DNA of 64,000 bases from Chthoniobacterales bacterium (GTDB lineage: Bacteria; Verrucomicrobiota; Verrucomicrobiia; Chthoniobacterales; DASVRZ01), in contig JBDSQB010000016.1 of NCBI GenBank assembly GCA_039930045.1, forward strand, positions 248,001 through 312,000, written 5' to 3'. Shown piece by piece: positions 1 through 64,000 of the stretch. The position numbers and the translations under genes are program-made. The notes beneath the pieces are model-generated. The model was given only the letters and a program-made list of their open reading frames with translations. It searched no databases and was not told the origin of the DNA. Each line of letters opens with the position of its first letter. The first letter of the stretch is position 1.

Positions 1-1
1 G

Positions 2-226
2 GATTGCGATGTGCTCCTGTCCGACATTGGCCTGCCCGACGGCGATGGCTGGGAACTCATGCGCCAGGTGTCCAAGCCGATCTACGGCATTGCGATGAGC
101 GGTTTCGGAATGAATGCCGACCGCGAAAAAAGCCGTGCTGCCGGGTATCGTCATCACCTGCTGAAACCCTTTATGCCCGAGGAGTTGGATACGCTCCTCG
201 CCGAAGCGATTCAAGAGCGGGGCTAA
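2..226 (+). CDS. Response-regulator receiver domain, C-terminal end (partial)
   Basis: The reading frame is open from the window edge and ends in TAA at 224-226. The visible 74 residues carry the second half of a CheY-like receiver: the phospho-acceptor stretch LLSDIGLPDGDG near the start and the conserved Lys in LLKPF near the end, followed by a short helix. Nothing follows the receiver, so the domain is C-terminal; this suits a hybrid sensor kinase or a single-domain regulator, but the upstream part is outside the window. Confidence 0.85.
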   Translation, partial: DCDVLLSDIGLPDGDGWELMRQVSKPIYGIAMSGFGMNADREKSRAAGYRHHLLKPFMPEELDTLLAEAIQERG

Positions 227-355
227 AGCATCATTTTCCGCGAAAGGGCGCGGGCTTGGAAGTGTGGCCGGTGATGGCACTTGAGGACAAGTGCCCTCCA
301 AGGGGTGCTGGAGGGCATCGGTCCTCAGATGCTGGTTCCTCTCAATTCGGGAGTC

Positions 356-565
356 GGAAATGGGTTTACTGTCGGGAGAAACCGCATTTCCGACCACAGG
401 AATGGGGTTATTTTCCAGAAGACCTGCATTCCCGATCCCGGGAATGGGCTTATTTTCCAGAGGGTGGCCCTTTCGGGAGCCGGGAATGGACTTATTTTCC
501 AGAGGGTAGCCCATTTCCGATCCCGACATGGAGGTATTGGCGAGAGGGTAGCCATTTCGGGATGG
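356..565. repeat. 42-bp imperfect tandem repeat, five units
   Basis: The marker 'aatgg' followed by a TTATTTTCCAGA-like stretch recurs with exact 42-base spacing; the AT of the marker falls at 360, 402, 444, 486 and 528. Units 2-4 are the most alike; units 1 and 5 are degenerate. Because 42 is a multiple of three, each frame gives a 14-residue periodic peptide (for example SREWAYFPEG), but no start, domain or ribosome site supports translation. Confidence 0.8.
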
Positions 566-694
566 GTTTGGACAGAATTGGATAGAAATCTGTCCGAACC
601 CTGCACTTTTTCCCGTAGAGCCCTCAAAGGGGACTTTCAGTGCTCTCAGCGGATATCCCGATTAGTCTTGTAAAAGCTGGAGCGTAAATGCCAA

Positions 695-831
695 GGGGAG
701 CGCACGCGACTCGCGTGCGGATGGGGGCGACTCGCCCCCATTGTCTGATTCCCTTTCGCGGTGCCGCATTGCTGCTGGAACGCAGTTTCGGCGAGTCGCC
801 GAAACCCACACGCGAGTCGCGTGTGCTCCCC
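695..831. repeat. Palindromic element A: four hairpins with a shared core, inverted-repeat ends
   Basis: The two ends form a 24-bp near-perfect inverted repeat beginning GGGGAGC. Inside are four perfect hairpins at 701-719, 721-741, 786-804 and 807-825. All share the 7-base centre CGACTCG (first two) or its complement CGAGTCG (last two). Their arms differ completely: CGCACG, ATGGGGG, TTTCGG and CACACG, each matched by its complement. The end sequence is shared with element B at 2289-2477, so this is a dispersed family. It resembles paired REP or MITE elements; no transposase lies nearby. Confidence 0.8.
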
Positions 832-886
832 AGAAAGTCGTCCGCGCACCCCCCTCTTAGAGGGCGTCTAAAAAGTCTCGAAAACA

Positions 887-955
887 GGTAGGGACATGTG
901 GCCTCGCATGTCCTTGGACCGCATGGAGCAGACGAGCGGGGCCGCTCGTCCTACC
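887..955. repeat. Inverted pair of GGTAGG-bounded hairpins
   Basis: Two hairpins face each other. The left one (887-913) runs GGTAGGGACATG, a GGCC-containing centre, then CATGTCC. The right one (931-955), read on the minus strand, is GGTAGGACGAGCGG, a CC centre, then CGCTCGTC. Boundary and GGCC-type core are shared while the arms differ but remain self-complementary. It sits just beyond the 3' end of pyrC and could also stop transcription. Confidence 0.65.
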
Positions 956-982
956 ATCCAACAGAAGCCAAAGGGACTTGAG

Positions 983-2263
983 TCATTGCCCAATTTCCCA
1001 AACCGTTTTCCCGCCGACAATGGTGCGGACGGCGCGACCAGTCAGTTCGTGGCCGTGAAATGGGGTGTTGCGGCTGCGGCTGGCGGAAGCGTCCTTGTTC
1101 ACCGTCCAGGCGAGTGAGGGATCGATCAGCGTAATGTCGGCCACGGCTCCGACAGCCAGCGTTCCCCGGTCGAGCCCCAGCAAACGCGCCGGTTCCAAGG
1201 TGAGCAGCGCGATGAGGCGCGGCAGGTCGATGGCGCGATTTTTCCTCACCAAGATGTCGTGAAAAAGGCCAAACTCCGTTTCCAGCCCGAGGATGCCGAA
1301 GGGAGCTTGGTCGAACTCCACTTCCTTCTCGTAGTTGCAATGCGGCGCGTGATCGCTGGCCAAAACGGTGATCGTGCCGTCCGCGATGCCGCCGATGAGC
1401 AGGTCGATGTCGCGCTGGGTGCGGAGCGGGGGATTCATTTTGAAATTGGTGTCGAACCCGCGAATCGAGTCATCGGTGAGCGCGATGTGATGCGGGCAGA
1501 CCTCACCGGAAAGGGGAATCCCGCGACTCCGGGCTTCGCGCAAAATCCGCACACTGCCGCCGCTGCTCAGGTGCTGGCAATGAATGGGCGTCTCGCACAA
1601 CTCGGCGAGCATGGCGTTGCGCTGGACGATGATTTCCTCGCCAATCGCCGGCCAGCCGGGCAGGCCCAGTTCGGTGCTCACGCGGCCCTCGTGCATCACG
1701 CCCTTGCCTACCAGGTTGGTGTCCTGGCAATGATCCATCACGACGAGGCCAAACATGCGGGCGTATTCGAGGGCGCGCCGCATCAGCTCGTGGTTTTGAA
1801 TGCAGCGCCCGTCGTCGGTCAGGGCAACGATGCCGGCCTTGAACATGGAACCAATGGGTGCCAGCTCCTCGCCGGCGATGCCCTTGGTGATCGCGCCGGT
1901 GACGAAAACATTGATCACACCCTCGGCAGCGGCCTTTTCCTTGATCCAGGAAACGACGCTCGGCGAATCGACCGTGGGCGACGTATTCGGCATGCAAACG
2001 ACCGAGGTAAATCCCCCGGCGGCGGCGGCGCGCGTGCCGGAGGCGATGGTTTCCTTGGCCGATTGACCCGGCTCGCGCAGGTGGACATGCAGGTCGATGA
2101 GGCCGGGCGCGATGACCAAATTCGTGCAGTCGATCACCTCGGCCGCGAGCACACTGGAACTCGAATCAGAAATTTTTCCGTCGATGACGAGCAGGTCGCC
2201 AATGGCATCACGATGGCTGGCCGGGTCGATGATGCGGCCGTTTTTGAGAAGAATGGAACTCAT
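983..2263 (-). CDS. pyrC: Dihydroorotase
   Basis: Third step of de novo pyrimidine synthesis: cyclises N-carbamoyl-aspartate to dihydroorotate in the cytoplasm. The 426-residue product has the zinc-binding DLHVHLREPG at residues 57-66, an ALTDDGR stretch near 148 where type I enzymes carry a metal-bridging Asp, and the DHAPH motif at 304-308, all typical of the class I, about 45 kDa form. The ATG at 2263 is chosen because the family starts with the short strand before 'NGRIIDP'; an upstream extension would be repeat-derived. It begins one base after the stop of the LprI-like gene and is the last gene of the pyr run. Confidence 0.95.
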   Translation of the reverse strand: MSSILLKNGRIIDPASHRDAIGDLLVIDGKISDSSSSVLAAEVIDCTNLVIAPGLIDLHVHLREPGQSAKETIASGTRAAAAGGFTSVVCMPNTSPTVDSPSVVSWIKEKAAAEGVINVFVTGAITKGIAGEELAPIGSMFKAGIVALTDDGRCIQNHELMRRALEYARMFGLVVMDHCQDTNLVGKGVMHEGRVSTELGLPGWPAIGEEIIVQRNAMLAELCETPIHCQHLSSGGSVRILREARSRGIPLSGEVCPHHIALTDDSIRGFDTNFKMNPPLRTQRDIDLLIGGIADGTITVLASDHAPHCNYEKEVEFDQAPFGILGLETEFGLFHDILVRKNRAIDLPRLIALLTLEPARLLGLDRGTLAVGAVADITLIDPSLAWTVNKDASASRSRNTPFHGHELTGRAVRTIVGGKTVWEIGQ

Positions 2264-2264
2264 G

Positions 2265-2855
2265 TTAGAAAAATGTGGCAACGTCTCCGGGAGCGCACGC
2301 GTCTCGCGTGTTCTTTGAGGTGTTTGCTTTGCGCTTCCGCGCAAACCCTACGGGCTGCCTGCGGCAGGCTATCTCGCCCCGCTCGGTTCGCCTCAAAGCC
2401 GAGTTAGAGAGAGGACCATTTACGTCAAAGCCCTTTCGCGAGACGCAAAAGGGAACACGCGAGACGCGTGCGCTCCCGGAAGAGCGGCTTGCGCCGGAGA
2501 CTTCTGGCGTGCTGATGGCGAGAAGTTTCTGGAAATGAGCGGTGCGCTCTTGGGTGAGTTGCGTCTGCGTGTTAGAATAAATGAGAGAGGCCAGACTGCC
2601 GCCTCGGGCCTCATCATCGGCGGCGTAATCGGCTTCCGCATCGCGAAAAACGACCCACGCGCGCTGGGCGGTCTTCAGTTTTTCCCTAGCCTCTGCGTCG
2701 CATTGGGTGAGCAGTTTCTGATAAACTTTATTGAGGCGCGTATCGGCTTTTTCAAAGTTCCGCTGCGCCACCAAGTTCATCTCCCTCTGACTTTGGGAGA
2801 AAGCGCTCGCGACCGTGACGACGACTAACACAAGAATGAGCAGGAGGCGGTTCAT
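2265..2855 (-). CDS. LprI/DUF1311-like secreted protein with repeat-derived C-terminus
   Basis: Residues 1-20 form a signal peptide (hydrophobic run ending ASAFSQ). Residues about 24-110 resemble the DUF1311/LprI family of small periplasmic proteins: a helical region with conserved YxxLL and QRAWxxFRDAE-like motifs. Only one Cys remains, where many members have a disulfide pair. From about residue 125 the frame runs into palindromic element B and reads low-complexity Arg/Ser sequence until a TAA directly before pyrC, so the true gene probably ended earlier. The start overlaps the DUF1003 stop by four bases (ATGA), implying coupling. The role in a pyrimidine operon is unknown. Confidence 0.7.
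   Translation of the reverse strand: MNRLLLILVLVVVTVASAFSQSQREMNLVAQRNFEKADTRLNKVYQKLLTQCDAEAREKLKTAQRAWVVFRDAEADYAADDEARGGSLASLIYSNTQTQLTQERTAHFQKLLAISTPEVSGASRSSGSARVSRVPFCVSRKGFDVNGPLSNSALRRTERGEIACRRQPVGFARKRKANTSKNTRDACAPGDVATFF
2289..2477. repeat. Palindromic element B with perfect 24-bp terminal inverted repeats
   Basis: Bases 2289-2312 and 2454-2477 are exact reverse complements over 24 positions. Each end is itself a hairpin around CGTCTCG or CGAGACG. An internal hairpin at 2431-2453 has the same CGAGACG centre but different arms (CCCTTT/AAAGGG), and another small hairpin lies at 2357-2369. The ends match those of element A apart from the central base change (ACT to TCT). The element is read through by the LprI-like frame and separates that gene's conserved part from pyrC. 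Confidence 0.85.
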
Positions 2856-3562
2856 TTGGGAATTTCAGGCTTATGCAGGGCCTCGCGCAGGAGATCGATC
2901 TGGATCTGCTGGATCTCCAGCAGGCGCTGCGATTGTTGCTTGAGTAGATGATCGACTTTTTCGTGGAGGTGGCGGATTTCCAGCTCGGCCTTGAGGTTGA
3001 TTTTGTAGTCGTGCTCGGCGCGAATGCGATCCTTCGCCTCCTGCCGGTTCTGGCTCATCATGATGACTGGTGCCTGGAGCGACGCGAGTGCGCTGAGGAG
3101 CAGATTGAGCAGGATAAACGGATAAGGATCGGGCGGCCGCCGGCTCAGAATCAACGTGTTGATGATGATCCAAATAGCCAGAAAACCGCCGAAGGCCAGG
3201 ATGAAGGTCCAGCTTCCGCCAAACGACGCGATCTTGTCGGCCAGCTTTTCGCCGAAGGTGAATTGTTCATCAAAGGAATCGTTGATGTTCTCATTGAGAA
3301 TCTCGTGTTCCCGCAGACTCCGCACCACGTCTTCCTCAAGCGCGGTGATCTCGCCCATGTCGTCCTTTAGCGCCTGGCTGATGTAGTCGGAGCGATACTT
3401 GTTTAACTCGTCGTTCGAGATCAGGCTTTCCTCACTGAGCTCTGGGTGGGCACTAACAATCAAGCTGGCCACTCCGGGTCGAATGGCGGACAACGGCACC
3501 AGCTCGTCCATGGGAAGTGTGCGCTGGCTGATCGCGCAAATGCCGGTGTCGTGCTGGATCAT
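2852..3562 (-). CDS. DUF1003 family membrane protein
   Basis: The 236-residue product has a soluble N-terminal part (about 1-110), two closely spaced membrane segments near residues 118-160 (SWTFILAFGGFLAIWIIINT and a second after PDPYPFILLNLLLS), and a cytoplasmic coiled-coil tail rich in charged residues and Gln. The stretch SLQAPVIMMSQNRQ after the second segment is characteristic of DUF1003 (COG4420), whose function is unknown. The ATG at 3562 directly follows the pyrB stop (TAA, one base, ATG), so the gene is probably co-translated with pyrB. Confidence 0.85.
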   Translation of the reverse strand: MIQHDTGICAISQRTLPMDELVPLSAIRPGVASLIVSAHPELSEESLISNDELNKYRSDYISQALKDDMGEITALEEDVVRSLREHEILNENINDSFDEQFTFGEKLADKIASFGGSWTFILAFGGFLAIWIIINTLILSRRPPDPYPFILLNLLLSALASLQAPVIMMSQNRQEAKDRIRAEHDYKINLKAELEIRHLHEKVDHLLKQQSQRLLEIQQIQIDLLREALHKPEIPK

Positions 3563-3563
3563 T

Positions 3564-4517
3564 TTACGCGGTGAGTTTGCCGCTGCCGGCGCAGAGGTAG
3601 AGGACGGCCATGCGCACGGCGAGGCCATTGGTGACTTGGTCTAATATGACGCTGCGGCTGCTGTCGGCGAGGTCGCTGTCGATCTCGACGCCACGATTAA
3701 TCGGCCCCGGATGCATGATGAGACATTCCGGTTTCAGTCGTTCGGCGCGAGCTTTGGTGAGACCAAAAAGCGAGGTGTATTCGCCGAGGCTGGGGAAGTA
3801 TTCCTTGCGCTGCCGCTCATGCTGGATGCGGAGAAGATTGACCACATCGACTTCGGGCAGAATGGAATCCAAGTCGTGTGTGACCGAGCAGCCGAGTTCC
3901 TCGAAGACCTTCGGGACTAACGTCGTCGGCCCAACCAGGGTGACTTTCGCACCGAGCTTGAGCAGCGTGTGAATGTTAGAACGCGCCACGCGACTGAAGA
4001 GAATATCGCCGATGATCGCCACGTGCAGTCCTTTGATGCGCCCAAGTTTTTCCTGAATGGTGAAGGTATCTAACAAAGCCTGAGTCGGATGCTCATGCGC
4101 GCCGTCGCCGCCATTGATGATGCTGGCTGAAAGACGCTCCGCAAGGAACTGCGCCGCGCCCGCCGAGCTGTGCCGTAGGACGATAATGTCGGCCTGCAAC
4201 GCTTGCAGATTCAGCGCCGTATCCTTGAGCGTTTCGCCCTTGGTTAGACTGGAACTCGACGCAGAAATATTAATCACGTCCGCACTCAGGCGAAACGCGG
4301 CTAACTCGAATGAAGTGCGAGTTCTCGTGCTGGGCTCGACGAAGAAATTGATCATCGTCTTTCCCCGAAGCGCCGGGACTTTTTTAATCTCACGAGTGCC
4401 CACAGTTTTGAAGGCAGCAGCGGTGTCTAACACGAGTCGGATTTCATCCGCGGAAAGCTCCTGAATGCCGACGAGATCTTTACGAGTCCAGGTTGTGGAA
4501 GAAGGTGCGGTTGCCAT
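3564..4517 (-). CDS. pyrB: Aspartate carbamoyltransferase catalytic chain
   Basis: Condenses carbamoyl phosphate with aspartate, the committed step of pyrimidine synthesis. The 317-residue length is normal for the catalytic chain. The carbamoyl-phosphate loop STRTRTS is at residues 63-69, and HPTQALLD and the R-V-A-R-S-N signature are present. No regulatory chain (pyrI) is found, as expected when PyrR controls expression. It starts five bases after pyrR and is followed by the DUF1003 gene. Confidence 0.97.
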
Positions 4518-4522
4518 GGGAG

Positions 4523-5071
4523 TTAGCTTTTTCTCAGCCAGACGGAATCGCCTTCTGGATCGACGTTGGTGAGGCGGACCATGACGCGCTCGTTGCGCGA
4601 GGAGGGGACATTTTTCCCGACGTAATCCGGCCGAATCGGCAACTCGCGGTGCCCTCGATCCAGCAACGATGCGAGTTGAATGCGGGCGGGGCGTCCGAAG
4701 CTGGAAATCGTGTCTAGCGCAGCGCGGCAGGTACGTCCGGTGAAGAGCACGTCGTCGATCAGGATGATCGTGCGATCCGTGAGATTGAGCGGGAGAATCG
4801 TCTGCTGCGGGGAGGGGAGTTTGCCGCGCAAATGATAGTCGTCGCGATGCATCGTGACATCGACGACTCCTGTTTCGACTGGCTGGCCCTCGAAGCTGGT
4901 GATGTGTGCCGCGAGGCGGCGGGCGAGTTCCACTCCTCTCAGCGGGATGCCGGCGAGAACGATCTGACTGAGATCGGGATTTTGTTCGACGATTTCGTGG
5001 GCGATGCGCTTGATCGCCCGTTCGATGGCTGGGGCATCCATGAGCAGGACGCCGTTTTCTGGTGATGTCAT
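4523..5071 (-). CDS. pyrR: PyrR, pyrimidine operon regulator / uracil phosphoribosyltransferase
   Basis: PyrR binds pyr mRNA in a UMP-dependent way and usually has weak uracil phosphoribosyltransferase activity. The 182-residue protein carries the PRPP-binding loop [12 protein letters not shown] at 103-114 and the family features [10 protein letters not shown] and DVTMHRDD. The ATG at 5071 is chosen over an upstream alternative because AAAGGA lies seven bases ahead. That site is embedded in a hairpin (5080-5111) resembling a PyrR-binding loop, so the gene may be autoregulated at translation. Confidence 0.95.
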
Positions 5072-5079
5072 TTGAAGTT

Positions 5080-5111
5080 CCTTTCGCGGTCTCACAGGGC
5101 CGGATTAAAGG
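5080..5111 (-). promoter_or_regulatory. Putative PyrR-binding RNA hairpin overlapping the pyrR ribosome site
   Basis: On the minus strand the RNA runs CCTTTAATC, CGG, then the loop CCCTGTGAGA, then CCGCG and AAAGG. CCTTT pairs with AAAGG and CGG with CCG. The loop fits the known PyrR-binding consensus (CCnGnGAG with a pyrimidine-rich flank). The 3' arm is also the Shine-Dalgarno sequence of pyrR. PyrR binding would therefore hide the ribosome site; this is an inference from sequence. Confidence 0.65.
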
Positions 5112-5127
5112 ATGGGGTTGGGTGAGT

Positions 5128-5343
5128 TTAAGGGGAAACGTTTTGTTTTTTGCGATTCTCGCGCCAGGTGGAGCGGTGTTTCACGATCCATTCGAGGAGA
5201 GCTTTTTCGAAACCGATATCGTGGCCGGATTTCTCGCTTTCGATCCATTTGTGACGGAGAATTTCTTCCCGTTCTGCCAAAAACTCCCGATACAGCACGG
5301 AATTTTTGACCAAGTCAGACGAGTCGTCTTTTTGAGGGTCCAT
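5128..5343 (-). CDS. Small conserved-looking hydrophilic protein
   Basis: A 71-residue charged helical protein lying between yqgE and pyrR on the same strand. Its core reads [21 protein letters not shown], followed by [11 protein letters not shown]; the K/R-W-x-x-S-E-x-x-G-x-D-x-G pattern resembles a short motif I associate with DUF4032-type proteins, but the match is weak. Start is uncertain: ATG at 5343 or TTG at 5385; neither has a good ribosome site. No function is proposed. Confidence 0.55.
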
Positions 5344-5389
5344 TGGAGGGGGATTTTGTGGAAATCGATCAGGAATGCAACTCAAAATT

Positions 5390-5947
5390 TTAATTCAAAC
5401 TCGGATCGTTCGGCATTTCGGCGAGCAGCTTCAAGTTGGGATGTATTCGCGACACGAGTTTTTTCCAAGTCGCATGGTCGGCGTAAAGCAGGTCGCAATG
5501 CGCCTGGTTTGGGTCCTGAATCAGCCAGGTGTTTTCCTCGATTTCCCGTTCGAGTTGACCCGCCTCCCAGCCGGAATATCCGATCAGCGCCATCGTGCGC
5601 GAAGGGTCGGTGACGAGATCGTCCTCCTCGTCTGCGGTGGTTTTTATAGAGTGATGAACCGTCAGTTTTCGCAGCAGCGGGTCCCAGTCAAACATCGCCA
5701 GAAGCACACTGTTGGTCGCGACCGGACCGCCGAGATGCAGCTTCGCCTCGGCGAAAATCGGTGAGATTCCCAACGCGCCGAGTTCCTCGAAAGTCTGCGA
5801 GATCGGGCGGTTAATGATAAAGCCAAAGGCCCCGGTGAGCGCATCGTGTTTCGCCAGATAAACGATGCTGTGGCGGAAGTTGGGATCACGCAGATTCGGG
5901 TGGGCCAGCAGGAGTTTTCCAGTGAGATTGAAGAACTCGGGAATCAC
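5390..5947 (-). CDS. YqgE/AlgH family protein
   Basis: The 185-residue product matches the UPF0301 (DUF179) family: residues 9-50 ([10 protein letters not shown] and the following [11 protein letters not shown]) and the [10 protein letters not shown] motif, then LHLGGPV and the [11 protein letters not shown] motif. Biochemical role is unresolved in the family. The start codon is GTG at 5947. It is divergent from thiG and is the first gene of the minus-strand run leading into pyrR. Confidence 0.9.
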
Positions 5948-6001
5948 ATCGGCAAATTAGAACAGTCGAATCGACATGCAACTGGAGCGCGTCGTTTCTT
6001 T

Positions 6002-6029
6002 TTGCTGAAAATTCGGCCGGGCCTGTTAT
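6002..6029 (+). promoter_or_regulatory. Possible sigma70-type promoter of thiG
   Basis: TTGCTG at 6002-6007 and TGTTAT at 6024-6029 are spaced by 16 bases. The hexamer end lies only 11 bases before the thiG ATG, so transcription would give an almost leaderless mRNA, consistent with the absence of a Shine-Dalgarno site. No TPP-riboswitch-like sequence is visible. Confidence 0.3.
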
Positions 6030-6040
6030 TTTTCGCGTTC

Positions 6041-6829
6041 ATGCCCAGCCAACTTTTGCGTATCGCCGACCGGGAATTTTCCTCGCGCCTCTTTCTCGGG
6101 ACCGGGAAATTTTCCAGCAACGAATCGATGCGCGATGCGCTGGAATCGAGTGGAACTCAAATCGTGACCGTCGCCCTGCGCCGCGTCGATCTCACCGGGA
6201 AGAGCGATCCTTTTGCCAACATTCTCGACTTCATCGACCCGAAAAAATATCTTCTGCTGCCGAACACGAGCGGCGCGATGAATGCCACGGAAGCCGTCCG
6301 GCTCGCGCGTTTGGCCGTCGCGGCGGGCCTGCCGAAATGGGTGAAACTCGAGATCCATCCCGATCCGCGCTGGTTGCTGCCGGACCCGATTGAAACTTTT
6401 CTGGCCACGGAAATCCTTGTGCGCGAGGGCTTTGTCGTCATGCCTTACATCAACGCCGACCCGGTGCTGGCCCGTCGTTTGCAGGATGTCGGCGCCGCGA
6501 CGGTGATGCCGCTGGGCGCGCCGATTGGAAGTCATCGCGGGATTCGAACCCGCGACCAGATTGAGATCATTATCGAGCAAGCCACCGTGCCGGTCATCGT
6601 CGATGCAGGAATCGGCGCACCCAGCCAGGCTGCCGAGGCCATGGAAATGGGAGCGGACGCCGTGTTGATTAATACCGCCATCGCCGTTTCCAGCGATCCA
6701 GTGCAAATGGCGCGCGCCTTTGCCACCGCCGTGGAAGCGGGCCGGGTGGCATACGAGTTAGGTTTGATTGGGCCGCAATCGACTGCGAGTCCGACCAGTC
6801 CGCTGACCGGATTTTTGGGAAATTTATGA
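6041..6829 (+). CDS. thiG: Thiazole synthase
   Basis: Builds the thiazole phosphate of thiamin from 1-deoxyxylulose 5-phosphate, dehydroglycine and ThiS thiocarboxylate. The 262-residue TIM-barrel product shows FLGTGKF near residue 18, [13 protein letters not shown], the Schiff-base Lys102 in [13 protein letters not shown] and [29 protein letters not shown]-type features. ATG at 6041 matches the family start; a longer frame upstream lies over the yqgE promoter. No thiS, thiF, thiH or thiE is nearby. The stop overlaps the next gene by four bases. Confidence 0.95.
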
Positions 6830-7611
6830 GTCTGCTGGAGGTGAAAAATCTTCGGGTCTGGTTTGAAAAACCGGCCGGCCTCTTCACTGGCAAACCGGAG
6901 CCGGTGAAAGCAGTCACAGACGTTAGTTTCTCCATCGAACGTGGCACGACCGTTGGCCTCGTCGGCGAAAGCGGCAGCGGCAAAACCACTATTGGCAAGG
7001 CTCTGCTCAAACTCGAAAAAGCCACCTCCGGCGAAGTCCTTTTCGAGGGAAAAAGCATTCTCCCTCTCACAGAGGCCGAGTTCCGTCCGTATCGCCGCCG
7101 GATGCAGATGATTTTTCAAGACCCCTACGGCTCGCTCAACCCGCGACTGACCATCGAGCAAATCGTCAGCGAACCCTTGGAAATTCACTTCCCGGAAATG
7201 AACCGCAACCAGCGCCGGGATCGTATCGCCGAGCTGCTCAATCTAGTGGAACTCAACCCCGATTTTTCCAGCCGTTACCCGCACGAATTCAGCGGCGGCC
7301 AGCGCCAGCGCATCGGCATCGCGCGAGCGCTGGCGGTGAAGCCGGATTTCATTGTCTGCGACGAGGCTGTGAGTGCGCTCGACGTTTCCGTGCAGGCGCA
7401 GGTTGTCAATTTGCTCCAGGATTTGCAGGAACAACTCGGGCTGACCTACCTCTTCATCGCGCACGACCTCGCGGTGGTCGAGCACATCAGCGACCAAGTC
7501 CTCGTGATGTATCGCGGTGAAATCGTCGAATCGGCCACGGCCACGGAGATTTACCAAAACCCACAACACGCCTATACCCGCCGCCTGCTCGAAGCCGTTC
7601 CCACGATTTAA
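6826..7611 (+). CDS. OppF/DppF-type ABC transporter ATPase (orphan)
   Basis: Soluble ATPase of the peptide/nickel importer class. Walker [10 protein letters not shown] is at residues 47-55, the Q-loop at [11 protein letters not shown], the signature SGGQ at 156-159, and Walker B followed by [10 protein letters not shown] near 175-190. The C-terminal extension with the [10 protein letters not shown] motif is typical of OppD/OppF. No permease or binding protein is encoded beside it; instead it overlaps thiG (ATGA) and rodA (TAATG), so it is translationally coupled to unrelated genes. The substrate cannot be inferred. Confidence 0.88.
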
Positions 7612-8741
7612 TGCATCCGCTGCTCAAAAAACTCCTCGGCCTGAACTGGCTGCTTTTCGGACTCATGCTCGCCCTGTGCATCTTCGGCGTCTTCGCCGTT
7701 TACAGCGCGACCTGGATGCGAACCGACAGAAATCTCGCCAACATCTGGACCAAACAAACGACTTGGATGCTGATCAGCCTGGCGGTTTATTTCGTGCTCG
7801 CGCTCGTCGATTATCGCTGGCTGAAATGGGGCGCTCTACCCATTTATGTGGTTGGCATTCTCTCGCTCGTGGCGGTGATTCTTTTCGGGGTGACGAGGTA
7901 TAACGCGAAAAGCTGGCTGGATCTGAAAGTAATGATGTTTCAGCCCTCGCAACTGGCCCTGATGGCTTCCATTATGGTCATTGCGCTCGTCCTGAGTCAG
8001 TTGCAGAAACTCCACCCGCTCCTGCGCATCCTCATTACCGGAGCCATCGTCGGCGCACCGTGGCTGATGATTCTCAAGCAGCCCGACCTCGGTTCGTGCA
8101 TTGTCTGGGTGCCCGTCGTCATGGCGATGTTCTTCATCGGCGGCATCCCGAAACGCTACCTGCTCACCATGCTGCTCATCGGTGCGGCGCTCATTCCCGT
8201 GGCGATTACATTCGTCTTAAAGCCGTATCAGGTCCGGCGGCTCACCACGTTTCTCCACCCCGAACAGGATAAAAGAGGCGAGGGCTGGACGATTAACCAA
8301 TCGCTCATCGCCATCGGTTCCGGTGGCTTCGAAGGCAAGGGTTTCAAGGCTCCCAATACGCAAAATGAACTCGGCTTTCTCCCGGAGACCATCGTCCACA
8401 ACGACTTTATTTTCGCAGTCATCGGCGAACAGCACGGCTTCCTGGGCGGCGCTGCTTTGGTCACGGTGTTTGGCGCACTGCTCGTCACCGGTCTCTATAT
8501 GACCTCCCAAGCTTCCGACCCGTTTGGCCTCCTCATGGGCACGGGAATTATGACGCTCATTTTCACGCATACCTTCATGAATATCGGCATGACGATTTCC
8601 GTAACGCCGATCACCGGATTGCCGCTGCCGTTCATCAGTTACGGCGGCTCGTTCGTGCTCATCATCATGGCCGGGCTCGGCATTTTGCAAAGCATCTGGA
8701 TTCATCGCGAGCCGACCGAAAAACGCCGCAGCTTGCGCTAA
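7611..8741 (+). CDS. rodA: Rod-shape determining SEDS protein RodA
   Basis: Inner-membrane glycosyltransferase that polymerises lipid II during cell elongation. The 376-residue protein has about ten hydrophobic segments and SEDS hallmarks: YSATW in the first segment, KQPDLGSC, FLHPEQD, and C-terminal GLPLPFISYGGS. The Gln-Pro-Asp motif and the absence of an FtsW-type extension favour RodA. mreBCD and PBP2 are not in the window. It shares one base with the end of the ABC ATPase gene. Confidence 0.9.
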   Translation: MHPLLKKLLGLNWLLFGLMLALCIFGVFAVYSATWMRTDRNLANIWTKQTTWMLISLAVYFVLALVDYRWLKWGALPIYVVGILSLVAVILFGVTRYNAKSWLDLKVMMFQPSQLALMASIMVIALVLSQLQKLHPLLRILITGAIVGAPWLMILKQPDLGSCIVWVPVVMAMFFIGGIPKRYLLTMLLIGAALIPVAITFVLKPYQVRRLTTFLHPEQDKRGEGWTINQSLIAIGSGGFEGKGFKAPNTQNELGFLPETIVHNDFIFAVIGEQHGFLGGAALVTVFGALLVTGLYMTSQASDPFGLLMGTGIMTLIFTHTFMNIGMTISVTPITGLPLPFISYGGSFVLIIMAGLGILQSIWIHREPTEKRRSLR

Positions 8742-8807
8742 AAATTCGGTTGAAAAAAGAGCCACCTTTTGCTTGCCAGCGCGGGATTGGATTGTTCTAC
8801 TCCTCGC

Positions 8808-9035
8808 GTGGAAGAATTCTTGGAATTTGTCATCAAAGGCCTGGTGGATTTCCCGGATGAAATCGTCATCGTCAAACACGAGGCCGATCAGCGCGTCCTC
8901 TTCAACATCCAAGTGAATCCCGAGGACGTTGGCAAAATCATCGGCAAACACGGGCAAACCATCGGTGCCATTCGCGCAGTGCTTTCCGCCGGGGCAGCGC
9001 GCCACGGATTGAAAGTCGCGGTCGAACTCATCTAA
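8808..9035 (+). CDS. khpA: KH-domain RNA-binding protein KhpA
   Basis: A 75-residue single KH domain (UPF0109). It begins EEFLEFVIKGLVDFPDE and carries the RNA-binding GxxG loop as GKIIGKHGQT near residues 45-54. The protein usually dimerises with KhpB and affects cell elongation, which fits the position after rodA. I chose GTG at 8808 because the family starts there; a TTG at 8769 would add 13 unsupported residues. Confidence 0.88.
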   Translation: MEEFLEFVIKGLVDFPDEIVIVKHEADQRVLFNIQVNPEDVGKIIGKHGQTIGAIRAVLSAGAARHGLKVAVELI

Positions 9036-9047
9036 TAGAAGGCCGTC

Positions 9048-10343
9048 ATGTCCGAGGCCGAGCAATTCTGGAAATCCCGGGCGCGGCGGGTGGCGTGGAA
9101 GCAAAATATCGCGAGCTGGCTCACGGTTTTCCTGCCAGTTTTTCTCGGGGCCGCCATCGTCGGCAGTTGCGCGATCCTCATCCTTCGCCGTCAGGAGCAA
9201 CCGCTCGTTCCGGTGATTTGGATCACGCTCGCCGTGCTGCTGACCGGCGCGCTGATTGGACTCAAACTCCAATGGAAAAAATTTTGGTCCGCAGTCGATG
9301 GCATGGTGCGGCTGGAGATTTCCATGCGCCTGCACAATGGCCTCACCGCCGCGCGCGCGGGCATTTCCGCATGGCCGCAACCTCGGGAAAATCTCACAGA
9401 CGCCCTCGACTGGCGCTGGCGAAAAGTCACGTGGCCGATTCTTGCCGGCATCGCGCTCTGGCTCGCCGCGAATCTCGTTCCCGTGCCGGGTCTGACTCGA
9501 ACCGTCGCCCGTCCACAGGAACAGCCGCCCGCCTGGGCCGAGGTGCAAACCACGATTGATGCGCTCAAGAAAGAGGACGTCGTCGAACCCGCCAGCCTCG
9601 AAAACGTGCAGGATCAGCTCGACACTTTGCGCGGTCAGGACGCGAAGGAATGGTACGACCACGCCAGTCTCGAAGCGGGCGACAACCTGCGTGCCGAGAC
9701 GGATCAGGCGATTCGCGACCTTCAAAAAAGCCTCCAAGTTTCCGCCGACACCGCCGCCAAACTGATGCAGGCCGGTGACACTCCGCTGACCGACAACGAC
9801 TTGAAAGCGATGAACCAAGCTCTGGCTGGAGCCTTGCAAAATTTGGAAAATGGCAAGCTCGCGATCAACAAGGACTTGCTGAAGAAGCTCCAAAAGATGG
9901 ACCCCAAATCGCTGAAATCGCTCAGTCCAGAGCAGCTCGCCCAGCTTCAGCAACAACTCCAAAAAGGCGCGGGTGCCTGCCAGTCCTGCCTCGCCCCCGG
10001 TCAGGGCGGGAAGAAAGCGGACTCCGTTTTCGCTGGCATGGAGAAACCCGGACAATCTGGCGGCCCGGGCGGCGGGGGTGGTCCCGCTCCACTGACTTCA
10101 AAAGCGGACACGGTCAATTTGCACACCAAGGAAACCGACACGATCAGCAACGACGACCTCACCCGCGCCCTGCCCGGCGACGTGGTTGGGTTGAGTAGCG
10201 GCGAGCATCAGGTGGATAAAAACCAGACTGCGCCCGTCACCACAGCAGGCCCCATTTCCAGTAATGGCGAAGGCGGGCAGGCCGTCTGGAAAGACAATCT
10301 CACTCCCGCCGAGCGCGCCACGCTGGGCCGCTATTTCAAATAA
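9048..10343 (+). CDS. MoxR-cluster membrane protein, unrecognised family
   Basis: A 431-residue protein. Residues 20-75 hold two membrane segments, and a third lies near 127-147. A long helical, Gln/Leu/Lys-rich region follows (about 165-325), then a CxxC pair (CQSC near 311), a Gly-rich linker and a C-terminus ending NLTPAERATLGRYFK. It ends ten bases before moxR, so it is probably part of that operon. It may be a membrane partner like those in MoxR-Bat systems, but no named domain is recognisable. Confidence 0.6.
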   Translation: MSEAEQFWKSRARRVAWKQNIASWLTVFLPVFLGAAIVGSCAILILRRQEQPLVPVIWITLAVLLTGALIGLKLQWKKFWSAVDGMVRLEISMRLHNGLTAARAGISAWPQPRENLTDALDWRWRKVTWPILAGIALWLAANLVPVPGLTRTVARPQEQPPAWAEVQTTIDALKKEDVVEPASLENVQDQLDTLRGQDAKEWYDHASLEAGDNLRAETDQAIRDLQKSLQVSADTAAKLMQAGDTPLTDNDLKAMNQALAGALQNLENGKLAINKDLLKKLQKMDPKSLKSLSPEQLAQLQQQLQKGAGACQSCLAPGQGGKKADSVFAGMEKPGQSGGPGGGGGPAPLTSKADTVNLHTKETDTISNDDLTRALPGDVVGLSSGEHQVDKNQTAPVTTAGPISSNGEGGQAVWKDNLTPAERATLGRYFK

Positions 10344-10353
10344 GCTCACTTTC

Positions 10354-11352
10354 ATGAACCACGTCACCGAATCCGAAATCACCCCGGCCTCCGCGCATTT
10401 GCAGCGACTTCGAGCCGCGTTGCAAACCGTCCTTTTCGGACAGGAAACGCTCATCGACCTCGTCATCATCGGACTGCTTTCCCGTGGGCATTTGCTGCTT
10501 GAAGGCCTTCCCGGCTTGGGCAAAACGGAACTCGTCAAAGGCCTCGCCAGCACGCTCTCGCTCGTGGCCAAGCGCGTGCAATTCACCCCCGACCTGCTTC
10601 CCGGCGACATCACAGGCAATCCCATTTTGCAGGAAATCGATGGTCAGCGACGCTTCGTTTTTCAGCCGGGGCCGCTCTTTGCCAATCTGGTTTTGGCCGA
10701 CGAAATCAATCGCGCCTCGCCGAAAACGCAGTCCGCGCTGCTGGAGGCGATGCAGGAACGGCGGGTCACCGTTCTCGGCGAGACGCATGAATTGCCCGAT
10801 CCATTTTTCGTTTTGGCGACCCAGAATCCGATCGAACTCGAGGGCACGTATCCGCTGCCCGAGGCGCAGTTGGATCGTTTTCTCTTCAAGCTCGAAGTCC
10901 GCCGCACAAGCGTGGAAGTGATCGAGCGCATCGTAAAAAACCGCGAGATCGGAATGGAACTCGCCTTGCAGCCAGTGCTGAGCCACGAGGAATTGCAGGC
11001 CGTCACCGCCATCGCGCGCCGGATTTTTCTGCCCGATGTCGTGGCGAATTACATCGCACGACTGGTCGAGGCGACACATCTCGCCGCCGGGGTGAAATAC
11101 GGTGCCAGTCCGCGCGCCGCGCTGGCTTTGGCTGCCTCCGCGAGGTCGCGCGCTCTGCTGGAGAAACGCCTCAACGCGAGCTTCGAGGACGTGCAGGCCG
11201 TGGCGGGTCCAGTGCTGCAACATCGGCTCGTGCTCGACTACAGCGCGAAGCTCGACGGCACGACTTCGAGTCAAATCGTGGCGCAATTGCTGGAGTCCGT
11301 GCCGGCGCAAAACAAAGCCGTCGCCGACATTCTGCAAGCCGCCAAAGTATGA
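10354..11352 (+). CDS. MoxR-family AAA+ ATPase
   Basis: The 332-residue product has Walker A GLPGLGKTE at residues 51-59, FTPDLLPGDITG, Walker B LVLADEIN at 112-119, and the MoxR signatures ALLEAMQER and ATQNPIELEGTYPLPEAQLDRF. MoxR ATPases act as chaperones for maturation or metal insertion and usually sit beside DUF58 and VWA genes, none of which appear here. The start at 10354 matches the family and lies after the previous stop. It overlaps the next gene (ATGA). Confidence 0.93.
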   Translation: MNHVTESEITPASAHLQRLRAALQTVLFGQETLIDLVIIGLLSRGHLLLEGLPGLGKTELVKGLASTLSLVAKRVQFTPDLLPGDITGNPILQEIDGQRRFVFQPGPLFANLVLADEINRASPKTQSALLEAMQERRVTVLGETHELPDPFFVLATQNPIELEGTYPLPEAQLDRFLFKLEVRRTSVEVIERIVKNREIGMELALQPVLSHEELQAVTAIARRIFLPDVVANYIARLVEATHLAAGVKYGASPRAALALAASARSRALLEKRLNASFEDVQAVAGPVLQHRLVLDYSAKLDGTTSSQIVAQLLESVPAQNKAVADILQAAKV

Positions 11353-13013
11353 GATTCTGGTGGCTCCTTTTTCTCTGCGCCGCCTCCGCCTGGGCTGGAT
11401 CAACGCAGACGATTCCGACGCAGGATCGAAGCGGCATTCAGATCAAAGTCGGCCAGCTTTTCGATGAGCAGCCGCGCTCGGGTTACGCTCCGCTGAAGAT
11501 CACGATCACCAACGACACGCCGTCCACGCACTCGTGGGATTTTACCTTTCAGAGCCCCGGAAACAGCTACGGCGCGAGGGGAAACACGGTCACGCTCCAG
11601 CAATCTTTTTCCGTCCCCGGCAATGGCGAGCGCGTCTTCGAAGTGCTCGTCCCGCTGGCAATCATCGGGCCGTCGCAATATGTAAACAGCTCGCTCTCGG
11701 TCCAGTCCGAGGGCTATGGAGTGAGCGCGAGCAGCATCCAACTCGCCACGAAAGGCGGTGGACGCGGTTATAGTGGTCCGGCGGTCGGTTACAGCCTGGA
11801 AATAGATCGTCAATCCGGCTCGGAGATTCGGGAGAAATTGGAAAAAGGCTCGGTCACTTTCAATGCCTCCATCGACTTTGCCCGGCTACCTGCCGACTGG
11901 CGCGCCTTGTCCGGATTCGATAAAATCTGGATCACCGGCAATGAGTGGACCGCGCTGCCTCCGGCGACGCGGCTGGCAGTCGAGCAATGGGTGGCGACGG
12001 GCGGCGTTTTGCATGTGTTTACGACTGCCGCCGCACCTTCGACGGAACGCCGCGGCTTCGGAGAAATCAAGACCGTGGAGCTGGCCGGTGCCTTCCAGAT
12101 TGCAATGGAAGTCGAACGTAACAAAGCCAGCATCAGCACGCAGTTGAGCGACGGATATCGCTCCAACTGGCCCAATAAAACGCTCGTTCCGCCCTACCGG
12201 CCCAACTCGATTTTGCTCATTGGCATCATCGCGGTTTTCGGCATCGTCGTTGGCCCGGTGAATTTCTTCATCTTTGCCCGGCGCGAGAAACGGCATCGCA
12301 TTTTCTGGACCACGCCGCTGCTCTCCATTGGTGGCGCGCTACTCGTCGGCCTCACCATTCTCGTGCAGGACGGCTTCGCTGGCTGGGGCCGGCGTCTGGC
12401 CCTGATTCATCTCCTGCCGGAGCAAAATTCCGAGGTCGTCCTGCAAGAGCAAGCCTCCCGCACCGGCCTGCTCACCGGCAGCGGATTCGAGTTTGATCGC
12501 ACTGCGCTGATCGAGCCGATCACCCTCGATAATCTGCCGCAGGCAGCCGTCTTCGATGGCACTCACATTTCCGGCAACTGGTTCAGCAGCCGCCGCATTC
12601 AAGGCCAATGGATCGCCGCCGTCCGACCGTCGCGGGCGAAGGTGCAAATCGTCAACGCCAGTGAAGTCGCCCAAGGTCAGCCGCCGAAAATTCTCTCCAG
12701 CATCGGCGCGACGCTGGACAACTTTTTCTGGGTCGATGCCACCACCAATCGCGTCTGGCACGGAACCGGGATCGGACCGGGCCAGACGGTGACGCTTTCG
12801 CCAGTCGATTCCGCCGCGATGGAGTCTCAGCTCAATCTGAGTTTGAAGGGGTTGCCCGGCCCGCGCCTAGAGGCCATGCGCCGCCAGATAACCATGCAAC
12901 CCAACTCATTTTACGCCACCGCCCGCGCACCCAAGGACGCCCTCATTTCCACGCTGTCCTCCATCCAATGGCGTGACGATCGCGTGCTCTACACCGGCCC
13001 CGTTTCTCCATGA
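11349..13013 (+). CDS. Exported membrane protein of the MoxR cluster, unrecognised
   Basis: A 554-residue protein with a signal peptide (1-16, AASAWA). A large extracytoplasmic region (17-285) contains beta-rich sequence and a region (about 175-250) that reads like a domain common in membrane proteins of this operon type. Two membrane segments follow at about 285-310 and 323-345, then a second soluble domain with VRPSRAKV. Overlaps moxR and the downstream ABC ATPase gene by four bases each, so all three are coupled. No family name can be given from sequence alone. Confidence 0.6.
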   Translation: MRFWWLLFLCAASAWAGSTQTIPTQDRSGIQIKVGQLFDEQPRSGYAPLKITITNDTPSTHSWDFTFQSPGNSYGARGNTVTLQQSFSVPGNGERVFEVLVPLAIIGPSQYVNSSLSVQSEGYGVSASSIQLATKGGGRGYSGPAVGYSLEIDRQSGSEIREKLEKGSVTFNASIDFARLPADWRALSGFDKIWITGNEWTALPPATRLAVEQWVATGGVLHVFTTAAAPSTERRGFGEIKTVELAGAFQIAMEVERNKASISTQLSDGYRSNWPNKTLVPPYRPNSILLIGIIAVFGIVVGPVNFFIFARREKRHRIFWTTPLLSIGGALLVGLTILVQDGFAGWGRRLALIHLLPEQNSEVVLQEQASRTGLLTGSGFEFDRTALIEPITLDNLPQAAVFDGTHISGNWFSSRRIQGQWIAAVRPSRAKVQIVNASEVAQGQPPKILSSIGATLDNFFWVDATTNRVWHGTGIGPGQTVTLSPVDSAAMESQLNLSLKGLPGPRLEAMRRQITMQPNSFYATARAPKDALISTLSSIQWRDDRVLYTGPVSP

Positions 13014-13966
13014 GCACGCCGCCTCCACTCCCGCCGAAACCGGTCATTTCGGTGCGCCAGCTCACGCGCAGCTTCGGTAACGTTCACGCTGTGCAGGGAC
13101 TGAGCTTCGATGTCTATGCGGGCCAGGTCGTCGGCTTCATCGGAGCCAACGGCGCGGGAAAAACGACCACCATGCGCATCATGACCACACTCGACATGCC
13201 GACATCCGGCACCGTGGAAATCTGCGGTTGCGACGTGGTAAATTTCCCCGGTGAAGTGCGCCGCCGCATCGGCTGGATGCCCGACGCCTACGGCAGTTAC
13301 GATCATATGTCGGTCGCGGAATACCTCGATTTCTACGGACGCGCCTTCGGTTTGCAAGGCGGCGCAAGGCATCAGCGGCTGCGCGAAGTGATGGCTTTCA
13401 CCGACTTGGAAATCCTCTCGGCACGTCCGGCGAACAAGCTTTCCAAGGGCCAAAACCAACGGCTCTGCCTCGCGCGAACGCTGTTGCACGATCCCGAGGT
13501 GCTCATTCTGGACGAACCCGCCGCCGGGCTCGATCCGAAGGCGCGCATCGAATTTAAGAACCTCATCCGCCTGCTCGCGGAGCAGGGGAAAACCATTTTC
13601 ATCAGCTCTCACATTCTTTCGGAACTCGCCGAAATGTGCGACACGATGCTCTTCATCGACCAGGGCCAAGTCGTGCATTTTGGCAGCGCCGCGGACCTGA
13701 AACAGCAGGACGGCGCGGCGGCGGTGATCCTGGTCACAGTCGCTGGTGACCCGAAGATTTTGGTCGAATGGATCACGCTTCAGCCCGGTCTGACACTGGT
13801 CGATGCCACTCGCGAAGGCGGTCGCATCCGGCTCGCCGGAAGCACGGACGAGGAGATCGCCGCCTGCCTGCGCCAACTCGTGAGCGACGGCATTCCGGTT
13901 CTGGATTTCCACCGCGAGCAGCGCCGTTTGGAAGATGCCTTCGTGGATATTTTGAAGGCGCAATAA
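13010..13966 (+). CDS. ABC-2 type transporter ATP-binding protein
   Basis: The 318-residue ATPase has Walker A GANGAGKTT at 45-53, a degenerate signature SKGQNQRL (normally SGGQ), Walker B VLILDEPAAGLDP and the switch region SSHILSELAEM. The C-terminal 90 residues resemble the regulatory extension of export ATPases. No ABC-2 permease follows: the next gene is on the opposite strand, so the membrane partner must be elsewhere unless the preceding membrane proteins serve. Confidence 0.9.
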   Translation: MSTPPPLPPKPVISVRQLTRSFGNVHAVQGLSFDVYAGQVVGFIGANGAGKTTTMRIMTTLDMPTSGTVEICGCDVVNFPGEVRRRIGWMPDAYGSYDHMSVAEYLDFYGRAFGLQGGARHQRLREVMAFTDLEILSARPANKLSKGQNQRLCLARTLLHDPEVLILDEPAAGLDPKARIEFKNLIRLLAEQGKTIFISSHILSELAEMCDTMLFIDQGQVVHFGSAADLKQQDGAAAVILVTVAGDPKILVEWITLQPGLTLVDATREGGRIRLAGSTDEEIAACLRQLVSDGIPVLDFHREQRRLEDAFVDILKAQ

Positions 13967-13983
13967 CAACCTGACTCGACCTG

Positions 13984-16134
13984 CTACTGCGGTCTGATCT
14001 CGACCGGACGATCCAGATATTCGCGGACGCGACGGACGAGAACCTGCGGCGGAAATGGTTTCTGGAGCACTTCCAGATGGCGGTCGATCACGCCCTGGTC
14101 GCTGATGTCGTTTTCTGAGTAACCGGAAACGTAGAGCGCCTTCATTTGCGGCTGGAGCGGCGCGAGCATCTGGACGAGCGCCGGACCGTGCATCTCGGGC
14201 ATGAGAACGTCGGTCACCACGAGGTGAATGCCGGCGGCGTCGTGCTCCTGCACCGTGCGAATCGCCGCACTTGGGCAGTCGGCGCTGAGAATGTTGTAAC
14301 CCGCGTCCTTCAGCACCGCGCAGATCAGCTCGCGAACGACTTCTTCGTCCTCCACGACGAGGATTGTCTCGAAGTTTTCAGTAGGCTCGAGTTTGGGCGC
14401 AATGGGCTGCGACACCTCGATTTCCGCGGCTTCGCACGGGAGATAAATCGAGAAGGTCGTGCCTTTGCCGATCTCTGTATCGACGGTGATCGAGCCGCCG
14501 CTCTGGCGCGTGATCCCGTAAACAGTGGCGAGCCCGAGCCCGGTGCCTTTGCCCGGTCCTTTAGTGGTAAAAAACGGCTCGAAGATGCGGTCCTTCGTTT
14601 CCTGGGTCATGCCCAGACCGGTGTCGGTGACGGCGAGAACGACAAATTTTCCAGGGTGGAGTTCCATTCCTCTCGTGGCGATTTCGTCCGCGTCGAGCAT
14701 GACGTTGCTGGTGGTGATGCTAAGTGTGCCGCCGCCGGGCATGGCGTCGCGGGCGTTCACGCCGAGGTTCAAAATGATCTGCTCGAGCTGCGTCGGATCG
14801 GCCAGAATGCGCGGTTCGTCCGCCCCGGCTTCGATGGAAATGTGGATGTGCTCGCCGATGACGCGGCGGAGGAGTTTCTCCATCTCGGCCACGAGGGCAT
14901 TCAGATCGAGCACTTTTGGCTGGAGAAGTTGCTTGCGGCTGAAGGCGAGCAACTGGCGCGTGAGACTGGCCGCCTGCTCGCCTGCTTTGCGAATGAGGCT
15001 GGCCCATTCCAGAGCGGAGCCGTCGTCTTTGAATCTGTTTACCAGCAACTCGGAGTAGCCGATAATAGCGGTGAGGAGGTTGTTGAAATCGTGCGCGATG
15101 CCGCCCGCGAGACGACCGACGGCCTCGAGTTTTTGCGCATGGCGAAGCTGCTCCTCGGTCTCGTGCAGCGCGTCCTCCGTGCGGCGAAAATTGAGGATCA
15201 ACTGCGCGAGCTTGCCAAATTCATTAGACTCGCGGCTGAGAGCCTCCAGACCCTCGGGACTTTCTGCCGCCAGATTATGCGAGATGAGGTGCAGCGGTCG
15301 GCGCACCCAATGCATGAGGCAAAAGGCGAGCACCAGAAAGAGTCCCATCGCAAAGGCAATCAGGTAATGAAACAGCCGTTCGCTGGCGCGATTTAGCTCG
15401 CGGATGATCGGTGAGTCGTGCTCTACCAGAATCTCGGCGGCCGGTTTTCCGTTCCAGCCGGCCAGGGTGCGGGAGAATCGAATGCGCCCCGACTCCTCGG
15501 CGCTGGGTTGGGCCAGGGCGTTTTGCGTGGGCACGATCTTGATCGAATACTCGGTGAAAAGCGCCATGCGGCGGATGTTTTCGTCGATCCAAAACTGGCC
15601 CACAAAGAAGCTGCCCTGCGGCGCGGTCTCGCGGAACCGGTCGCGCGACGGATGGATCGTGCCGCCGCGAATTTCCATCCAGCCCTGGGGCACTTGGATG
15701 AAGAAATGACAGGTGCGCTCCTTGGTGAACAGCGCGTCGAGCGCCTCGCGTGGGAGCGGGAGATTTTTCAGCTCGTCGGTGTAGCGATTGTTTCTCGAAA
15801 AGAAGAGCGACTGGTCCGGCCGATAGATCCAGATCGCGTTCGCGCCGTAGGTCGTGAGCGTCTCGTCGGTGAGGTTTTGATCGGCCCAGGTTTTGTCGCC
15901 TTTTTTGATCGCGAGCACCATTCCATCGGAGATCGGAGCATCCTCCACGAGCGCCTTGAGTTGGTCGCCTCGCTGCTCCAGAAACTGGTCGAAAATGCGG
16001 CTGCGCTCCGTGGCGCGCGCATCGGCGATGGCCTTAAACTTCGCCTTTTCCGATACATTCAGCGCCACCAATCCGCCGACAAAAGTCGCGACGATCAGCA
16101 GGAGCAGCAGCAGTATTTTGGATTGGATCGTCAT
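13984..16134 (-). CDS. Hybrid sensor histidine kinase with CHASE4-like sensor and receiver
   Basis: The 716-residue protein has membrane segment 1 at about 5-26, a periplasmic region (30-250) resembling CHASE4, membrane segment 2 at about 255-277 and a linker with HAMP-like features. The HisKA domain follows, with the phospho-acceptor His348 in [10 protein letters not shown]. The ATPase domain has the N-box [11 protein letters not shown] and glycine motifs DTGLGM and [13 protein letters not shown]-terminal receiver (about 590-710) has its acceptor Asp in VVTDVLMPE. No cognate regulator lies next to it. ATG at 16134 gives a clean membrane start. Confidence 0.93.
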
Positions 16135-16185
16135 GCGTGCGCACCGGAGCAAAGGCCAGATTGAAATCTAACTCCCGACTGGCTG

Positions 16186-17061
16186 CTAGAGTCGGACGCG
16201 GTGTTCTTCGATGGCAACAATGCGGGGGTCGGCAGTGGCGGCATTGATCGTAATACGATTTTCGGTCTGGCCGCGAACGACCTTGCCGTGATTTTTCAGG
16301 GTAAAATTCACGCGATAAGTCATCACGATTTCGCCGCGACGGGAGTTCCAGGAAATTCCCAGAACAGGGCCGATGATGTATTTGCGCGAGGGCCAGCGCT
16401 GGTAGTAGCGCTTCAGGCTGCTCTCGACGATGCGACGATCGACCACGCCATTGGCGAAATACGACACGTGGTCCGCATAGAACTGCAACTCGTTATGGGT
16501 GTCGTTCCGGCTGACGGCTTTCAGGTAATTTTTGACAAACCGCACCAGCTCCACCGTCTCCATCCGCTGACTGGACTGCGATGTTTTCCGCTCCGATTGC
16601 AACACCACCGGCTGCACGCCAGACGGCTTGCTGCGCTTGGCCTTGGCTGCTGACGCGCTGGTTTTTTCTGCGGGAATTTTCTCTGGCGCAATGCTGGCGG
16701 GCGCGACGCCAGTCTCAGCTCCGATCTGCTGGGCCTCGGCGGCGACATCGATCTTCGCATCGCTTTTCAAGATTGGCTCCGCAGGCCAGTCGAGTTCCTT
16801 CGGCGGAGCCTCGTCTGGCGAACGCGGGAGCAGCCCGAGCGAACGCAGCGTGTCGTGATCTTCGCTGCCATTTTCGGCAAATCCCTTGCGCTTCTGGTAG
16901 CGACGCGTTGCTTGTTCCAACTCCGTCGAACGCTGTCCGTCGATGTCGCCGAAATACACATTGCGCCGACGGAGTTCCTCCTGCACGGCGCGGACTTGTT
17001 CATCGGCCCTCGCAGTTCCGGCGAGCAACAACAGAGTGAGAAGAAGCTTTTTGGAGATCAT
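16186..17061 (-). CDS. Periplasmic protein with peptidoglycan-binding-like and NTF2-like domains
   Basis: A 291-residue secreted protein. The signal peptide (1-20) ends TARA. Residues 22-80 look like a PG_binding_1 repeat (EEVQEELRRRN-type helix, YFGDIDG, ATRRYQKRKG). A low-complexity Ala/Pro/Lys linker spans about 95-155. Residues 165-291 resemble an SnoaL/NTF2-like fold (ETVELVRFVKNYLKAVS, then FYADHVSYF). Enzymatic residues are not recognisable. Start is ATG at 17061; an ATG at 17082 is possible. No ribosome site is evident. Confidence 0.7.
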   Translation of the reverse strand: MISKKLLLTLLLLAGTARADEQVRAVQEELRRRNVYFGDIDGQRSTELEQATRRYQKRKGFAENGSEDHDTLRSLGLLPRSPDEAPPKELDWPAEPILKSDAKIDVAAEAQQIGAETGVAPASIAPEKIPAEKTSASAAKAKRSKPSGVQPVVLQSERKTSQSSQRMETVELVRFVKNYLKAVSRNDTHNELQFYADHVSYFANGVVDRRIVESSLKRYYQRWPSRKYIIGPVLGISWNSRRGEIVMTYRVNFTLKNHGKVVRGQTENRITINAATADPRIVAIEEHRVRL

Positions 17062-17208
17062 AAGCGGATAAACTGTGTGCATGATACGGATCAAACCCGC
17101 CACGTCACGCACAGATTACGCCTGAATCCGGTAAATTGCGTGTATTGAAGATGAACAAGGCACCGAAAAACTGTATTAATCGCCGAAGCGCGGCGGGTTA
17201 CGGTCGAG

Positions 17209-18258
17209 TTAGACCGCAATCACCGGCGGCGCGCTGCTTGGGTTGAGCGTGCGATTTTCTGGAAACGGCTGGAGCGGCAGCGGCTCGTCGTGATCGAGAA
17301 ATTCGCGGCAGATGGCGAAAAAATCCGCCCGCGTATGGCAGCGGCGAATCTGATGGAGAAATTGTCCCGTCGGTTCGACTCCGGCTCCGATGAAGTTCAT
17401 GTATTTCTTCATCTTCTGCACCTGCGACGCCTCACGAATCGCCGGTTCGCAGACGGCTTCGTAAAGCGCCTCGATGTAGCCGAGCACGTCGCGTCCGGTC
17501 GGCAGAAACATCGGATCGCCTGCCAGCAGTTCGCGCACCTGGCGGAAGATCCACGGGTTGCGGATCGCGCCGCGTCCTAACATCGAACCGCGAGCGCCCG
17601 TTTGCCGCCAGACTTCCAGAGCGCGAGCGGCGGTGCTGATGTTTCCATTGGCCAACACGGGGCATTTCATCACCTCGGCGGCGTGCTGGATAAAGTCGTA
17701 ACGCACCTCGCTCCAATACATTTCCTTCACCGTCCGCCCGTGGACGGTGAGAAGGTCGAGCGAGTGTTTTGCCAATATGGGCAGGAGTTTTTCAAACGTG
17801 TCAGAGGTATCAAACCCGACTCTCGTTTTCACTGTGAAACGCACCGTGATCACCTCGCGTAGCGCACTGAGAATCGCGTCCACCTGAGCCAAGTCGCGCA
17901 GCAATCCGCCGCCCGCGCACTTCCGATAAACCACCGGCGCGGGACAGCCGAGATTGAGGTCGACGGCGACGATGGGAAGCTCCTGGAGGAGCCGCGCATT
18001 TTTCACCAGCGACGGAATGTCGTTGCCAATCATCTGCGCAATCACCGGACGCCCCGTCGGATTTTCCGTGATGGAGCGCTTGATGTAGGACTCCAGATGC
18101 GAGACCGGATGCACGCGAAAATATTCCGTGTAGTAAACGTCTGCGCCGCCGTAGTGCGCCATCAATTTCCAGAACGGCAGGTCGGTGACATCCTGCATCG
18201 GGGCCAGCGCCAGCACGGGAGTCGGGCCCGTTCTGGCGAATATTTCTGCGGCGTTCAT
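17209..18258 (-). CDS. tRNA-dihydrouridine synthase
   Basis: FMN-dependent reduction of uridine in tRNA D-loops. The 349-residue TIM barrel has LAPMQDVTDLPF at the start, the NLGCPAPVV active-site segment near residue 103, RKCAGGGLL, VKTRVGFD, VHGRT and LANGNIS, then GRGAIRNPWIF. It belongs to the Dus superfamily, close to DusB-type, but the subtype cannot be fixed. ATG at 18258 is preferred to a TTG one codon upstream. It lies six bases after the end of tamA. Confidence 0.92.
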   Translation of the reverse strand: MNAAEIFARTGPTPVLALAPMQDVTDLPFWKLMAHYGGADVYYTEYFRVHPVSHLESYIKRSITENPTGRPVIAQMIGNDIPSLVKNARLLQELPIVAVDLNLGCPAPVVYRKCAGGGLLRDLAQVDAILSALREVITVRFTVKTRVGFDTSDTFEKLLPILAKHSLDLLTVHGRTVKEMYWSEVRYDFIQHAAEVMKCPVLANGNISTAARALEVWRQTGARGSMLGRGAIRNPWIFRQVRELLAGDPMFLPTGRDVLGYIEALYEAVCEPAIREASQVQKMKKYMNFIGAGVEPTGQFLHQIRRCHTRADFFAICREFLDHDEPLPLQPFPENRTLNPSSAPPVIAV

Positions 18259-18264
18259 CAATGG

Positions 18265-20349
18265 CTAGAATGCCACGCCGAAGCTGAAATGAAAAGCGCC
18301 GCCGGACTCGCCCGGACGCGGGTCGGGATTGATCCCGTAGTCGAGCCGAAGGGGACCCACCGGAAGGTTGTAGCGAATGCCGACTCCCACACCGTAACGG
18401 AAGTCGGATGTGGAAAAGAAACTGCCATCGGCGGGCACATTTCCCGCATCAATAAAGGCCGCGCCCTTGATGTCGCCAAAGATGGGATATTGAAATTCTG
18501 CGTTGAGTATGGTCCGACCCAAACCGCCAAGCGGATAGGTGTTTAGGTAGAGCGGACCCAGCTGTCGTTCGTCGAAGCTTCTAACAGTCGTGCCGCCGCC
18601 GTTGAAGTAACGCTCGTCGATGGGCACATCGTTCACATCACTCGAAGTCATGTAGGCCGCCGTGCGTCCGCCGAGTGCGAGCAATCCCTTGCCAATGGGC
18701 AGGTAGTAGGAGACGCGCAACGACGCCCGCAATCCGCTGCCACCGCTGCTGATTTGCTCGTAAGCCAGTGAGGCGTCTGTAACCCAGCCCTCGCCGGGAG
18801 CGAGCGGGTTATTTCGGAAATCCAAGGTGCCGCTGATGCCCAATGTTAGTGTCTGATAATCGAGCGGTCCTAACAATAGCGGGTCATCTATTTCCAAGGG
18901 ACTCGCCTGCGAGGTTTTCAACTCGGCGAAGAGAGCGCCCTTGAGATTTTTTGTGAACTTCCGGTTGAGCTCGCCGCGCACGCCGAGATCGAAAATGGAG
19001 TAGCCGTCGTTGTCGATGGAACGCGAAAAAATCCGCAGCCGCAGCTCGTTGCCGCGCGTGATAAACCACGGATCAACATACTCGATCCTGCCCGTCAAAC
19101 CGCGCTGCGACATTTCAATGGAAGTCAAAAGCGGACGTCCGTAACCCAAGAGATTGCGGTCCTGAAAAGTCGCCCCGACAAACCCGCCTTCGTAGGTCGC
19201 AAAACCCGCATAGACGCCGAACTCTTTCGCCGGATTTTCCTTCACGTCGATGTCGAGCCGGATCTGGTTTCCATCAATCGGCACCTCTTTCAAACGGAAC
19301 TCCGAGAACAATCCGGTCGAGACCATTTCGCGATAGATCTCATTCATCTTCTCCGGCTCGTAAGTCTGACCGGCGAGCGAGGAAAAACGCTTCGGAATAA
19401 AGTCCGGTTTCAGCCGTTCGGTGCCGCGCACACTCACGCCGTCGAAGATAAAACGGTAGCCCGTGTTCACCACCAGCTTGAGATCGACCAGTCCGTGCTC
19501 CTTGTCGAAAATGACATCCGTGAGCGCGACCTCCGCCTTGAAGTAGCCCTCGGACTTCAATTCAAATTGGATTTCGCTCTGCATCGAATCCATTCGCAAA
19601 TCGGTCGCTGGAGCCTTCAAAATGTCCGCGAGTTTGAGTCGAATCCTAGCTTCGAGTTCCGGCGACGCGCCGACGATGTCGATACGGCGAAACCAATATT
19701 GCAAGCCTTCCACGACACTCACGCCGAGATTCGCGACGGACAGATCCGCGCTGTAGCCCACGGGCCAGGGCTCCACCTTCGCATCGAGATAACCCTCGGA
19801 ATGATAGAAGGATTCGAGCCGCGAAATGCCCGTTTCGATGTCCTGCTCGACATAGGGAAGCACCTTCAGAAACTTCGAGAAACGCTCGCGGGTCGTGCCC
19901 AGCAAAAAGTCATTCAGCGTCATGTTAGGATAATGATCATTCCCTTGGTAGGTGATCGGCCCGACATTGGTTAGCGGCCCCTCAACGATATTCAACTCGA
20001 GCGTGCGCCCGTCGTTGGTGATCTTCCAATCCACCATCGCAAAACCGTAGCCGTGGCGGCGATAGTACACCTCCACGTAGAAGGCCACGTCATCGGCTCG
20101 CGGCGGAGTGAGGCCGCGCGCCTCGATGCCGGAAATAATCTCGCCCGCAGCGGTGCGCAGATCCTCCTCCTGCACGCCCTTGATGCCGGAAAACCTAACA
20201 TCGACATGGACATTCTGGCGCGGCTCGGCCACCGGCGGCGCTTGGGAAAATTCCTGGTTGGCCGCCGTGGCGTCAGCCTTCGTCGCCTGCGCGATAACGA
20301 TGTGACTCGACTGCAAAACCGCTAGTACTGTGACGAGTAGTTTCTTCAT
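18265..20349 (-). CDS. TamA-like outer-membrane assembly protein (Omp85 family)
   Basis: The 694-residue protein has a signal peptide (1-20), about three to four POTRA-like beta-alpha modules (40-360; for example YQGNDHYPNMTLNDFLLG and FDGVSVRGTERLKPDFI), and a 16-strand-type barrel (about 370-694). The barrel bears the Omp85 signature GGTTVRSFDERQLGP and a terminal aromatic residue (GVAF). Pairing with TamB upstream points to a TamA role rather than BamA. Overlaps tamB by four bases. Confidence 0.88.
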   Translation of the reverse strand: MKKLLVTVLAVLQSSHIVIAQATKADATAANQEFSQAPPVAEPRQNVHVDVRFSGIKGVQEEDLRTAAGEIISGIEARGLTPPRADDVAFYVEVYYRRHGYGFAMVDWKITNDGRTLELNIVEGPLTNVGPITYQGNDHYPNMTLNDFLLGTTRERFSKFLKVLPYVEQDIETGISRLESFYHSEGYLDAKVEPWPVGYSADLSVANLGVSVVEGLQYWFRRIDIVGASPELEARIRLKLADILKAPATDLRMDSMQSEIQFELKSEGYFKAEVALTDVIFDKEHGLVDLKLVVNTGYRFIFDGVSVRGTERLKPDFIPKRFSSLAGQTYEPEKMNEIYREMVSTGLFSEFRLKEVPIDGNQIRLDIDVKENPAKEFGVYAGFATYEGGFVGATFQDRNLLGYGRPLLTSIEMSQRGLTGRIEYVDPWFITRGNELRLRIFSRSIDNDGYSIFDLGVRGELNRKFTKNLKGALFAELKTSQASPLEIDDPLLLGPLDYQTLTLGISGTLDFRNNPLAPGEGWVTDASLAYEQISSGGSGLRASLRVSYYLPIGKGLLALGGRTAAYMTSSDVNDVPIDERYFNGGGTTVRSFDERQLGPLYLNTYPLGGLGRTILNAEFQYPIFGDIKGAAFIDAGNVPADGSFFSTSDFRYGVGVGIRYNLPVGPLRLDYGINPDPRPGESGGAFHFSFGVAF

Positions 20350-23300
20350 TTGAAACGCAGAAGATAACGGACCTGGCCACGCACGCCGCCGGTGATGTCC
20401 AGATCGGCGAGCACCTGCCAGTGGTCGGTGAGCCGGAGGCGCGCGGTGGCGGATTCGCGTCCTGTTTTTGGATCGACATTGCCGACTTGCACGTCGATGC
20501 GATCACTCAGCGGACTCTGCTCGAAGCTCTGCTTTCGCTTGAAGATTTTGTTGTAGTATTTCTGGATGAACAGCGACCCGGCGCGTCCTGCCAGCAATTG
20601 CGGATTTTCCTGAATCTCAGTCTGCGTCACACCCGTGGCGAGCAATGTTAGAATGTCCTCCTGGGTAAGCGGCGGCTGACTGAGAAAAAGCGTCTGCGGC
20701 TTGGCGGCATCGCCCCAGATGTAGGCGTCGATGGTGTAGTCGCGCACCACGGATTTGCCGCGCAGATCGAGCACGGGACTAAGCGGCGGCAGGTCTTTGC
20801 TGAAATAGATATTGCCGTATTCGATGTCGAGCCGGCTGAAGGGCAGAGACGCGCGCAGCTTCGCGATGACCACGTTTCCATCGAGCGTCGGAGCGAGTCC
20901 GGTGCCGGCGAGTTTGAGGTCAATCAGCACCTCGCCATTGGCCAGGTTGCCGGTGACTTTGAAGGCGTCTTCCGTCTTGATCGCGATGTTAAATTTCCAA
21001 TCGCGCAATGGTGGCGTGGGAAAACTGAGGTTCGGTTTTTTGCCCGCAACCGCCGGAGCCGGGCGACCCGGAAGATTGATCGGCAGCACGTCGATCTCGC
21101 GGAAAAACCGGCTGTCGGTGATTGCAATCTTGCCGCCGACTTCGGCTGCATTCAGCGGACCGCGCACGGTTAGATCGAAGTTGGAACGCACGATCACCGA
21201 GTCATTTCTAACAAAGAGAATGCTTCGTCCTTGCAAGGCGATGTCGAACGTCGGCTCGGCCGGTTTGGTGAGATTGATCGAACCGCGCGCGGTGAACGGA
21301 CCGCCGGCCAGATCGCCCTTCACTTGCGAGAGGGTGAGCACATTGTTCTTGAAGTCGAGATTGGCGGTGAGATCACGCACATCCGGCAGGCTGTCGTCTC
21401 GGAAAATCAGCGAGCGAACATTCGTCCTCAATCCGCCCAGAAAACGCGGCTTTTCCAGCGTGCCCTCGACCGTGACATCGAGCCCCACCGTGCCGTCAAT
21501 GCGGTTGATCATTGCCACATACCGCGGCACAATCGCGAGCGAAGTCGGCGGCAGCACGACATGCGCGGCGATGGGCAAGTTAGGACTGATCGAGCCTGTG
21601 GAAATGATCGAGGCGAGTTCCAATGGAATGCTGCCCGAGAGCGTGATCGGCTGGAGCGACGGCTCGCGAATGTTGCCCGTGAGGTTCGCGCGCTGGTTGG
21701 CGATGGCGACGTTGATCTCGCCGGAAATGGGCTGGACTTGCTTTGCCTTGTCGCTCTGGACGTCCTGCATTTTCAACGCAATCACCGCGTCCAGATTGCG
21801 CAGCGAGCCCTTGGCCTTGACGTCGAGACTGACCCGGCCAGTCGCGGGGGGAATCATGCCGATGTCGGTGAAAAGACCGCCGAGCTGCACGTCTTTTCCG
21901 ACGAGATCGATCGCAATCGGCTCATCGAGCGGGAAACGTTTTTCGCTGTTGGAAATGTTCTCAAAGTCGATTGGCAGCGCGAGACTTCCCGCGAGCCGCA
22001 GCTCCTGATTTTGCGTGAGCTTGAGGTTGTCGATCTTCAAGACGCGGTTGAAATAGGAGATCGTGGTGGCCAGATTTCCTTTGCTAGTACTCAGGTCGAT
22101 TTGCGGAAACTCGGCCTGTGTCGGCGTGTAATATCCGGCGGTGTGGAGTTGGATTCCTTTCACCGAGGCGTAGGCGGCGTCCTTCACATCCAGCGAGAGC
22201 CGGCCTTCGTGCTGACGCTTGCTGAGGAGGCCAGTTCCATTCCAATCGAGCTGGATCGTGCCGGCGAGCGGCGTGTCTTTCATCGACTCGCCCATCAGTG
22301 GTTTAAACTGCACCAGATCGGCCAGTCGTGTGCTCACCTGGGCGGCGTAATGATCCTTGCTAACCAAGTCAAATTCGCCTGTCGCCTGAATGAAACTCTC
22401 GCCCGGCATGTCGAGCAAAAACTGGCTCAAACGCGCCACGCCATTGGCCGCAGACGCGTCGATGGCGAGCGTGCCGAGAGCGACGCCTTTGTGGCCGAGT
22501 TCGATGGCCTCGACCTCGAGCCGGCCCTCGAGCTGGGCCGTTGCCCAATGCAAATGTCCGCTGCCTTGGGCGCGTCCGGTGATGATCGGACTGGCGGGAT
22601 CGACGGAGAATTCGTTGAGCGCGGGGCCCTTGATCTTCAAGGTTAGATCGAGCAGGCCGGGCAGGGGACCGGCGGGTTTTTCTTGAAAGACAAACGTGCC
22701 GGTGGTGCGCACGGAATTTTGCCCACGAACGATCTCGACAGACTCGATGTTAGCTTTTTCATTCGTCGATCTCACCACCGCGCCGACGCGGTCGATCTGG
22801 TAGCCGCTGATTTTGAGCGCACTCGTGGAAATGTTCGCCACGATGCCGCTGTTTTCCCACCACGGTTTCTCCCAGTCGATAACACTGGAACTCGACTTGG
22901 AAAACGTCGCCGTGGCCGTCGCTGAGTCGAGTGTGAGGTTGCTCACGGCGAGCGCAGTTAGGTTCGAATCGAGCTTCGCCTGGATCTGCGACGGCGACGC
23001 CTTGACCGTTGCTGTGACGCTGGCCGAACCGGTCGCATCGGGAATGAGCGCGCCAAAATCTGGCAGGTTCGCCGATAGCAAAACATCGGCCAGCAGCGGA
23101 TGTGCCCTGGTGTTTTTTCCCGGCAACTGCACCGTGCCGCCGAGAGTGACCCATTCCTCGCCCTTTAGCAGCGCGGTCTCGGAAAGCAGGAGATGGCCAT
23201 TGGTGATCACGCCCTTCACCGCCGCTGTGTCAAAGGCCGTTTTCCCAAACGCGGGTTTGTTAACGTGCAAATTCAGGCCGCCGTTCCAAGTCGCCAAATC

Positions 23301-24215
23301 GCCAGCCTGACCGTCGATGCGCACGTTGAGCTGATCGAGCACGCCAGCGAGTTGCAGCGTGGGGCTCACAAACGCCGCGACCTGCGGGAGATCGATCTGA
23401 CTGCCGGCGACAGCGAGCGTCATGTTGCCCGTGGTGTCCATGTTAGTCAGGGAAAAATCGGCCGACAACGTGCCGCCAAAAGTCTGTGCTGCGAGCTGCG
23501 CGGTGAGTTGCTGCTCGCCCAGTTTCGAGGCGTTGACCTGCAACCGCGTGATGGCGAGATTGTCCAGAATGACTAGGTTCTCCAGAATCAGATCGCGGTT
23601 GTGATAAGACGTCTGGCCGTGGAGATGATCGAAGGTGCGATAGGCGGGAATCGCAAGATGATCGATGCTCACGACGCCCGCCTGATCGGGCAGGAGGGTG
23701 AGGTTGGCGTTGTCGAGAGCGAGCAGGCCGGTGGGCGTTTCGACTTTCACTCGAATGCCCCGAATATCGACGAGCCGTGGGAAGGGAATGGCAAACGAGC
23801 CGCTCTTTTTCTTCGGCTTCGGTGGTGACGGTTTCGTGGCGTCGAGCTCCAGGTCGAGATCGTGCACCTCGACGCTTTCGATGAAGTTGGGCAGACCCTT
23901 TGTGAGCCCGTCCCAAGGATGATAACGCAGGGCCAGCCGGTCGAGTGTGAGCTTTTTCAGCGGTCCCGGCTCCAGCACGCGGACTTTGACTTTGGACAAT
24001 TCGAGTGAGGTAAATATCGTCCCATCGAGTTGGTAGGCGATCTGCATGTGGCCGGATTTTTCCGCCATGCCGACGCCCCAATTTACGAGTCCGAAGATGA
24101 TCACCCGATGAAAGACGGCGAGCAGCAGAATCAGCACGCCCAGCGTTCCCAAGATCCGACGAAGCCAGCACCTCCGCGGTTTTTTTAGGGGAATCGTCGG
24201 GGCGTTTTCATCCAT
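20346..24215 (-). CDS. TamB-like translocation and assembly protein (DUF490)
   Basis: A 1289-residue protein with one membrane anchor at residues 18-38 (LGTLGVLILLLAVFHRVIIF) and a very long beta-rich periplasmic body of AsmA/TamB type. The C-terminal 300 residues contain the DUF490 hallmarks, ending in ATARLRLTDHWQVLADLDITGG and LLRFK. TamB-like proteins bridge the inner and outer membranes and are implicated in lipid transport and outer-membrane protein insertion. The start overlaps no gene; its promoter should lie in the 122-base region shared with yihY. Confidence 0.9.
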   Translation of the reverse strand: MDENAPTIPLKKPRRCWLRRILGTLGVLILLLAVFHRVIIFGLVNWGVGMAEKSGHMQIAYQLDGTIFTSLELSKVKVRVLEPGPLKKLTLDRLALRYHPWDGLTKGLPNFIESVEVHDLDLELDATKPSPPKPKKKSGSFAIPFPRLVDIRGIRVKVETPTGLLALDNANLTLLPDQAGVVSIDHLAIPAYRTFDHLHGQTSYHNRDLILENLVILDNLAITRLQVNASKLGEQQLTAQLAAQTFGGTLSADFSLTNMDTTGNMTLAVAGSQIDLPQVAAFVSPTLQLAGVLDQLNVRIDGQAGDLATWNGGLNLHVNKPAFGKTAFDTAAVKGVITNGHLLLSETALLKGEEWVTLGGTVQLPGKNTRAHPLLADVLLSANLPDFGALIPDATGSASVTATVKASPSQIQAKLDSNLTALAVSNLTLDSATATATFSKSSSSVIDWEKPWWENSGIVANISTSALKISGYQIDRVGAVVRSTNEKANIESVEIVRGQNSVRTTGTFVFQEKPAGPLPGLLDLTLKIKGPALNEFSVDPASPIITGRAQGSGHLHWATAQLEGRLEVEAIELGHKGVALGTLAIDASAANGVARLSQFLLDMPGESFIQATGEFDLVSKDHYAAQVSTRLADLVQFKPLMGESMKDTPLAGTIQLDWNGTGLLSKRQHEGRLSLDVKDAAYASVKGIQLHTAGYYTPTQAEFPQIDLSTSKGNLATTISYFNRVLKIDNLKLTQNQELRLAGSLALPIDFENISNSEKRFPLDEPIAIDLVGKDVQLGGLFTDIGMIPPATGRVSLDVKAKGSLRNLDAVIALKMQDVQSDKAKQVQPISGEINVAIANQRANLTGNIREPSLQPITLSGSIPLELASIISTGSISPNLPIAAHVVLPPTSLAIVPRYVAMINRIDGTVGLDVTVEGTLEKPRFLGGLRTNVRSLIFRDDSLPDVRDLTANLDFKNNVLTLSQVKGDLAGGPFTARGSINLTKPAEPTFDIALQGRSILFVRNDSVIVRSNFDLTVRGPLNAAEVGGKIAITDSRFFREIDVLPINLPGRPAPAVAGKKPNLSFPTPPLRDWKFNIAIKTEDAFKVTGNLANGEVLIDLKLAGTGLAPTLDGNVVIAKLRASLPFSRLDIEYGNIYFSKDLPPLSPVLDLRGKSVVRDYTIDAYIWGDAAKPQTLFLSQPPLTQEDILTLLATGVTQTEIQENPQLLAGRAGSLFIQKYYNKIFKRKQSFEQSPLSDRIDVQVGNVDPKTGRESATARLRLTDHWQVLADLDITGGVRGQVRYLLRFK

Positions 24216-24337
24216 GTCAGAGTCGTATCAGGGTTAAAAGGAGTCAGGGCGGAATTATTTTTCTCGGCGTAAATCGGCTTTGATAGCTATTTTGGCGGTA
24301 TGCGAATCAGCCGTCCGGGGAGAATAACCGCGCCAAT

Positions 24338-25225
24338 ATGGTAAAAGCAAATGCCTCTGGCAATCCTTCCGCTCTCATTCGACTCTGGCGGCTAGTCAGC
24401 ACCTCGATGCTGCGCTACAACGAGATCGACGGCGAGCAGCGCGCGGCATCGTTTGCCTATTACGCGTTTTTCTCGCTCTTCCCGCTGATTGTTCTTTTGG
24501 TGACGACCGTCGGCGGCAGCCTGCTGAAAGATCAGGCCACGGCTTCGCGCACCGTCACCGACATGTTGCAGCAATACATCCCGCTCTCGCCGGTGGATCA
24601 ACTCGCTATCGTGAAAACGGTGGACGGCTTCATTGCTGGCCGTGGCTCCGCTGGAGTGGTCGCCTTCGTCACACTGGCCTGGAGCTCGCTGCGTTTTTTC
24701 CAAGCCCTCACTCGCGGGGTGAATCGCGCCTGGGGCACGAAGGAATATTCCTGGTGGCATCTCCCGATCAAGAACCTCGGCATGGTCGCGCTCTTCGCCA
24801 GCGGCATGGTGCTCGGCGGGATTTTGCCGACCGTGCTCACCGTCGTCCGGCGTTTCACTCCCCAGAAAATCTGGGTCATCCCCATCTTCTTCGACATCGC
24901 CTTGTCCGCCGTGCCATTCGTCATTCTCTTCTACGTCATCCTGCTTTTTTACAAATACGCGCCGCGCACCCAAGTCTCGATCCGCGATGCCGTGCTCCCT
25001 GCGCTGAGCATCGCCGTCATGCTGAAAATCGTGCAATATTTCTTCGGCATCTACCTGCGCAGCTACAGCAATTTCAACATCATCTACGGCACCTTTGCGG
25101 GCGTGATGGCCCTCATGCTCTGGATTTACATCACCGGCTCATTGCTCATCTTCGGTGGCTGCCTCTGTGCCGTGCGCAAGGAAATGAAAGTCGCCGCCGG
25201 AGTCAGCCGCCGCCGGAAAAACTAA
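24338..25225 (+). CDS. YihY/BrkB family membrane protein
   Basis: A 295-residue inner-membrane protein with about six hydrophobic segments and family motifs: RAASFAYYAFFSLFPL near 36-51, WSSLRFFQALTRGVNRAW, and YGTFAGVMALMLWIY near the end. Once annotated as RNase BN, the family has no settled function. Divergent from tamB; the ATG at 24338 lacks a clear ribosome site. Confidence 0.9.
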   Translation: MVKANASGNPSALIRLWRLVSTSMLRYNEIDGEQRAASFAYYAFFSLFPLIVLLVTTVGGSLLKDQATASRTVTDMLQQYIPLSPVDQLAIVKTVDGFIAGRGSAGVVAFVTLAWSSLRFFQALTRGVNRAWGTKEYSWWHLPIKNLGMVALFASGMVLGGILPTVLTVVRRFTPQKIWVIPIFFDIALSAVPFVILFYVILLFYKYAPRTQVSIRDAVLPALSIAVMLKIVQYFFGIYLRSYSNFNIIYGTFAGVMALMLWIYITGSLLIFGGCLCAVRKEMKVAAGVSRRRKN

Positions 25226-25270
25226 CGATACATCCGCCGGGCGAAAACCCTGCGAACTAGGGTCGTATTT

Positions 25271-25357
25271 ATGATCACAATGCTACTCGTTTACCTTGCC
25301 ATCATGGGTCTTTTCATCGGGGCATGGTCCCGGGGATTGCCCGACCGGCGCCAGTAG
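25271..25357 (+). CDS. Possible 28-residue single-span membrane micropeptide
   Basis: ATG at 25271, TAG at 25355-25357. The product begins MITMLLVYLAIMGLFIGAW, a plausible membrane helix, followed by the basic tail SRGLPDRRQ (positive-inside). No ribosome site or homologue is known to me. It lies in the short gap between yihY and the CAP-domain gene and is listed only as a candidate. Confidence 0.25.
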   Translation: MITMLLVYLAIMGLFIGAWSRGLPDRRQ

Positions 25358-25414
25358 GGAAAAAAAGTTTTTACCGGGCTGAAGTTAGGCCCGTCCTGTG
25401 CTCTAATAGTGCGC

Positions 25415-27445
25415 ATGACTAAGCCCGGGACTCACATGGCCATCAGATTTCTCATCTGCGGCCTGCTCGGCTTCCTTCTCGCCAATGCGACGGCGCAGTT
25501 GTCCGTCAATCCCGTGAGCCGCGAGGAGAGCCGCATCTTCTACGAGGCGATCTATCCCGTTTCGGAAAACATCGCCTCCGGTTGGAATGGCGACGTCGCC
25601 GTCGGAGACGCCGGGACCACCACCTCCGCCTTCAAAAATGCGGTCTATCTTCGGGTTAACTATTTCCGGGCCATGGCTGGCGTTCCCGGCGGCATCGTGG
25701 ACAACGCCAGTTTCAGCGCCGGAGCCCAGCAGGCGGCGTTGATGATGTCCTCGAATGGAAAACTCAGTCATACGCCGACCAGCGACTGGATCAATTACTC
25801 CTCCGCTGGAGCCACTGCCGCTGGCAAATCCAACATCGCCCTCGGCAACACTGGCAGCGACGCGATCAATGAATACATGGAGGACAGCGGCGCGACCAAC
25901 ACCATGGCTGGCCACCGCCGCTGGATTCTCTACCCGCAATCCACCCGCATGGGTACTGGCGACGTCCCGGCCACCGGCAGTCTTTTCTCCGCCAACGCCC
26001 TCTGGGTCCAAGACTCCACGACCTTCAGCCTGTCGCGCCCGACCGTGCGAGATACCTTCGTGGCCTGGCCGCCGAAGGGTTACGTGCCTTACACCGTCAT
26101 CTATCCGCGCTGGAGCTTTTCCTATCCGGGCGCGAATTTTTCCAGCGCCAGCGTCAGCCTCCAGCGCAATGGAAGTCCTGTCTCAGTGACCAAGGAAACC
26201 ATCGCCAACGGCTACGGTGAAAACACGTTGGTTTTCATCCCCGGCAACCTCGATCCCGATAACTGGCCCGGTCCCGTTCGCCCGAGCGCCGACACTGCGA
26301 CCAGCGTCACCATCAGCAACGTCGTCATCGGCGGCACCGCCCGCAGCTTTTCCTACACCGTCACCGCCTTCGATCCACTCAAACCCGGCTCCGGCACCGT
26401 CACGCCCGTCATCAGCGGACCGTCCGCCCCCGTCGTTGGAACGGCAAACGCCTACAGCGTCAACGCACTCCCGCTCGCCACCGGTTACCAGTGGAAACGC
26501 AGCACCTTCGCCACCTACAACACCGTCACTGGAGCCGAGGCCGACGGCCTGGTCAGACCTACAGGCTACAGCGTCCGCGACAACACCGTCCAGGCATCCG
26601 GCTCTTACTCGTATCACCTCGCGCAGCCCGGCTTTGTGACCAGCCAGTTTGTCCTCAACGCCCCCATCGTTCCCGGCAGCGGAGCCGCATTGAACTTCCA
26701 AAGCCGCCTCGGCTACGCCACCTCCGACCAAGTCGCCACCGTCCAGGTCTCCCTCGACAACGGCCTGCTCTGGGACACCCTTTGGACGCAACCCGGCACC
26801 GGCGGCGCGGGCGAGGGAACCTTCCAATCCCGCACCATCTCCCTCGCCGCCTACTCCGGACGGGAAATCCAGATTCGCTTCCTCTACAATCGCGGACACG
26901 GCTCCGCTTACCCTCAGACCAGCGAGGGCGTCGGCTGGTATGTTGATAACATTTCCCTGTCCGGCACGCAGACCCTCGGCGGCAGCACTTTGAGCGGGAT
27001 CAGCGCCAGCCAGAGCTACAGCTTCACCCCGTCGTCGGCAGGCACCTACGCGTTGCAAGTCCGCCCGCAGGTCTATGGAAACTACCTCCTCGGCTGGAGC
27101 GCCATCCGCAGCGTCAGCACCAGCGGCACGCCACCGCCAGTCGTCCAGAACCGCATCGTCCGCCTCAGCGGCTATCTCGCCTTTGGCACCCGCCGGGTCC
27201 GCACTCGCAACTACCGCACCCTCACCATCTGGAACGACGGCAACGCGCCACTCACCGTCAGCTCCATCGGCTATCGCAGCGGCTTCAGCGGCGCTTGGTC
27301 CGGCGCCATCGCCCCCGGCGGACACCAGAACGTGCGAGTCATCTTTCGCCCCACCTCGCGCCGTTCCTACGTGGGCAACGTCACCGTCCGCTCCGATGCC
27401 ACGGGCGGCGTCAACATCCTGCGCATCTCCGGTCGCGGACGCTAA
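25415..27445 (+). CDS. Secreted CAP-domain (SCP/PR1-like) protein with C-terminal ASH/HYDIN-like module
   Basis: A 676-residue exported protein. The signal peptide ends near ANATAQ. Residues about 35-170 form a CAP domain: YLRVNYFRAMAGVPGG, helix-type AAQQAALMM, GKLSH with a candidate active-site His, and GHRRWILYP. The middle (300-560) is Ser/Thr/Gly-rich and carries an immunoglobulin-like region, WYVDNISLSG. The last 100 residues (RIVRLSGYLAFGTRR to the end) resemble an ASH-type beta sandwich seen in choice-of-anchor proteins. Start is ATG 25415 or 25436. The function is unknown. Confidence 0.8.
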   Translation: MTKPGTHMAIRFLICGLLGFLLANATAQLSVNPVSREESRIFYEAIYPVSENIASGWNGDVAVGDAGTTTSAFKNAVYLRVNYFRAMAGVPGGIVDNASFSAGAQQAALMMSSNGKLSHTPTSDWINYSSAGATAAGKSNIALGNTGSDAINEYMEDSGATNTMAGHRRWILYPQSTRMGTGDVPATGSLFSANALWVQDSTTFSLSRPTVRDTFVAWPPKGYVPYTVIYPRWSFSYPGANFSSASVSLQRNGSPVSVTKETIANGYGENTLVFIPGNLDPDNWPGPVRPSADTATSVTISNVVIGGTARSFSYTVTAFDPLKPGSGTVTPVISGPSAPVVGTANAYSVNALPLATGYQWKRSTFATYNTVTGAEADGLVRPTGYSVRDNTVQASGSYSYHLAQPGFVTSQFVLNAPIVPGSGAALNFQSRLGYATSDQVATVQVSLDNGLLWDTLWTQPGTGGAGEGTFQSRTISLAAYSGREIQIRFLYNRGHGSAYPQTSEGVGWYVDNISLSGTQTLGGSTLSGISASQSYSFTPSSAGTYALQVRPQVYGNYLLGWSAIRSVSTSGTPPPVVQNRIVRLSGYLAFGTRRVRTRNYRTLTIWNDGNAPLTVSSIGYRSGFSGAWSGAIAPGGHQNVRVIFRPTSRRSYVGNVTVRSDATGGVNILRISGRGR

Positions 27446-27448
27446 ATC

Positions 27449-27727
27449 ATGGGCAAAGTGGCCATGCGAGTCTTCTACGACGGACGCGTCCAAGGCGTCG
27501 GCTTTCGGGCCACCGTCCGCTGGATCGCCGAGGGATTTGAAATCACCGGCTGGATCAAAAACCTCCCCGACGGTCGCGTCGAACTCCTCGTCCGGGGCGA
27601 GTCCCGCGAAGTGCGCGACTTCCTCGCCGCCATCCGCGAAAGCGAACTCGCCAGCCACATTAAATCCGCCCTCGAAGAGCCGACTTCCATAGAAATGGGA
27701 CAACGCGGCTTCTCCATCACCGCCTAA
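27449..27727 (+). CDS. Acylphosphatase
   Basis: A 92-residue alpha/beta enzyme hydrolysing acyl phosphates. It has the phosphate-binding VFYDGRVQGVGFRATVR with the catalytic Arg near residue 23, followed by GWIKNLPDGRVELLVRG with the conserved Asn. Length and both signature patterns fit the family. It begins three bases after the CAP-domain gene. Confidence 0.95.
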   Translation: MGKVAMRVFYDGRVQGVGFRATVRWIAEGFEITGWIKNLPDGRVELLVRGESREVRDFLAAIRESELASHIKSALEEPTSIEMGQRGFSITA

Positions 27728-28118
27728 GTTCTTAAATCCTGTGTGGCTTTCGCGGGAGGCATTTTCCCCGAAAAACTTGCGGCGAGTTGGATAATAATCC
27801 GGGACACCGGTGTTGCCGTTGCTACAAAGCTCGTCAGATTTCTCACACTCAGCCATGACGGATCGTATCACCGCAATGCAGAGAAGAACCCGGCGCGGTC
27901 ATCACCGGGGGCTGAATCCGACCCTGCTCCCAGCCATCCGCCCGCTCGTGTTTTGCCCGATCCCGAGGATACCAACGCGGCGAATACCACGCTGCCAGCG
28001 GTGAATGGGTAGATAGAGTATATACTAGGCTCTTTCACTGCTTTTTGCGCACCCACATTGCTATGCAAAAGAGAACGCTCGCCCATACCTAATTTGTGAG
28101 AAGACATGCCACACGAAA
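27728..28118. other. 391-bp interval without convincing gene, AT-richer toward its end
   Basis: Frames such as 27743-28012 are open but show Pro/Ala-rich composition without a family, initiation signal or matching codon use. The last 110 bases are AT-richer (for example agtatatactagg near 28018) and probably hold the promoter of the next gene. No repeats stand out. Confidence 0.5.
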
Positions 28119-28588
28119 ATGAAGCCCAACGAACGAGATGCTAAGGCAGTTTGGCACAACGGAGCTATCCCGGTGGCTCTCCGGCGTGGCGGGTCTCAGC
28201 CTATACGCCTTCGATTGCCGTTCGCTGCAGACAATCGCGAATGGTTGAAAAACGGCCCAAGGAAAAAGGAGCCTGAATGGAATACCGAAAAGAAGTTTTG
28301 GGAGCTTCCGTCGTCGCGGTTCAACGAGTTGGTTGAAAGGCTTCTTGAGAGGTTTGGACGTCTTTATATCATTCAGCCATACCGCGAGATGGAGGTTTGT
28401 GCCCTGCTTGTATGAATGCAGAAGGATTTGAGTGTCAGTGTTCGTGCATGGGAGCTAACCATGGCTCGGCGAATCATGGTGGTTGGTTTGAGGTAACAGA
28501 GACTTTCGCCGTCAAGTATGGTGAGAGCAGGCTGGCTTGCCGGTTACTGACTAAAGCCAAAGAAACCAGCAATACGATAACGTTTTAG
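28119..28588 (+). pseudogene. Cysteine-rich conserved small protein, disrupted by a -1 frameshift
   Basis: From ATG 28119 the frame encodes about 94 residues with KNGPRKKEPEWNTEKKFWEL and RLYIIQPYREMEVCA and then meets a stop at 28413-28415. The continuation CPACMNAEGFECQCSCMG, followed by HG, WFEVTETFAVKYG and CRLL, lies in the next frame (to 28588). Restoring one C in the CCC run at 28402-28404 would join them as EVCAPACMNA. Joined length would be about 156 residues with five clustered Cys and one His, possibly metal-binding. I recall similar proteins as uncharacterised small proteins, including in haloarchaea, but cannot confirm. Codon use is less GC-rich than neighbours. Confidence 0.65.
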
Positions 28589-28643
28589 ATTCGATAGAGC
28601 GGTCGCGAAACTCCTGATTCGCCAGTGACGCGGGTCTGGGGAA

Positions 28644-28695
28644 GGAAACAGAGTTTCCCAGCCAAGTGCGTTCCCCAAACAGGAGTTTGGGAACG
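28644..28695. repeat. Two adjacent hairpins with an AAACAG(G)AGTTT core
   Basis: The first hairpin (28644-28658) is GGAAAC, AGA, GTTTCC. The second (28669-28695) is CGTTCCCCAAAC, AGGA, GTTTGGGAACG with one bulge. Both share the core and differ in their outer arms. They lie in the 198-base gap between the frameshifted gene and the ABC operon, which otherwise holds nothing recognisable. Confidence 0.6.
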
Positions 28696-28786
28696 AGGGC
28701 GAACAAGGCGCACTTGCAGCGGGCGTTGGATATGGCGTCATCACTTCCCTTGCATGAGGCGGGGTTTCTTTCAATAGTGTGGGCCT

Positions 28787-29632
28787 GTGGAAACCCCCGC
28801 TGTTGCTGTTCGCAATCTCACCAAGATTTACCCGATCCCATTTCGGAGGGAGAAGCTCGTGGCGGTGCGTGATCTCACGCTGGAGGTGGCGCCGGGGCAG
28901 GTCTATGGATTGCTCGGTCCCAATGGCTCGGGCAAGAGCACGACGCTGAAAATCGTCCTCGGGCTGGTGACTCCGACTCGCGGGACGACGGAGATTTTTG
29001 GCCGCGACAGCAGTCTGGTCGAGAGCCGCGAGGAAGTGGGGTTTCTGCCGGAGAATCCCTATTTCTACAAGTATCTCACCGGCGAGGAGGCGATCCGGTT
29101 TTATGGAAAAATTTGCGGCTTGAAGCGCGATTATCTGGAAGCGCGCGTGGTGACTTTGCTCGAAATGGTCGGGCTCACCGATGCGCGGCACCGGCGGCTG
29201 GGCGGTTACTCGAAGGGGATGTTGCAGCGGATCGGCATCGCGCAGGCGATGGTGCAGGAGCCGCGCCTGCTCGTGCTCGATGAGCCGACGGCGGGTGTCG
29301 ATCCGGCGGGTTCGCGGGAGATTCGCGACATGATCGTGGGGTTGAAGGCGAGGGGAATCACGGTGCTGCTTTGCTCGCATCTCCTGGCCCAGGTGCAGGA
29401 AATCTGCGATCGCGTGGGCATCCTGTCCAAAGGGCTGCTGGTCCGCGAGGGACCGCTGGAGGAACTCATTTCCATTGAAAACCAGACGGAGGTCGTCATT
29501 CAGGACGCGTCGCCGGAGTTGCTGAAAAAGATCGAGGCGCTGGTGGCGGAGAACGAAGCTCAAGTCCTCTGGGCGCGCCGCCCGCAAACGACTTTGGAGC
29601 GGTTGTTCCTCGAAGAAACGGAGAAGAAATGA
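28787..29632 (+). CDS. ABC-2 exporter ATP-binding protein
   Basis: The 281-residue ATPase has Walker A LLGPNGSGKSTT near 41-52, the signature YSKGMLQRIGIAQAM (a common variant of the exporter signature), Walker B LLVLDEPTAGVDP and the H-loop SHLL. The start is GTG at 28787. The following gene encodes its permease, overlapping by four bases. Substrate is not evident; NatA- and CcmA-like ATPases are the nearest relatives. Confidence 0.92.
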   Translation: METPAVAVRNLTKIYPIPFRREKLVAVRDLTLEVAPGQVYGLLGPNGSGKSTTLKIVLGLVTPTRGTTEIFGRDSSLVESREEVGFLPENPYFYKYLTGEEAIRFYGKICGLKRDYLEARVVTLLEMVGLTDARHRRLGGYSKGMLQRIGIAQAMVQEPRLLVLDEPTAGVDPAGSREIRDMIVGLKARGITVLLCSHLLAQVQEICDRVGILSKGLLVREGPLEELISIENQTEVVIQDASPELLKKIEALVAENEAQVLWARRPQTTLERLFLEETEKK

Positions 29633-30522
29633 CGACGACCACACCCAGAAAGCGGAAGTTTTTTTCCTTCTCCCGCGTCCAGGCCATCGCCTGGAACACG
29701 CTCACGGAGCTGGTGCGGCTAAAGGTGTTTTATTTCCTCCTCCTCTTCGCGCTGGTGATCATCGGCAGCTCGCTGTTCATGATCCAATTCACCTTCCAGC
29801 AGGAGTTTCAGGTGCTGAAAGATGCGTCGCTCGGCGCGATGACGATTTTCACGTCGCTCTTGGCGATTCTGGCGACGGCCAATTTGCTGCCAAAGGACAT
29901 TGAGGATCGGACGCTCTACACGATTCTGGCGAAACCGGTGCCGCGTTTTGAGTATCTCGTCGGGAAACTGCTCGGGGTCTTTTTGCTCCTGCTGATCTCG
30001 GTGATTTGCATGTCACTCGTCTTCGTCGTGGTCCTCTGGCTGCGGCAGACGACGGTGCTCGCGCAGGTGCAGGCGGAGTTTGCGCGCAGTCCCGAGGACT
30101 TGGTCGTAAAGGTGCGCGAAGTCCGCGCGGCGGGGCTGACCCCTGCCATTTTCGAAGGCGTGACTTTGATTTATATCAAGGCCTGCCTGCTCGCGTCGCT
30201 GACGCTGCTCATCTCGACTTTCGCCTCATCGGCGATCTTCAGCACCATCGTGGCGGTCGTCGTTTATTTTATCGGCCATCTGCAATCAACCGCCCGCGAA
30301 TACTGGCTGGCCGATAGGAATGTGACTTGGCTCACCCGGGTTTTCACCGCGCTCGTCTCGCTTATTTTCCCCGATTTGCAGTTGTTCAACCTCGTGGACG
30401 ACATCGTCGCAGGCAATCCGGTGGCGACCGCGCTTTTCCTGAAAACCTGCGGGCTCGGCTGCCTCTACATCCTTTTCTACACGCTGGCGGCGCAGTTCAT
30501 CTTCGTGAAAAAGGAGCTGTGA
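29629..30522 (+). CDS. ABC-2 family transporter permease
   Basis: A 297-residue protein with about six hydrophobic segments: FYFLLLFALVIIGSSLFMIQF, then LLGVFLLLLISVICMSLVFV, SLTLLISTFASSAIFSTIVAVV and others. The soluble stretch with LPKDIEDRTLYTILAKPVPR is characteristic of ABC-2 permeases. Co-translated with the ATPase upstream. Its stop codon shares a base with the ATG of the next gene (TGATG). Confidence 0.88.
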   Translation: MTTTTPRKRKFFSFSRVQAIAWNTLTELVRLKVFYFLLLFALVIIGSSLFMIQFTFQQEFQVLKDASLGAMTIFTSLLAILATANLLPKDIEDRTLYTILAKPVPRFEYLVGKLLGVFLLLLISVICMSLVFVVVLWLRQTTVLAQVQAEFARSPEDLVVKVREVRAAGLTPAIFEGVTLIYIKACLLASLTLLISTFASSAIFSTIVAVVVYFIGHLQSTAREYWLADRNVTWLTRVFTALVSLIFPDLQLFNLVDDIVAGNPVATALFLKTCGLGCLYILFYTLAAQFIFVKKEL

Positions 30523-31277
30523 TGCGGCGGCTCGCGCTCATCGGATTGATCCTCGGCTTCGGCGCGCTGCGGCTGCCATTGGAGTTGCATTTGAATCAGG
30601 AGCATCAGGCGGCGCAGTTTCGCACGGCCAAGCTCGATCTTTCCCTCCGCGAACGCATCGGGCAGGCCAATTTCATCGCCGCGCTCAGCGGATTTCGTGC
30701 GCCCATAGCGGATATTCTGTGGATTCAGGCGCATACGGCCTGGGAGAAAACCGAATACGGCATCATGGCCCACATTTTCGACAATGTGACCTCGCTCCAG
30801 CCGCGGAACTTCTATTTTTGGGACAACGCCGCCTGGCACATGGCTTGGAATGGGAGTGTGTTCGCCTTTGAAAATCCGAAGCAGCCGCGGCTGGCCATTC
30901 GGAAAAAAGAGCAGCGCGAATTCTTCGATCTGGGAGAAGATTTTCTCATTCGTGGGATTAAGAACAACCCGGAGAGCTACCAGTTGCATCAAACTTACGC
31001 GCTTTTCCTCGAACAAAAGCGGCAGGACGAGTGCGGGGCGTCCGAACAATACCGTTTGGGGGCGAAATTGAAGGATGCACCGGCTTATATGGAGCGCGCG
31101 GCGGCGATTCATCTGGCGAGATGCCCCGGAAGTGAGAAGGTGGCATACGATCAGCTACGTAACCTGTGGCAGCGCGGAAAAGACGAACGAAAGCCGACCG
31201 TCATCACCCTACTTAAGACGCTTGAAGACCAACTCCACATTCCCGAAGAACAAAGGATTTACAAATCCGCCCGCTAA
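30522..31277 (+). CDS. Uncharacterised protein of the ABC-2 operon
   Basis: A 251-residue protein with an N-terminal hydrophobic helix (1-18). The rest is soluble and helical, with TPR-like character in the second half (LHQTYALFLEQKRQDE, YMERAAAIHLARCPG). Motifs include FRAPIADILWIQAHTAWEK and NFYFWDNAAWHMAWN. I do not recognise a family. Overlapping start with the permease indicates a common role in the exporter. Confidence 0.65.
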   Translation: MRRLALIGLILGFGALRLPLELHLNQEHQAAQFRTAKLDLSLRERIGQANFIAALSGFRAPIADILWIQAHTAWEKTEYGIMAHIFDNVTSLQPRNFYFWDNAAWHMAWNGSVFAFENPKQPRLAIRKKEQREFFDLGEDFLIRGIKNNPESYQLHQTYALFLEQKRQDECGASEQYRLGAKLKDAPAYMERAAAIHLARCPGSEKVAYDQLRNLWQRGKDERKPTVITLLKTLEDQLHIPEEQRIYKSAR

Positions 31278-31294
31278 AAGATAATTCCACGCTC

Positions 31295-32017
31295 ATGCGT
31301 TTTGCCATTTTCGGAGATATCCACGCCAACCTCGAAGCCTTGCAGGCGGTGCTCGCTGATGCCCAAAAGCAAAATTGCACGCACTACGTTTGCATGGGCG
31401 ATGTCGTCGGCTACAACGCCGATCCCCATGCCTGCGTGCAGATTATTCGCGAGTTGGATTGCCCTGTGGTGAAAGGGAATCACGACGAACAGGCCGCCAT
31501 GGTCGAGGCGCTCGACGGTTTCAACCCGCTGGCCGAGGAAGCCCTCAACTGGACGCGCGAAAACCTCACTCAGGAGGACAAAAACTGGCTCCGCGAAATG
31601 CGCATGGTGCGTCAGGTCCGCGATTTCACCATCGTCCACGCCACGCTCGATACGCCGCACAAATGGGGCTACGTCTTCAACCAGCTCGATGCCGCCGCGA
31701 GTTTTAGCTACCAGCACACGTCCGTTTGTTTCTTTGGCCACACCCACGCGCCGCGGGTTTACATTCGCGACGGCGCGGTCATCGGTCTGCCGCTCGATAA
31801 ATTGAAATTCGAGATGGGCAAAAAATATTTCATCAACGTCGGCAGCGTCGGGCAACCGCGCGACGGCGACTGGCGTTCCGCCTACACGATATACGACGCG
31901 AATCGGAACTTTATTGAACTTCGCCGAGTCGAGTACGATATCGATCTGGCCCAAGATAAAATCGTCGCCGCCGGACTTCCGCAACGCCTCGCCGACCGTC
32001 TGGCCTTGGGAAAATAA
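31295..32017 (+). CDS. Calcineurin-like metallophosphoesterase
   Basis: The 240-residue protein has metal-ligand motifs in order: FGDIHANLEAL (DxH, residues 7-9), GDVVGYNADP (GDxxG), VKGNHDEQ (GNHD), HATLD, FFGHTHAPRVY (GHTH). These define a YfcE/Ysh1-type phosphoesterase fold. Substrate is not predictable. It lies 17 bases after the previous gene and just ahead of a glycosyltransferase. Confidence 0.93.
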   Translation: MRFAIFGDIHANLEALQAVLADAQKQNCTHYVCMGDVVGYNADPHACVQIIRELDCPVVKGNHDEQAAMVEALDGFNPLAEEALNWTRENLTQEDKNWLREMRMVRQVRDFTIVHATLDTPHKWGYVFNQLDAAASFSYQHTSVCFFGHTHAPRVYIRDGAVIGLPLDKLKFEMGKKYFINVGSVGQPRDGDWRSAYTIYDANRNFIELRRVEYDIDLAQDKIVAAGLPQRLADRLALGK

Positions 32018-32022
32018 TCTCC

Positions 32023-32985
32023 GTGGATGATCCCCAGCGGATTCTGATTCTCAAGCCGTCGTCCCTCGGCGACGTGGTTCACACCTTGCCCGCCGTGGCC
32101 GCGATCCGGGCGCATTGGCCGCAAAGTGAAATCGCCTGGCTAATCAACCCCGAATGGGCACCGCTGCTGGAAGGCAATCCTGATGTAACTCGCATCATCG
32201 AGTTTCCGCGTCGTCAGTTTCGCGGCTTACGCGGCTGGCTGCGGATTCCTTCCTGGCTCGCCTCGCTGGGAAACTGGACGCCCGATCTGGCGCTGGATTT
32301 CCAAGGCTTGCTGCGCACGGCGTTGGTCGCGCGTTTTCTCGGCTCGAAGAAAATCATCGGCCTGTCCGACGCTCGCGAAGGTGCCTCTTTTTTCTATCAC
32401 GAAACCGTTCGCCTGCCCCGCACTCCGCTGCATGCAGTCGAACGCTACTCCCGTCTCGCCCGCCATTTGAGTGTGAGTGAAATGGAGCCGCCCGTCTTCC
32501 ATTTGCCCGAGGGAAAACGGCCTGCTGGCGATCTGCCCGAGCGTTTCATTTTGCTCCATCCCTTCTCGCGCGGTGAGGGGAAGTCCATGGAAAGCAGCGA
32601 TGTCGCCCGGCTCTGTCGCGACTTGCAGCCGCATCATGTCGTCCTCGTCGGCGGCGAGAAAACCGTGGATCACCTGCCGGAAAACGTCACCAATCTCCTC
32701 GGTAAAACGACTTTGGGCGAACTCATTTGGCTCATCCGTCGCGCCGATTTTACGGTCAGCGTCGATTCGGGTCCCATGCATATCGCGGCGGCGATCACCT
32801 CGCGACTCCTCTCTATTCACACCTGGAGCGACCCGCTGCTGGTCGGTCCTTACAATCGCGAAGCCTGGATTTGGAAAAACGCCGCGATCTGCCGCATGGG
32901 CGATTACCAGCCAAGTCCGGTGCAGAAAATGGATGCGCCGAGTCCGTCCGAAATTGCGGAATTTGTGCTGGCCAATCTAGCCTAG
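32023..32985 (+). CDS. Glycosyltransferase family 9 (heptosyltransferase-like)
   Basis: GT9 enzymes add heptose or other sugars to lipopolysaccharide or glycolipid at the inner membrane. The 320-residue protein has ILKPSSLGDVVHTLPA at residues 8-23, the usual GT9 N-terminus, LALDFQGLLRTA near 90, LLHPFSRGEGKSM, and SVDSGPMHIAAA near 245-257. The start is GTG at 32023, five bases after the previous stop. Its end overlaps the ptsI stop tail-to-tail by nine bases. Confidence 0.9.
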   Translation: MDDPQRILILKPSSLGDVVHTLPAVAAIRAHWPQSEIAWLINPEWAPLLEGNPDVTRIIEFPRRQFRGLRGWLRIPSWLASLGNWTPDLALDFQGLLRTALVARFLGSKKIIGLSDAREGASFFYHETVRLPRTPLHAVERYSRLARHLSVSEMEPPVFHLPEGKRPAGDLPERFILLHPFSRGEGKSMESSDVARLCRDLQPHHVVLVGGEKTVDHLPENVTNLLGKTTLGELIWLIRRADFTVSVDSGPMHIAAAITSRLLSIHTWSDPLLVGPYNREAWIWKNAAICRMGDYQPSPVQKMDAPSPSEIAEFVLANLA

Positions 32986-34737
32986 CAATTCGCCGTAATG
33001 CTCGCGGGCGTGAGCCTCGACCACCTCGAGGATTTCCTGCGCGGTGTCGAAGTTCAGTACGTGATCGGCGAGCCGCTCGCACTCGCTTTGATTGAGCGTC
33101 TGCACCGCCCGCTTGATGCGCGGCACCGACGGCACGGAGGCGCTCAATTCATCAATCCCGAGTCCGAGCAAAAGCGGAGTCAGACTCACATCACCCGCCA
33201 TTTCGCCGCAGACGCCGACCCAGATGCCGGCGGAATGCGCCGCGCGGACGACCATTTTAATCAACCGCAAAACTGCCGGATGCGTCGGCTGGTAGAGGTG
33301 TGCGATCTGCTCGTTCACGCGATCGACGGCGACGGTGTATTGGATGAGATCGTTGGTGCCGATGGAGAAGAAACTCACTTCGCGCGCCAGCAAATCGGCA
33401 CAAAGTGCCGCGCTCGGGACTTCGATCATCACGCCGACGTCGAGTTTTTCACCAAAAGCCTGGCCTTCGCCGCGCAACTCGTTTTTGCATTCGAGTAAGA
33501 TGGCGTTGGCTTTGCGCAATTCCTCCAAACTCGAGATCATGGGATACATGATCCGCACGTTTCCGACGGCGCTGGCTCGGAGGATGGCGCGCAACTGTGT
33601 CTTGAAAACCGGGACGTTTTCCAGACATAGCCGGATGGCGCGGCAGCCGAGAAACGGGTTGGGTTCCTTGCGTTCGTTGCCGACGAATTTATCGCCGCCA
33701 ATGTCCATCGTGCGGATGATGACCGAGTGCGGCAATGTCGCGCGGGCGACTTTCAGGTAAATCTCGTATTGCTCCTCCTCGGTGGGGTAATCGGTGCGGT
33801 TGAGGTAGAGAAATTCGGTGCGATAGAGTCCGATGCCTTCCGCGCCGCTTTCCTGCACGGCGGGCAGGTCGTTGGTCAATTCGATATTGGCAGAAAGGAC
33901 AATGCGGCGGCCATCGAGCGTGGTGGAAAGCGTCTCGCGCAGTTCGCTGAGGCGTTCCTCGACCTGCTCCTTCTGGACCTCGATCCGGCCATATTTTTCC
34001 AGCGTCGCCGCCGTCGGATTGATGAAGACGCAGCCCTGATAGCCGTCGATCAGGATGGTCTGGCCCTCGTGCAGATGGCCCATGAAATTCTCCAAACCGG
34101 CCACCGCCGGAATGTCGAGCGACCGTGCCATGATGGCCGTGTGCGATGTCTTGCTGCCGCCCTCGGTGGCGAAGCCGAGGACAAATTCGCGGTTCAGCAG
34201 CGCCGTGTCGGACGGAGTTAAATTTTGCGCCGCGATGATGTGCGGGTAATCCACCGAGGACAGCGGACGGCCGGTTTTCCCGAGCAGATTGCGGATCACG
34301 CGCCGGGTGACGTCGTGAATGTCGTAGGCGCGTTCGCGCAGATACGGGTCGTCGATTTTGCTGAGGGTGTCGGAGTAACGATTCGCCACGCTCAGGAAAA
34401 TCGTCTCCACGTTGAGCTTCTTCGCTTCAAGCGTCCGCAGCACTTCGTCGATCAAGGTCCGGTCCTCGACCACGAGCAGATGCGCGTCGAAAATACTCGC
34501 GTCCTTGGCCCCGATGGCCACGGCGATCCGCTGCTGCATGTCGATAATCTGGGCTCGGGTGGCGATCAAGGCTGCCTCGAAACGCTGCACCTCGTGCGGG
34601 AGATCGGCCTCGGTCAGTTCGATGCAAGGCGGCACTTCATCATCCGAGTGATGAATATAGAGCGTCCCGTGCGCGATGCCTGGGGCGACAGGAATTCCCT
34701 CAAAAGTTTTTTCTTGAGAAAAGTCGAGGTCGCTCAT
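32977..34737 (-). CDS. ptsI: PTS enzyme I (phosphoenolpyruvate-protein phosphotransferase)
   Basis: Transfers phosphate from PEP to HPr. The 586-residue length is standard. The phospho-His is His199 in GGSKTSHTAIMAR. The PEP-binding half includes GIGLYRTEFLYL, RTMDIGGDK and the C-terminal FFSIGTNDLIQYT, with the active-site Cys in WVGVCGEMAGD. No EIIA, EIIB or EIIC is encoded here. ATG 34737 is chosen over 34776 for family fit. It is about 100 bases downstream of HPr. Confidence 0.96.
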   Translation of the reverse strand: MSDLDFSQEKTFEGIPVAPGIAHGTLYIHHSDDEVPPCIELTEADLPHEVQRFEAALIATRAQIIDMQQRIAVAIGAKDASIFDAHLLVVEDRTLIDEVLRTLEAKKLNVETIFLSVANRYSDTLSKIDDPYLRERAYDIHDVTRRVIRNLLGKTGRPLSSVDYPHIIAAQNLTPSDTALLNREFVLGFATEGGSKTSHTAIMARSLDIPAVAGLENFMGHLHEGQTILIDGYQGCVFINPTAATLEKYGRIEVQKEQVEERLSELRETLSTTLDGRRIVLSANIELTNDLPAVQESGAEGIGLYRTEFLYLNRTDYPTEEEQYEIYLKVARATLPHSVIIRTMDIGGDKFVGNERKEPNPFLGCRAIRLCLENVPVFKTQLRAILRASAVGNVRIMYPMISSLEELRKANAILLECKNELRGEGQAFGEKLDVGVMIEVPSAALCADLLAREVSFFSIGTNDLIQYTVAVDRVNEQIAHLYQPTHPAVLRLIKMVVRAAHSAGIWVGVCGEMAGDVSLTPLLLGLGIDELSASVPSVPRIKRAVQTLNQSECERLADHVLNFDTAQEILEVVEAHAREHYGELLG

Positions 34738-34836
34738 GGTCAAACCCCTGATAGCGGTCTGCTTCTGGAAAAGCAATCCTAGAATTCCGCCGTCGAAAAA
34801 ACGGACTCTGATTCGACTGCAACTCCGCCCTGCGGC

Positions 34837-35145
34837 CTATTCCTCGTCGAATTTTCGGGAAATTAGGTCCTCGATCTCGCCGATCGCCTTCTCGGCATCC
34901 GAGCCATCCGCCGTCACGATCAATTTCGATCCTTGTCCCGCCGCCAGCATCATCAGCCCCATGATGCTTTTGCCATTCACTTGCTCGCCGTCCTTCTCCA
35001 CCCAAAGCTCGGCTTTGTGGCGATTGGCGATTTTCACAAACATTGCGGCTGGGCGCGCGTGCATCCCGAGCCGGTTTACGATCGTCAGTTCCTTGGTGAT
35101 CTTCTTCGCGCTGGTGTCTGTTGGCTTTCTACTGAGGAGTCCCAT
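34837..35145 (-). CDS. ptsH: HPr phosphocarrier protein
   Basis: A 102-residue HPr with a longer N-terminus (about 15 residues) than the classic 85-90. His29 in NRLGMHARPA is the EI phosphorylation site. Ser60 in GKSIMGLMML matches the HprK target Ser46. Both sites are intact, so it can be controlled by EI and by the kinase upstream. The ATG overlaps the hprK stop by one base (TAATG). Confidence 0.95.
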   Translation of the reverse strand: MGLLSRKPTDTSAKKITKELTIVNRLGMHARPAAMFVKIANRHKAELWVEKDGEQVNGKSIMGLMMLAAGQGSKLIVTADGSDAEKAIGEIEDLISRKFDEE

Positions 35146-36119
35146 TACTGATTAGTCCTATTTTCCATCAAACTTAGCAACCGCTTATTGAACTCCATCG
35201 CGCTATTTTGGCCCAAACCCTTCAGTTTTTGGTCCAGAGCCGCCACTTCGATCAACCGCGCCAGGTCGCGACCCATTTTCACCGGGATCAGAATGTGCGG
35301 CACGTGAATCCCCAGAATCTCGTAATATTGCTGGTCCAGCCCGATCCGGTCCACCTCCTCCAGCTCGTCCCAATCTTGCAGCGTGACCACCAGATCGAGC
35401 CGTTTCTCCAGTCGGATGCTCCCGATGCCGAAGATCGAGGAAACATTGATCACCCCGATTCCTCGCACCTCCATGTGGTAACGCGTCAAATCCGGCGCTG
35501 TGCCCACCAAATCGCGACCCTCCAAGGCCCGAAACCGCGTCACATCGTCCGCCACCAGGCTGTAGCCGCGCTCAATAAGGCCCAGTACGCACTCGCTTTT
35601 GCCCACCCCGCTTGCCCCGCGCACCAGCGTGCCCACGCCCATGATATCGACCATGCTCCCGTGCACCGAAGTCGTCGGGGCGAAATCCATTTCCAAGGCA
35701 ATCGTCGCCGCATTCGTGAACCGCATCGTCACCATCGGCGTCAAAAACACCGCCACTTGTTGCTTCACCGCTTCCTCCAGCAACGGCTTCGGAATCACGG
35801 CGCCCCGCGAGAAGACCAGGCACGGGATGTTCCGCGCGCAGACTTTCTGAAATCGCTCGCGCATCACCGCCGGGCCGAGCGTTTTCAGGTAAGTCAGTTC
35901 CGCACTGCCGATCACTTGGATGCGTTTCTCGGCGAAATAACTGAAGAAACCCGAGAGCGCGAGTCCGGGTCGATTGATCGTCGGTTCGCGAATCTCCCGG
36001 TCGAACCCGACGGCGGGCCCGACCAGCTTTAACCCGAGAATCTCGGCATGGCGGGCATAAAACTCCGCAATGGTCATCACGGGTTTTTTGACGGGAGATT
36101 TCTTGCGGGGAGGAGCCAT
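35145..36119 (-). CDS. hprK: HPr kinase/phosphorylase
   Basis: Phosphorylates and dephosphorylates the regulatory Ser of HPr. The 324-residue protein has the DRTGG-like N-terminal domain (GLALSGFFSYFAEKRIQVIG), catalytic HGSMVDIMGVG (His153), Walker A GASGVGKSE at 168-176, DDVTRF and the signature EVRGIGVINV. First of the hprK-ptsH-ptsI run; this order with Ser-HPr control is usual in Firmicutes and found in several Gram-negative phyla. Confidence 0.96.
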   Translation of the reverse strand: MAPPRKKSPVKKPVMTIAEFYARHAEILGLKLVGPAVGFDREIREPTINRPGLALSGFFSYFAEKRIQVIGSAELTYLKTLGPAVMRERFQKVCARNIPCLVFSRGAVIPKPLLEEAVKQQVAVFLTPMVTMRFTNAATIALEMDFAPTTSVHGSMVDIMGVGTLVRGASGVGKSECVLGLIERGYSLVADDVTRFRALEGRDLVGTAPDLTRYHMEVRGIGVINVSSIFGIGSIRLEKRLDLVVTLQDWDELEEVDRIGLDQQYYEILGIHVPHILIPVKMGRDLARLIEVAALDQKLKGLGQNSAMEFNKRLLSLMENRTNQ

Positions 36120-36171
36120 GTGCAGAGCACGATAACCAGCCTGCGCCGTTCTTTCACGCCTAAATTGCCAG

Positions 36172-36645
36172 CTAAAGCACGCGCAGGATTTTTGTCTTCG
36201 GCTGCAATGTGCTGTCGCCCTGACGGCGGTCCTTTAATTGCAATCCGAGCGGCGAATCCGGCGAGAGCACGGTGATCGTTTGCCCACGCACGCTCACTTC
36301 CAATCCACCGGCGGCGGGCGCGAGAAAGAACCAGAGTGTCTCGGTGGGAAAGGCGAGTTCGATCAAAGCGCCGAGGCTGATCGGCGTCGTCTCGGTGAAA
36401 TCCACCACCGGAATCACGGCGATGGCGTCGAAGGCCTGGCGCGCCACCAGCGCGTGCTTCGCCATGCCGTCGGCGAGATAATTTTCCTCGGTCGAGCGCG
36501 TGTCGTATTTCCCCTCGGCCTTGGTCTGCGCGTCGTTGCCGGAGGTGCGGGCCTGCTTCGAGGTGGTCACATACGTCTCAAACTCCGCCCGCAACGCGGC
36601 GAGGATGGCTTCGACGACCTCTGATTTTTGGAACACTCGAACCAT
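36172..36645 (-). CDS. GreA/GreB C-domain-like protein
   Basis: A 157-residue protein whose C-terminal half resembles the FKBP-like C-domain of GreA/GreB: AAGGLEVSVRGQTITVLSPD then SPLGLQLKDRRQGD. The N-terminal half is helical (EVVEAILAALRAEFETYVTT) but lacks the acidic coiled-coil tip of GreA, so it may bind RNA polymerase without cleavage stimulation (Rnk- or GreA-paralogue-like). Start ATG 36645. Confidence 0.7.
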   Translation of the reverse strand: MVRVFQKSEVVEAILAALRAEFETYVTTSKQARTSGNDAQTKAEGKYDTRSTEENYLADGMAKHALVARQAFDAIAVIPVVDFTETTPISLGALIELAFPTETLWFFLAPAAGGLEVSVRGQTITVLSPDSPLGLQLKDRRQGDSTLQPKTKILRVL

Positions 36646-36717
36646 TCTAGGAATGTTTGCCGGCTTGGCGATGTGCAATTGCTTTGCGCCCGGCCCGGAT
36701 GCGCTAAACTACCGGCC

Positions 36718-37947
36718 ATGTTTCCTTTCCTCACGCAGCTTTTTCTCTATGGCTTTTGCATCGACGCGGTGCTGTCGTTTTGGGCGGAGTTGTATCACAT
36801 TCAGAGCGGCTCTTTTTCGGAAATACGGATGCTGATCGCCTTTTCCGCGCTGATGCAGGGAACGATTCTTTACGTCTGCATGGCGTTCACGCGGCGGCTG
36901 TCGTTCCGTCTCGTCGGCTGGCCCGCGCTCTTCCTTTTGTGGGCGAATCTCACCGGCTGCTTTCCGCTGCCGATGTTTTACCTGAAGCAGCCCGGCCTCT
37001 GGATGGCCAGCGTGCAAATGCTGATGGCTTTCAGCCTGATCGGAGTCGCATGGCACTCGCAGGCAGTGGCGGGTGGCCCTGGTTTTCTCGATCCGGCGAT
37101 GGGCCGCGAGGGATTCACCTGGCGGCGCTTCCTCCGCTTTGCCGGGGCGAATTTTTTCCTCCTGCCGTTGCTGGCGATCACGGCCCTTCTCGGAAACGCG
37201 GTCGAGAGCATCGAAAAAGCGACCGCCGGTTACGTGCGGCTGCGCCCGAGCGGGTTGTATATCACGCAATCGAGCTTCACCAAGGATCGCCATACTGTGG
37301 CCCTGGACGGCATGGTGCACGTGGCCGACGCGGACTTTTATCAGACGATCAAATGGGGAATCGACGGCGTGAAAACGCTCGTGCTTTTGGAGGGCGTGTC
37401 GGATGAAAATCACCTGCTCTCCGGCGGCTTGGGAATGGAAAAGCTGGCGAAATATTTCGGACTCAACTCCCAAATGGAGCGTGGTGAATATCGCCAGACG
37501 CTCGACAAAATGACCGCCAAAGAGGACGCAGGAGAAGTCGCGGAAGATGGCTCGGTGGAGATCGACCAGGAAGTGGATGTGCGACGCGCCGATGTGGATG
37601 TGAAGACGTTTCGCCCGCAGACGATCAACTATTTGAAGTCCGTCGCGCTGCTCTACCAATCGACTCAAACTGGAAAAATGGAGAGTTTTCTCAAAGTCAT
37701 GGAGGACAAAAAAGACGTGCTGCAAAACGACCGCGTCGTCCGCGGTGCGATGGAAGATATTCTCATCAACCGCAATACGCACCTCATCCGGCAAATCGAA
37801 AAAGGCTTGGAAACGCACAATCGGATCGTGGTCCCGTGGGGCGCGATGCATCTCGCTGGCATCGAGCAATATCTGCGCTCGAAAGGCTTCAGCGAAGTCA
37901 GTCGCGAAGAAAAACCTGCGGTGCTTTTCTGGAAATCGCGCCCGTAA
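36718..37947 (+). CDS. Polytopic membrane protein with TraB/GumN-like C-terminal domain
   Basis: A 409-residue protein. Residues 1-160 contain about four to five membrane segments (FLTQLFLYGFCIDAVLSFW, MLIAFSALMQGTILYVCMAF, LVGWPALFLLWANLTGCF, NFFLLPLLAITALLG). Residues 170-409 are soluble and end in RIVVPWGAMHLAGIEQYL then RSKGF, the H-containing TraB/GumN signature. The start ATG at 36718 opens the first membrane segment. Divergent from the Gre-like gene. Enzymatic activity is unknown. Confidence 0.75.
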   Translation: MFPFLTQLFLYGFCIDAVLSFWAELYHIQSGSFSEIRMLIAFSALMQGTILYVCMAFTRRLSFRLVGWPALFLLWANLTGCFPLPMFYLKQPGLWMASVQMLMAFSLIGVAWHSQAVAGGPGFLDPAMGREGFTWRRFLRFAGANFFLLPLLAITALLGNAVESIEKATAGYVRLRPSGLYITQSSFTKDRHTVALDGMVHVADADFYQTIKWGIDGVKTLVLLEGVSDENHLLSGGLGMEKLAKYFGLNSQMERGEYRQTLDKMTAKEDAGEVAEDGSVEIDQEVDVRRADVDVKTFRPQTINYLKSVALLYQSTQTGKMESFLKVMEDKKDVLQNDRVVRGAMEDILINRNTHLIRQIEKGLETHNRIVVPWGAMHLAGIEQYLRSKGFSEVSREEKPAVLFWKSRP

Positions 37948-38084
37948 AAGAGGCGTTTCTCGTTTCATCCGACTTGCAATCTAATCGGTTAACTGTTGTT
38001 CCATCTGGTGAAATAGCGATTTCCCTGCATAGTAGTAGCCCCGTTTTGAATCAGACGTCTTTTTCACCTGCCGCCGCCCAAGAT

Positions 38085-39134
38085 ATGATGAGCAGCACTC
38101 CAGCAGAGCAGAGTTTTGGAGTGACGCCACGGGTGGTCAAAGCAGCTTTTTTCGGTGACACCGGGCCCGTTGGGGAAACGCTGGAGCAGGTGTATGGCGT
38201 CAGCCGTTTTGAAAAACTGGGCCAGCTCACGCAGTTATATCCGACGATTGTCACCTCGGAAAACCTGCAGGCCTGTCTGCCCGAACTTCAGGGTATGGAG
38301 GTGATTTTCTCGACGTGGGGGATGCTGGCCCTGACTGAAGAGCAGCTCGACCAACTGCCCGCGCTGAAGGCTGTTTTTTATGCGGCAGGCACGATAAAAT
38401 ACTTTGGCCTGCCCCTGCTGAAGCGCGGAATTATTGTCTGTAGCAGCGCATCCGCCAACGCAGTGCCAGTGGCCGAATTCACCCTTGCCCAGATACTTCT
38501 CGCCAACAAAGGCTACCACCGCAACATCCGCGAATATCGAGCCACATCCGATTACGCGCAGGCGTTTATTGGACCGGGAAATCACGGTGTCACGGTCGCA
38601 CTTCTAGGCGCAGGCCAGATCGGGCGGAAACTGATCGAACTTTTGCGGCCTTTCGAGGTGAACATCGTTGTCTTTGATCCCTATCTAACTCCCGAGAACG
38701 CCACCCGGCAGGACGTGAAAAAAGTGGATCTCTCCACGGCTTTTTCCAGCGCAAATGTCGTTTCCAATCATCTGGCGGACATTCCCTCCACCTTCGGCAT
38801 GATCGATGGCGCGCTACTTTCTTCGATGATGGAGAATGCCACGTTCATCAACACCGGCCGCGGCAGAACGGTGAATTCAGACGACCTCATCTCGGTGATG
38901 CGCGCGCGGCCCGACTTGACCGCCTTGCTCGATGTGACTGAACCGGAACCGCTGTCTGCGGATGCGGAGTTATGGTCACTGCCGAACGTGGTTATCACGT
39001 CGCACATTGCGGGTTCAAAGGGCCGGGAAGTGGAACGCATGGCCGACTTTGCGATTGCAGATTTCGTGCGCTGGACCCGTGGCGAGCCGCTGCATCACGC
39101 CGTCAGCCTCGAAGCCATAGAACGGCTGGCCTAA
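38085..39134 (+). CDS. D-isomer specific 2-hydroxyacid dehydrogenase
   Basis: NAD-dependent oxidoreductase of 349 residues. The Rossmann motif is LLGAGQIGRKLIELL (near 178-192), followed by FDPYLT, the substrate-binding INTGRGRTVNSDDL and LLDVTEPEP, and the catalytic His in ITSHIAGS. The N-terminal 30 residues are unusual for the family. Substrate is not predictable. ATG at 38085 (or 38088). Confidence 0.9.
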   Translation: MMSSTPAEQSFGVTPRVVKAAFFGDTGPVGETLEQVYGVSRFEKLGQLTQLYPTIVTSENLQACLPELQGMEVIFSTWGMLALTEEQLDQLPALKAVFYAAGTIKYFGLPLLKRGIIVCSSASANAVPVAEFTLAQILLANKGYHRNIREYRATSDYAQAFIGPGNHGVTVALLGAGQIGRKLIELLRPFEVNIVVFDPYLTPENATRQDVKKVDLSTAFSSANVVSNHLADIPSTFGMIDGALLSSMMENATFINTGRGRTVNSDDLISVMRARPDLTALLDVTEPEPLSADAELWSLPNVVITSHIAGSKGREVERMADFAIADFVRWTRGEPLHHAVSLEAIERLA

Positions 39135-39237
39135 GGTGGGTTAGAGTAGCGTTTCTAGCCGTTGCGGACAGGCGGCTTCGTGATGTAACATCGCTGGTTT
39201 GAGTTAGATCCTCTTCAGGAAATAGGGCGGACCAGCT

Positions 39238-39330
39238 TTGAAAAAGCCTTTCTTCTGCGTGTTGCTGGCGCTCGTTTCTTATTTTGCGTTTAAGCTGATT
39301 GCTTGTTACATTTCACAACAAAGGAGTTAA
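39238..39330 (+). CDS. Candidate 30-residue membrane micropeptide (TTG start)
   Basis: TTG at 39238 opens a frame with two Lys then a hydrophobic helix, CVLLALVSYFAFKLIA, and stops with TAA at 39328-39330. The stop lies just two bases before the ATG of the next gene, and its last codons contain that gene's ribosome site, which would suit translational coupling. An AGGA lies 18 bases upstream of the TTG, too far to be convincing. Confidence 0.35.
   Translation: MKKPFFCVLLALVSYFAFKLIACYISQQRS
39321..39326 (+). promoter_or_regulatory. Strong Shine-Dalgarno site of the 39333 gene
   Basis: AAGGAG lies six bases before the ATG at 39333. It is notable because most genes here lack a recognisable ribosome site. 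Confidence 0.75.
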
Positions 39331-39332
39331 CC

Positions 39333-39611
39333 ATGTCATTACTACCCGAAGAAAAATTACTCGTCAGAGATCGCAACGTCATCGCGGTTGTGCTCAGCGC
39401 CGTTCCCGGAGCGGGCCAGCTTTACAAGGGGCATTATGCTGCTGGCATCGTGCTGATGCTGGCCATGCCATTTGCCATCGTCGCCGGTGTGCTGCTTAGT
39501 CCCGCGACCATGGGAATGGGCCTACTGCTGCCCGTGGCACTCTGGGCATTCGCCGGAGTGGATGCGTATCTGGAGAGCGATTTGCGGAAACACCGCTGGA
39601 GCCTAATCTAA
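39333..39611 (+). CDS. Small TM2-like membrane protein
   Basis: A 92-residue protein with a short charged N-terminus and two or three membrane segments: VIAVVLSAVPGAGQLYKGHY, VLMLAMPFAIVAGVLL and GLLLPVALWAFAGVDAYL. The PGAGQLYKGHY turn resembles the PGLGQxYxG of TM2 and related small membrane proteins. The start is fixed by the AAGGAG site. Function is unknown. Confidence 0.75.
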   Translation: MSLLPEEKLLVRDRNVIAVVLSAVPGAGQLYKGHYAAGIVLMLAMPFAIVAGVLLSPATMGMGLLLPVALWAFAGVDAYLESDLRKHRWSLI

Positions 39612-39667
39612 GTGGCTGTAGGAGAGTGAGCGGTCAAAATCAACCGCCAATCGCCCCAATCTGTTGC

Positions 39668-40135
39668 TTAGTGAGCTGCGTTTTTTGCCTGGAAATTGAC
39701 TAGCTGTAGCCGGGCCGCACGCAGCCTTTGTCCCATGATGCCTGCTACTCTCAACGTCAGCTCGTAACCAAACTCAGGGTGGAGCTTCCCCATGGACCGG
39801 AGGAAGGATGCTGACACAGCGATCACTTCCGTCACGTTCACCGCACGAGCGCTAAACCGCCAGCGATAAGGCGGGAACATCCACGACCAGCCGAGGGCGT
39901 CTCCGGCGCTTATAGTTTGCACGATAATTGTCTCGCTGCCCACCGTTGTCGTTTCCAAGGCTACGCGGCCTTGATGGACGAGATAAAAGTGAGTCGCCGG
40001 TTTGTGTTCTTGGAAAAGTAGTTGGTCGGCTTCGAAACGTATCAACGTTGCCGCCTCGCAAAGCATTGATAAATAGCGTTCATCAAAGCCTTCAAAAAAA
40101 GGATGGTTGCAGATTATTTCGTTGAGGATCTGCAT
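39668..40135 (-). CDS. Cyclic nucleotide-binding domain protein without HTH
   Basis: A 155-residue cNMP fold (CAP-ED): residues 10-120 with FFEGFDERYLSMLCEAAT, LLFQEHKPATHFYLVHQGRVAL and the GDALGWSW phosphate-loop region. It ends after a C-terminal helix, with no DNA-binding domain. Such stand-alone domains may act as sensors or partners. It is divergent from the porin gene, sharing a 251-bp intergenic region (40136-40386). Confidence 0.85.
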   Translation of the reverse strand: MQILNEIICNHPFFEGFDERYLSMLCEAATLIRFEADQLLFQEHKPATHFYLVHQGRVALETTTVGSETIIVQTISAGDALGWSWMFPPYRWRFSARAVNVTEVIAVSASFLRSMGKLHPEFGYELTLRVAGIMGQRLRAARLQLVNFQAKNAAH

Positions 40136-40386
40136 GGTAAAATTCTAGGGCGATGTGCGTTTGGGGTAACGACCTGCGACATGGCTGTAATCTCGCCCAA
40201 TGTCTGCCCTCTGCCTAACCATTATTTATTTAGACCTAAACATTTTCTGGCTTTGATAGAGCTAAACCGGTATCTGCGATATCAGTGCTTCGCAGCAAGA
40301 TGGGTGTGACGAAGGACAAATGAAGTGGAGTCCTGGCTCCATGACGGCAGTAACTTCATGGGATCCGGAGAGCATCTTAGAACACC
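40136..40386. promoter_or_regulatory. Divergent intergenic region between cNMP protein and porin
   Basis: 251 bp, AT-richer than the flanks around 40220-40250 (attatttatttagacc). It must hold promoters for both genes. A TTGATA at 40254-40259 and a TATCAG at 40280-40285 are possible -35 and -10 elements for the porin, at a wide spacing of 20. No clear operator is seen. Confidence 0.35.
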
Positions 40387-41760
40387 ATGACATCACTCTT
40401 AAAAACACGTCTCATCAGCGCCACACTTTTCCTGCTGCTGTTCATGGCAAGTCCCCTCGCGGGAAACGCGCAAACTAAAGCTGATTTTGACGAACTCAAA
40501 ACACAACTCCTGACTCTGCAACAGAAGACTGCCCAACTGGAAAAGAGACTCGCGCAAGCGGAATCCAGGCATGTTTCTGCGGCGGCTAGCAAATCAATCA
40601 TCGAATCCGATCTGCCCATAGTTCAGGCCGATGAAAAAGGTTTTGACATCCGGTCTCGGGACGAAAAATTTTCCGTGCACGTCGGGGGATACATTCAGGC
40701 TGACGGACGGTTTTTTAGTCAAGGTGACGATCAGCATAAAAGCATCGACACATTTATGATGCGCCGTGTGCGTCCGATATTGGAAGGAACTGTGGCCAAG
40801 GACTTTCACTTTTTCATCATGCCCGATTTCGGTGATGGCAAGGCGGTCCTTCAGGATGCCTTCATTGAATACACGCGCTATGAGGCAGCTCAATTTCGCG
40901 TTGGAAAATTCCGCGAGCCGGTTGGTTTGGAGATGTTGCAGTCGGCCAAGGATCTGCTTTTTATGGAGCGCGGATTGCCGACTAACATTGTGCCGATTCG
41001 CGATGTGGGCGCCATGTTGAGCGGTCAGTTTATGGGCGGAGTATTGAACTATCAGGTTGGTATCTTCAATGGGGTGCGCGACGGAGCCAGTGGCGACAGC
41101 GACAATAATGACGACAAAGACGTGGCCGGGCGACTTTGGGTTCAGCCTTTCAAGCTAACAAAGATCGCGGCGCTGCAAGGGCTCGGCTTTGGCGTTGCGG
41201 GCACTTATGGTGAAGAAACCGGATTGCCACCTGAATATAAAACGCCGGCGCAGCAAATCAGTTTTCACTACAACGCCAGCACCGTTGTCGATGGCGACCG
41301 TTATCGCATCGTGCCGCAGTTTTATTACTCGTGGGGTCCGCTTGGGTTACTCGGCGAATATGCGCTTTCAAAGTCCCAGGTTCGCAACGGGACCACGGCG
41401 GCACCGATCGAGAGCGATGCGTGGCAGCTCGCCGCGACTTACGTTCTAACCGGTGAGAATGCTTCCTTTAAAGGAGTGAAGCCGAAAAAAGATTTTGGAG
41501 AAGATGGCTTCGGTGCGTGGGAACTCGCGGCGCGTTATGGCGAGTTGAATGTCGATCAGGATGCGTTCCGACTGGGATTTGCCGATGAGCAGGATTCTGT
41601 GCGGTCGGAAAAATCTTTTGAGATTGGACTTAACTGGTATCTAAACCGGAATGTTAAAGCCGTGCTTGATTGGGAACACACCTCATTTGTAGGCGGTGAT
41701 CTAAAGGGCAATCGTGAAAGCGAAAACGCCCTTCTGACGCGTGTGCAACTAGCGTTCTAA
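40387..41760 (+). CDS. Porin, Porin_O_P (OprO/OprP-like) family
   Basis: Outer-membrane porin of 457 residues with a signal peptide ending GNAQ (residues 1-29). A short coiled-coil follows (FDELKTQLLTLQQKTAQLEKRL, residues 32-55), a feature shared with Porin_O_P and S-layer-anchored porins. The barrel spans about 75-457, with alternating strands (FSVHVGGYIQADGRFF, RVRPILEGTVAKDFHFFIMP) and a terminal Phe. Related porins take up phosphate or polyphosphate, but specificity cannot be read here. Confidence 0.9.
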   Translation: MTSLLKTRLISATLFLLLFMASPLAGNAQTKADFDELKTQLLTLQQKTAQLEKRLAQAESRHVSAAASKSIIESDLPIVQADEKGFDIRSRDEKFSVHVGGYIQADGRFFSQGDDQHKSIDTFMMRRVRPILEGTVAKDFHFFIMPDFGDGKAVLQDAFIEYTRYEAAQFRVGKFREPVGLEMLQSAKDLLFMERGLPTNIVPIRDVGAMLSGQFMGGVLNYQVGIFNGVRDGASGDSDNNDDKDVAGRLWVQPFKLTKIAALQGLGFGVAGTYGEETGLPPEYKTPAQQISFHYNASTVVDGDRYRIVPQFYYSWGPLGLLGEYALSKSQVRNGTTAAPIESDAWQLAATYVLTGENASFKGVKPKKDFGEDGFGAWELAARYGELNVDQDAFRLGFADEQDSVRSEKSFEIGLNWYLNRNVKAVLDWEHTSFVGGDLKGNRESENALLTRVQLAF

Positions 41761-41763
41761 CAA

Positions 41764-42444
41764 TCAGCCGCCCGCATTTTGGCTGGCTGTCCAGCGAGCG
41801 GCGTAGGAAGTGAGCTCGGGCGCAGTTCTGATGCCGAGTTTGTCTTTGATGTGGACGCGATGCACTTCGACGGTTTTCGCGCTGAGGTGCAGTTTGGCGG
41901 CAATCGCGGAAGTGCTTTCGCCGCTGCCGAGGAGTTGGAAAACTTCAAACTCGCGATCGGTGAGTTGTTCTATCGGAGAATGTGGGGCATCGTCGCGCCG
42001 GCCCGAAAATATCTGCAATATTTTGGCGGACATTTGTTCGCTCACGGCAATTTCACCTGCGAGCACTTTGCGGATAGCGGCCAAGATACGTTTGCCGCCC
42101 TCTTTCTTCATCACATAGCCGCGCCCGCCCGCTCGCAACACGCGCTCCGCGTAAACGCTTTCGTCGTGCATCGAGACGACAAGGGTCGCGATGTGCGGGT
42201 GCATCACGGCGATGTCCTTGACGAGTTCCAGCCCACTCTTGCCCGGGAGTGTGATATCTGCGAGGACGACGTCCGGTTGTGACGTTGCAATTAAATCGAG
42301 CGCTTGAGCCGCAGATTCCGCCTCACCGCAAACTTCGAGGTCCGGTTGATTGCCAATTAAATTCCCCAGCCCTTCGCGCATCATCGGGTGGTCATCGACC
42401 ACCAGGATGCGCTTTTTGGGAATGGTTATTGGTTCGAGAGACAT
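41764..42444 (-). CDS. NarL/FixJ-type response regulator
   Basis: The 226-residue protein has a receiver domain (residues 10-125: VVDDHPMMREGL, acceptor Asp in LADITLPGKSG, Lys in VMKKEGG) and a LuxR-type HTH (about 160-220: LTDREFEVFQLLGSGESTS, KTVEVHRVHIKDKLG). It is two bases downstream of its cognate kinase. ATG 42444 lies after the kinase stop. Convergent with the porin. Confidence 0.93.
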   Translation of the reverse strand: MSLEPITIPKKRILVVDDHPMMREGLGNLIGNQPDLEVCGEAESAAQALDLIATSQPDVVLADITLPGKSGLELVKDIAVMHPHIATLVVSMHDESVYAERVLRAGGRGYVMKKEGGKRILAAIRKVLAGEIAVSEQMSAKILQIFSGRRDDAPHSPIEQLTDREFEVFQLLGSGESTSAIAAKLHLSAKTVEVHRVHIKDKLGIRTAPELTSYAARWTASQNAGG

Positions 42445-42446
42445 GG

Positions 42447-43514
42447 TCAAATCCCGGTTAAAGGAGCCTGACGAAAGGCGCACGTGACCACGGTTCCCTG
42501 GGTGCCAGCGGCTTTCACGTCGAGGGTTCCTCCGATCACCCCGGCACGATATTTCATGATCCTCAGCCCCATTCCTTCGTTGGTTTTTTGCGGTGGTGAA
42601 AAGCCTGCGCCGTTGTCGGTGATTGAGAGAATGATTTGTCCGTCATCTTCCTTGAGCGAAATGGTGATCTCAGTTGCCTTGCCGTGTTTGATCGCATTGT
42701 TAATCGCTTCCTGCGCGATTCGGTAAAGGTGCGTTGCGGCTGCAGATTCGGCGATGTTAACTGGCTGCTCACTTACGAACCAGCAGCGCACATGAAAAAG
42801 TCGTTCCGTATTTGCGGCCAGTTCGCCAAGTGCCGCCATCAATCCGGTTGCTTCTGTTTCCAGGGGCGAGAGCCCGCGCGCCACCATGCGCGTCTGCTCG
42901 ATGGCGCGTTGCACGTGTTCCGCAATCCGTGCGGCCTGGACTGACTCCGGGTTCGATGTGGCGGCAAGTTTTTCCTGAAGCAGTTCGCTCATCAATTCAA
43001 TCCCCGCGAGGCTTTGGCAAAGATCATCGTGCAAATCCTGCCCGATTCGTTGCTGTTCACGATCGCTGATTTCGAGGATGTCTTTTTCCATCCGTTTGCG
43101 CTCAGTAATATCTCGCACGATGCCGGTAAACAGCTTCCCATTCGCCAGCCTCCCTTCGCCCACCGAGAGATCCATCGGAAACACAGAGCCGTCCTTGCGC
43201 TGACCGACCACTTCGCGGCCGATACCGATGATTTTCGCTTTGCCGGTGTGCTCGTAATTCTTGAGGTAACCGTCATGTCCCTCCCGGTACGGCGAGGGCA
43301 TCAGGGTGCTCACGTTTTTTCCAATCATTTCCTCCGCACTCCAGCCGAACAGCTTCTCGGCGGCGGGGTTCATCGATTGCACGACGCCACGCTCGTCGAT
43401 GGTGATGATTCCCTCGACGGCCGTGTTCACAATCCCGCGAATCCGCTCCTCGCTGTCACCCAGTGCCGCTGCAGCGAGTTGGCGCTCGGCTTTCATTTTG
43501 GCGGTTTCTTCCAC
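42447..43514 (-). CDS. PAS-domain NarX-type histidine kinase
   Basis: A 355-residue soluble kinase. The PAS domain spans about 23-145 (IVNTAVEGIITIDERGVVQSMNPAAEKLFGWS, with C-terminal PAC FTGIVRDITERKRME). The HisKA_3 motif is DREQQRIGQDLHDDLCQSLAG with the phospho-His near 164. The ATPase domain has AAATHLYRIAQEAINNAIKH and DNGAGF. There is no membrane segment, so sensing is cytoplasmic. GTG 43514 is the longest start; ATG 43496 has a GGAAGAA upstream. Between the AraC and response-regulator genes. Confidence 0.92.
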   Translation of the reverse strand: MEETAKMKAERQLAAAALGDSEERIRGIVNTAVEGIITIDERGVVQSMNPAAEKLFGWSAEEMIGKNVSTLMPSPYREGHDGYLKNYEHTGKAKIIGIGREVVGQRKDGSVFPMDLSVGEGRLANGKLFTGIVRDITERKRMEKDILEISDREQQRIGQDLHDDLCQSLAGIELMSELLQEKLAATSNPESVQAARIAEHVQRAIEQTRMVARGLSPLETEATGLMAALGELAANTERLFHVRCWFVSEQPVNIAESAAATHLYRIAQEAINNAIKHGKATEITISLKEDDGQIILSITDNGAGFSPPQKTNEGMGLRIMKYRAGVIGGTLDVKAAGTQGTVVTCAFRQAPLTGI

Positions 43515-43551
43515 GCGCGCAGATTACGCGACGTTGCGAGCCCGGGCAACC

Positions 43552-44436
43552 TCACGCTGCCACGGCAATCTCCCCACGATATTCCGTGGGCGATTCTCCG
43601 GTGATATTTTTGAACACGCGATTGAAATGCGTGAGCGACTGGAAGCCCACCTCGAACGCGATTTCGCTCACCCGCAAATTGGGATTTAACAAAAGGTTCT
43701 TCGCCTTTTCGATCCGGACTCGCGACACGTAATGGGTGAAATTGAGCCCGGTAGCTTTCTTGAACATCTTGCAAAAATAAAACGTGCTGGTGTTCACTGC
43801 CTTGGCGACCTGACCTAGCGAAAGGGCGTCGCCCTGATGACTGCTGATGTAGTTCTTTGCACTTGTGATCATCGGCGGCTCGGTGTTCTGCTGTTGCACT
43901 AGGAGTTGATTGCTCACCGTTGCGAGATGTTGTGCGAAAATACCGAGCAAAGCGACGACCGCGCCATATTGCTTGGCCCCGACCACGCGGGTCGCAAAAT
44001 AGGCCTGGCGCAGATCGGGTTGGGTGGAATCCACTCCCCATTTTTCCAACTGTTTCGCCGTGCGGTTGAATTGTCCGATAGTCGGTTTCTTCTGGAAAAT
44101 CTGCCCGGTTTGTAAGAACCCAATCACCTGATCGCCCGAACGAACCGGGATCGCCGTGTCGCTCATTCCTGAAAAACAGGTGACGGTCTGGGCTTCTTCC
44201 TGAGCCGACTGCGAAAGTTGTTCCTGAGTCCGCAGACAGGCGGCACAGGAGCCATTCCGCTTCGCCATGATTGCGCAAAATGCGTTTTCGTTTTTCCTCG
44301 TCCGATGAGGAAGCTGCCACGACTCGACCGGTCGCAAAGTTACCGGAAGTCCAGTGGCATCGGTAAAAGCGTGCTCGTAGTCCTGGTAAATTTTTGAATG
44401 TGACAGCGTCTCGATGAGGTCTTTGTTGGCAAACAT
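43552..44436 (-). CDS. AraC-family regulator with PocR sensor domain
   Basis: A 294-residue regulator. The N-terminal PocR domain (about 1-165) has the cysteine cluster CAxxxAKRNGSCAACLRT and CFSGMSD-AIPV features typical of PocR sensors. The C-terminal two-helix AraC domain (about 195-290) ends in VSEIAFEVGFQSLTHFNRVFKN-like sequence and GESPTEYR. PocR domains are thought to bind small hydrocarbon derivatives. First gene of the AraC-kinase-regulator run. Confidence 0.9.
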   Translation of the reverse strand: MFANKDLIETLSHSKIYQDYEHAFTDATGLPVTLRPVESWQLPHRTRKNENAFCAIMAKRNGSCAACLRTQEQLSQSAQEEAQTVTCFSGMSDTAIPVRSGDQVIGFLQTGQIFQKKPTIGQFNRTAKQLEKWGVDSTQPDLRQAYFATRVVGAKQYGAVVALLGIFAQHLATVSNQLLVQQQNTEPPMITSAKNYISSHQGDALSLGQVAKAVNTSTFYFCKMFKKATGLNFTHYVSRVRIEKAKNLLLNPNLRVSEIAFEVGFQSLTHFNRVFKNITGESPTEYRGEIAVAA

Positions 44437-44589
44437 GGTTTTACTCCGGTTAAACGCCTAGGCAATCGCAGTGCCGTTGTAGACTGGCTTTGCTAATCTT
44501 GCTGGGCATAAAAGCAATTTATGCGAAACGGCGCGTGCAACAATTGGGCGATGTCCCCTTTGCGAGTTGTGGTCTATTCACGATGAGGC

Positions 44590-44606
44590 ATAAGGAAATT
44601 CCTTAT
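44590..44606. promoter_or_regulatory. 17-bp perfect palindrome upstream of the AraC gene
   Basis: ATAAGGAA and its complement TTCCTTAT flank a single A. It lies 21 bases beyond the stop of the radical SAM gene and about 155 bases upstream of the AraC ATG. It could be an operator or a weak terminator; no U-run follows. Confidence 0.3.
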
Positions 44607-44626
44607 ACGAACGAGTCACGGTCGGA

Positions 44627-45484
44627 TCAGAAAACTTCGGCCTGAATCCCGGTCTCCTCCCGCACGCGGCGTGCGATGGCCGACAAACTTCGCAACGGCA
44701 AATGGGCACAGCCGGGACGAAACACCGGTCGGTGCGCAGAATAGATCTGAACGCGGTCGATTTTCGCACCACGATCCACTACCTCACGCAACCGTGCGAT
44801 ATACGCGTCAATTTCACCCACTGTCGGCTCTGCCCCATCAATCAGGGGGAATAAACTTTGGATGACCACCGGGCGTTCTTTTCCAATGGCGACAATGTTT
44901 TTGAGCACTTGCGCCAGCGTAACATTCGGTTTGTTCACGCGATCCATGTAAGCCTGTGTGCCTGCTTCGAGCTTGGCCCAGATTTCGTCGTGTGAATTCA
45001 GGAACGTCATGCCCGCCCGCACCTCGGGATACTGCAGACCCGTGCAATTCGTTATCAGGACGATCTTAAAAGCCGGAAATCGTCCTTTCGAGCGAAAGTG
45101 CGTCACGGCCTCGATGACTTCGCAAAAATTGGGGCAGAGTGTCGGCTCGCCATCGCCGCTGAGCGCGACTTCCTTGAGTTGCAGCAGTTCCGGTGGAATT
45201 CGCCGGTAGGCGGGCAAAGCACGCAGACCGTCGTCACGTACTAGTGTCAGTGTCTGCTCCAGCTCGCGACTCATCTGAGCGATATCCACAACACGGTCGC
45301 CCCCGTGTTCGCGACGATCGACTTCGCAATAGACGCAGTCGAAATTACACCGCTTGTCGGGATTCATATTCACCCCGATGGACAAACCGCCTGCGCATTC
45401 GGAGATGACGCAATAGACAAAGCGGTTGCCGAGGAAATTGCGAGCCGGGGTCGGTGCCAATGTGCTGGAGGGGTGCGTCATCAT
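44627..45484 (-). CDS. Radical SAM protein at the end of the haem operon
   Basis: A 285-residue enzyme with the [4Fe-4S] motif CNFDCVYC near residues 47-54 and the GDGEPTL SAM-binding turn near 112. No auxiliary cluster motif is evident. The N-terminus (GNRFVYCVISECAGGLSIGVNMNP) resembles a group of short uncharacterised radical SAM proteins. It starts about 25 bases after hemH and may be co-transcribed. Substrate unknown. Confidence 0.85.
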   Translation of the reverse strand: MMTHPSSTLAPTPARNFLGNRFVYCVISECAGGLSIGVNMNPDKRCNFDCVYCEVDRREHGGDRVVDIAQMSRELEQTLTLVRDDGLRALPAYRRIPPELLQLKEVALSGDGEPTLCPNFCEVIEAVTHFRSKGRFPAFKIVLITNCTGLQYPEVRAGMTFLNSHDEIWAKLEAGTQAYMDRVNKPNVTLAQVLKNIVAIGKERPVVIQSLFPLIDGAEPTVGEIDAYIARLREVVDRGAKIDRVQIYSAHRPVFRPGCAHLPLRSLSAIARRVREETGIQAEVF

Positions 45485-45508
45485 TTCCCATTGCTAACAT
45501 CGGGTGTT

Positions 45509-46618
45509 TTAATTTCTTTGCTCCGCGCCGGTTGGCATTTTCTTTGGAAATCTTGGCCGTTTGCGACGGGCAACCACTTCCTCAGTGGATTCGTCCCATT
45601 TTTTGAGGTCGCCGAATTGGCGATCCACCATGTTGGAGAGAGCGTCAATCCATGCCGGATGAGTGTTCAGACAGGGGATGAGTGTCAGCTCTTCACCACC
45701 AGCCTCCTGAAAAATTTCGCGTCCACGCACGGCAATTTCCTCCAGTGTTTCCAGACAATCGGCGACAAAGGCCGGACACATCACGAGCAGCTTTTTCACC
45801 CCGGACGCACCCAGCCGCGTCAGCTCGTGATCGGTGAAAGGTTGCATCCACGGCTGGCGGCCGAGACGCGATTGATAGGAGACGGAATATTTAGACTCTG
45901 GCAGATGCGCCGCGCTGGCGAACGCACGCACGGTAGCCAGACATTGCGCCCGATAACAAGTGCGGTGGGCTAAACTCGGCGTCTCGCAGCAGCTTTTCGT
46001 CGCCAGACAATGACAGCCCGTGGGATCAGATTTGCGAAGCTGTCGTTCCGGCAGGCCGTGAAAGGTTAGAAGCAGGTGATCATAGTCTTCATGCAAATAC
46101 TTCGATGCGCTGGCCACCAAGGCATTGATGTAATCCGGTTCCGCATAAAACGGTGGCTGGATGGTGAGGTGCATTTTTGGATTGCCCCGCCCGGCAATTT
46201 TCCGCACGTGTTCGACAGCGGACTCATAGCTGGCCATCGCGTATTGCGGAAACATGGGAATGACATGTAGATCGTCAACGCCGTGGGCCCGCAGCGAGAG
46301 GATCGCGCCTTCTATCGATGGCGACTGATAACGCATGCCGAGCGCCACCGGTATTCCCAGCAGTTCTTGCAGTTCATGCTGCACGTTACGACTGGTGACC
46401 ACGAGAGGCGATCCTTCCGGCGTCCAGATGGAACGATAAGCCCTGGCCGAATGTCGCGGGCGAAAGGGTAAAATGCATCCGTAAACGATCAGGAAACGCA
46501 ACAGCCATGGCACGTCGATAACGCGGCTATCCATGAGAAATTCGCGCAGATAGCAGCGCACATCGCGCACGGATGTCGAATCGGGTGAACCTAGATTAAC
46601 GAGGAGAACGCCTTTCAT
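45509..46618 (-). CDS. hemH: Ferrochelatase
   Basis: Inserts Fe2+ into protoporphyrin IX. The 369-residue protein has LVNLGSPD near the start, the catalytic His in LLTFHGLPERQ, and SYQSRLGRQPWMQPFTD. Between these lies a Cys-rich insertion: C-H-C, two Cys, then RTCYRAQC, which may bind a [2Fe-2S] cluster as in some bacterial ferrochelatases. It overlaps the upstream hemG stop (ATGA). Confidence 0.95.
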   Translation of the reverse strand: MKGVLLVNLGSPDSTSVRDVRCYLREFLMDSRVIDVPWLLRFLIVYGCILPFRPRHSARAYRSIWTPEGSPLVVTSRNVQHELQELLGIPVALGMRYQSPSIEGAILSLRAHGVDDLHVIPMFPQYAMASYESAVEHVRKIAGRGNPKMHLTIQPPFYAEPDYINALVASASKYLHEDYDHLLLTFHGLPERQLRKSDPTGCHCLATKSCCETPSLAHRTCYRAQCLATVRAFASAAHLPESKYSVSYQSRLGRQPWMQPFTDHELTRLGASGVKKLLVMCPAFVADCLETLEEIAVRGREIFQEAGGEELTLIPCLNTHPAWIDALSNMVDRQFGDLKKWDESTEEVVARRKRPRFPKKMPTGAEQRN

Positions 46619-48000
46619 AATAGAGATGGAACTTGGGTTTCTGACATAAACATCCCGACGCGCGCTGCGGCACAGTCACCGGACACAATGGAGTTTCCGA
46701 GTGAAATACCATCGCGATAACTGCCTGCAAAATAGAGGCCCGGCGCTTCTGCCTCAGCGTGGTCGATCACTTTTCGAAATCGCTCGAAGCCAACGTCATA
46801 TTGCGGAATGGCATAACGTTGCAACACCTGATGCTCAAAAACCGGCGGACCTTTTACTCCGAGAAGTTCTCGCAAATCCTGCAACGTCGCTTCCCGGCGC
46901 GTGTCCGCATCGCGCAACGCGAGACGCGAGTTTCGGCATCCGCCGATAAAATTGGTTAGTAAAACATGCCCTTCAGGTGCCCGTTCCGGAAAAAGGCTGG
47001 ATGAAAAAGTTGTGCCCAGGATCGATCTCTTTTCGACTTCCGGGATCAACATTCCGAATCCATCCAGAGGGTGCTCCACGTCTTCGCGACGAAAACCCAG
47101 CGCCACCACGCAGACCGGCGGATGATGGATTCCGGCCAGCGGAGCGAGTTCCACTATTTCACGGGACCCGCAAACGATTTTCGCTAGTTGGTGAGCGGGT
47201 GCTGCCAGCACTACGGCTGAGTGCTCGACCGGCCCGTTCGTGTGATCCGATTCCACTTCCCAACCACTCTGAGTCTGAGTTAGAACCCGAACTGGCGACC
47301 GCAAATGGATGGAAGCTCCCAGTCGCTTAGACAATGTATCGGTCAAAACCCGGAGGCCGCCGTCGAAGGAAAAACGCGTCGCTGTTTCAATCGATTTTTC
47401 CGTGCGACGCCGGCGCTCGCGCGCACCGCGAATTTTTCCGACGATGAGAGAACCGTAGCGCTGCTCGACCGCATGCAGTTTCGGAAATGCGTGACGCACC
47501 GAAAGTCGTTTAGGGTCCCCCGCATAGACGCCCGCGACGAACGGATTGATCGCGTAGTCGAGGAATTCGCGTCCCAGTCGGCGTGTGACGAAATCCGCCA
47601 GATTTTCATCGCCGACCGCTCGGGAGAGAAATGGCTCTGCGAGCAACCGCAATTTCGCAGTCGGTGAAAACAAACGGGTCGCCAGCATGTCGAAAGCCGA
47701 ATGCGGTATGGGCAGTGGTTTGCCATTACGAACAATGTAATTTTTTTGGGCATTCGGCCCGGGATGGGAGCGGCGGGATTCAAGCCCCAGATCGCGGACC
47801 AGTGCGCCGATTTGTGGGGACGTTTCCACAATCGTGCCTGGTCCGCATTCGACTAGAAATCCATCCTGCTGAATCGTGTTAATCATTCCGCCGACATGGC
47901 TGCCCGCTTCATAAACGGTCACGGCATATCCGCGTTGTTGCAGGCGGAAAGCAGCGGTTAATCCAGTGATTCCTGCTCCGACGATAGCGATTGATTTCAT
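46615..48000 (-). CDS. hemG: Protoporphyrinogen oxidase (HemG/HemY-type flavoprotein)
   Basis: The 461-residue FAD enzyme oxidises protoporphyrinogen IX to protoporphyrin IX, using oxygen in the HemY class. Features: FAD-binding IAIVGAGITGLTAAFRLQ near 4-21, GGMINT, FVECGPGTI and a C-terminal GLYFAGSYRDGISLGNSIVSG. The symbol is provisional, as hemY is used for this class in some species. It overlaps hemN upstream and hemH downstream by four bases each. Confidence 0.92.
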   Translation of the reverse strand: MKSIAIVGAGITGLTAAFRLQQRGYAVTVYEAGSHVGGMINTIQQDGFLVECGPGTIVETSPQIGALVRDLGLESRRSHPGPNAQKNYIVRNGKPLPIPHSAFDMLATRLFSPTAKLRLLAEPFLSRAVGDENLADFVTRRLGREFLDYAINPFVAGVYAGDPKRLSVRHAFPKLHAVEQRYGSLIVGKIRGARERRRRTEKSIETATRFSFDGGLRVLTDTLSKRLGASIHLRSPVRVLTQTQSGWEVESDHTNGPVEHSAVVLAAPAHQLAKIVCGSREIVELAPLAGIHHPPVCVVALGFRREDVEHPLDGFGMLIPEVEKRSILGTTFSSSLFPERAPEGHVLLTNFIGGCRNSRLALRDADTRREATLQDLRELLGVKGPPVFEHQVLQRYAIPQYDVGFERFRKVIDHAEAEAPGLYFAGSYRDGISLGNSIVSGDCAAARVGMFMSETQVPSLL

Positions 48001-49352
48001 ATGGCTTTGGAAAATTGCGCACTCTTCCGTCCGGACGCGTAGGCGTCGAAGCGCACCGCAATGTTGCGGACTAACAGCCGTCCGAGCGGTGTGACTAACA
48101 ATCCATCGTCACGGAGTTCCAGCAGTCCATCGGCAGCGAGGTCATCCAGCGAAGCGAGTTCTTTCCCAAAGTATTCGCGCACCTCGACGCCTAGCATCCG
48201 GCGGAGGTTTGAAAAATCGAGGCGCATGTCGCACATCAGCCGGTTGATGAGTTGACGCCGAAGCAGATCGTCTTCGGTGAGGACATAACCTTTCACCACG
48301 GGGAGTGTATTTGCGTCCAACGCCGCATAGTAACCGGGCAGGTCTTTGTGATTCTGCCAGTAAGTGCCATTGGCTTGCGAGATGGCCGACATACCAAACG
48401 CATGAATGTCCACTTGTCCGCACGTGCTGTAGCCCTGAAAATTTCGCTGCAGCGTTCCCGTGCGTTGCGCCACGGCCAGCTCATCGTCGGTCCGCGCAAA
48501 ATGATCCATGCCAATATAAACGTGACCGTGGCTGGTGAGCTTCTCGACGGTCCGCGCGAGGATTTCCATCTTCTCTTCCGGCGTCGGCAGGACTTTGAAA
48601 ATAGTTTGCGCGGGTTTCATCCACGGGACGTGCGCGTAGTTGAAAACAGCCAGGCGATCGGGCTGCAACGTCAGCACGGCATCGAGCGTGTTTTCAAATG
48701 ACTGCGGTTTCTGGAACGGCAGTCCGTAGATGAGGTCGATATTGATCGAATCGAATCCGCCTGCGCGCAGCCAGTCCACTGTCGCACTCGTCTGTTCGTA
48801 GGGTTGAATGCGATGAATCGCCGCCTGCACCGAGGGATCGAAATCCTGAACTCCCAGCGAGGCCCGCCGGAAGCCCGCATCCCGCAGCGCTGTCACATGG
48901 TCGGGAGTCAACTGTCGCGGATCAATCTCCACACTGCCCTCGAAGTTAGCCGCCAGTTTGAAGTGCTTCCGAATAATCCTGCCCAGGGCATGCAATTCCT
49001 CCGGCAAAAAGAAAGTGGGAGTGCCGCCGCCGAGATGGATTTGCACAACCTGGCTTTCCGGATGAATACGCCGGGCCACCATTTCTATTTCGCATTCAAG
49101 ATATTCGAGATACCGAGCGCTTTGAATCTGTTGCGTGGTGATGATGTTAGTGCAGCCGCAGAACCAACAGAGCGCGCGGCAGAACGGCAGATGAAAGTAG
49201 AGGGAGAGGGGGCGGGGCTTTTCCTGCTGCCGATCCAGTCTCTCCAGAATCAGGTCTTCGGAGATCGGCTTAAAATGAGTGGCTGGCGGATACGACGTAT
49301 AGCGAGGGGCCGGGACGTTGTATTTGCGAATGAGATCAAGATCGACGCGCAT
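47997..49352 (-). CDS. hemN: Oxygen-independent coproporphyrinogen III oxidase
   Basis: Radical SAM enzyme decarboxylating coproporphyrinogen III. The 451-residue length and C-terminal half fit true HemN rather than the shorter HemW. The cluster motif CRALCWFCGC is at about 57-66, preceded by LYFHLPF, and HLGGGTPTFF follows. YTSYPPA near residue 18 is the HemN start signature. Its ATG lies five bases after the hemE stop. Confidence 0.95.
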   Translation of the reverse strand: MRVDLDLIRKYNVPAPRYTSYPPATHFKPISEDLILERLDRQQEKPRPLSLYFHLPFCRALCWFCGCTNIITTQQIQSARYLEYLECEIEMVARRIHPESQVVQIHLGGGTPTFFLPEELHALGRIIRKHFKLAANFEGSVEIDPRQLTPDHVTALRDAGFRRASLGVQDFDPSVQAAIHRIQPYEQTSATVDWLRAGGFDSINIDLIYGLPFQKPQSFENTLDAVLTLQPDRLAVFNYAHVPWMKPAQTIFKVLPTPEEKMEILARTVEKLTSHGHVYIGMDHFARTDDELAVAQRTGTLQRNFQGYSTCGQVDIHAFGMSAISQANGTYWQNHKDLPGYYAALDANTLPVVKGYVLTEDDLLRRQLINRLMCDMRLDFSNLRRMLGVEVREYFGKELASLDDLAADGLLELRDDGLLVTPLGRLLVRNIAVRFDAYASGRKSAQFSKAI

Positions 49353-49357
49353 GGAGT

Positions 49358-50383
49358 CTATCTAAAATTTCGCACCGTTTCGACCAGGGTCTCGATGCAC
49401 TCCAGTTTCGCCGTGGGCGGCACGCCGTGGCCGAGATTGAAAATGTGGCCGTTCTGGCCGCGCATTTCATTGAGAATACGTGTGGTTTCTGCCGCCACGA
49501 TTTTCGGTGTCGTGCGGAGTAATGAAGGATCCAGATTTCCCTGCACCGCGAGATGGGAGGGAAGCAGTTTTCGCACATCAGCCAGCCGCATGATCCAGTC
49601 CACGCTGATCACATCCGCGCCGGTGGCTGCCAGCGAATCCCACGCGCCGTGCGTGCCTTTTGAAAATAAAATCACCGGCACCTGATCATGGATTGCCTCG
49701 ATGATTTCTGCGATCCAGGAACCCGACGCAGCTTCGAAATGGTCCGCGCCGAGCAGGCCGCCAGAGCTGTCGAAAATTTGCACCGCATCGACGCCGGCGT
49801 TGATTTGCAGTTGGAGAAAAACAATCACCGCCGAGGTTATTTTTTTCATCAACCCTGCGAATATTTTCGGCTGGGTATGGAACAGGTTCTTGGCCTTGGA
49901 AAACTCCCGTGCGCTGCCGCCTTCGAGCATGTAATTGGCGAGCGTCCAAGGCGAACCCGCAAATCCCAGCACTGCGTGGCGTTCGCCGACCGCCGTTTTG
50001 ATCAGGCTAAGTGCCTGCGCCGCATAGTCCAACCGATCAGCCACGCCCTCTGGGTTGAGCCGGTCAATGTCCGCTGCACAGTGAAGCGCGAAATCCATCT
50101 CGATGCCGCCCCCATCGCGAAAGTGATAGGGTTGTCCTAGCGCTTCGGCGACCACGAGAATATCGCTGAATAGAATCGCCGCATCGAAACCAAATCGCCG
50201 GATGGGCTGGAGAGTAACCTCGGTGGCGAGCTCCGGTGTGCGGACCATCTGAACGAACGAATATTTTTCCCGCAAGGCCCGATATTCCGGCAAACACCGT
50301 CCGGCTTGTCGCATGAGCCAGACCGGTGGATAATCCACGGGCTTGTTTTCACACGCCGCCAAAAAGCGGGAGCGGTGGCTCAT
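49358..50383 (-). CDS. hemE: Uroporphyrinogen decarboxylase
   Basis: Decarboxylates uroporphyrinogen III to coproporphyrinogen III. The 341-residue product has the signature PPVWLMRQAGR near residues 17-27, then FSDILV (active-site Asp), GFAGSPWTLA and FNLGHGVPP at the end. First gene of the haem run hemE-hemN-hemG-hemH. The start ATG at 50383 is preferred; an upstream ATG (50437) would add 18 residues. Confidence 0.95.
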   Translation of the reverse strand: MSHRSRFLAACENKPVDYPPVWLMRQAGRCLPEYRALREKYSFVQMVRTPELATEVTLQPIRRFGFDAAILFSDILVVAEALGQPYHFRDGGGIEMDFALHCAADIDRLNPEGVADRLDYAAQALSLIKTAVGERHAVLGFAGSPWTLANYMLEGGSAREFSKAKNLFHTQPKIFAGLMKKITSAVIVFLQLQINAGVDAVQIFDSSGGLLGADHFEAASGSWIAEIIEAIHDQVPVILFSKGTHGAWDSLAATGADVISVDWIMRLADVRKLLPSHLAVQGNLDPSLLRTTPKIVAAETTRILNEMRGQNGHIFNLGHGVPPTAKLECIETLVETVRNFR

Positions 50384-50672
50384 GGGGAGCCGTGGATGAG
50401 TGATCTTCAGGTTGGGTTCGATCAGTAGCTCAGGCATGGGTTGGTGCTTAACCTTCGAGGCAGTTGCCTGCTGCCACTACGCGTCACTTGGCTGGAACTT
50501 TGCGGATATTGCCGACCAATATTGCCGCCGGTCCGGTGCTTGCGCAGGGCTATTTTCCCGTCACCGGCAAACGGTGGTTGCCAAAAGACAAGATGGGGAG
50601 AGTGCCTCTGCGTGGACGGGTTATATGAACATGTCAGCAGGGCCACCACGGAACCCGCAACATCACATCATC

Positions 50673-52082
50673 ATGTTATATCCTAAAATCATTCAAGGCG
50701 GTATGGGAGTGGGCGTCTCCGGGTGGCAGTTGGCTTCTGCGGTTTCCTCGCTCGGCCATCTGGGCGTCGTCTCCGGGACAGCGATCGAGATTGTCGTGGC
50801 ACGCCGCCTGCAACTCGGCGATCCGAATGGTGACATGCGCCGGGCATTCAAAAGTTTTCCGATCCCCGAGATTGCTGAACGAGTGCTAACACAATATTTT
50901 ATCGAAGGTGGCAAACCTGCGGACCATCCGTTCAAGCCGGTGGCTCTTTTTTCGACTCAGCCAACGCGCAGCCTGGCCGAACTAACTGTGGTGGCGAGCT
51001 TCGCCGAAGTTTTTCTAGCCAAGGAAGGACACGACGGCGTGGTTGGAATCAACCTGCTGGAAAAAATTCAACTGCCGACGCTGCACGCGATCTTTGGAGC
51101 CATGCTGGCGCAAGTGGACTATATCCTGATGGGGGCTGGAATCCCGCGCGCGATCCCCGGAATTCTCGATGAACTCGCCAAAGGCAAATCGGTCAAGATG
51201 AAGCTCGATGTGGAAGGCGCGGATGCCGGCAAGGAGTTCTTTTGCACGTTAGATCCCGAGGCATTCTGCGGCAGACCCATGGTGCTGAAACGATCCAGGT
51301 TTCTAGCTATTATTTCCTCCGCAACGCTCGCCATCGCGCTGGCTCGGAAATCCACGGGACACGTGGATGGCTTCGTGGTGGAGGGTGCATCAGCCGGAGG
51401 GCACAACGCGCCGCCCCGTGGTCCGATGCAACTCAGCGAGAAAGGTGAACCCATTTACAGCGAACGCGATCTTCCCGACTTGGCTAAAATCAAAGCCTTG
51501 GGTCTTCCGTTCTGGCTGGCTGGTTCCTATGGGCAACCCGGAAAACTGGCTGAAGCGCTCAGCTTGGGTGCGACCGGAATTCAGGTCGGAACGCCTTTTG
51601 CCTTCTGTGATGAATCCGGGATTGATCCCGGTTGGAAGCAGCGGGTGATTGCAAAATGTCGTGCAGCGGAGATTGAAGTCTTCACCGATCCGGTCGCTTC
51701 TCCCACGGGGTTTCCGTTCAAGATTGTGCAGATGGATGGCACCGTCTCTGAGCCGGCGATACAGGAGGGTCGAGTGCGTGCTTGTGACCTCGGTTATCTG
51801 CGGCACACCTATAAAAAAGAGGATGGCCGTCCAGGATATCGATGCCCTGGAGAGGCCGTGGACAGTTATGTTAGGAAAGGCGGCGACGCAGCGGACACCG
51901 TGGGCCGCAAATGCGTTTGCAATGGTCTGCTCGCAACCATTGGCCTGGGTCAAATCCGCCCGGGAGGTCAGGATGAAAAGCCCTTGATAACAGCCGGAGA
52001 CGATCTCGCACAGATCGTCGATTTTTTGCCTGCTGGCCGCGACACTTACAGTGCCGGGGATGTGATCAATCGTCTTCTTTGA
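50673..52082 (+). CDS. Nitronate monooxygenase-like FMN protein (2-nitropropane dioxygenase family)
   Basis: The 469-residue protein has FMN-barrel features: IIQGGMGVGVSGWQLASAVS at the start, SFAEVFLAKEG, YILMGAGIP, VEGASAGGHNAPPRG near residues 230-244 (catalytic His region) and AEALSLGATGIQVGTPFAFC. It is longer than usual (about 320-350), with a C-terminal region carrying several Cys (CPG, CVCNG). It could be a FabK- or PfaD-like reductase. Start at 50673; ATG 50625 is also possible. Confidence 0.8.
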   Translation: MLYPKIIQGGMGVGVSGWQLASAVSSLGHLGVVSGTAIEIVVARRLQLGDPNGDMRRAFKSFPIPEIAERVLTQYFIEGGKPADHPFKPVALFSTQPTRSLAELTVVASFAEVFLAKEGHDGVVGINLLEKIQLPTLHAIFGAMLAQVDYILMGAGIPRAIPGILDELAKGKSVKMKLDVEGADAGKEFFCTLDPEAFCGRPMVLKRSRFLAIISSATLAIALARKSTGHVDGFVVEGASAGGHNAPPRGPMQLSEKGEPIYSERDLPDLAKIKALGLPFWLAGSYGQPGKLAEALSLGATGIQVGTPFAFCDESGIDPGWKQRVIAKCRAAEIEVFTDPVASPTGFPFKIVQMDGTVSEPAIQEGRVRACDLGYLRHTYKKEDGRPGYRCPGEAVDSYVRKGGDAADTVGRKCVCNGLLATIGLGQIRPGGQDEKPLITAGDDLAQIVDFLPAGRDTYSAGDVINRLL

Positions 52083-52107
52083 AGACACGCCAAGCCGTTA
52101 ATAAGAA

Positions 52108-52137
52108 AGCCCAGATAAAGTTTCCTCTATCTGGGCT
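52108..52137. terminator. Bidirectional hairpin terminator
   Basis: AGCCCAGATA at 52108-52117 pairs with TATCTGGGCT at 52128-52137 (10-bp perfect stem, 10-base loop), between the convergent ends of the nitronate monooxygenase gene and mdh. On the minus strand a moderately T-rich stretch follows. Confidence 0.75.
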
Positions 52138-52161
52138 AACTAAATGGGCTCAGAGCGCGTC

Positions 52162-53142
52162 TTAGAAAAGATTGGCGACGAGGGCTTTTTCCTCCTGCAA
52201 TTCTGCGACGCTGGCGTCGATGCGGCTCCGCGAAAAATCATTGATCGGAACGTTCTGGACGATCTCGTAGTTAGTACCGTTGCTGCGGATGGGGAATGAT
52301 GAAATCAGTCCCGCTTCAACGCCGTAAGATCCGTCCGAGGCGACCCCCACACTCATCCAGTCACCCGCAGGCGTGGGCGTTGTCAGGGCGCGAACGGTGT
52401 CCACCACTCCATTTGCCGCTGAGGCCGCCGAAGAGGAACCACGGGCTTTGATGATCGCCGCTCCGCGCTGTTGCACCGTGGGAATAAAGACTTCCTTCAA
52501 CCAGGACTCGTCTTTGATAACATCGGTTACCGGCTGGCCGCCTATTTTGGCGTTGTAAAAATCAGGATACTGCGTCGCGGAATGGTTTCCCCAGATCGCC
52601 AGGTTTGTCACCGAAGTAACATGCACGCCGGCACGGATGGCGAGCTGGCTTTTGGCGCGATTTTCATCGAGGCGCGTCATGGCGAACCAGCGATCCGCTG
52701 AAATTCCCTTCGCGTTGTTTTTCGCAATCAGCGCATTCGTGTTACAGGGATTGCCGACGACCAGTACCCGCACATCGGAAGCGGCATTGCCTTCGATGGC
52801 CTTGCCCTGGCTGGTGAAAATCTTCCCATTAATGCCGAGTAGATCCCCGCGTTCCATCCCCGCTTTACGTGGCACGGAGCCGACGAGCAGAGCCCAGTTG
52901 ACGCCGCGAAATCCTTCGTCCAAATCCGAGGTGGCCACGATCCGGTTGACCAGCGGAAAGGCGCAATCCTGTAATTCCATGACTACGCCTTCGAGAGTTC
53001 CGAGAGCGGGTGCGATTTCGATCAGTTGCAGTTCGACCGGTTGGTCGGGACCAAACATGGCACCGGAGGCGATGCGAAACAGGAGGGAGTAACCGATTTG
53101 ACCGGCAGCTCCCGTGATGGCGAGTTTAATGGGTGTTTTCAT
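52162..53142 (-). CDS. mdh: Malate dehydrogenase
   Basis: The 326-residue NAD-dependent enzyme oxidises malate to oxaloacetate. Present are [20 protein letters not shown] near residue 8, [22 protein letters not shown], and catalytic [10 protein letters not shown] with active-site His. It clusters with the plant-chloroplast/cytosolic-like MDH type that shares the TxAAGQI motif. It lies 18 bases after sdhB and appears to close the sdhCAB-mdh operon. Confidence 0.95.
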
Positions 53143-53160
53143 AAAAGGAATGAGGTGCGG

Positions 53161-53928
53161 TTATTTGCCGACGGTGTCTTTGAGCACGGCTAGCGAGTAT
53201 TCGCGATTGAGCATCGCGATGGTGGAGGACTTGATTTCCACCGGACAAACCGCCTCGCACTCGTAGTAATTCGAGCAATTGCCGAAGCCCTCTGCATCCA
53301 TTGCCTTGACCATGCCCAGGACGCGACGGGTGCGCTCTGCCGCTCCTTGCGGGAGCAATGCCAGATGGGAAACTTTTGCGGCGACAAATAACATCGCGGA
53401 GGAGTTGGGACAGGCAGCGACACACGCGCCACAGCCAATGCAGGCCGCGGCGTCCATGGCTAGATCAGCGTCGCCCTTGGGAATCGGGATGGCATTTCCG
53501 TCCGGGGCTGATCCCGCGCGTGCGGTGATAAATCCGCCTGCCTGCTGAATGCGTTCGAACGCACCGCGATCCACAATCAGATCCTTGATCACCGGGAAAG
53601 AGTTGGAGCGCCACGGCTCGACATGGATGATTTGCCCGTCCGTAAAATGTCGCATGTGGAGCTGGCAGGTCGTCGTCGCACGCTCGGGGCCGTGGGCCAC
53701 GCCATTGATGACCAGCGAACACATGCCGCAGATGCCTTCCCGACAATCGTGATCGAAGGCAATGGGTTCCTCATTTTTCGCGACGAGACGCTCGTTCACG
53801 ATGTCAAGCATTTCGAGAAAGGAGCAATCGGTCGGAATGTTTTCCGCGGGATAGTTGGCGAATGCACCGGGTGCGCCAGCATCACGCTGCCGCCAGATAC
53901 GCAAAGTTAGATTCAAGGCACTCTTCAT
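53161..53928 (-). CDS. sdhB: Succinate dehydrogenase/fumarate reductase iron-sulfur subunit
   Basis: The 255-residue subunit has the [2Fe-2S] Cys set in CREGICGMC (residues 62-70) and a downstream Cys, the [4Fe-4S] set [13 protein letters not shown], and the [3Fe-4S] Cys set [12 protein letters not shown]. Passes electrons from SdhA to the membrane anchor. The start lies three bases after the sdhA stop. Confidence 0.95.
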
Positions 53929-53931
53929 AAA

Positions 53932-55851
53932 TTATTTGTAGCTGCGGACAGCAAGATGAATGTTATCGAACTCCAGGGGTTCGATATGTCGAATGGACTG
54001 GCCTGATTCACCGGCATATTCCCAGGCTGCGACGTGCGCAAAATGCTCGTCGTCGCGGAGGGCTTCGCCGTCGGGTGTTTGAAACTCCTCGCGGAAATGA
54101 CCGCCGCAGGATTCCCGGCGTTGCAGCGCATCCAGGCACATCAATTCTCCGAACTCGAGGAAATCGGCGACACGACCGGCCATTTCCAACGACTGATTGA
54201 GATTGGCTGATTGACCGAGGACGTTGACGTTTTTCCAGAATTCCTCGCGGATGTTAGGAATCTCGGCGAGCGCCTCTTTGAGTCCTGCTTCGGTCCGTCC
54301 CATGCCGCATTTGTCCCAGAGCAAAAGACCCAACTGACGGTGGAAAGAGTCAGGCGAGCGTTTGCCTTTGATGTTGAGAAGTTGTGCCGTGCGTAATTTT
54401 ACATCGGCAACCGCTTTTTGGAATTCAGGGTGTTCCGTGGTGACCTTTTTGCTGCCGTGTTCGGAGAGATAATTTCCAATCGTGTAAGGAACTACAAAAT
54501 AGCCATCGGCCAACCCCTGCATCAGAGCACTAGCTCCGAGACGGTTCGCTCCGTGATCGGAAAAATTTGCCTCACCTAGCACGTGCAATCCGGGCAGGTT
54601 GGACATCAGATTGTAGTCCACCCAAAGGCCGCCCATGGTGTAATGGACCGCCGGGAAAATGCGCATGGGAACCTGGTAGGCATTCTCAGCGGTGATCTTG
54701 TGATACATTTCGAAAAGATTGCCGTAACGCTCGCGAATCACCGGCTCGCCAAAACGCTTGATGGCATCTGCGAAGTCGAGGTAGACGCCGAGCTTGCCCG
54801 GTCCGACACCGCGTCCTTCATCGCAAACCTGCTTGGCTGCACGGGAAGAAATATCGCGTGGAGCGAGATTGCCGTAACTGGGATATTTTCGTTCGAGATA
54901 GTAGTCGCGCGCCTCTTCCGGGATCGAAGCCGGTGGTTTTTCACAATCCTCCTTCTTCTTCGGCACCCAGACCCGACCGTCATTCCTCAGGGACTCCGAC
55001 ATGAGAGTTAGCTTCGATTGAAACTCCCCGTGAACAGGAATACACGTGGGGTGAATTTGCGTGTAGCAAGGGTTGGCAAAATACGCGCCTTTTTTGTGGG
55101 CGCGCCACGTGGCGGTGACATTGCAGCCTTTGGCGTTGGTCGAAAGATAGAAGGCGTTTCCATAGCCGCCGGTGGCTAGAAAGACCGTGTCGCCTGCGTG
55201 TGAGCTGATTTCACCACTCACCATATCTCGGACCACGATGCCTTTGGCATGACCGTCCACCAGCACCAGATCGAGCATTTCGCTGCGGGGAAACATTTCG
55301 ACATTTCCTGCGGCGATCTGCGCGTTCAATCCGGAGTATGCGCCGAGCAGAAGCTGCTGGCCGGTCTGGCCGCGGGCATAAAAAGTTCGCGAGACCTGGG
55401 CGCCGCCGAACGAGCGGTTGGCGAGGAGTCCGCCGTATTCACGAGCAAACGGAACGCCTAGCGCGACGCATTGGTCAATGATGGCCGCGCTCACTTCGGC
55501 GAGCCGGTAAACATTCGCCTCGCGGGCGCGGAAATCACCGCCCTTGATGGTGTCGTAAAAGAGTCGTTGGGTGGAATCACCGTCGTTTTGGTAATTTTTG
55601 GCCGCATTGATGCCGCCTTGCGCAGCGATCGAGTGGGCGCGTCGCGGGCTGTCCTGATAACAGAAGCATTTCACCTTGTAGCCCATTTCGCCGAGACTGG
55701 CGGCTGCGCTGGCTCCGGCAAGACCCGAACCAACGATGATGATGGTGTATTTGCGGCGATTGGCCGGATTGATCAGCTTGGATTCAAACTTATGTTTCTC
55801 CCACTTTTTTTCCAGGGGACCGGTTGGGATTTTGGCGTCGAGAGTCGTCAT
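53932..55851 (-). CDS. sdhA: Succinate dehydrogenase/fumarate reductase flavoprotein subunit
   Basis: The 639-residue catalytic subunit has FAD-binding [10 protein letters not shown] at 41-50, the flavin-linking His73 in [10 protein letters not shown], and substrate-site residues in HPTCIP and the [12 protein letters not shown]-type region. Length matches the Bacteroidetes/epsilon-type non-classical flavoprotein (about 640). One base (C) separates the sdhC stop from the ATG. Confidence 0.95.
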
Positions 55852-55852
55852 G

Positions 55853-56545
55853 TTAGTGGTGCGCAGGCAGTTTTAACAACCCGAGCAGAACGGCCGCGGG
55901 GATTGAGATGTAACCTGCGAAAATTAGGAACGATATCGCCGGGCTGATCATGGCGAGGGGCTTGGCAAAATTGCGGGTGCGTCCGCCGAGAGTTTGCAGA
56001 AAACTTTGAATGCCGTGGCTCATGTGCAGGCAGAGGAGGAAGATGCCGAGAATGTAGAAGGCCGAGGCGCGCCAGTCCTGGAAGCCGGCAATCATCATCG
56101 AATAGACATCGTGACGGCCCGCTGCATCGTGCCAGGTTCTCCAATCCGGATGAATCTTCAACGCGGTGAAATGGAGCAGGTGAAAGATGACGAAACAGAG
56201 GATGATCGATCCGCTGGCGGCCATGGTTCTTGCAGCAATGGTAGCCGCGACGGTTTTGGTAACCGCGTATTTATGTGACCGCGCCCGACGGTTCCCGATG
56301 GCCAGTCGGACAGTCATCAAAATGTGAACGACGATGGTGGCGAGCAGGAACCCGCGAATCACCCACAAGAGGTCGCCGAGGCTTTGCAGCCGTTCGGCGT
56401 AAACGTTAATCATTTCCTGTCCGAGGAAAATTTGAAGGTTGCCGATCATGTGACCGGTGACGAAGCCGACGAGGATCACTCCACTAATGGCGACTAACCA
56501 TTTTTTGCCGATGGATGATTGATAAAAGGAAATCAGAGAATGCAT
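55853..56545 (-). CDS. sdhC: Succinate dehydrogenase cytochrome b subunit
   Basis: A 230-residue single membrane anchor with five hydrophobic segments ([70 protein letters not shown] and the C-terminus). Histidines in GHMIGN, VVHILM, FHLLHF and HMSHGI could ligate two haems b. This fits the type B (Wolinella/B. subtilis-like) complex II with one anchor. ATG 56545 is preferred to an upstream GTG. Confidence 0.9.
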
Positions 56546-56634
56546 TTTTAAAACTTGGCTAACGTAAGGGTGACGTCCCATCTGCGCTTACCGGCAATTG
56601 CCTAGGACGGCTCATAATTTGTCCTGCCTCGTGG

Positions 56635-58299
56635 TTACATGAACAGCAGGACGAGTATTTGAGCGCACACCACACGGAGGAGCATGGTGAGAGGATAGAC
56701 GGTGGCGTAGGAGACCGATGGCGCGTCGGAACCACTGACAGTGTTGGCAAAAGCCAGCGCCGGTGGATCGGTCATACTACCGGCCAGCAGACCGCAGATA
56801 CTAATGAAGTTGGTCTTGCAAAAGAGTCTCGCGAAGAGCCCTACGATGAGCAGTGGAAGGATGGTAATGATTCCAGCGAGTGCCATCCATTTAAGCCCAT
56901 CGCCGTGAACCAGAGTCTCCACGAATCGCTCGCCGGAATGCAGCCCGACACAAGCGAGAAACAGGACAATGCCGAGTTCACGGATCGCGAAGTTTGCGTT
57001 GATCGGCATATACCAGAGCAAGCGTCCAATGCGACCGATGCGTGCAAGGATGATGGCAACTAGGAGCGGGCCGCCAGCCAAGCCTAACTTGACCGGCGCG
57101 GGAATGCCAGGAAAGGCAACCGGGATACTGCCCAGCAAGACGCCCAGACCGATACCTAGAAAAATCGGGATGAGTTCGGTGTGGTTGAGCTGTTTGACCG
57201 AATTTCCCAGTTTCTCGGCGGCGCGTGTGATGTCTTCATCGCGACCAACCAAAACCAGCATGTCACCAAATTGTAGCCGCTGATTTGGGGTGGCACTCAA
57301 CTCAATTTCGGCGCGGGAGACGCGCGTCACCGTTACGTCGTAGCCCTGCAGAAAATTCAATTCCTGAATCGACTTTCCGAGCGTGTCTTTTTGGGTGACA
57401 ACCACGCGACGGCTGACGAGCTGGCTTTGCAGCGTTCTCAGATCAAACGAGCTGATCTCGCCTGCGATCAATCGCAACTCCTCCAGTTTCTCGCTGGGGC
57501 CGATGGCGAGCAGCGTGTCTCCGAGATGAACAATGTCCTCCGGCCCCGCGAGGGAGACCTCTTCGCCATGTTTGATGCGCGATATCACCACACCAAGCGA
57601 ATCGAACACGGGAATTTCGCGAATTCGCTTACCTTCCAGATTGTGGTTATCGATTAGAATGTTGAGGTGCGAAAGCGTGGCCTGTTTGCCGGTGACGCTG
57701 AGAAGTTCGGTCGTTTCCTTTTTTAAGTTGATACTAAAAAGCGCCCGCAGAAAGAGCATGGTTAGAATAATGCCCAGAATGCCAAACGGATAAGCCACGG
57801 CGTAACCCAGGCCGGGTAGTGAACTGGCATCCACTGCGGCGTGCGGCAGACTGCGGATGGCTTCCTGAGCCGCACCCAGCGAAGGGGTATTGGTGGTTGC
57901 GCCAGAAAAAAGTCCCACCGCCACCGCCATGGGAACACCGGCCCATTTGGAGATGCCAACAGCGATCCCGGCACCAAGCAGAACGATGGCGGCAGCCATG
58001 AGATTGAGCGGCAACCCTTGTTGACGTAACGATGCAAAAAATCCGGGTCCGACTTGCATACCGATCGTGTAAACAAAGAGAATCAAGCCAAACTCCCGCG
58101 CAAATTCGAGCACCGTATGATCAATGGTGACGCCTAAGTGTCCCAGAAACAGGCCGGAGAATAGGACCCCCGCGATTCCGAGGCCGATCCCTTTAATCTT
58201 CAAACTGCCCAGCCCCAACCCGAGGACGGCTACTACTGCCAGAATCAGCACAGCGTGCGCCATGCTCTGGCCGTGAATGAGTTCGGTAAGCCAGTTCAT
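56635..58299 (-). CDS. AspT/YidE family antiporter with two TrkA-C domains
   Basis: A 554-residue putative transporter with about five N-terminal and five C-terminal membrane segments flanking two RCK_C (TrkA-C) domains (about 200-370: FDSLGVVISRIKHGEE and QELNFLQGYDVTVTRV). Repeats of GIGLGIAGVLFSGLFLG and PSVSYATVYPLT are family marks of the aspartate-alanine exchangers. Substrate is unknown. ATG 58299 opens the first membrane segment. Confidence 0.85.
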   Translation of the reverse strand: MNWLTELIHGQSMAHAVLILAVVAVLGLGLGSLKIKGIGLGIAGVLFSGLFLGHLGVTIDHTVLEFAREFGLILFVYTIGMQVGPGFFASLRQQGLPLNLMAAAIVLLGAGIAVGISKWAGVPMAVAVGLFSGATTNTPSLGAAQEAIRSLPHAAVDASSLPGLGYAVAYPFGILGIILTMLFLRALFSINLKKETTELLSVTGKQATLSHLNILIDNHNLEGKRIREIPVFDSLGVVISRIKHGEEVSLAGPEDIVHLGDTLLAIGPSEKLEELRLIAGEISSFDLRTLQSQLVSRRVVVTQKDTLGKSIQELNFLQGYDVTVTRVSRAEIELSATPNQRLQFGDMLVLVGRDEDITRAAEKLGNSVKQLNHTELIPIFLGIGLGVLLGSIPVAFPGIPAPVKLGLAGGPLLVAIILARIGRIGRLLWYMPINANFAIRELGIVLFLACVGLHSGERFVETLVHGDGLKWMALAGIITILPLLIVGLFARLFCKTNFISICGLLAGSMTDPPALAFANTVSGSDAPSVSYATVYPLTMLLRVVCAQILVLLFM

Positions 58300-58492
58300 A
58301 AACGAAGGTGGGCGGAAGATTTGGTCCGAGGGGTGGAGTTTGGCGGGAATGGCGACATGCTTCACTAGCGTCACTCGCCCGCAGCTAACTGACTACGCGT
58401 GGCTTGTGTATTTCTCCACGAAACTTGGTGTTGCGGTAACTTCTCTTCGTTTTGGACATGCATAGCAAGAAACAGTTGCTTCCGGGCAAGAC

Positions 58493-59347
58493 ATGGACAG
58501 CGAATTTGCTTCGCTGTGTCAGGTTTGGGGAACGATGGACACGATTGATTTGCCAATGCTTGAAACGACAATACCGCTCGCGAACGACCCGTCGCTGACT
58601 CTGGTGGCGCGCCTCTGTATTTCCGCAGGGAAACTTTTGCTGCAAAGCGGAGCCAGTGGAAGGATCGTCAATGAGGCCGTGTCGGATATTAGCTCGGCGC
58701 TGGGATGTGATTCTGCGGAAGTGTTAGTCCAGCACGCCGCAGTGCTGGTGACCATCCATCGCGGGGCAAAATCCTGCATGCAAATGAGCAAGGCCGCCGA
58801 GCATGGAGTCAACCTTCGACGCACGCAGGCGGTGCGTCAGATCATCCGGGATTTGATCGCCAAAAAACTGGATTGCGCGGCTGCACAAAATCGGATGGAT
58901 CGCGTGCTGGAAACGACAGCAGCGTATCCGGTCTGGATGGTTTGTGTGGCCACGGGAGTTGCCTGCGGTTCTTTTGGCCGTTTGCTGGGCGCGGATTGGC
59001 CTTCGTTTTTGCCGACACTGATCGGTAGCGCCTGCGGGCAATGGTTGCGTCACACGCTCTTTCACAAGCGCCACAATATATTCGTGGTTGCCGTCTCTGT
59101 TAGTTTTCTTTCGGCTTTTATCGCCGGATTGGGCGCCCGACTTAGCGGCAGTGCGAATGTTCCCCTGGCCTCCGTCGCGGCCGTCTTATTGTTAGTACCC
59201 GGAATTGCCATCCTGAATGCCCAAGTGGACATCTTGGAAGGTAAGCCGAATCTAGCCGCTGCCCGCGCCCTGCGGGTGCTCTATTTGTTGCTCTTTATGG
59301 CGCTGGGTCTCGCCCTCGCTCAAGCCCTCGTTCTACCACATCCATGA
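58493..59347 (+). CDS. ThrE-like threonine/serine exporter, N-terminal unit (DUF1212)
   Basis: A 284-residue protein with the cytoplasmic ThrE part (AGKLLLQSGASGRIVNEAV near residue 45) and about four to five membrane segments. In many bacteria ThrE is split into this large piece and a small membrane piece; the next gene provides it (ATGA overlap). Export of threonine or serine is inferred from family only. Confidence 0.85.
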   Translation: MDSEFASLCQVWGTMDTIDLPMLETTIPLANDPSLTLVARLCISAGKLLLQSGASGRIVNEAVSDISSALGCDSAEVLVQHAAVLVTIHRGAKSCMQMSKAAEHGVNLRRTQAVRQIIRDLIAKKLDCAAAQNRMDRVLETTAAYPVWMVCVATGVACGSFGRLLGADWPSFLPTLIGSACGQWLRHTLFHKRHNIFVVAVSVSFLSAFIAGLGARLSGSANVPLASVAAVLLLVPGIAILNAQVDILEGKPNLAAARALRVLYLLLFMALGLALAQALVLPHP

Positions 59348-59814
59348 ATCCCATCATCCTTCACATTCTTCACCAGGCGCTTTTCGGCGGTCTCGCCGCC
59401 GTCGGTTTTGCCGTTCTCTTCAATACTCCGCCTCGCATGCTGCCGCTCTGTTTTGGAGCTGGAGCCCTGGCTCTCGCAGTGAGAACCAGCGGACAGGACC
59501 TTGGCTATTCTCTGGCCGTCGCTTCTTTTTTTGCGGCTTTGCTGCTGGCGATTGTGGACAAGCTCTGGCAGGAATTTCCATCTCCGCGCGGTTCCGTACT
59601 AGCAGTGTCGGGCTCGATTCCGATGATACCCGGCAGCCTTGCTGCAAAAGTGTTCATGAGCGTTTTTGCCTTTCTCCGCACGGGGAAAAGTGTCGGCACC
59701 GACGCGACAATCGCTACTTGGGATAATATGTTGATGTTGATCTTTACCCTCGGGGCAATCGGCACTGCCCTGGCCCTGCCATCCTTGGTTCCTCCTGTGA
59801 AACAGGAAGCCTAG
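59344..59814 (+). CDS. ThrE-like exporter, C-terminal membrane unit (DUF3815)
   Basis: A 156-residue protein of about four to five membrane segments, with SVLAVSGSIPMIPGS near residue 90, a glycine/proline turn typical of this family. Overlaps the large subunit by four bases. The pair probably forms one transporter. Confidence 0.85.
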   Translation: MNPIILHILHQALFGGLAAVGFAVLFNTPPRMLPLCFGAGALALAVRTSGQDLGYSLAVASFFAALLLAIVDKLWQEFPSPRGSVLAVSGSIPMIPGSLAAKVFMSVFAFLRTGKSVGTDATIATWDNMLMLIFTLGAIGTALALPSLVPPVKQEA

Positions 59815-59831
59815 TTCGCCCATTTTTTAAT

Positions 59832-60470
59832 TCAGGGCGCGAGGCGGGCGATAACCCACGAGTCATCCGGTTGCCAGACATATTCAAAACGATCGTGCAA
59901 CCGGTGTGCTCCGCCCTGCCAAAACTCCAGCCTCTCCGGCACGACGCGATAGCCGCCCCAAAATGGTGGCAGCGGGATCTGGCCGTCGCCGAATTTTTGT
60001 TTCATGCCTTCCCACGCCATTTCCAGAATGCGACGCGAAGTAATGGCCGCGCTTTGTTTCGACGCCCATGCCGCCAATTGGCTTTCGCGCGGACGGCTGA
60101 TGAAGTAGTTGAGCGTTTCCATCGTTGATAAGGCAATGGCAGCGCCGGTGACAATGACTTGGCGTTCTAGTGCCAGCCAAGGGAAGAGCAAAGAGACGTG
60201 AGGATTTTCGCGAATGTGCTGCGCCTTGCGACTCTCCAAGTTAGTAAAAAAAACGAAGCCTCGCTGGTCGCAACCTTTGAGCAGCACTGTACGGAGCAGG
60301 GGATGTCCTTCGTGATTCACGGTGGCCAGACTCATCGCGGTGGGCTCAATCGTTCCGGCCTGAACGGCTTGCTCGAGCCAAAGGCGAAATTGAGCGATCG
60401 GATCGGGGTCGAGTGACTCGCGCCGCAGCTTATCGCGAGTGTAATCGCGCCGGATGTCTGCCAGATTCAT
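59832..60470 (-). CDS. pdxH: Pyridoxamine 5'-phosphate oxidase
   Basis: The 212-residue FMN enzyme makes pyridoxal 5'-phosphate. Signatures: MSLATVNHEGHPLLRTVLLKG, FFTNLESRKAQHIRENPH, and C-terminal PPFWGGYRVVPERLEFWQG with HDR following. These cover FMN and substrate sites. It lies downstream of pckG with a terminator between. Confidence 0.95.
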   Translation of the reverse strand: MNLADIRRDYTRDKLRRESLDPDPIAQFRLWLEQAVQAGTIEPTAMSLATVNHEGHPLLRTVLLKGCDQRGFVFFTNLESRKAQHIRENPHVSLLFPWLALERQVIVTGAAIALSTMETLNYFISRPRESQLAAWASKQSAAITSRRILEMAWEGMKQKFGDGQIPLPPFWGGYRVVPERLEFWQGGAHRLHDRFEYVWQPDDSWVIARLAP

Positions 60471-60482
60471 TAGTTAGATTAT

Positions 60483-60520
60483 AAACCAAAAAGGCCCGCG
60501 CTGCGAATGCAGCGCGAGCC
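60483..60520 (-). terminator. Rho-independent terminator of pckG
   Basis: On the minus strand GGCTCGCGCTGC pairs with GCAGCGCGGGCC around ATTC (one mismatch), followed by TTTTTGGTTT. It lies between the pckG stop (60545) and the pdxH start. Confidence 0.85.
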
Positions 60521-60544
60521 CTCGGGAGGGAATGGGCGTTGATC

Positions 60545-62374
60545 TTACAACCGCGAGATCAGCAATTCGCGCTGGAACAACAATTCTTTCGGAAGATCCG
60601 CGTGCAGGTTGATGAATAACTCATCCTGTAGCATCACTTCACGTTTCCAACCCTGGACGTCGATGGCCAATGCTTCGCGCAGGGTTGCCTCATCATAGTT
60701 CTTGATGCCGGTGATATCGATGTCTTTAGGATCGGGCATCCAGCCGAGAGGAGTTTCCTCTGCGTAAACGGTGCCGTGGCAACGGTCAATGATCCACTTC
60801 AGGACGCGCATGTTGTCGCCGAAACCGGGCCAGAGGAATTTACCGCCTTCGCCTTTGCGGAACCAGTTGACGTGGAATATTTTTGGTGGGCGCGTGAGCT
60901 CTTTGCGCATCTCCAGCCAATGCGCGCAATAATCGCCCATGTTGTAGCCGGCAAATGGTAGCATTGCGAAGGGATCGCGCCGGACCTGGCCGAGTGTTCC
61001 GGCCGCGGCTGCGGTCATTTCCGAACCCATGGTTGCACCAAGGTAGGTGCCGTGAATCCAGTTGAATGCCTGGAAAACCAGCGGCATCGTCGTGGCTCGG
61101 CGTCCCCCGAAGATAAAAGCGCTGATAGGAACACCTGCTGGATCGTCTGCCTTGTCGTCGAGCACGGGATTGTTCGCCATCGGCGCGGTGAAACGGGCGT
61201 TGCCGTGTGCGGCAGTCCGGCCGCAGTCGGGTGTCCAGGCTTTCCCGGTCCAATCCGTGAGCTTGGCGGGCGGAACGTCAGTCATTCCTTCCCACCAGAC
61301 ATCGCCGTCTTCGGTGAGCGCAACGTTGGTAAAGATGGTGTCCTTGCTGCAGGAATTGAGCGCGTTGGCGTTCGATTTTTCCGAGGTTCCTGGCGCGACG
61401 CCGAAATAACCCGCCTCGGGATTGATCGCGTAGAGTCGTCCATCCGCACCCGGTTTGATCCATGCAATGTCATCGCCGATCGTGGTCACTTTCCAGCCCT
61501 TGAGTTCCGGTGGTGGAATCAGCATGGCGAAGTTAGTCTTTCCACAAGCGCTGGGAAAAGCGGCTGCCGCGTAAGTTTTTTCACCTTCAGGTGATTCGAC
61601 GCCAACGATCAGCATGTGCTCGGCCATCCAGCCTTCGTCACGTGCCATGCAGGAAGCGATGCGCAGGGCGAAACATTTTTTGCCTAACAATGCATTGCCG
61701 CCGTAGCCGCTGCCGTAGGACCAGATTTCCCGGGTTTCGGGGAAATGAACGATGTATTTGGTTTCCCGGTTGCAGGGCCAGGAGACATCTTTTTGTGCGG
61801 GTGCGAGCGGTGCGCCGACGGAATGGACGCAGGGAACGAATTCCCCTTCGTCGCCGAGAACATCGAGCACGGCGCTGCCCATGCGAGTCATGATCCGCAT
61901 GTTCACCACGACGTAGGGAGAGTCGGAGATTTCCACACCAATATGGGAGATGGGCGAACCGAGCGGGCCCATGCTGAACGGCACCACATACATCGTGCGG
62001 CCACGCATACAGCCTTGGAAGACACCATTCAGTGTCTTGCGCATCTCGGCAGGATCGGTCCAGTTGTTAGTAGGACCCGCGTCGCGTTTGCGTTTGCTGC
62101 AGATAAAGGTGCGGTCTTCAACACGCGCCACGTCGCTTGGATCGGAGAGGGCGAGATAACTGTTGGGACGTTTCACCGGATTCAGGCGTGTGAAAGTGCC
62201 GGTGCCGACCATTTGTCCGCACAGCCGGTCATATTCTTCCTGCGTGCCGTTGCACCAATAGACGCTCTCGGGCTGACAGAGCTTTTGCATCCGCTCGACC
62301 CAGGCGAGCAGCGATTTATTTCGAGTGATGGGCGCAGTGGATTTAGTTAGCGGTAGTTCAGATACAGTATTCAT
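60545..62374 (-). CDS. pckG: Phosphoenolpyruvate carboxykinase (GTP)
   Basis: Converts oxaloacetate and GTP to PEP and CO2, a gluconeogenic step. The 609-residue length fits the GTP class. Visible are the P-loop [12 protein letters not shown] (kinase-1a with the mobile-loop Cys) and GDDIAW (kinase-2), and [15 protein letters not shown]. Divergent from gap over 206 bp. ATG 62374 is preferred to the longer start. Confidence 0.95.
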
Positions 62375-63627
<1,253 letters not shown>

Positions 63628-63656
63628 TCCGGCGCCCCTCGATTGACCCTATTCGC

Positions 63657-64000
63657 ATGAGCAATCTCCATAGTAACCGCGCCAGAGCCGCCGTGTTGAC
63701 GGCGCCGAGCCGGATCGAAATCCGGGAGTTCCCCATTCCGGAAATCAAGGACGATGAAATCCTTCTCGGCATCGAAGGCTGCGGCATTTGCGGCACCGAC
63801 GTGCATGAATATAAACGTGATCCCTTCAAACTCATTCCAGTCGTGCTTGGGCACGAAGGCACGGGAACCATCCAAGTGCTCGGATCGGAGGTGAAAACCG
63901 ACAGCGCGGGAGAGTCGCTCTCTATTGGCGATCAGGTGGTAACATCCGTGCTGGTGCCGCACGACTGCGAATTCACGAAGGATTTCCCGGCACGCTCAAA
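63657..64000 (+). CDS. Zinc-dependent alcohol dehydrogenase family protein (partial)
   Basis: From ATG 63657 the frame is open to the window end. The GroES-like domain shows GCGICGTDVHEYKRDPF near residues 42-58 and LGHEGTG, holding catalytic zinc Cys and His/Glu. The structural-zinc and NAD regions are beyond the window. The gene follows gap by 29 bases. Confidence 0.85.
   Translation, partial: MSNLHSNRARAAVLTAPSRIEIREFPIPEIKDDEILLGIEGCGICGTDVHEYKRDPFKLIPVVLGHEGTGTIQVLGSEVKTDSAGESLSIGDQVVTSVLVPHDCEFTKDFPARS

What the first reader, a model, noticed from the sequence alone, without database searches (positions are those of the whole stretch)
695..831. Hairpin array with one constant core and four unrelated but complementary arm pairs
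Four hairpins in 137 bp share the 7-base centre CGACTCG (two) or CGAGTCG (two). Their arms are CGCACG, ATGGGGG, TTTCGG and CACACG, each exactly complemented. The constancy is at the tip and the variation in paired arms, the reverse of a simple duplication with drift. This suggests selection or a copying mechanism that retains pairing, for example ssDNA transposition of REP-like elements or an RNA/protein recognising the tip. The mirror order of cores gives the whole element an inverted-repeat form.
Basis: partly seen in the sequence, partly recalled or inferred. Interest (0 to 1): 0.65.

Follow-up and report, generated by a model that had tools for sequence, protein, structure and literature searches.

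The report
Miniature RAYT transposon with four hairpins
The hairpin array is a small, non-coding mobile element of the bacterial REP/RAYT kind, one of about 50 in this genome, and the one full-length version with the matching transposase gene sits, unusually, in frame inside the only recG DNA-repair gene.

Summary
The four hairpins at 695-831 are real and far beyond chance. They are not four unrelated hairpins: the two outer ones are inverted copies, and only the two inner ones have unrelated arms. The same four-hairpin element recurs about 50 times in this Verrucomicrobiota genome. Ends are constant (GGGAGC plus outer hairpin); inner hairpins have fixed length and a shared tip, but a dozen or more stem sequences that covary strictly. 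The genome's only closely related transposase gene, a REP-associated tyrosine transposase (RAYT), lies inside a full-length element with the same four hairpins. A constant tip with freely varying but paired stems is what published assays of group-3 RAYTs would predict; that link is inferred here. Two features look new. Inner left and right hairpins almost always differ while outer ones match. And this RAYT lineage lives in frame inside housekeeping genes: recG here, and RecG, AlaRS, MetH, ThrRS or CarB in 68 of the 80 best homologues, at recurrent sites, with at least 18 host changes on the RAYT tree. I found no paper describing this. Mobility, tip recognition and host-protein function are untested.

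The parts
695..831 (.). Complete non-autonomous element (MITE-like REP doublet), ACT-loop subfamily, 137 bp
   Evidence: 42-nt inverted repeat; homologous copies in own genome
695..700 (+). Left terminal tag GGGGAG, the counterpart of the GTAG/GGAG foot of REPs
   Evidence: tag conserved in 117 of 117 parsed ends of RAYT elements: GGGAG 76, GGTAG 41
701..719 (+). Outer left hairpin CGCACGCG-ACT-CGCGTGCG
721..741 (+). Inner left hairpin ATGGGGGCG-ACT-CGCCCCCAT (variable stem, constant tip)
742..784 (.). Linker between the half-elements; in the full-length copy the RAYT gene occupies this place
785..805 (-). Inner right hairpin GTTTCGGCG-ACT-CGCCGAAAC read on the minus strand
807..825 (-). Outer right hairpin CACACGCG-ACT-CGCGTGTG read on the minus strand
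825..831 (-). Right terminal tag (GGGGAGC on the minus strand)
2289..2477 (.). Second copy of the same element family in the window (TCT-loop subfamily); its left inner hairpin carries a nested insertion in its tip
   Evidence: L063

Best explanation
The array is a non-autonomous miniature element mobilised, now or in the past, by a REP-associated tyrosine transposase (RAYT, an HUH/Y1 enzyme acting on single-stranded DNA). Each end is a GGGAGC/GGGTAGC tag followed by two hairpins with a 3-nt loop; the two ends face each other. The full-length version has the same ends with a RAYT gene between them (shown). The enzyme most likely reads the tag and the hairpin tip and needs an unbroken stem but little stem sequence, so stems may drift as long as both arms change together (inferred from covariation here and from assays of other RAYTs). 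Left and right inner stems differ so that each folds on itself instead of the whole element closing into one long hairpin that the enzyme cannot use or that the cell destroys (inferred).
For: Copies: 95 end matches in own genome, 0 for the reversed control; 45 elements with both inner hairpins read. Cognate gene: the Y1_Tnp/RAYT at G000:C1:49458-49925 is flanked within about 60 nt on both sides by the same outer and inner hairpins; NF047646 92.8 bits against cut-off 80; both HUH histidines and the tyrosine are invariant in ten relatives; profile match to TnpAREP 4er8 at 7e-6. Architecture conserved across the phylum: tag, outer hairpin, inner hairpin in both ends of 52 RAYT elements. Covariation: own genome score 0.81 against 0.25 shuffled and at most 0.22 slid; across species 0.786 against 0.199. 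Tip versus stem: left-right identity of inner arms is 0.87 in the 4 loop-proximal nt and 0.42 in the 5 distal nt. PMC8266576: in group-3 TnpAREP the loop trinucleotide and a perfect stem are required, stem sequence matters little. Pyrimidine tract before the tag at both ends, 84% Y against 41% further out, as expected for a preferred cleavage or target site.
Against: No movement was observed. The window copy has ACT loops, while the only close RAYT of this genome has TCT loops; a RAYT element with ACT loops exists elsewhere (L199) but the enzyme that moved this copy is not identified. No target-site duplication or left-right flank similarity. Outer and inner loops agree in 50 of 117 ends against 18 expected, but only 1 to 6 phylogenetically independent pairs bear on it, so tip-enzyme co-evolution is not proven. 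In own genome no inner pair is homotypic (0 of 45, 7.5 expected, P about 1e-4), but counted over 16 distinct combinations this is not significant (P 0.45).
Confidence: 0.85

Rival explanations
1. The array is an RNA or terminator element kept for the host, for example a bidirectional terminator or mRNA stabiliser between two convergent genes.
For: It lies between the end of a response-regulator-like reading frame (stop about 226, plus strand) and a dihydroorotase gene on the minus strand (about 983-2264), and REPs elsewhere are often transcribed (PMC3733652). RNA fold z = -9.2.
Against: No T-run after any of the four hairpins; the scan finds no terminator in the array. No Rfam family matches. 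The same element occurs in many contexts and around a transposase gene.
Confidence: 0.1
2. Pairing is kept by a mutational mechanism (template switching that turns imperfect palindromes into perfect ones), not by selection for recognition.
For: Would give perfect stems of any sequence around a fixed centre, as seen.
Against: Several recurrent stem types keep the same mismatch in copy after copy (pair 4 of types A, D and F; a G-T wobble in B and C), so stems are not steadily corrected. Stem length is fixed at 9-10 bp and the tag and outer hairpin are conserved too.
Confidence: 0.1
3. The copies are sites for a host DNA-binding protein or for gyrase (BIME-like) and spread only by duplication.
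For: E. coli REPs bind host proteins (background knowledge).
Against: Does not explain a cognate transposase gene nested in the same ends here and in relatives across the phylum, or a nested insertion that travelled with two copies (L063 and L048).
Confidence: 0.04

Closest known systems
REPINs / REP doublets with RAYT (Pseudomonas, E. coli)
   Same: Inverted pair of tagged palindromes with variable spacer, many copies, one cognate RAYT, compensatory changes in the hairpin (PMC3116915); long hairpin and clover folds both possible, as found here.
   Different: Two hairpins per end, not one; tag GGAG in this genome, GTAG only in part of the relatives; inner stems are interchangeable modules and heterotypic.
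TIRtrons / TIRYT elements with double palindromic TIRs
   Same: RAYT gene flanked by long terminal inverted repeats, some made of two palindromes, some as dispersed families (PMC3733652).
   Different: That paper's TIRYT consensus is GGGGWSAS, here GGGGAGC or GGGTAGC; inner-hairpin variation and in-frame hosts are not described in the main text.
Rickettsia palindromic elements (RPE) and intragenic REPs, including Opitutus terrae
   Same: Palindromic elements tolerated in frame inside protein genes, often DNA repair or tRNA synthetase genes (PMC3733652).
   Different: There only the short repeat is inserted; here the whole transposase gene is in frame inside the host gene.
Inteins
   Same: Selfish coding insert in frame in conserved housekeeping proteins at recurrent sites.
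   Different: No intein or Hint domain in the RecG frame; the insert is a transposase between DNA hairpins, and no splicing is known.

Membership tests
REP/REPIN-RAYT system | Short palindromes in many dispersed copies | tested here: met
   51 forward and 44 reverse matches, control 0
REP/REPIN-RAYT system | Inverted doublet | tested here: met
   Outer and inner hairpins mirrored in the complete copies
REP/REPIN-RAYT system | Conserved tetranucleotide GTAG (or variant) at the foot of the hairpin | tested here: inconclusive
   GGAG in own genome; in RAYT elements of relatives GGTAG in 41 and GGGAG in 76 of 117 ends
REP/REPIN-RAYT system | Cognate RAYT gene flanked by the same repeats | tested here: met
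   L009/L093 element; NF047646 over cut-off
REP/REPIN-RAYT system | RAYT cuts and joins ssDNA at the hairpin | not testable with these tools
   Needs biochemistry; HUH and Tyr residues intact
IS200/IS605 insertion sequence | Asymmetric left and right ends, several near-identical tnpA copies | tested here: not met
   Ends are mirror images and there is one close gene copy in the genome
Classical MITE | Target-site duplication | tested here: not met
   Left and right flanks no more alike than between elements (102 against 97.8, p 0.29)
Intein | Self-splicing Hint domain | tested here: not met
   Pfam scan of the 938-aa RecG frame lists only helicase-type families
Intrinsic terminator | G+C-rich hairpin followed by T-run | tested here: not met
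   None in 695-831

The most novel reading that the evidence does not exclude
The full-length form of this element is an intein-like lifestyle of a RAYT transposon. The transposase gene and its hairpin ends persist as an in-frame insert in single-copy housekeeping genes (RecG, AlaRS, MetH, ThrRS, CarB), translated by the host gene, re-inserting again and again at the same tolerant loops, and throwing off miniature intergenic copies such as the window's array.
Probability: 0.75. Interest if true: 0.8.

Novelty: new variant of a known kind. Interest (0 to 1): 0.62.

Why it matters
It supplies natural, phylum-wide covariation data on what a RAYT needs in its DNA: tip and pairing, not stem sequence. 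It also bears on an open remark in the REP literature, why heterodimers prevail (PMC3733652 says there is no obvious explanation). The in-frame residence of a transposase inside essential enzymes would be a second route, besides inteins, by which a selfish gene becomes hard to lose, and it poses a direct question: do RecG and AlaRS work with about 190 extra residues, or is the insert removed? An earlier survey set aside unexpectedly long Y1 transposase proteins as fusions or annotation errors (PMC6006769), so such cases could have been missed.

Tried and rejected
Rfam search of the window: no match. Four unrelated arm pairs: rejected, the outer pair is homologous. Terminator reading: no T-runs. 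Target-site duplication: none seen. Phylogenetically independent contrasts for loop agreement of outer and inner hairpins: too few pairs to decide. Avoidance of identical inner hairpins: strong by copies, not by distinct combinations; the cross-species comparison (5 of 52 inner pairs identical against 29 of 52 outer pairs) is the better support. Small in-frame inserts at the same RecG site in two relatives (L238, L239) turned out to have no REP hairpins. Single-sequence PDB search found nothing; the profile search did. Paper searches for a RAYT inside RecG or AlaRS found nothing on it, in an open-access library only.

Full report
Observation. The window holds four perfect hairpins at 701-719, 721-741, 785-805 and 807-825 between GGGGAG (695-700) and GCTCCCC (825-831). 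They are four of seven long palindromes in 64 kb; four in 140 bp never occurred in 30 Markov sequences. The outer two are inverted near-copies, the inner two have unrelated arms. All four share a tip, best read as a 3-nt loop ACT (AGT on the other strand) closed by C-G pairs.

Copies. In the window's own genome (3.52 Mb, 23 contigs, 99.9% complete) the outer-end pattern has 51 forward and 44 reverse matches with up to 3 mismatches and none for the reversed control. Reading the places gives one anatomy, usually 103-104 bp: GGGAGC, outer hairpin GCACGCG-TCT-CGCGTG, one or two bases, inner hairpin with a 10-bp stem and a TCT loop, a short linker, then a second inner hairpin and the outer hairpin in mirror orientation. 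The window array belongs to a smaller subfamily with ACT loops (also L010-L013, L016). A second copy of the main family lies at 2289-2477.

Covariation. Thirty-two distinct inner hairpins of the own genome (alignment A2) form 95.6% standard pairs (67.4% when 3' letters are shuffled); 9 of 10 pairs change on both sides; the covariation score is 0.81 against 0.25 shuffled and at most 0.22 when slid. Fifty-two inner hairpins from RAYT elements of other species give 97.1%, 10 of 10 pairs and 0.786 against 0.199. Hairpins were located by their place next to the outer hairpin with a loose pairing threshold, so percentages paired are somewhat favoured; two-sided changes are not. Stems come as recurrent modules (for example CCAGCGGACG, CTTTGAGGTG, CCCTTTTGCG, CTTGCCGGCG) that appear on either side.

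The transposase. The only strong Y1_Tnp-type gene of this family in the genome lies at G000:C1:49458-49925, between the same hairpins on both sides. It passes NCBIfam's REP-associated tyrosine transposase model (92.8 bits, cut-off 80). Its HUH histidines and catalytic tyrosine are invariant among ten relatives. A profile finds E. coli TnpAREP (4er8) in the PDB. So the window array is the element without its gene.

How it probably works. Assays of group-3 TnpAREP show that the loop trinucleotide and an unbroken stem are needed while stem sequence matters little (PMC8266576). In 117 parsed ends of RAYT elements the tag is GGGAG (76) or GGTAG (41), loop-proximal bases agree between left and right inner hairpins (0.87) and distal ones do not (0.42); left and right outer arms are identical in 29 of 52 elements, inner arms in 5 of 52. 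As ssDNA the window element folds most stably with the outer arms paired to each other and the two inner hairpins as side arms; if the inner arms were identical it could close into one long hairpin. The authors of the REPIN work suggested that the long hairpin is not recognised by RAYT while a clover form is (PMC3116915), and Di Nocera et al. suggested that heterodimers escape SbcCD (PMC3733652). Unequal inner arms fit both; neither is tested here. A pyrimidine tract precedes the tag at both ends and could be the cleavage or target site.

The full-length copy is in frame inside recG. The reading frame of 938 aa passes both the RecG equivalog (783.9 bits, cut-off 718) and the RAYT model, and no other recG was found: the next hit is a 38%-identical 1125-aa frame, Mfd by its length and similarity. 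Most relatives searched have an uninterrupted recG there; the site is a loop of variable length. Among the 80 best homologues in species genomes, all Verrucomicrobiota or near it, 68 have more than 80 aa of open frame on both sides. Hosts are RecG (30), AlaRS (27, two sites), MetH (10, two sites), ThrRS (5), CarB (1) and PriA (1, cut by the contig end); 6 are free-standing. Host families were confirmed by NCBIfam for AlaRS, MetH, ThrRS, CarB and weakly PriA. More distant RAYTs sit in LeuRS, ValRS and ClpB frames, named by eye from the sequence. On a tree of 82 RAYTs at least 18 changes of host are needed (shuffled 44), with RecG and AlaRS each needing several. So insertion at the same sites happened repeatedly, or was lost often. 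In an even sample of 289 genomes of the phylum 9 have a strong match, and the seven strongest lie in frames of 730 aa or more.

Novelty. REPs inside genes, palindromic elements in frame in Rickettsia, RAYT genes with double palindromic ends, and compensatory changes in REPINs are known (PMC3733652, PMC3116915). What I did not find is a whole RAYT element living in frame inside housekeeping genes, or the modular heterotypic inner hairpins. The library is open-access only, so absence there is weak evidence.

Limits. All is inference from sequence. Most related genomes are metagenome-assembled, though the pattern repeats over many independent assemblies. The window array's own mobiliser is unknown, because its loops (ACT) differ from those of the only close RAYT copy (TCT).

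Noticed in passing
L093 (G000:C1:47958-51066); also L094, L096, L099, L101-L103, L107, L116, L117, L120 and 68 of the loci L128-L207: RAYT transposase embedded in frame inside RecG, AlaRS, MetH, ThrRS, LeuRS, ValRS, CarB, ClpB; same sites recur in distant species.
   Followed up: partly
window 887-955; L123 (G000:C3:105600-107600): Remnant of a second element family, GGTAGGGACATG...GGACGAGCGGGCCGCTCGTCC, whose full copy carries another RAYT-like gene (219-aa frame); only 5 ends of this type match in the genome.
   Followed up: partly
window 2289-2477 and L048 (G000:C6:136461): Two copies share a nested insertion of about 85 nt in the tip of the left inner hairpin, itself with inverted repeats, so it probably travelled with the element.
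   Followed up: no
window 330-560: Several diverged repeats of about 40-60 bp around GGAATGGGCTTATTTTCCAGAGGGT in the intergenic region left of the array.
   Followed up: no
L016 (G000:C5:9389-9417) and L018 (G000:C6:79049-79075): Solo forms: one hairpin with tags at both ends, GGGAGCGCACGCG-TCT-CGCGTGCGCTCCC, as if the middle of a complete element had been deleted (compare the double-foot REPs of PMC6006769).
   Followed up: no
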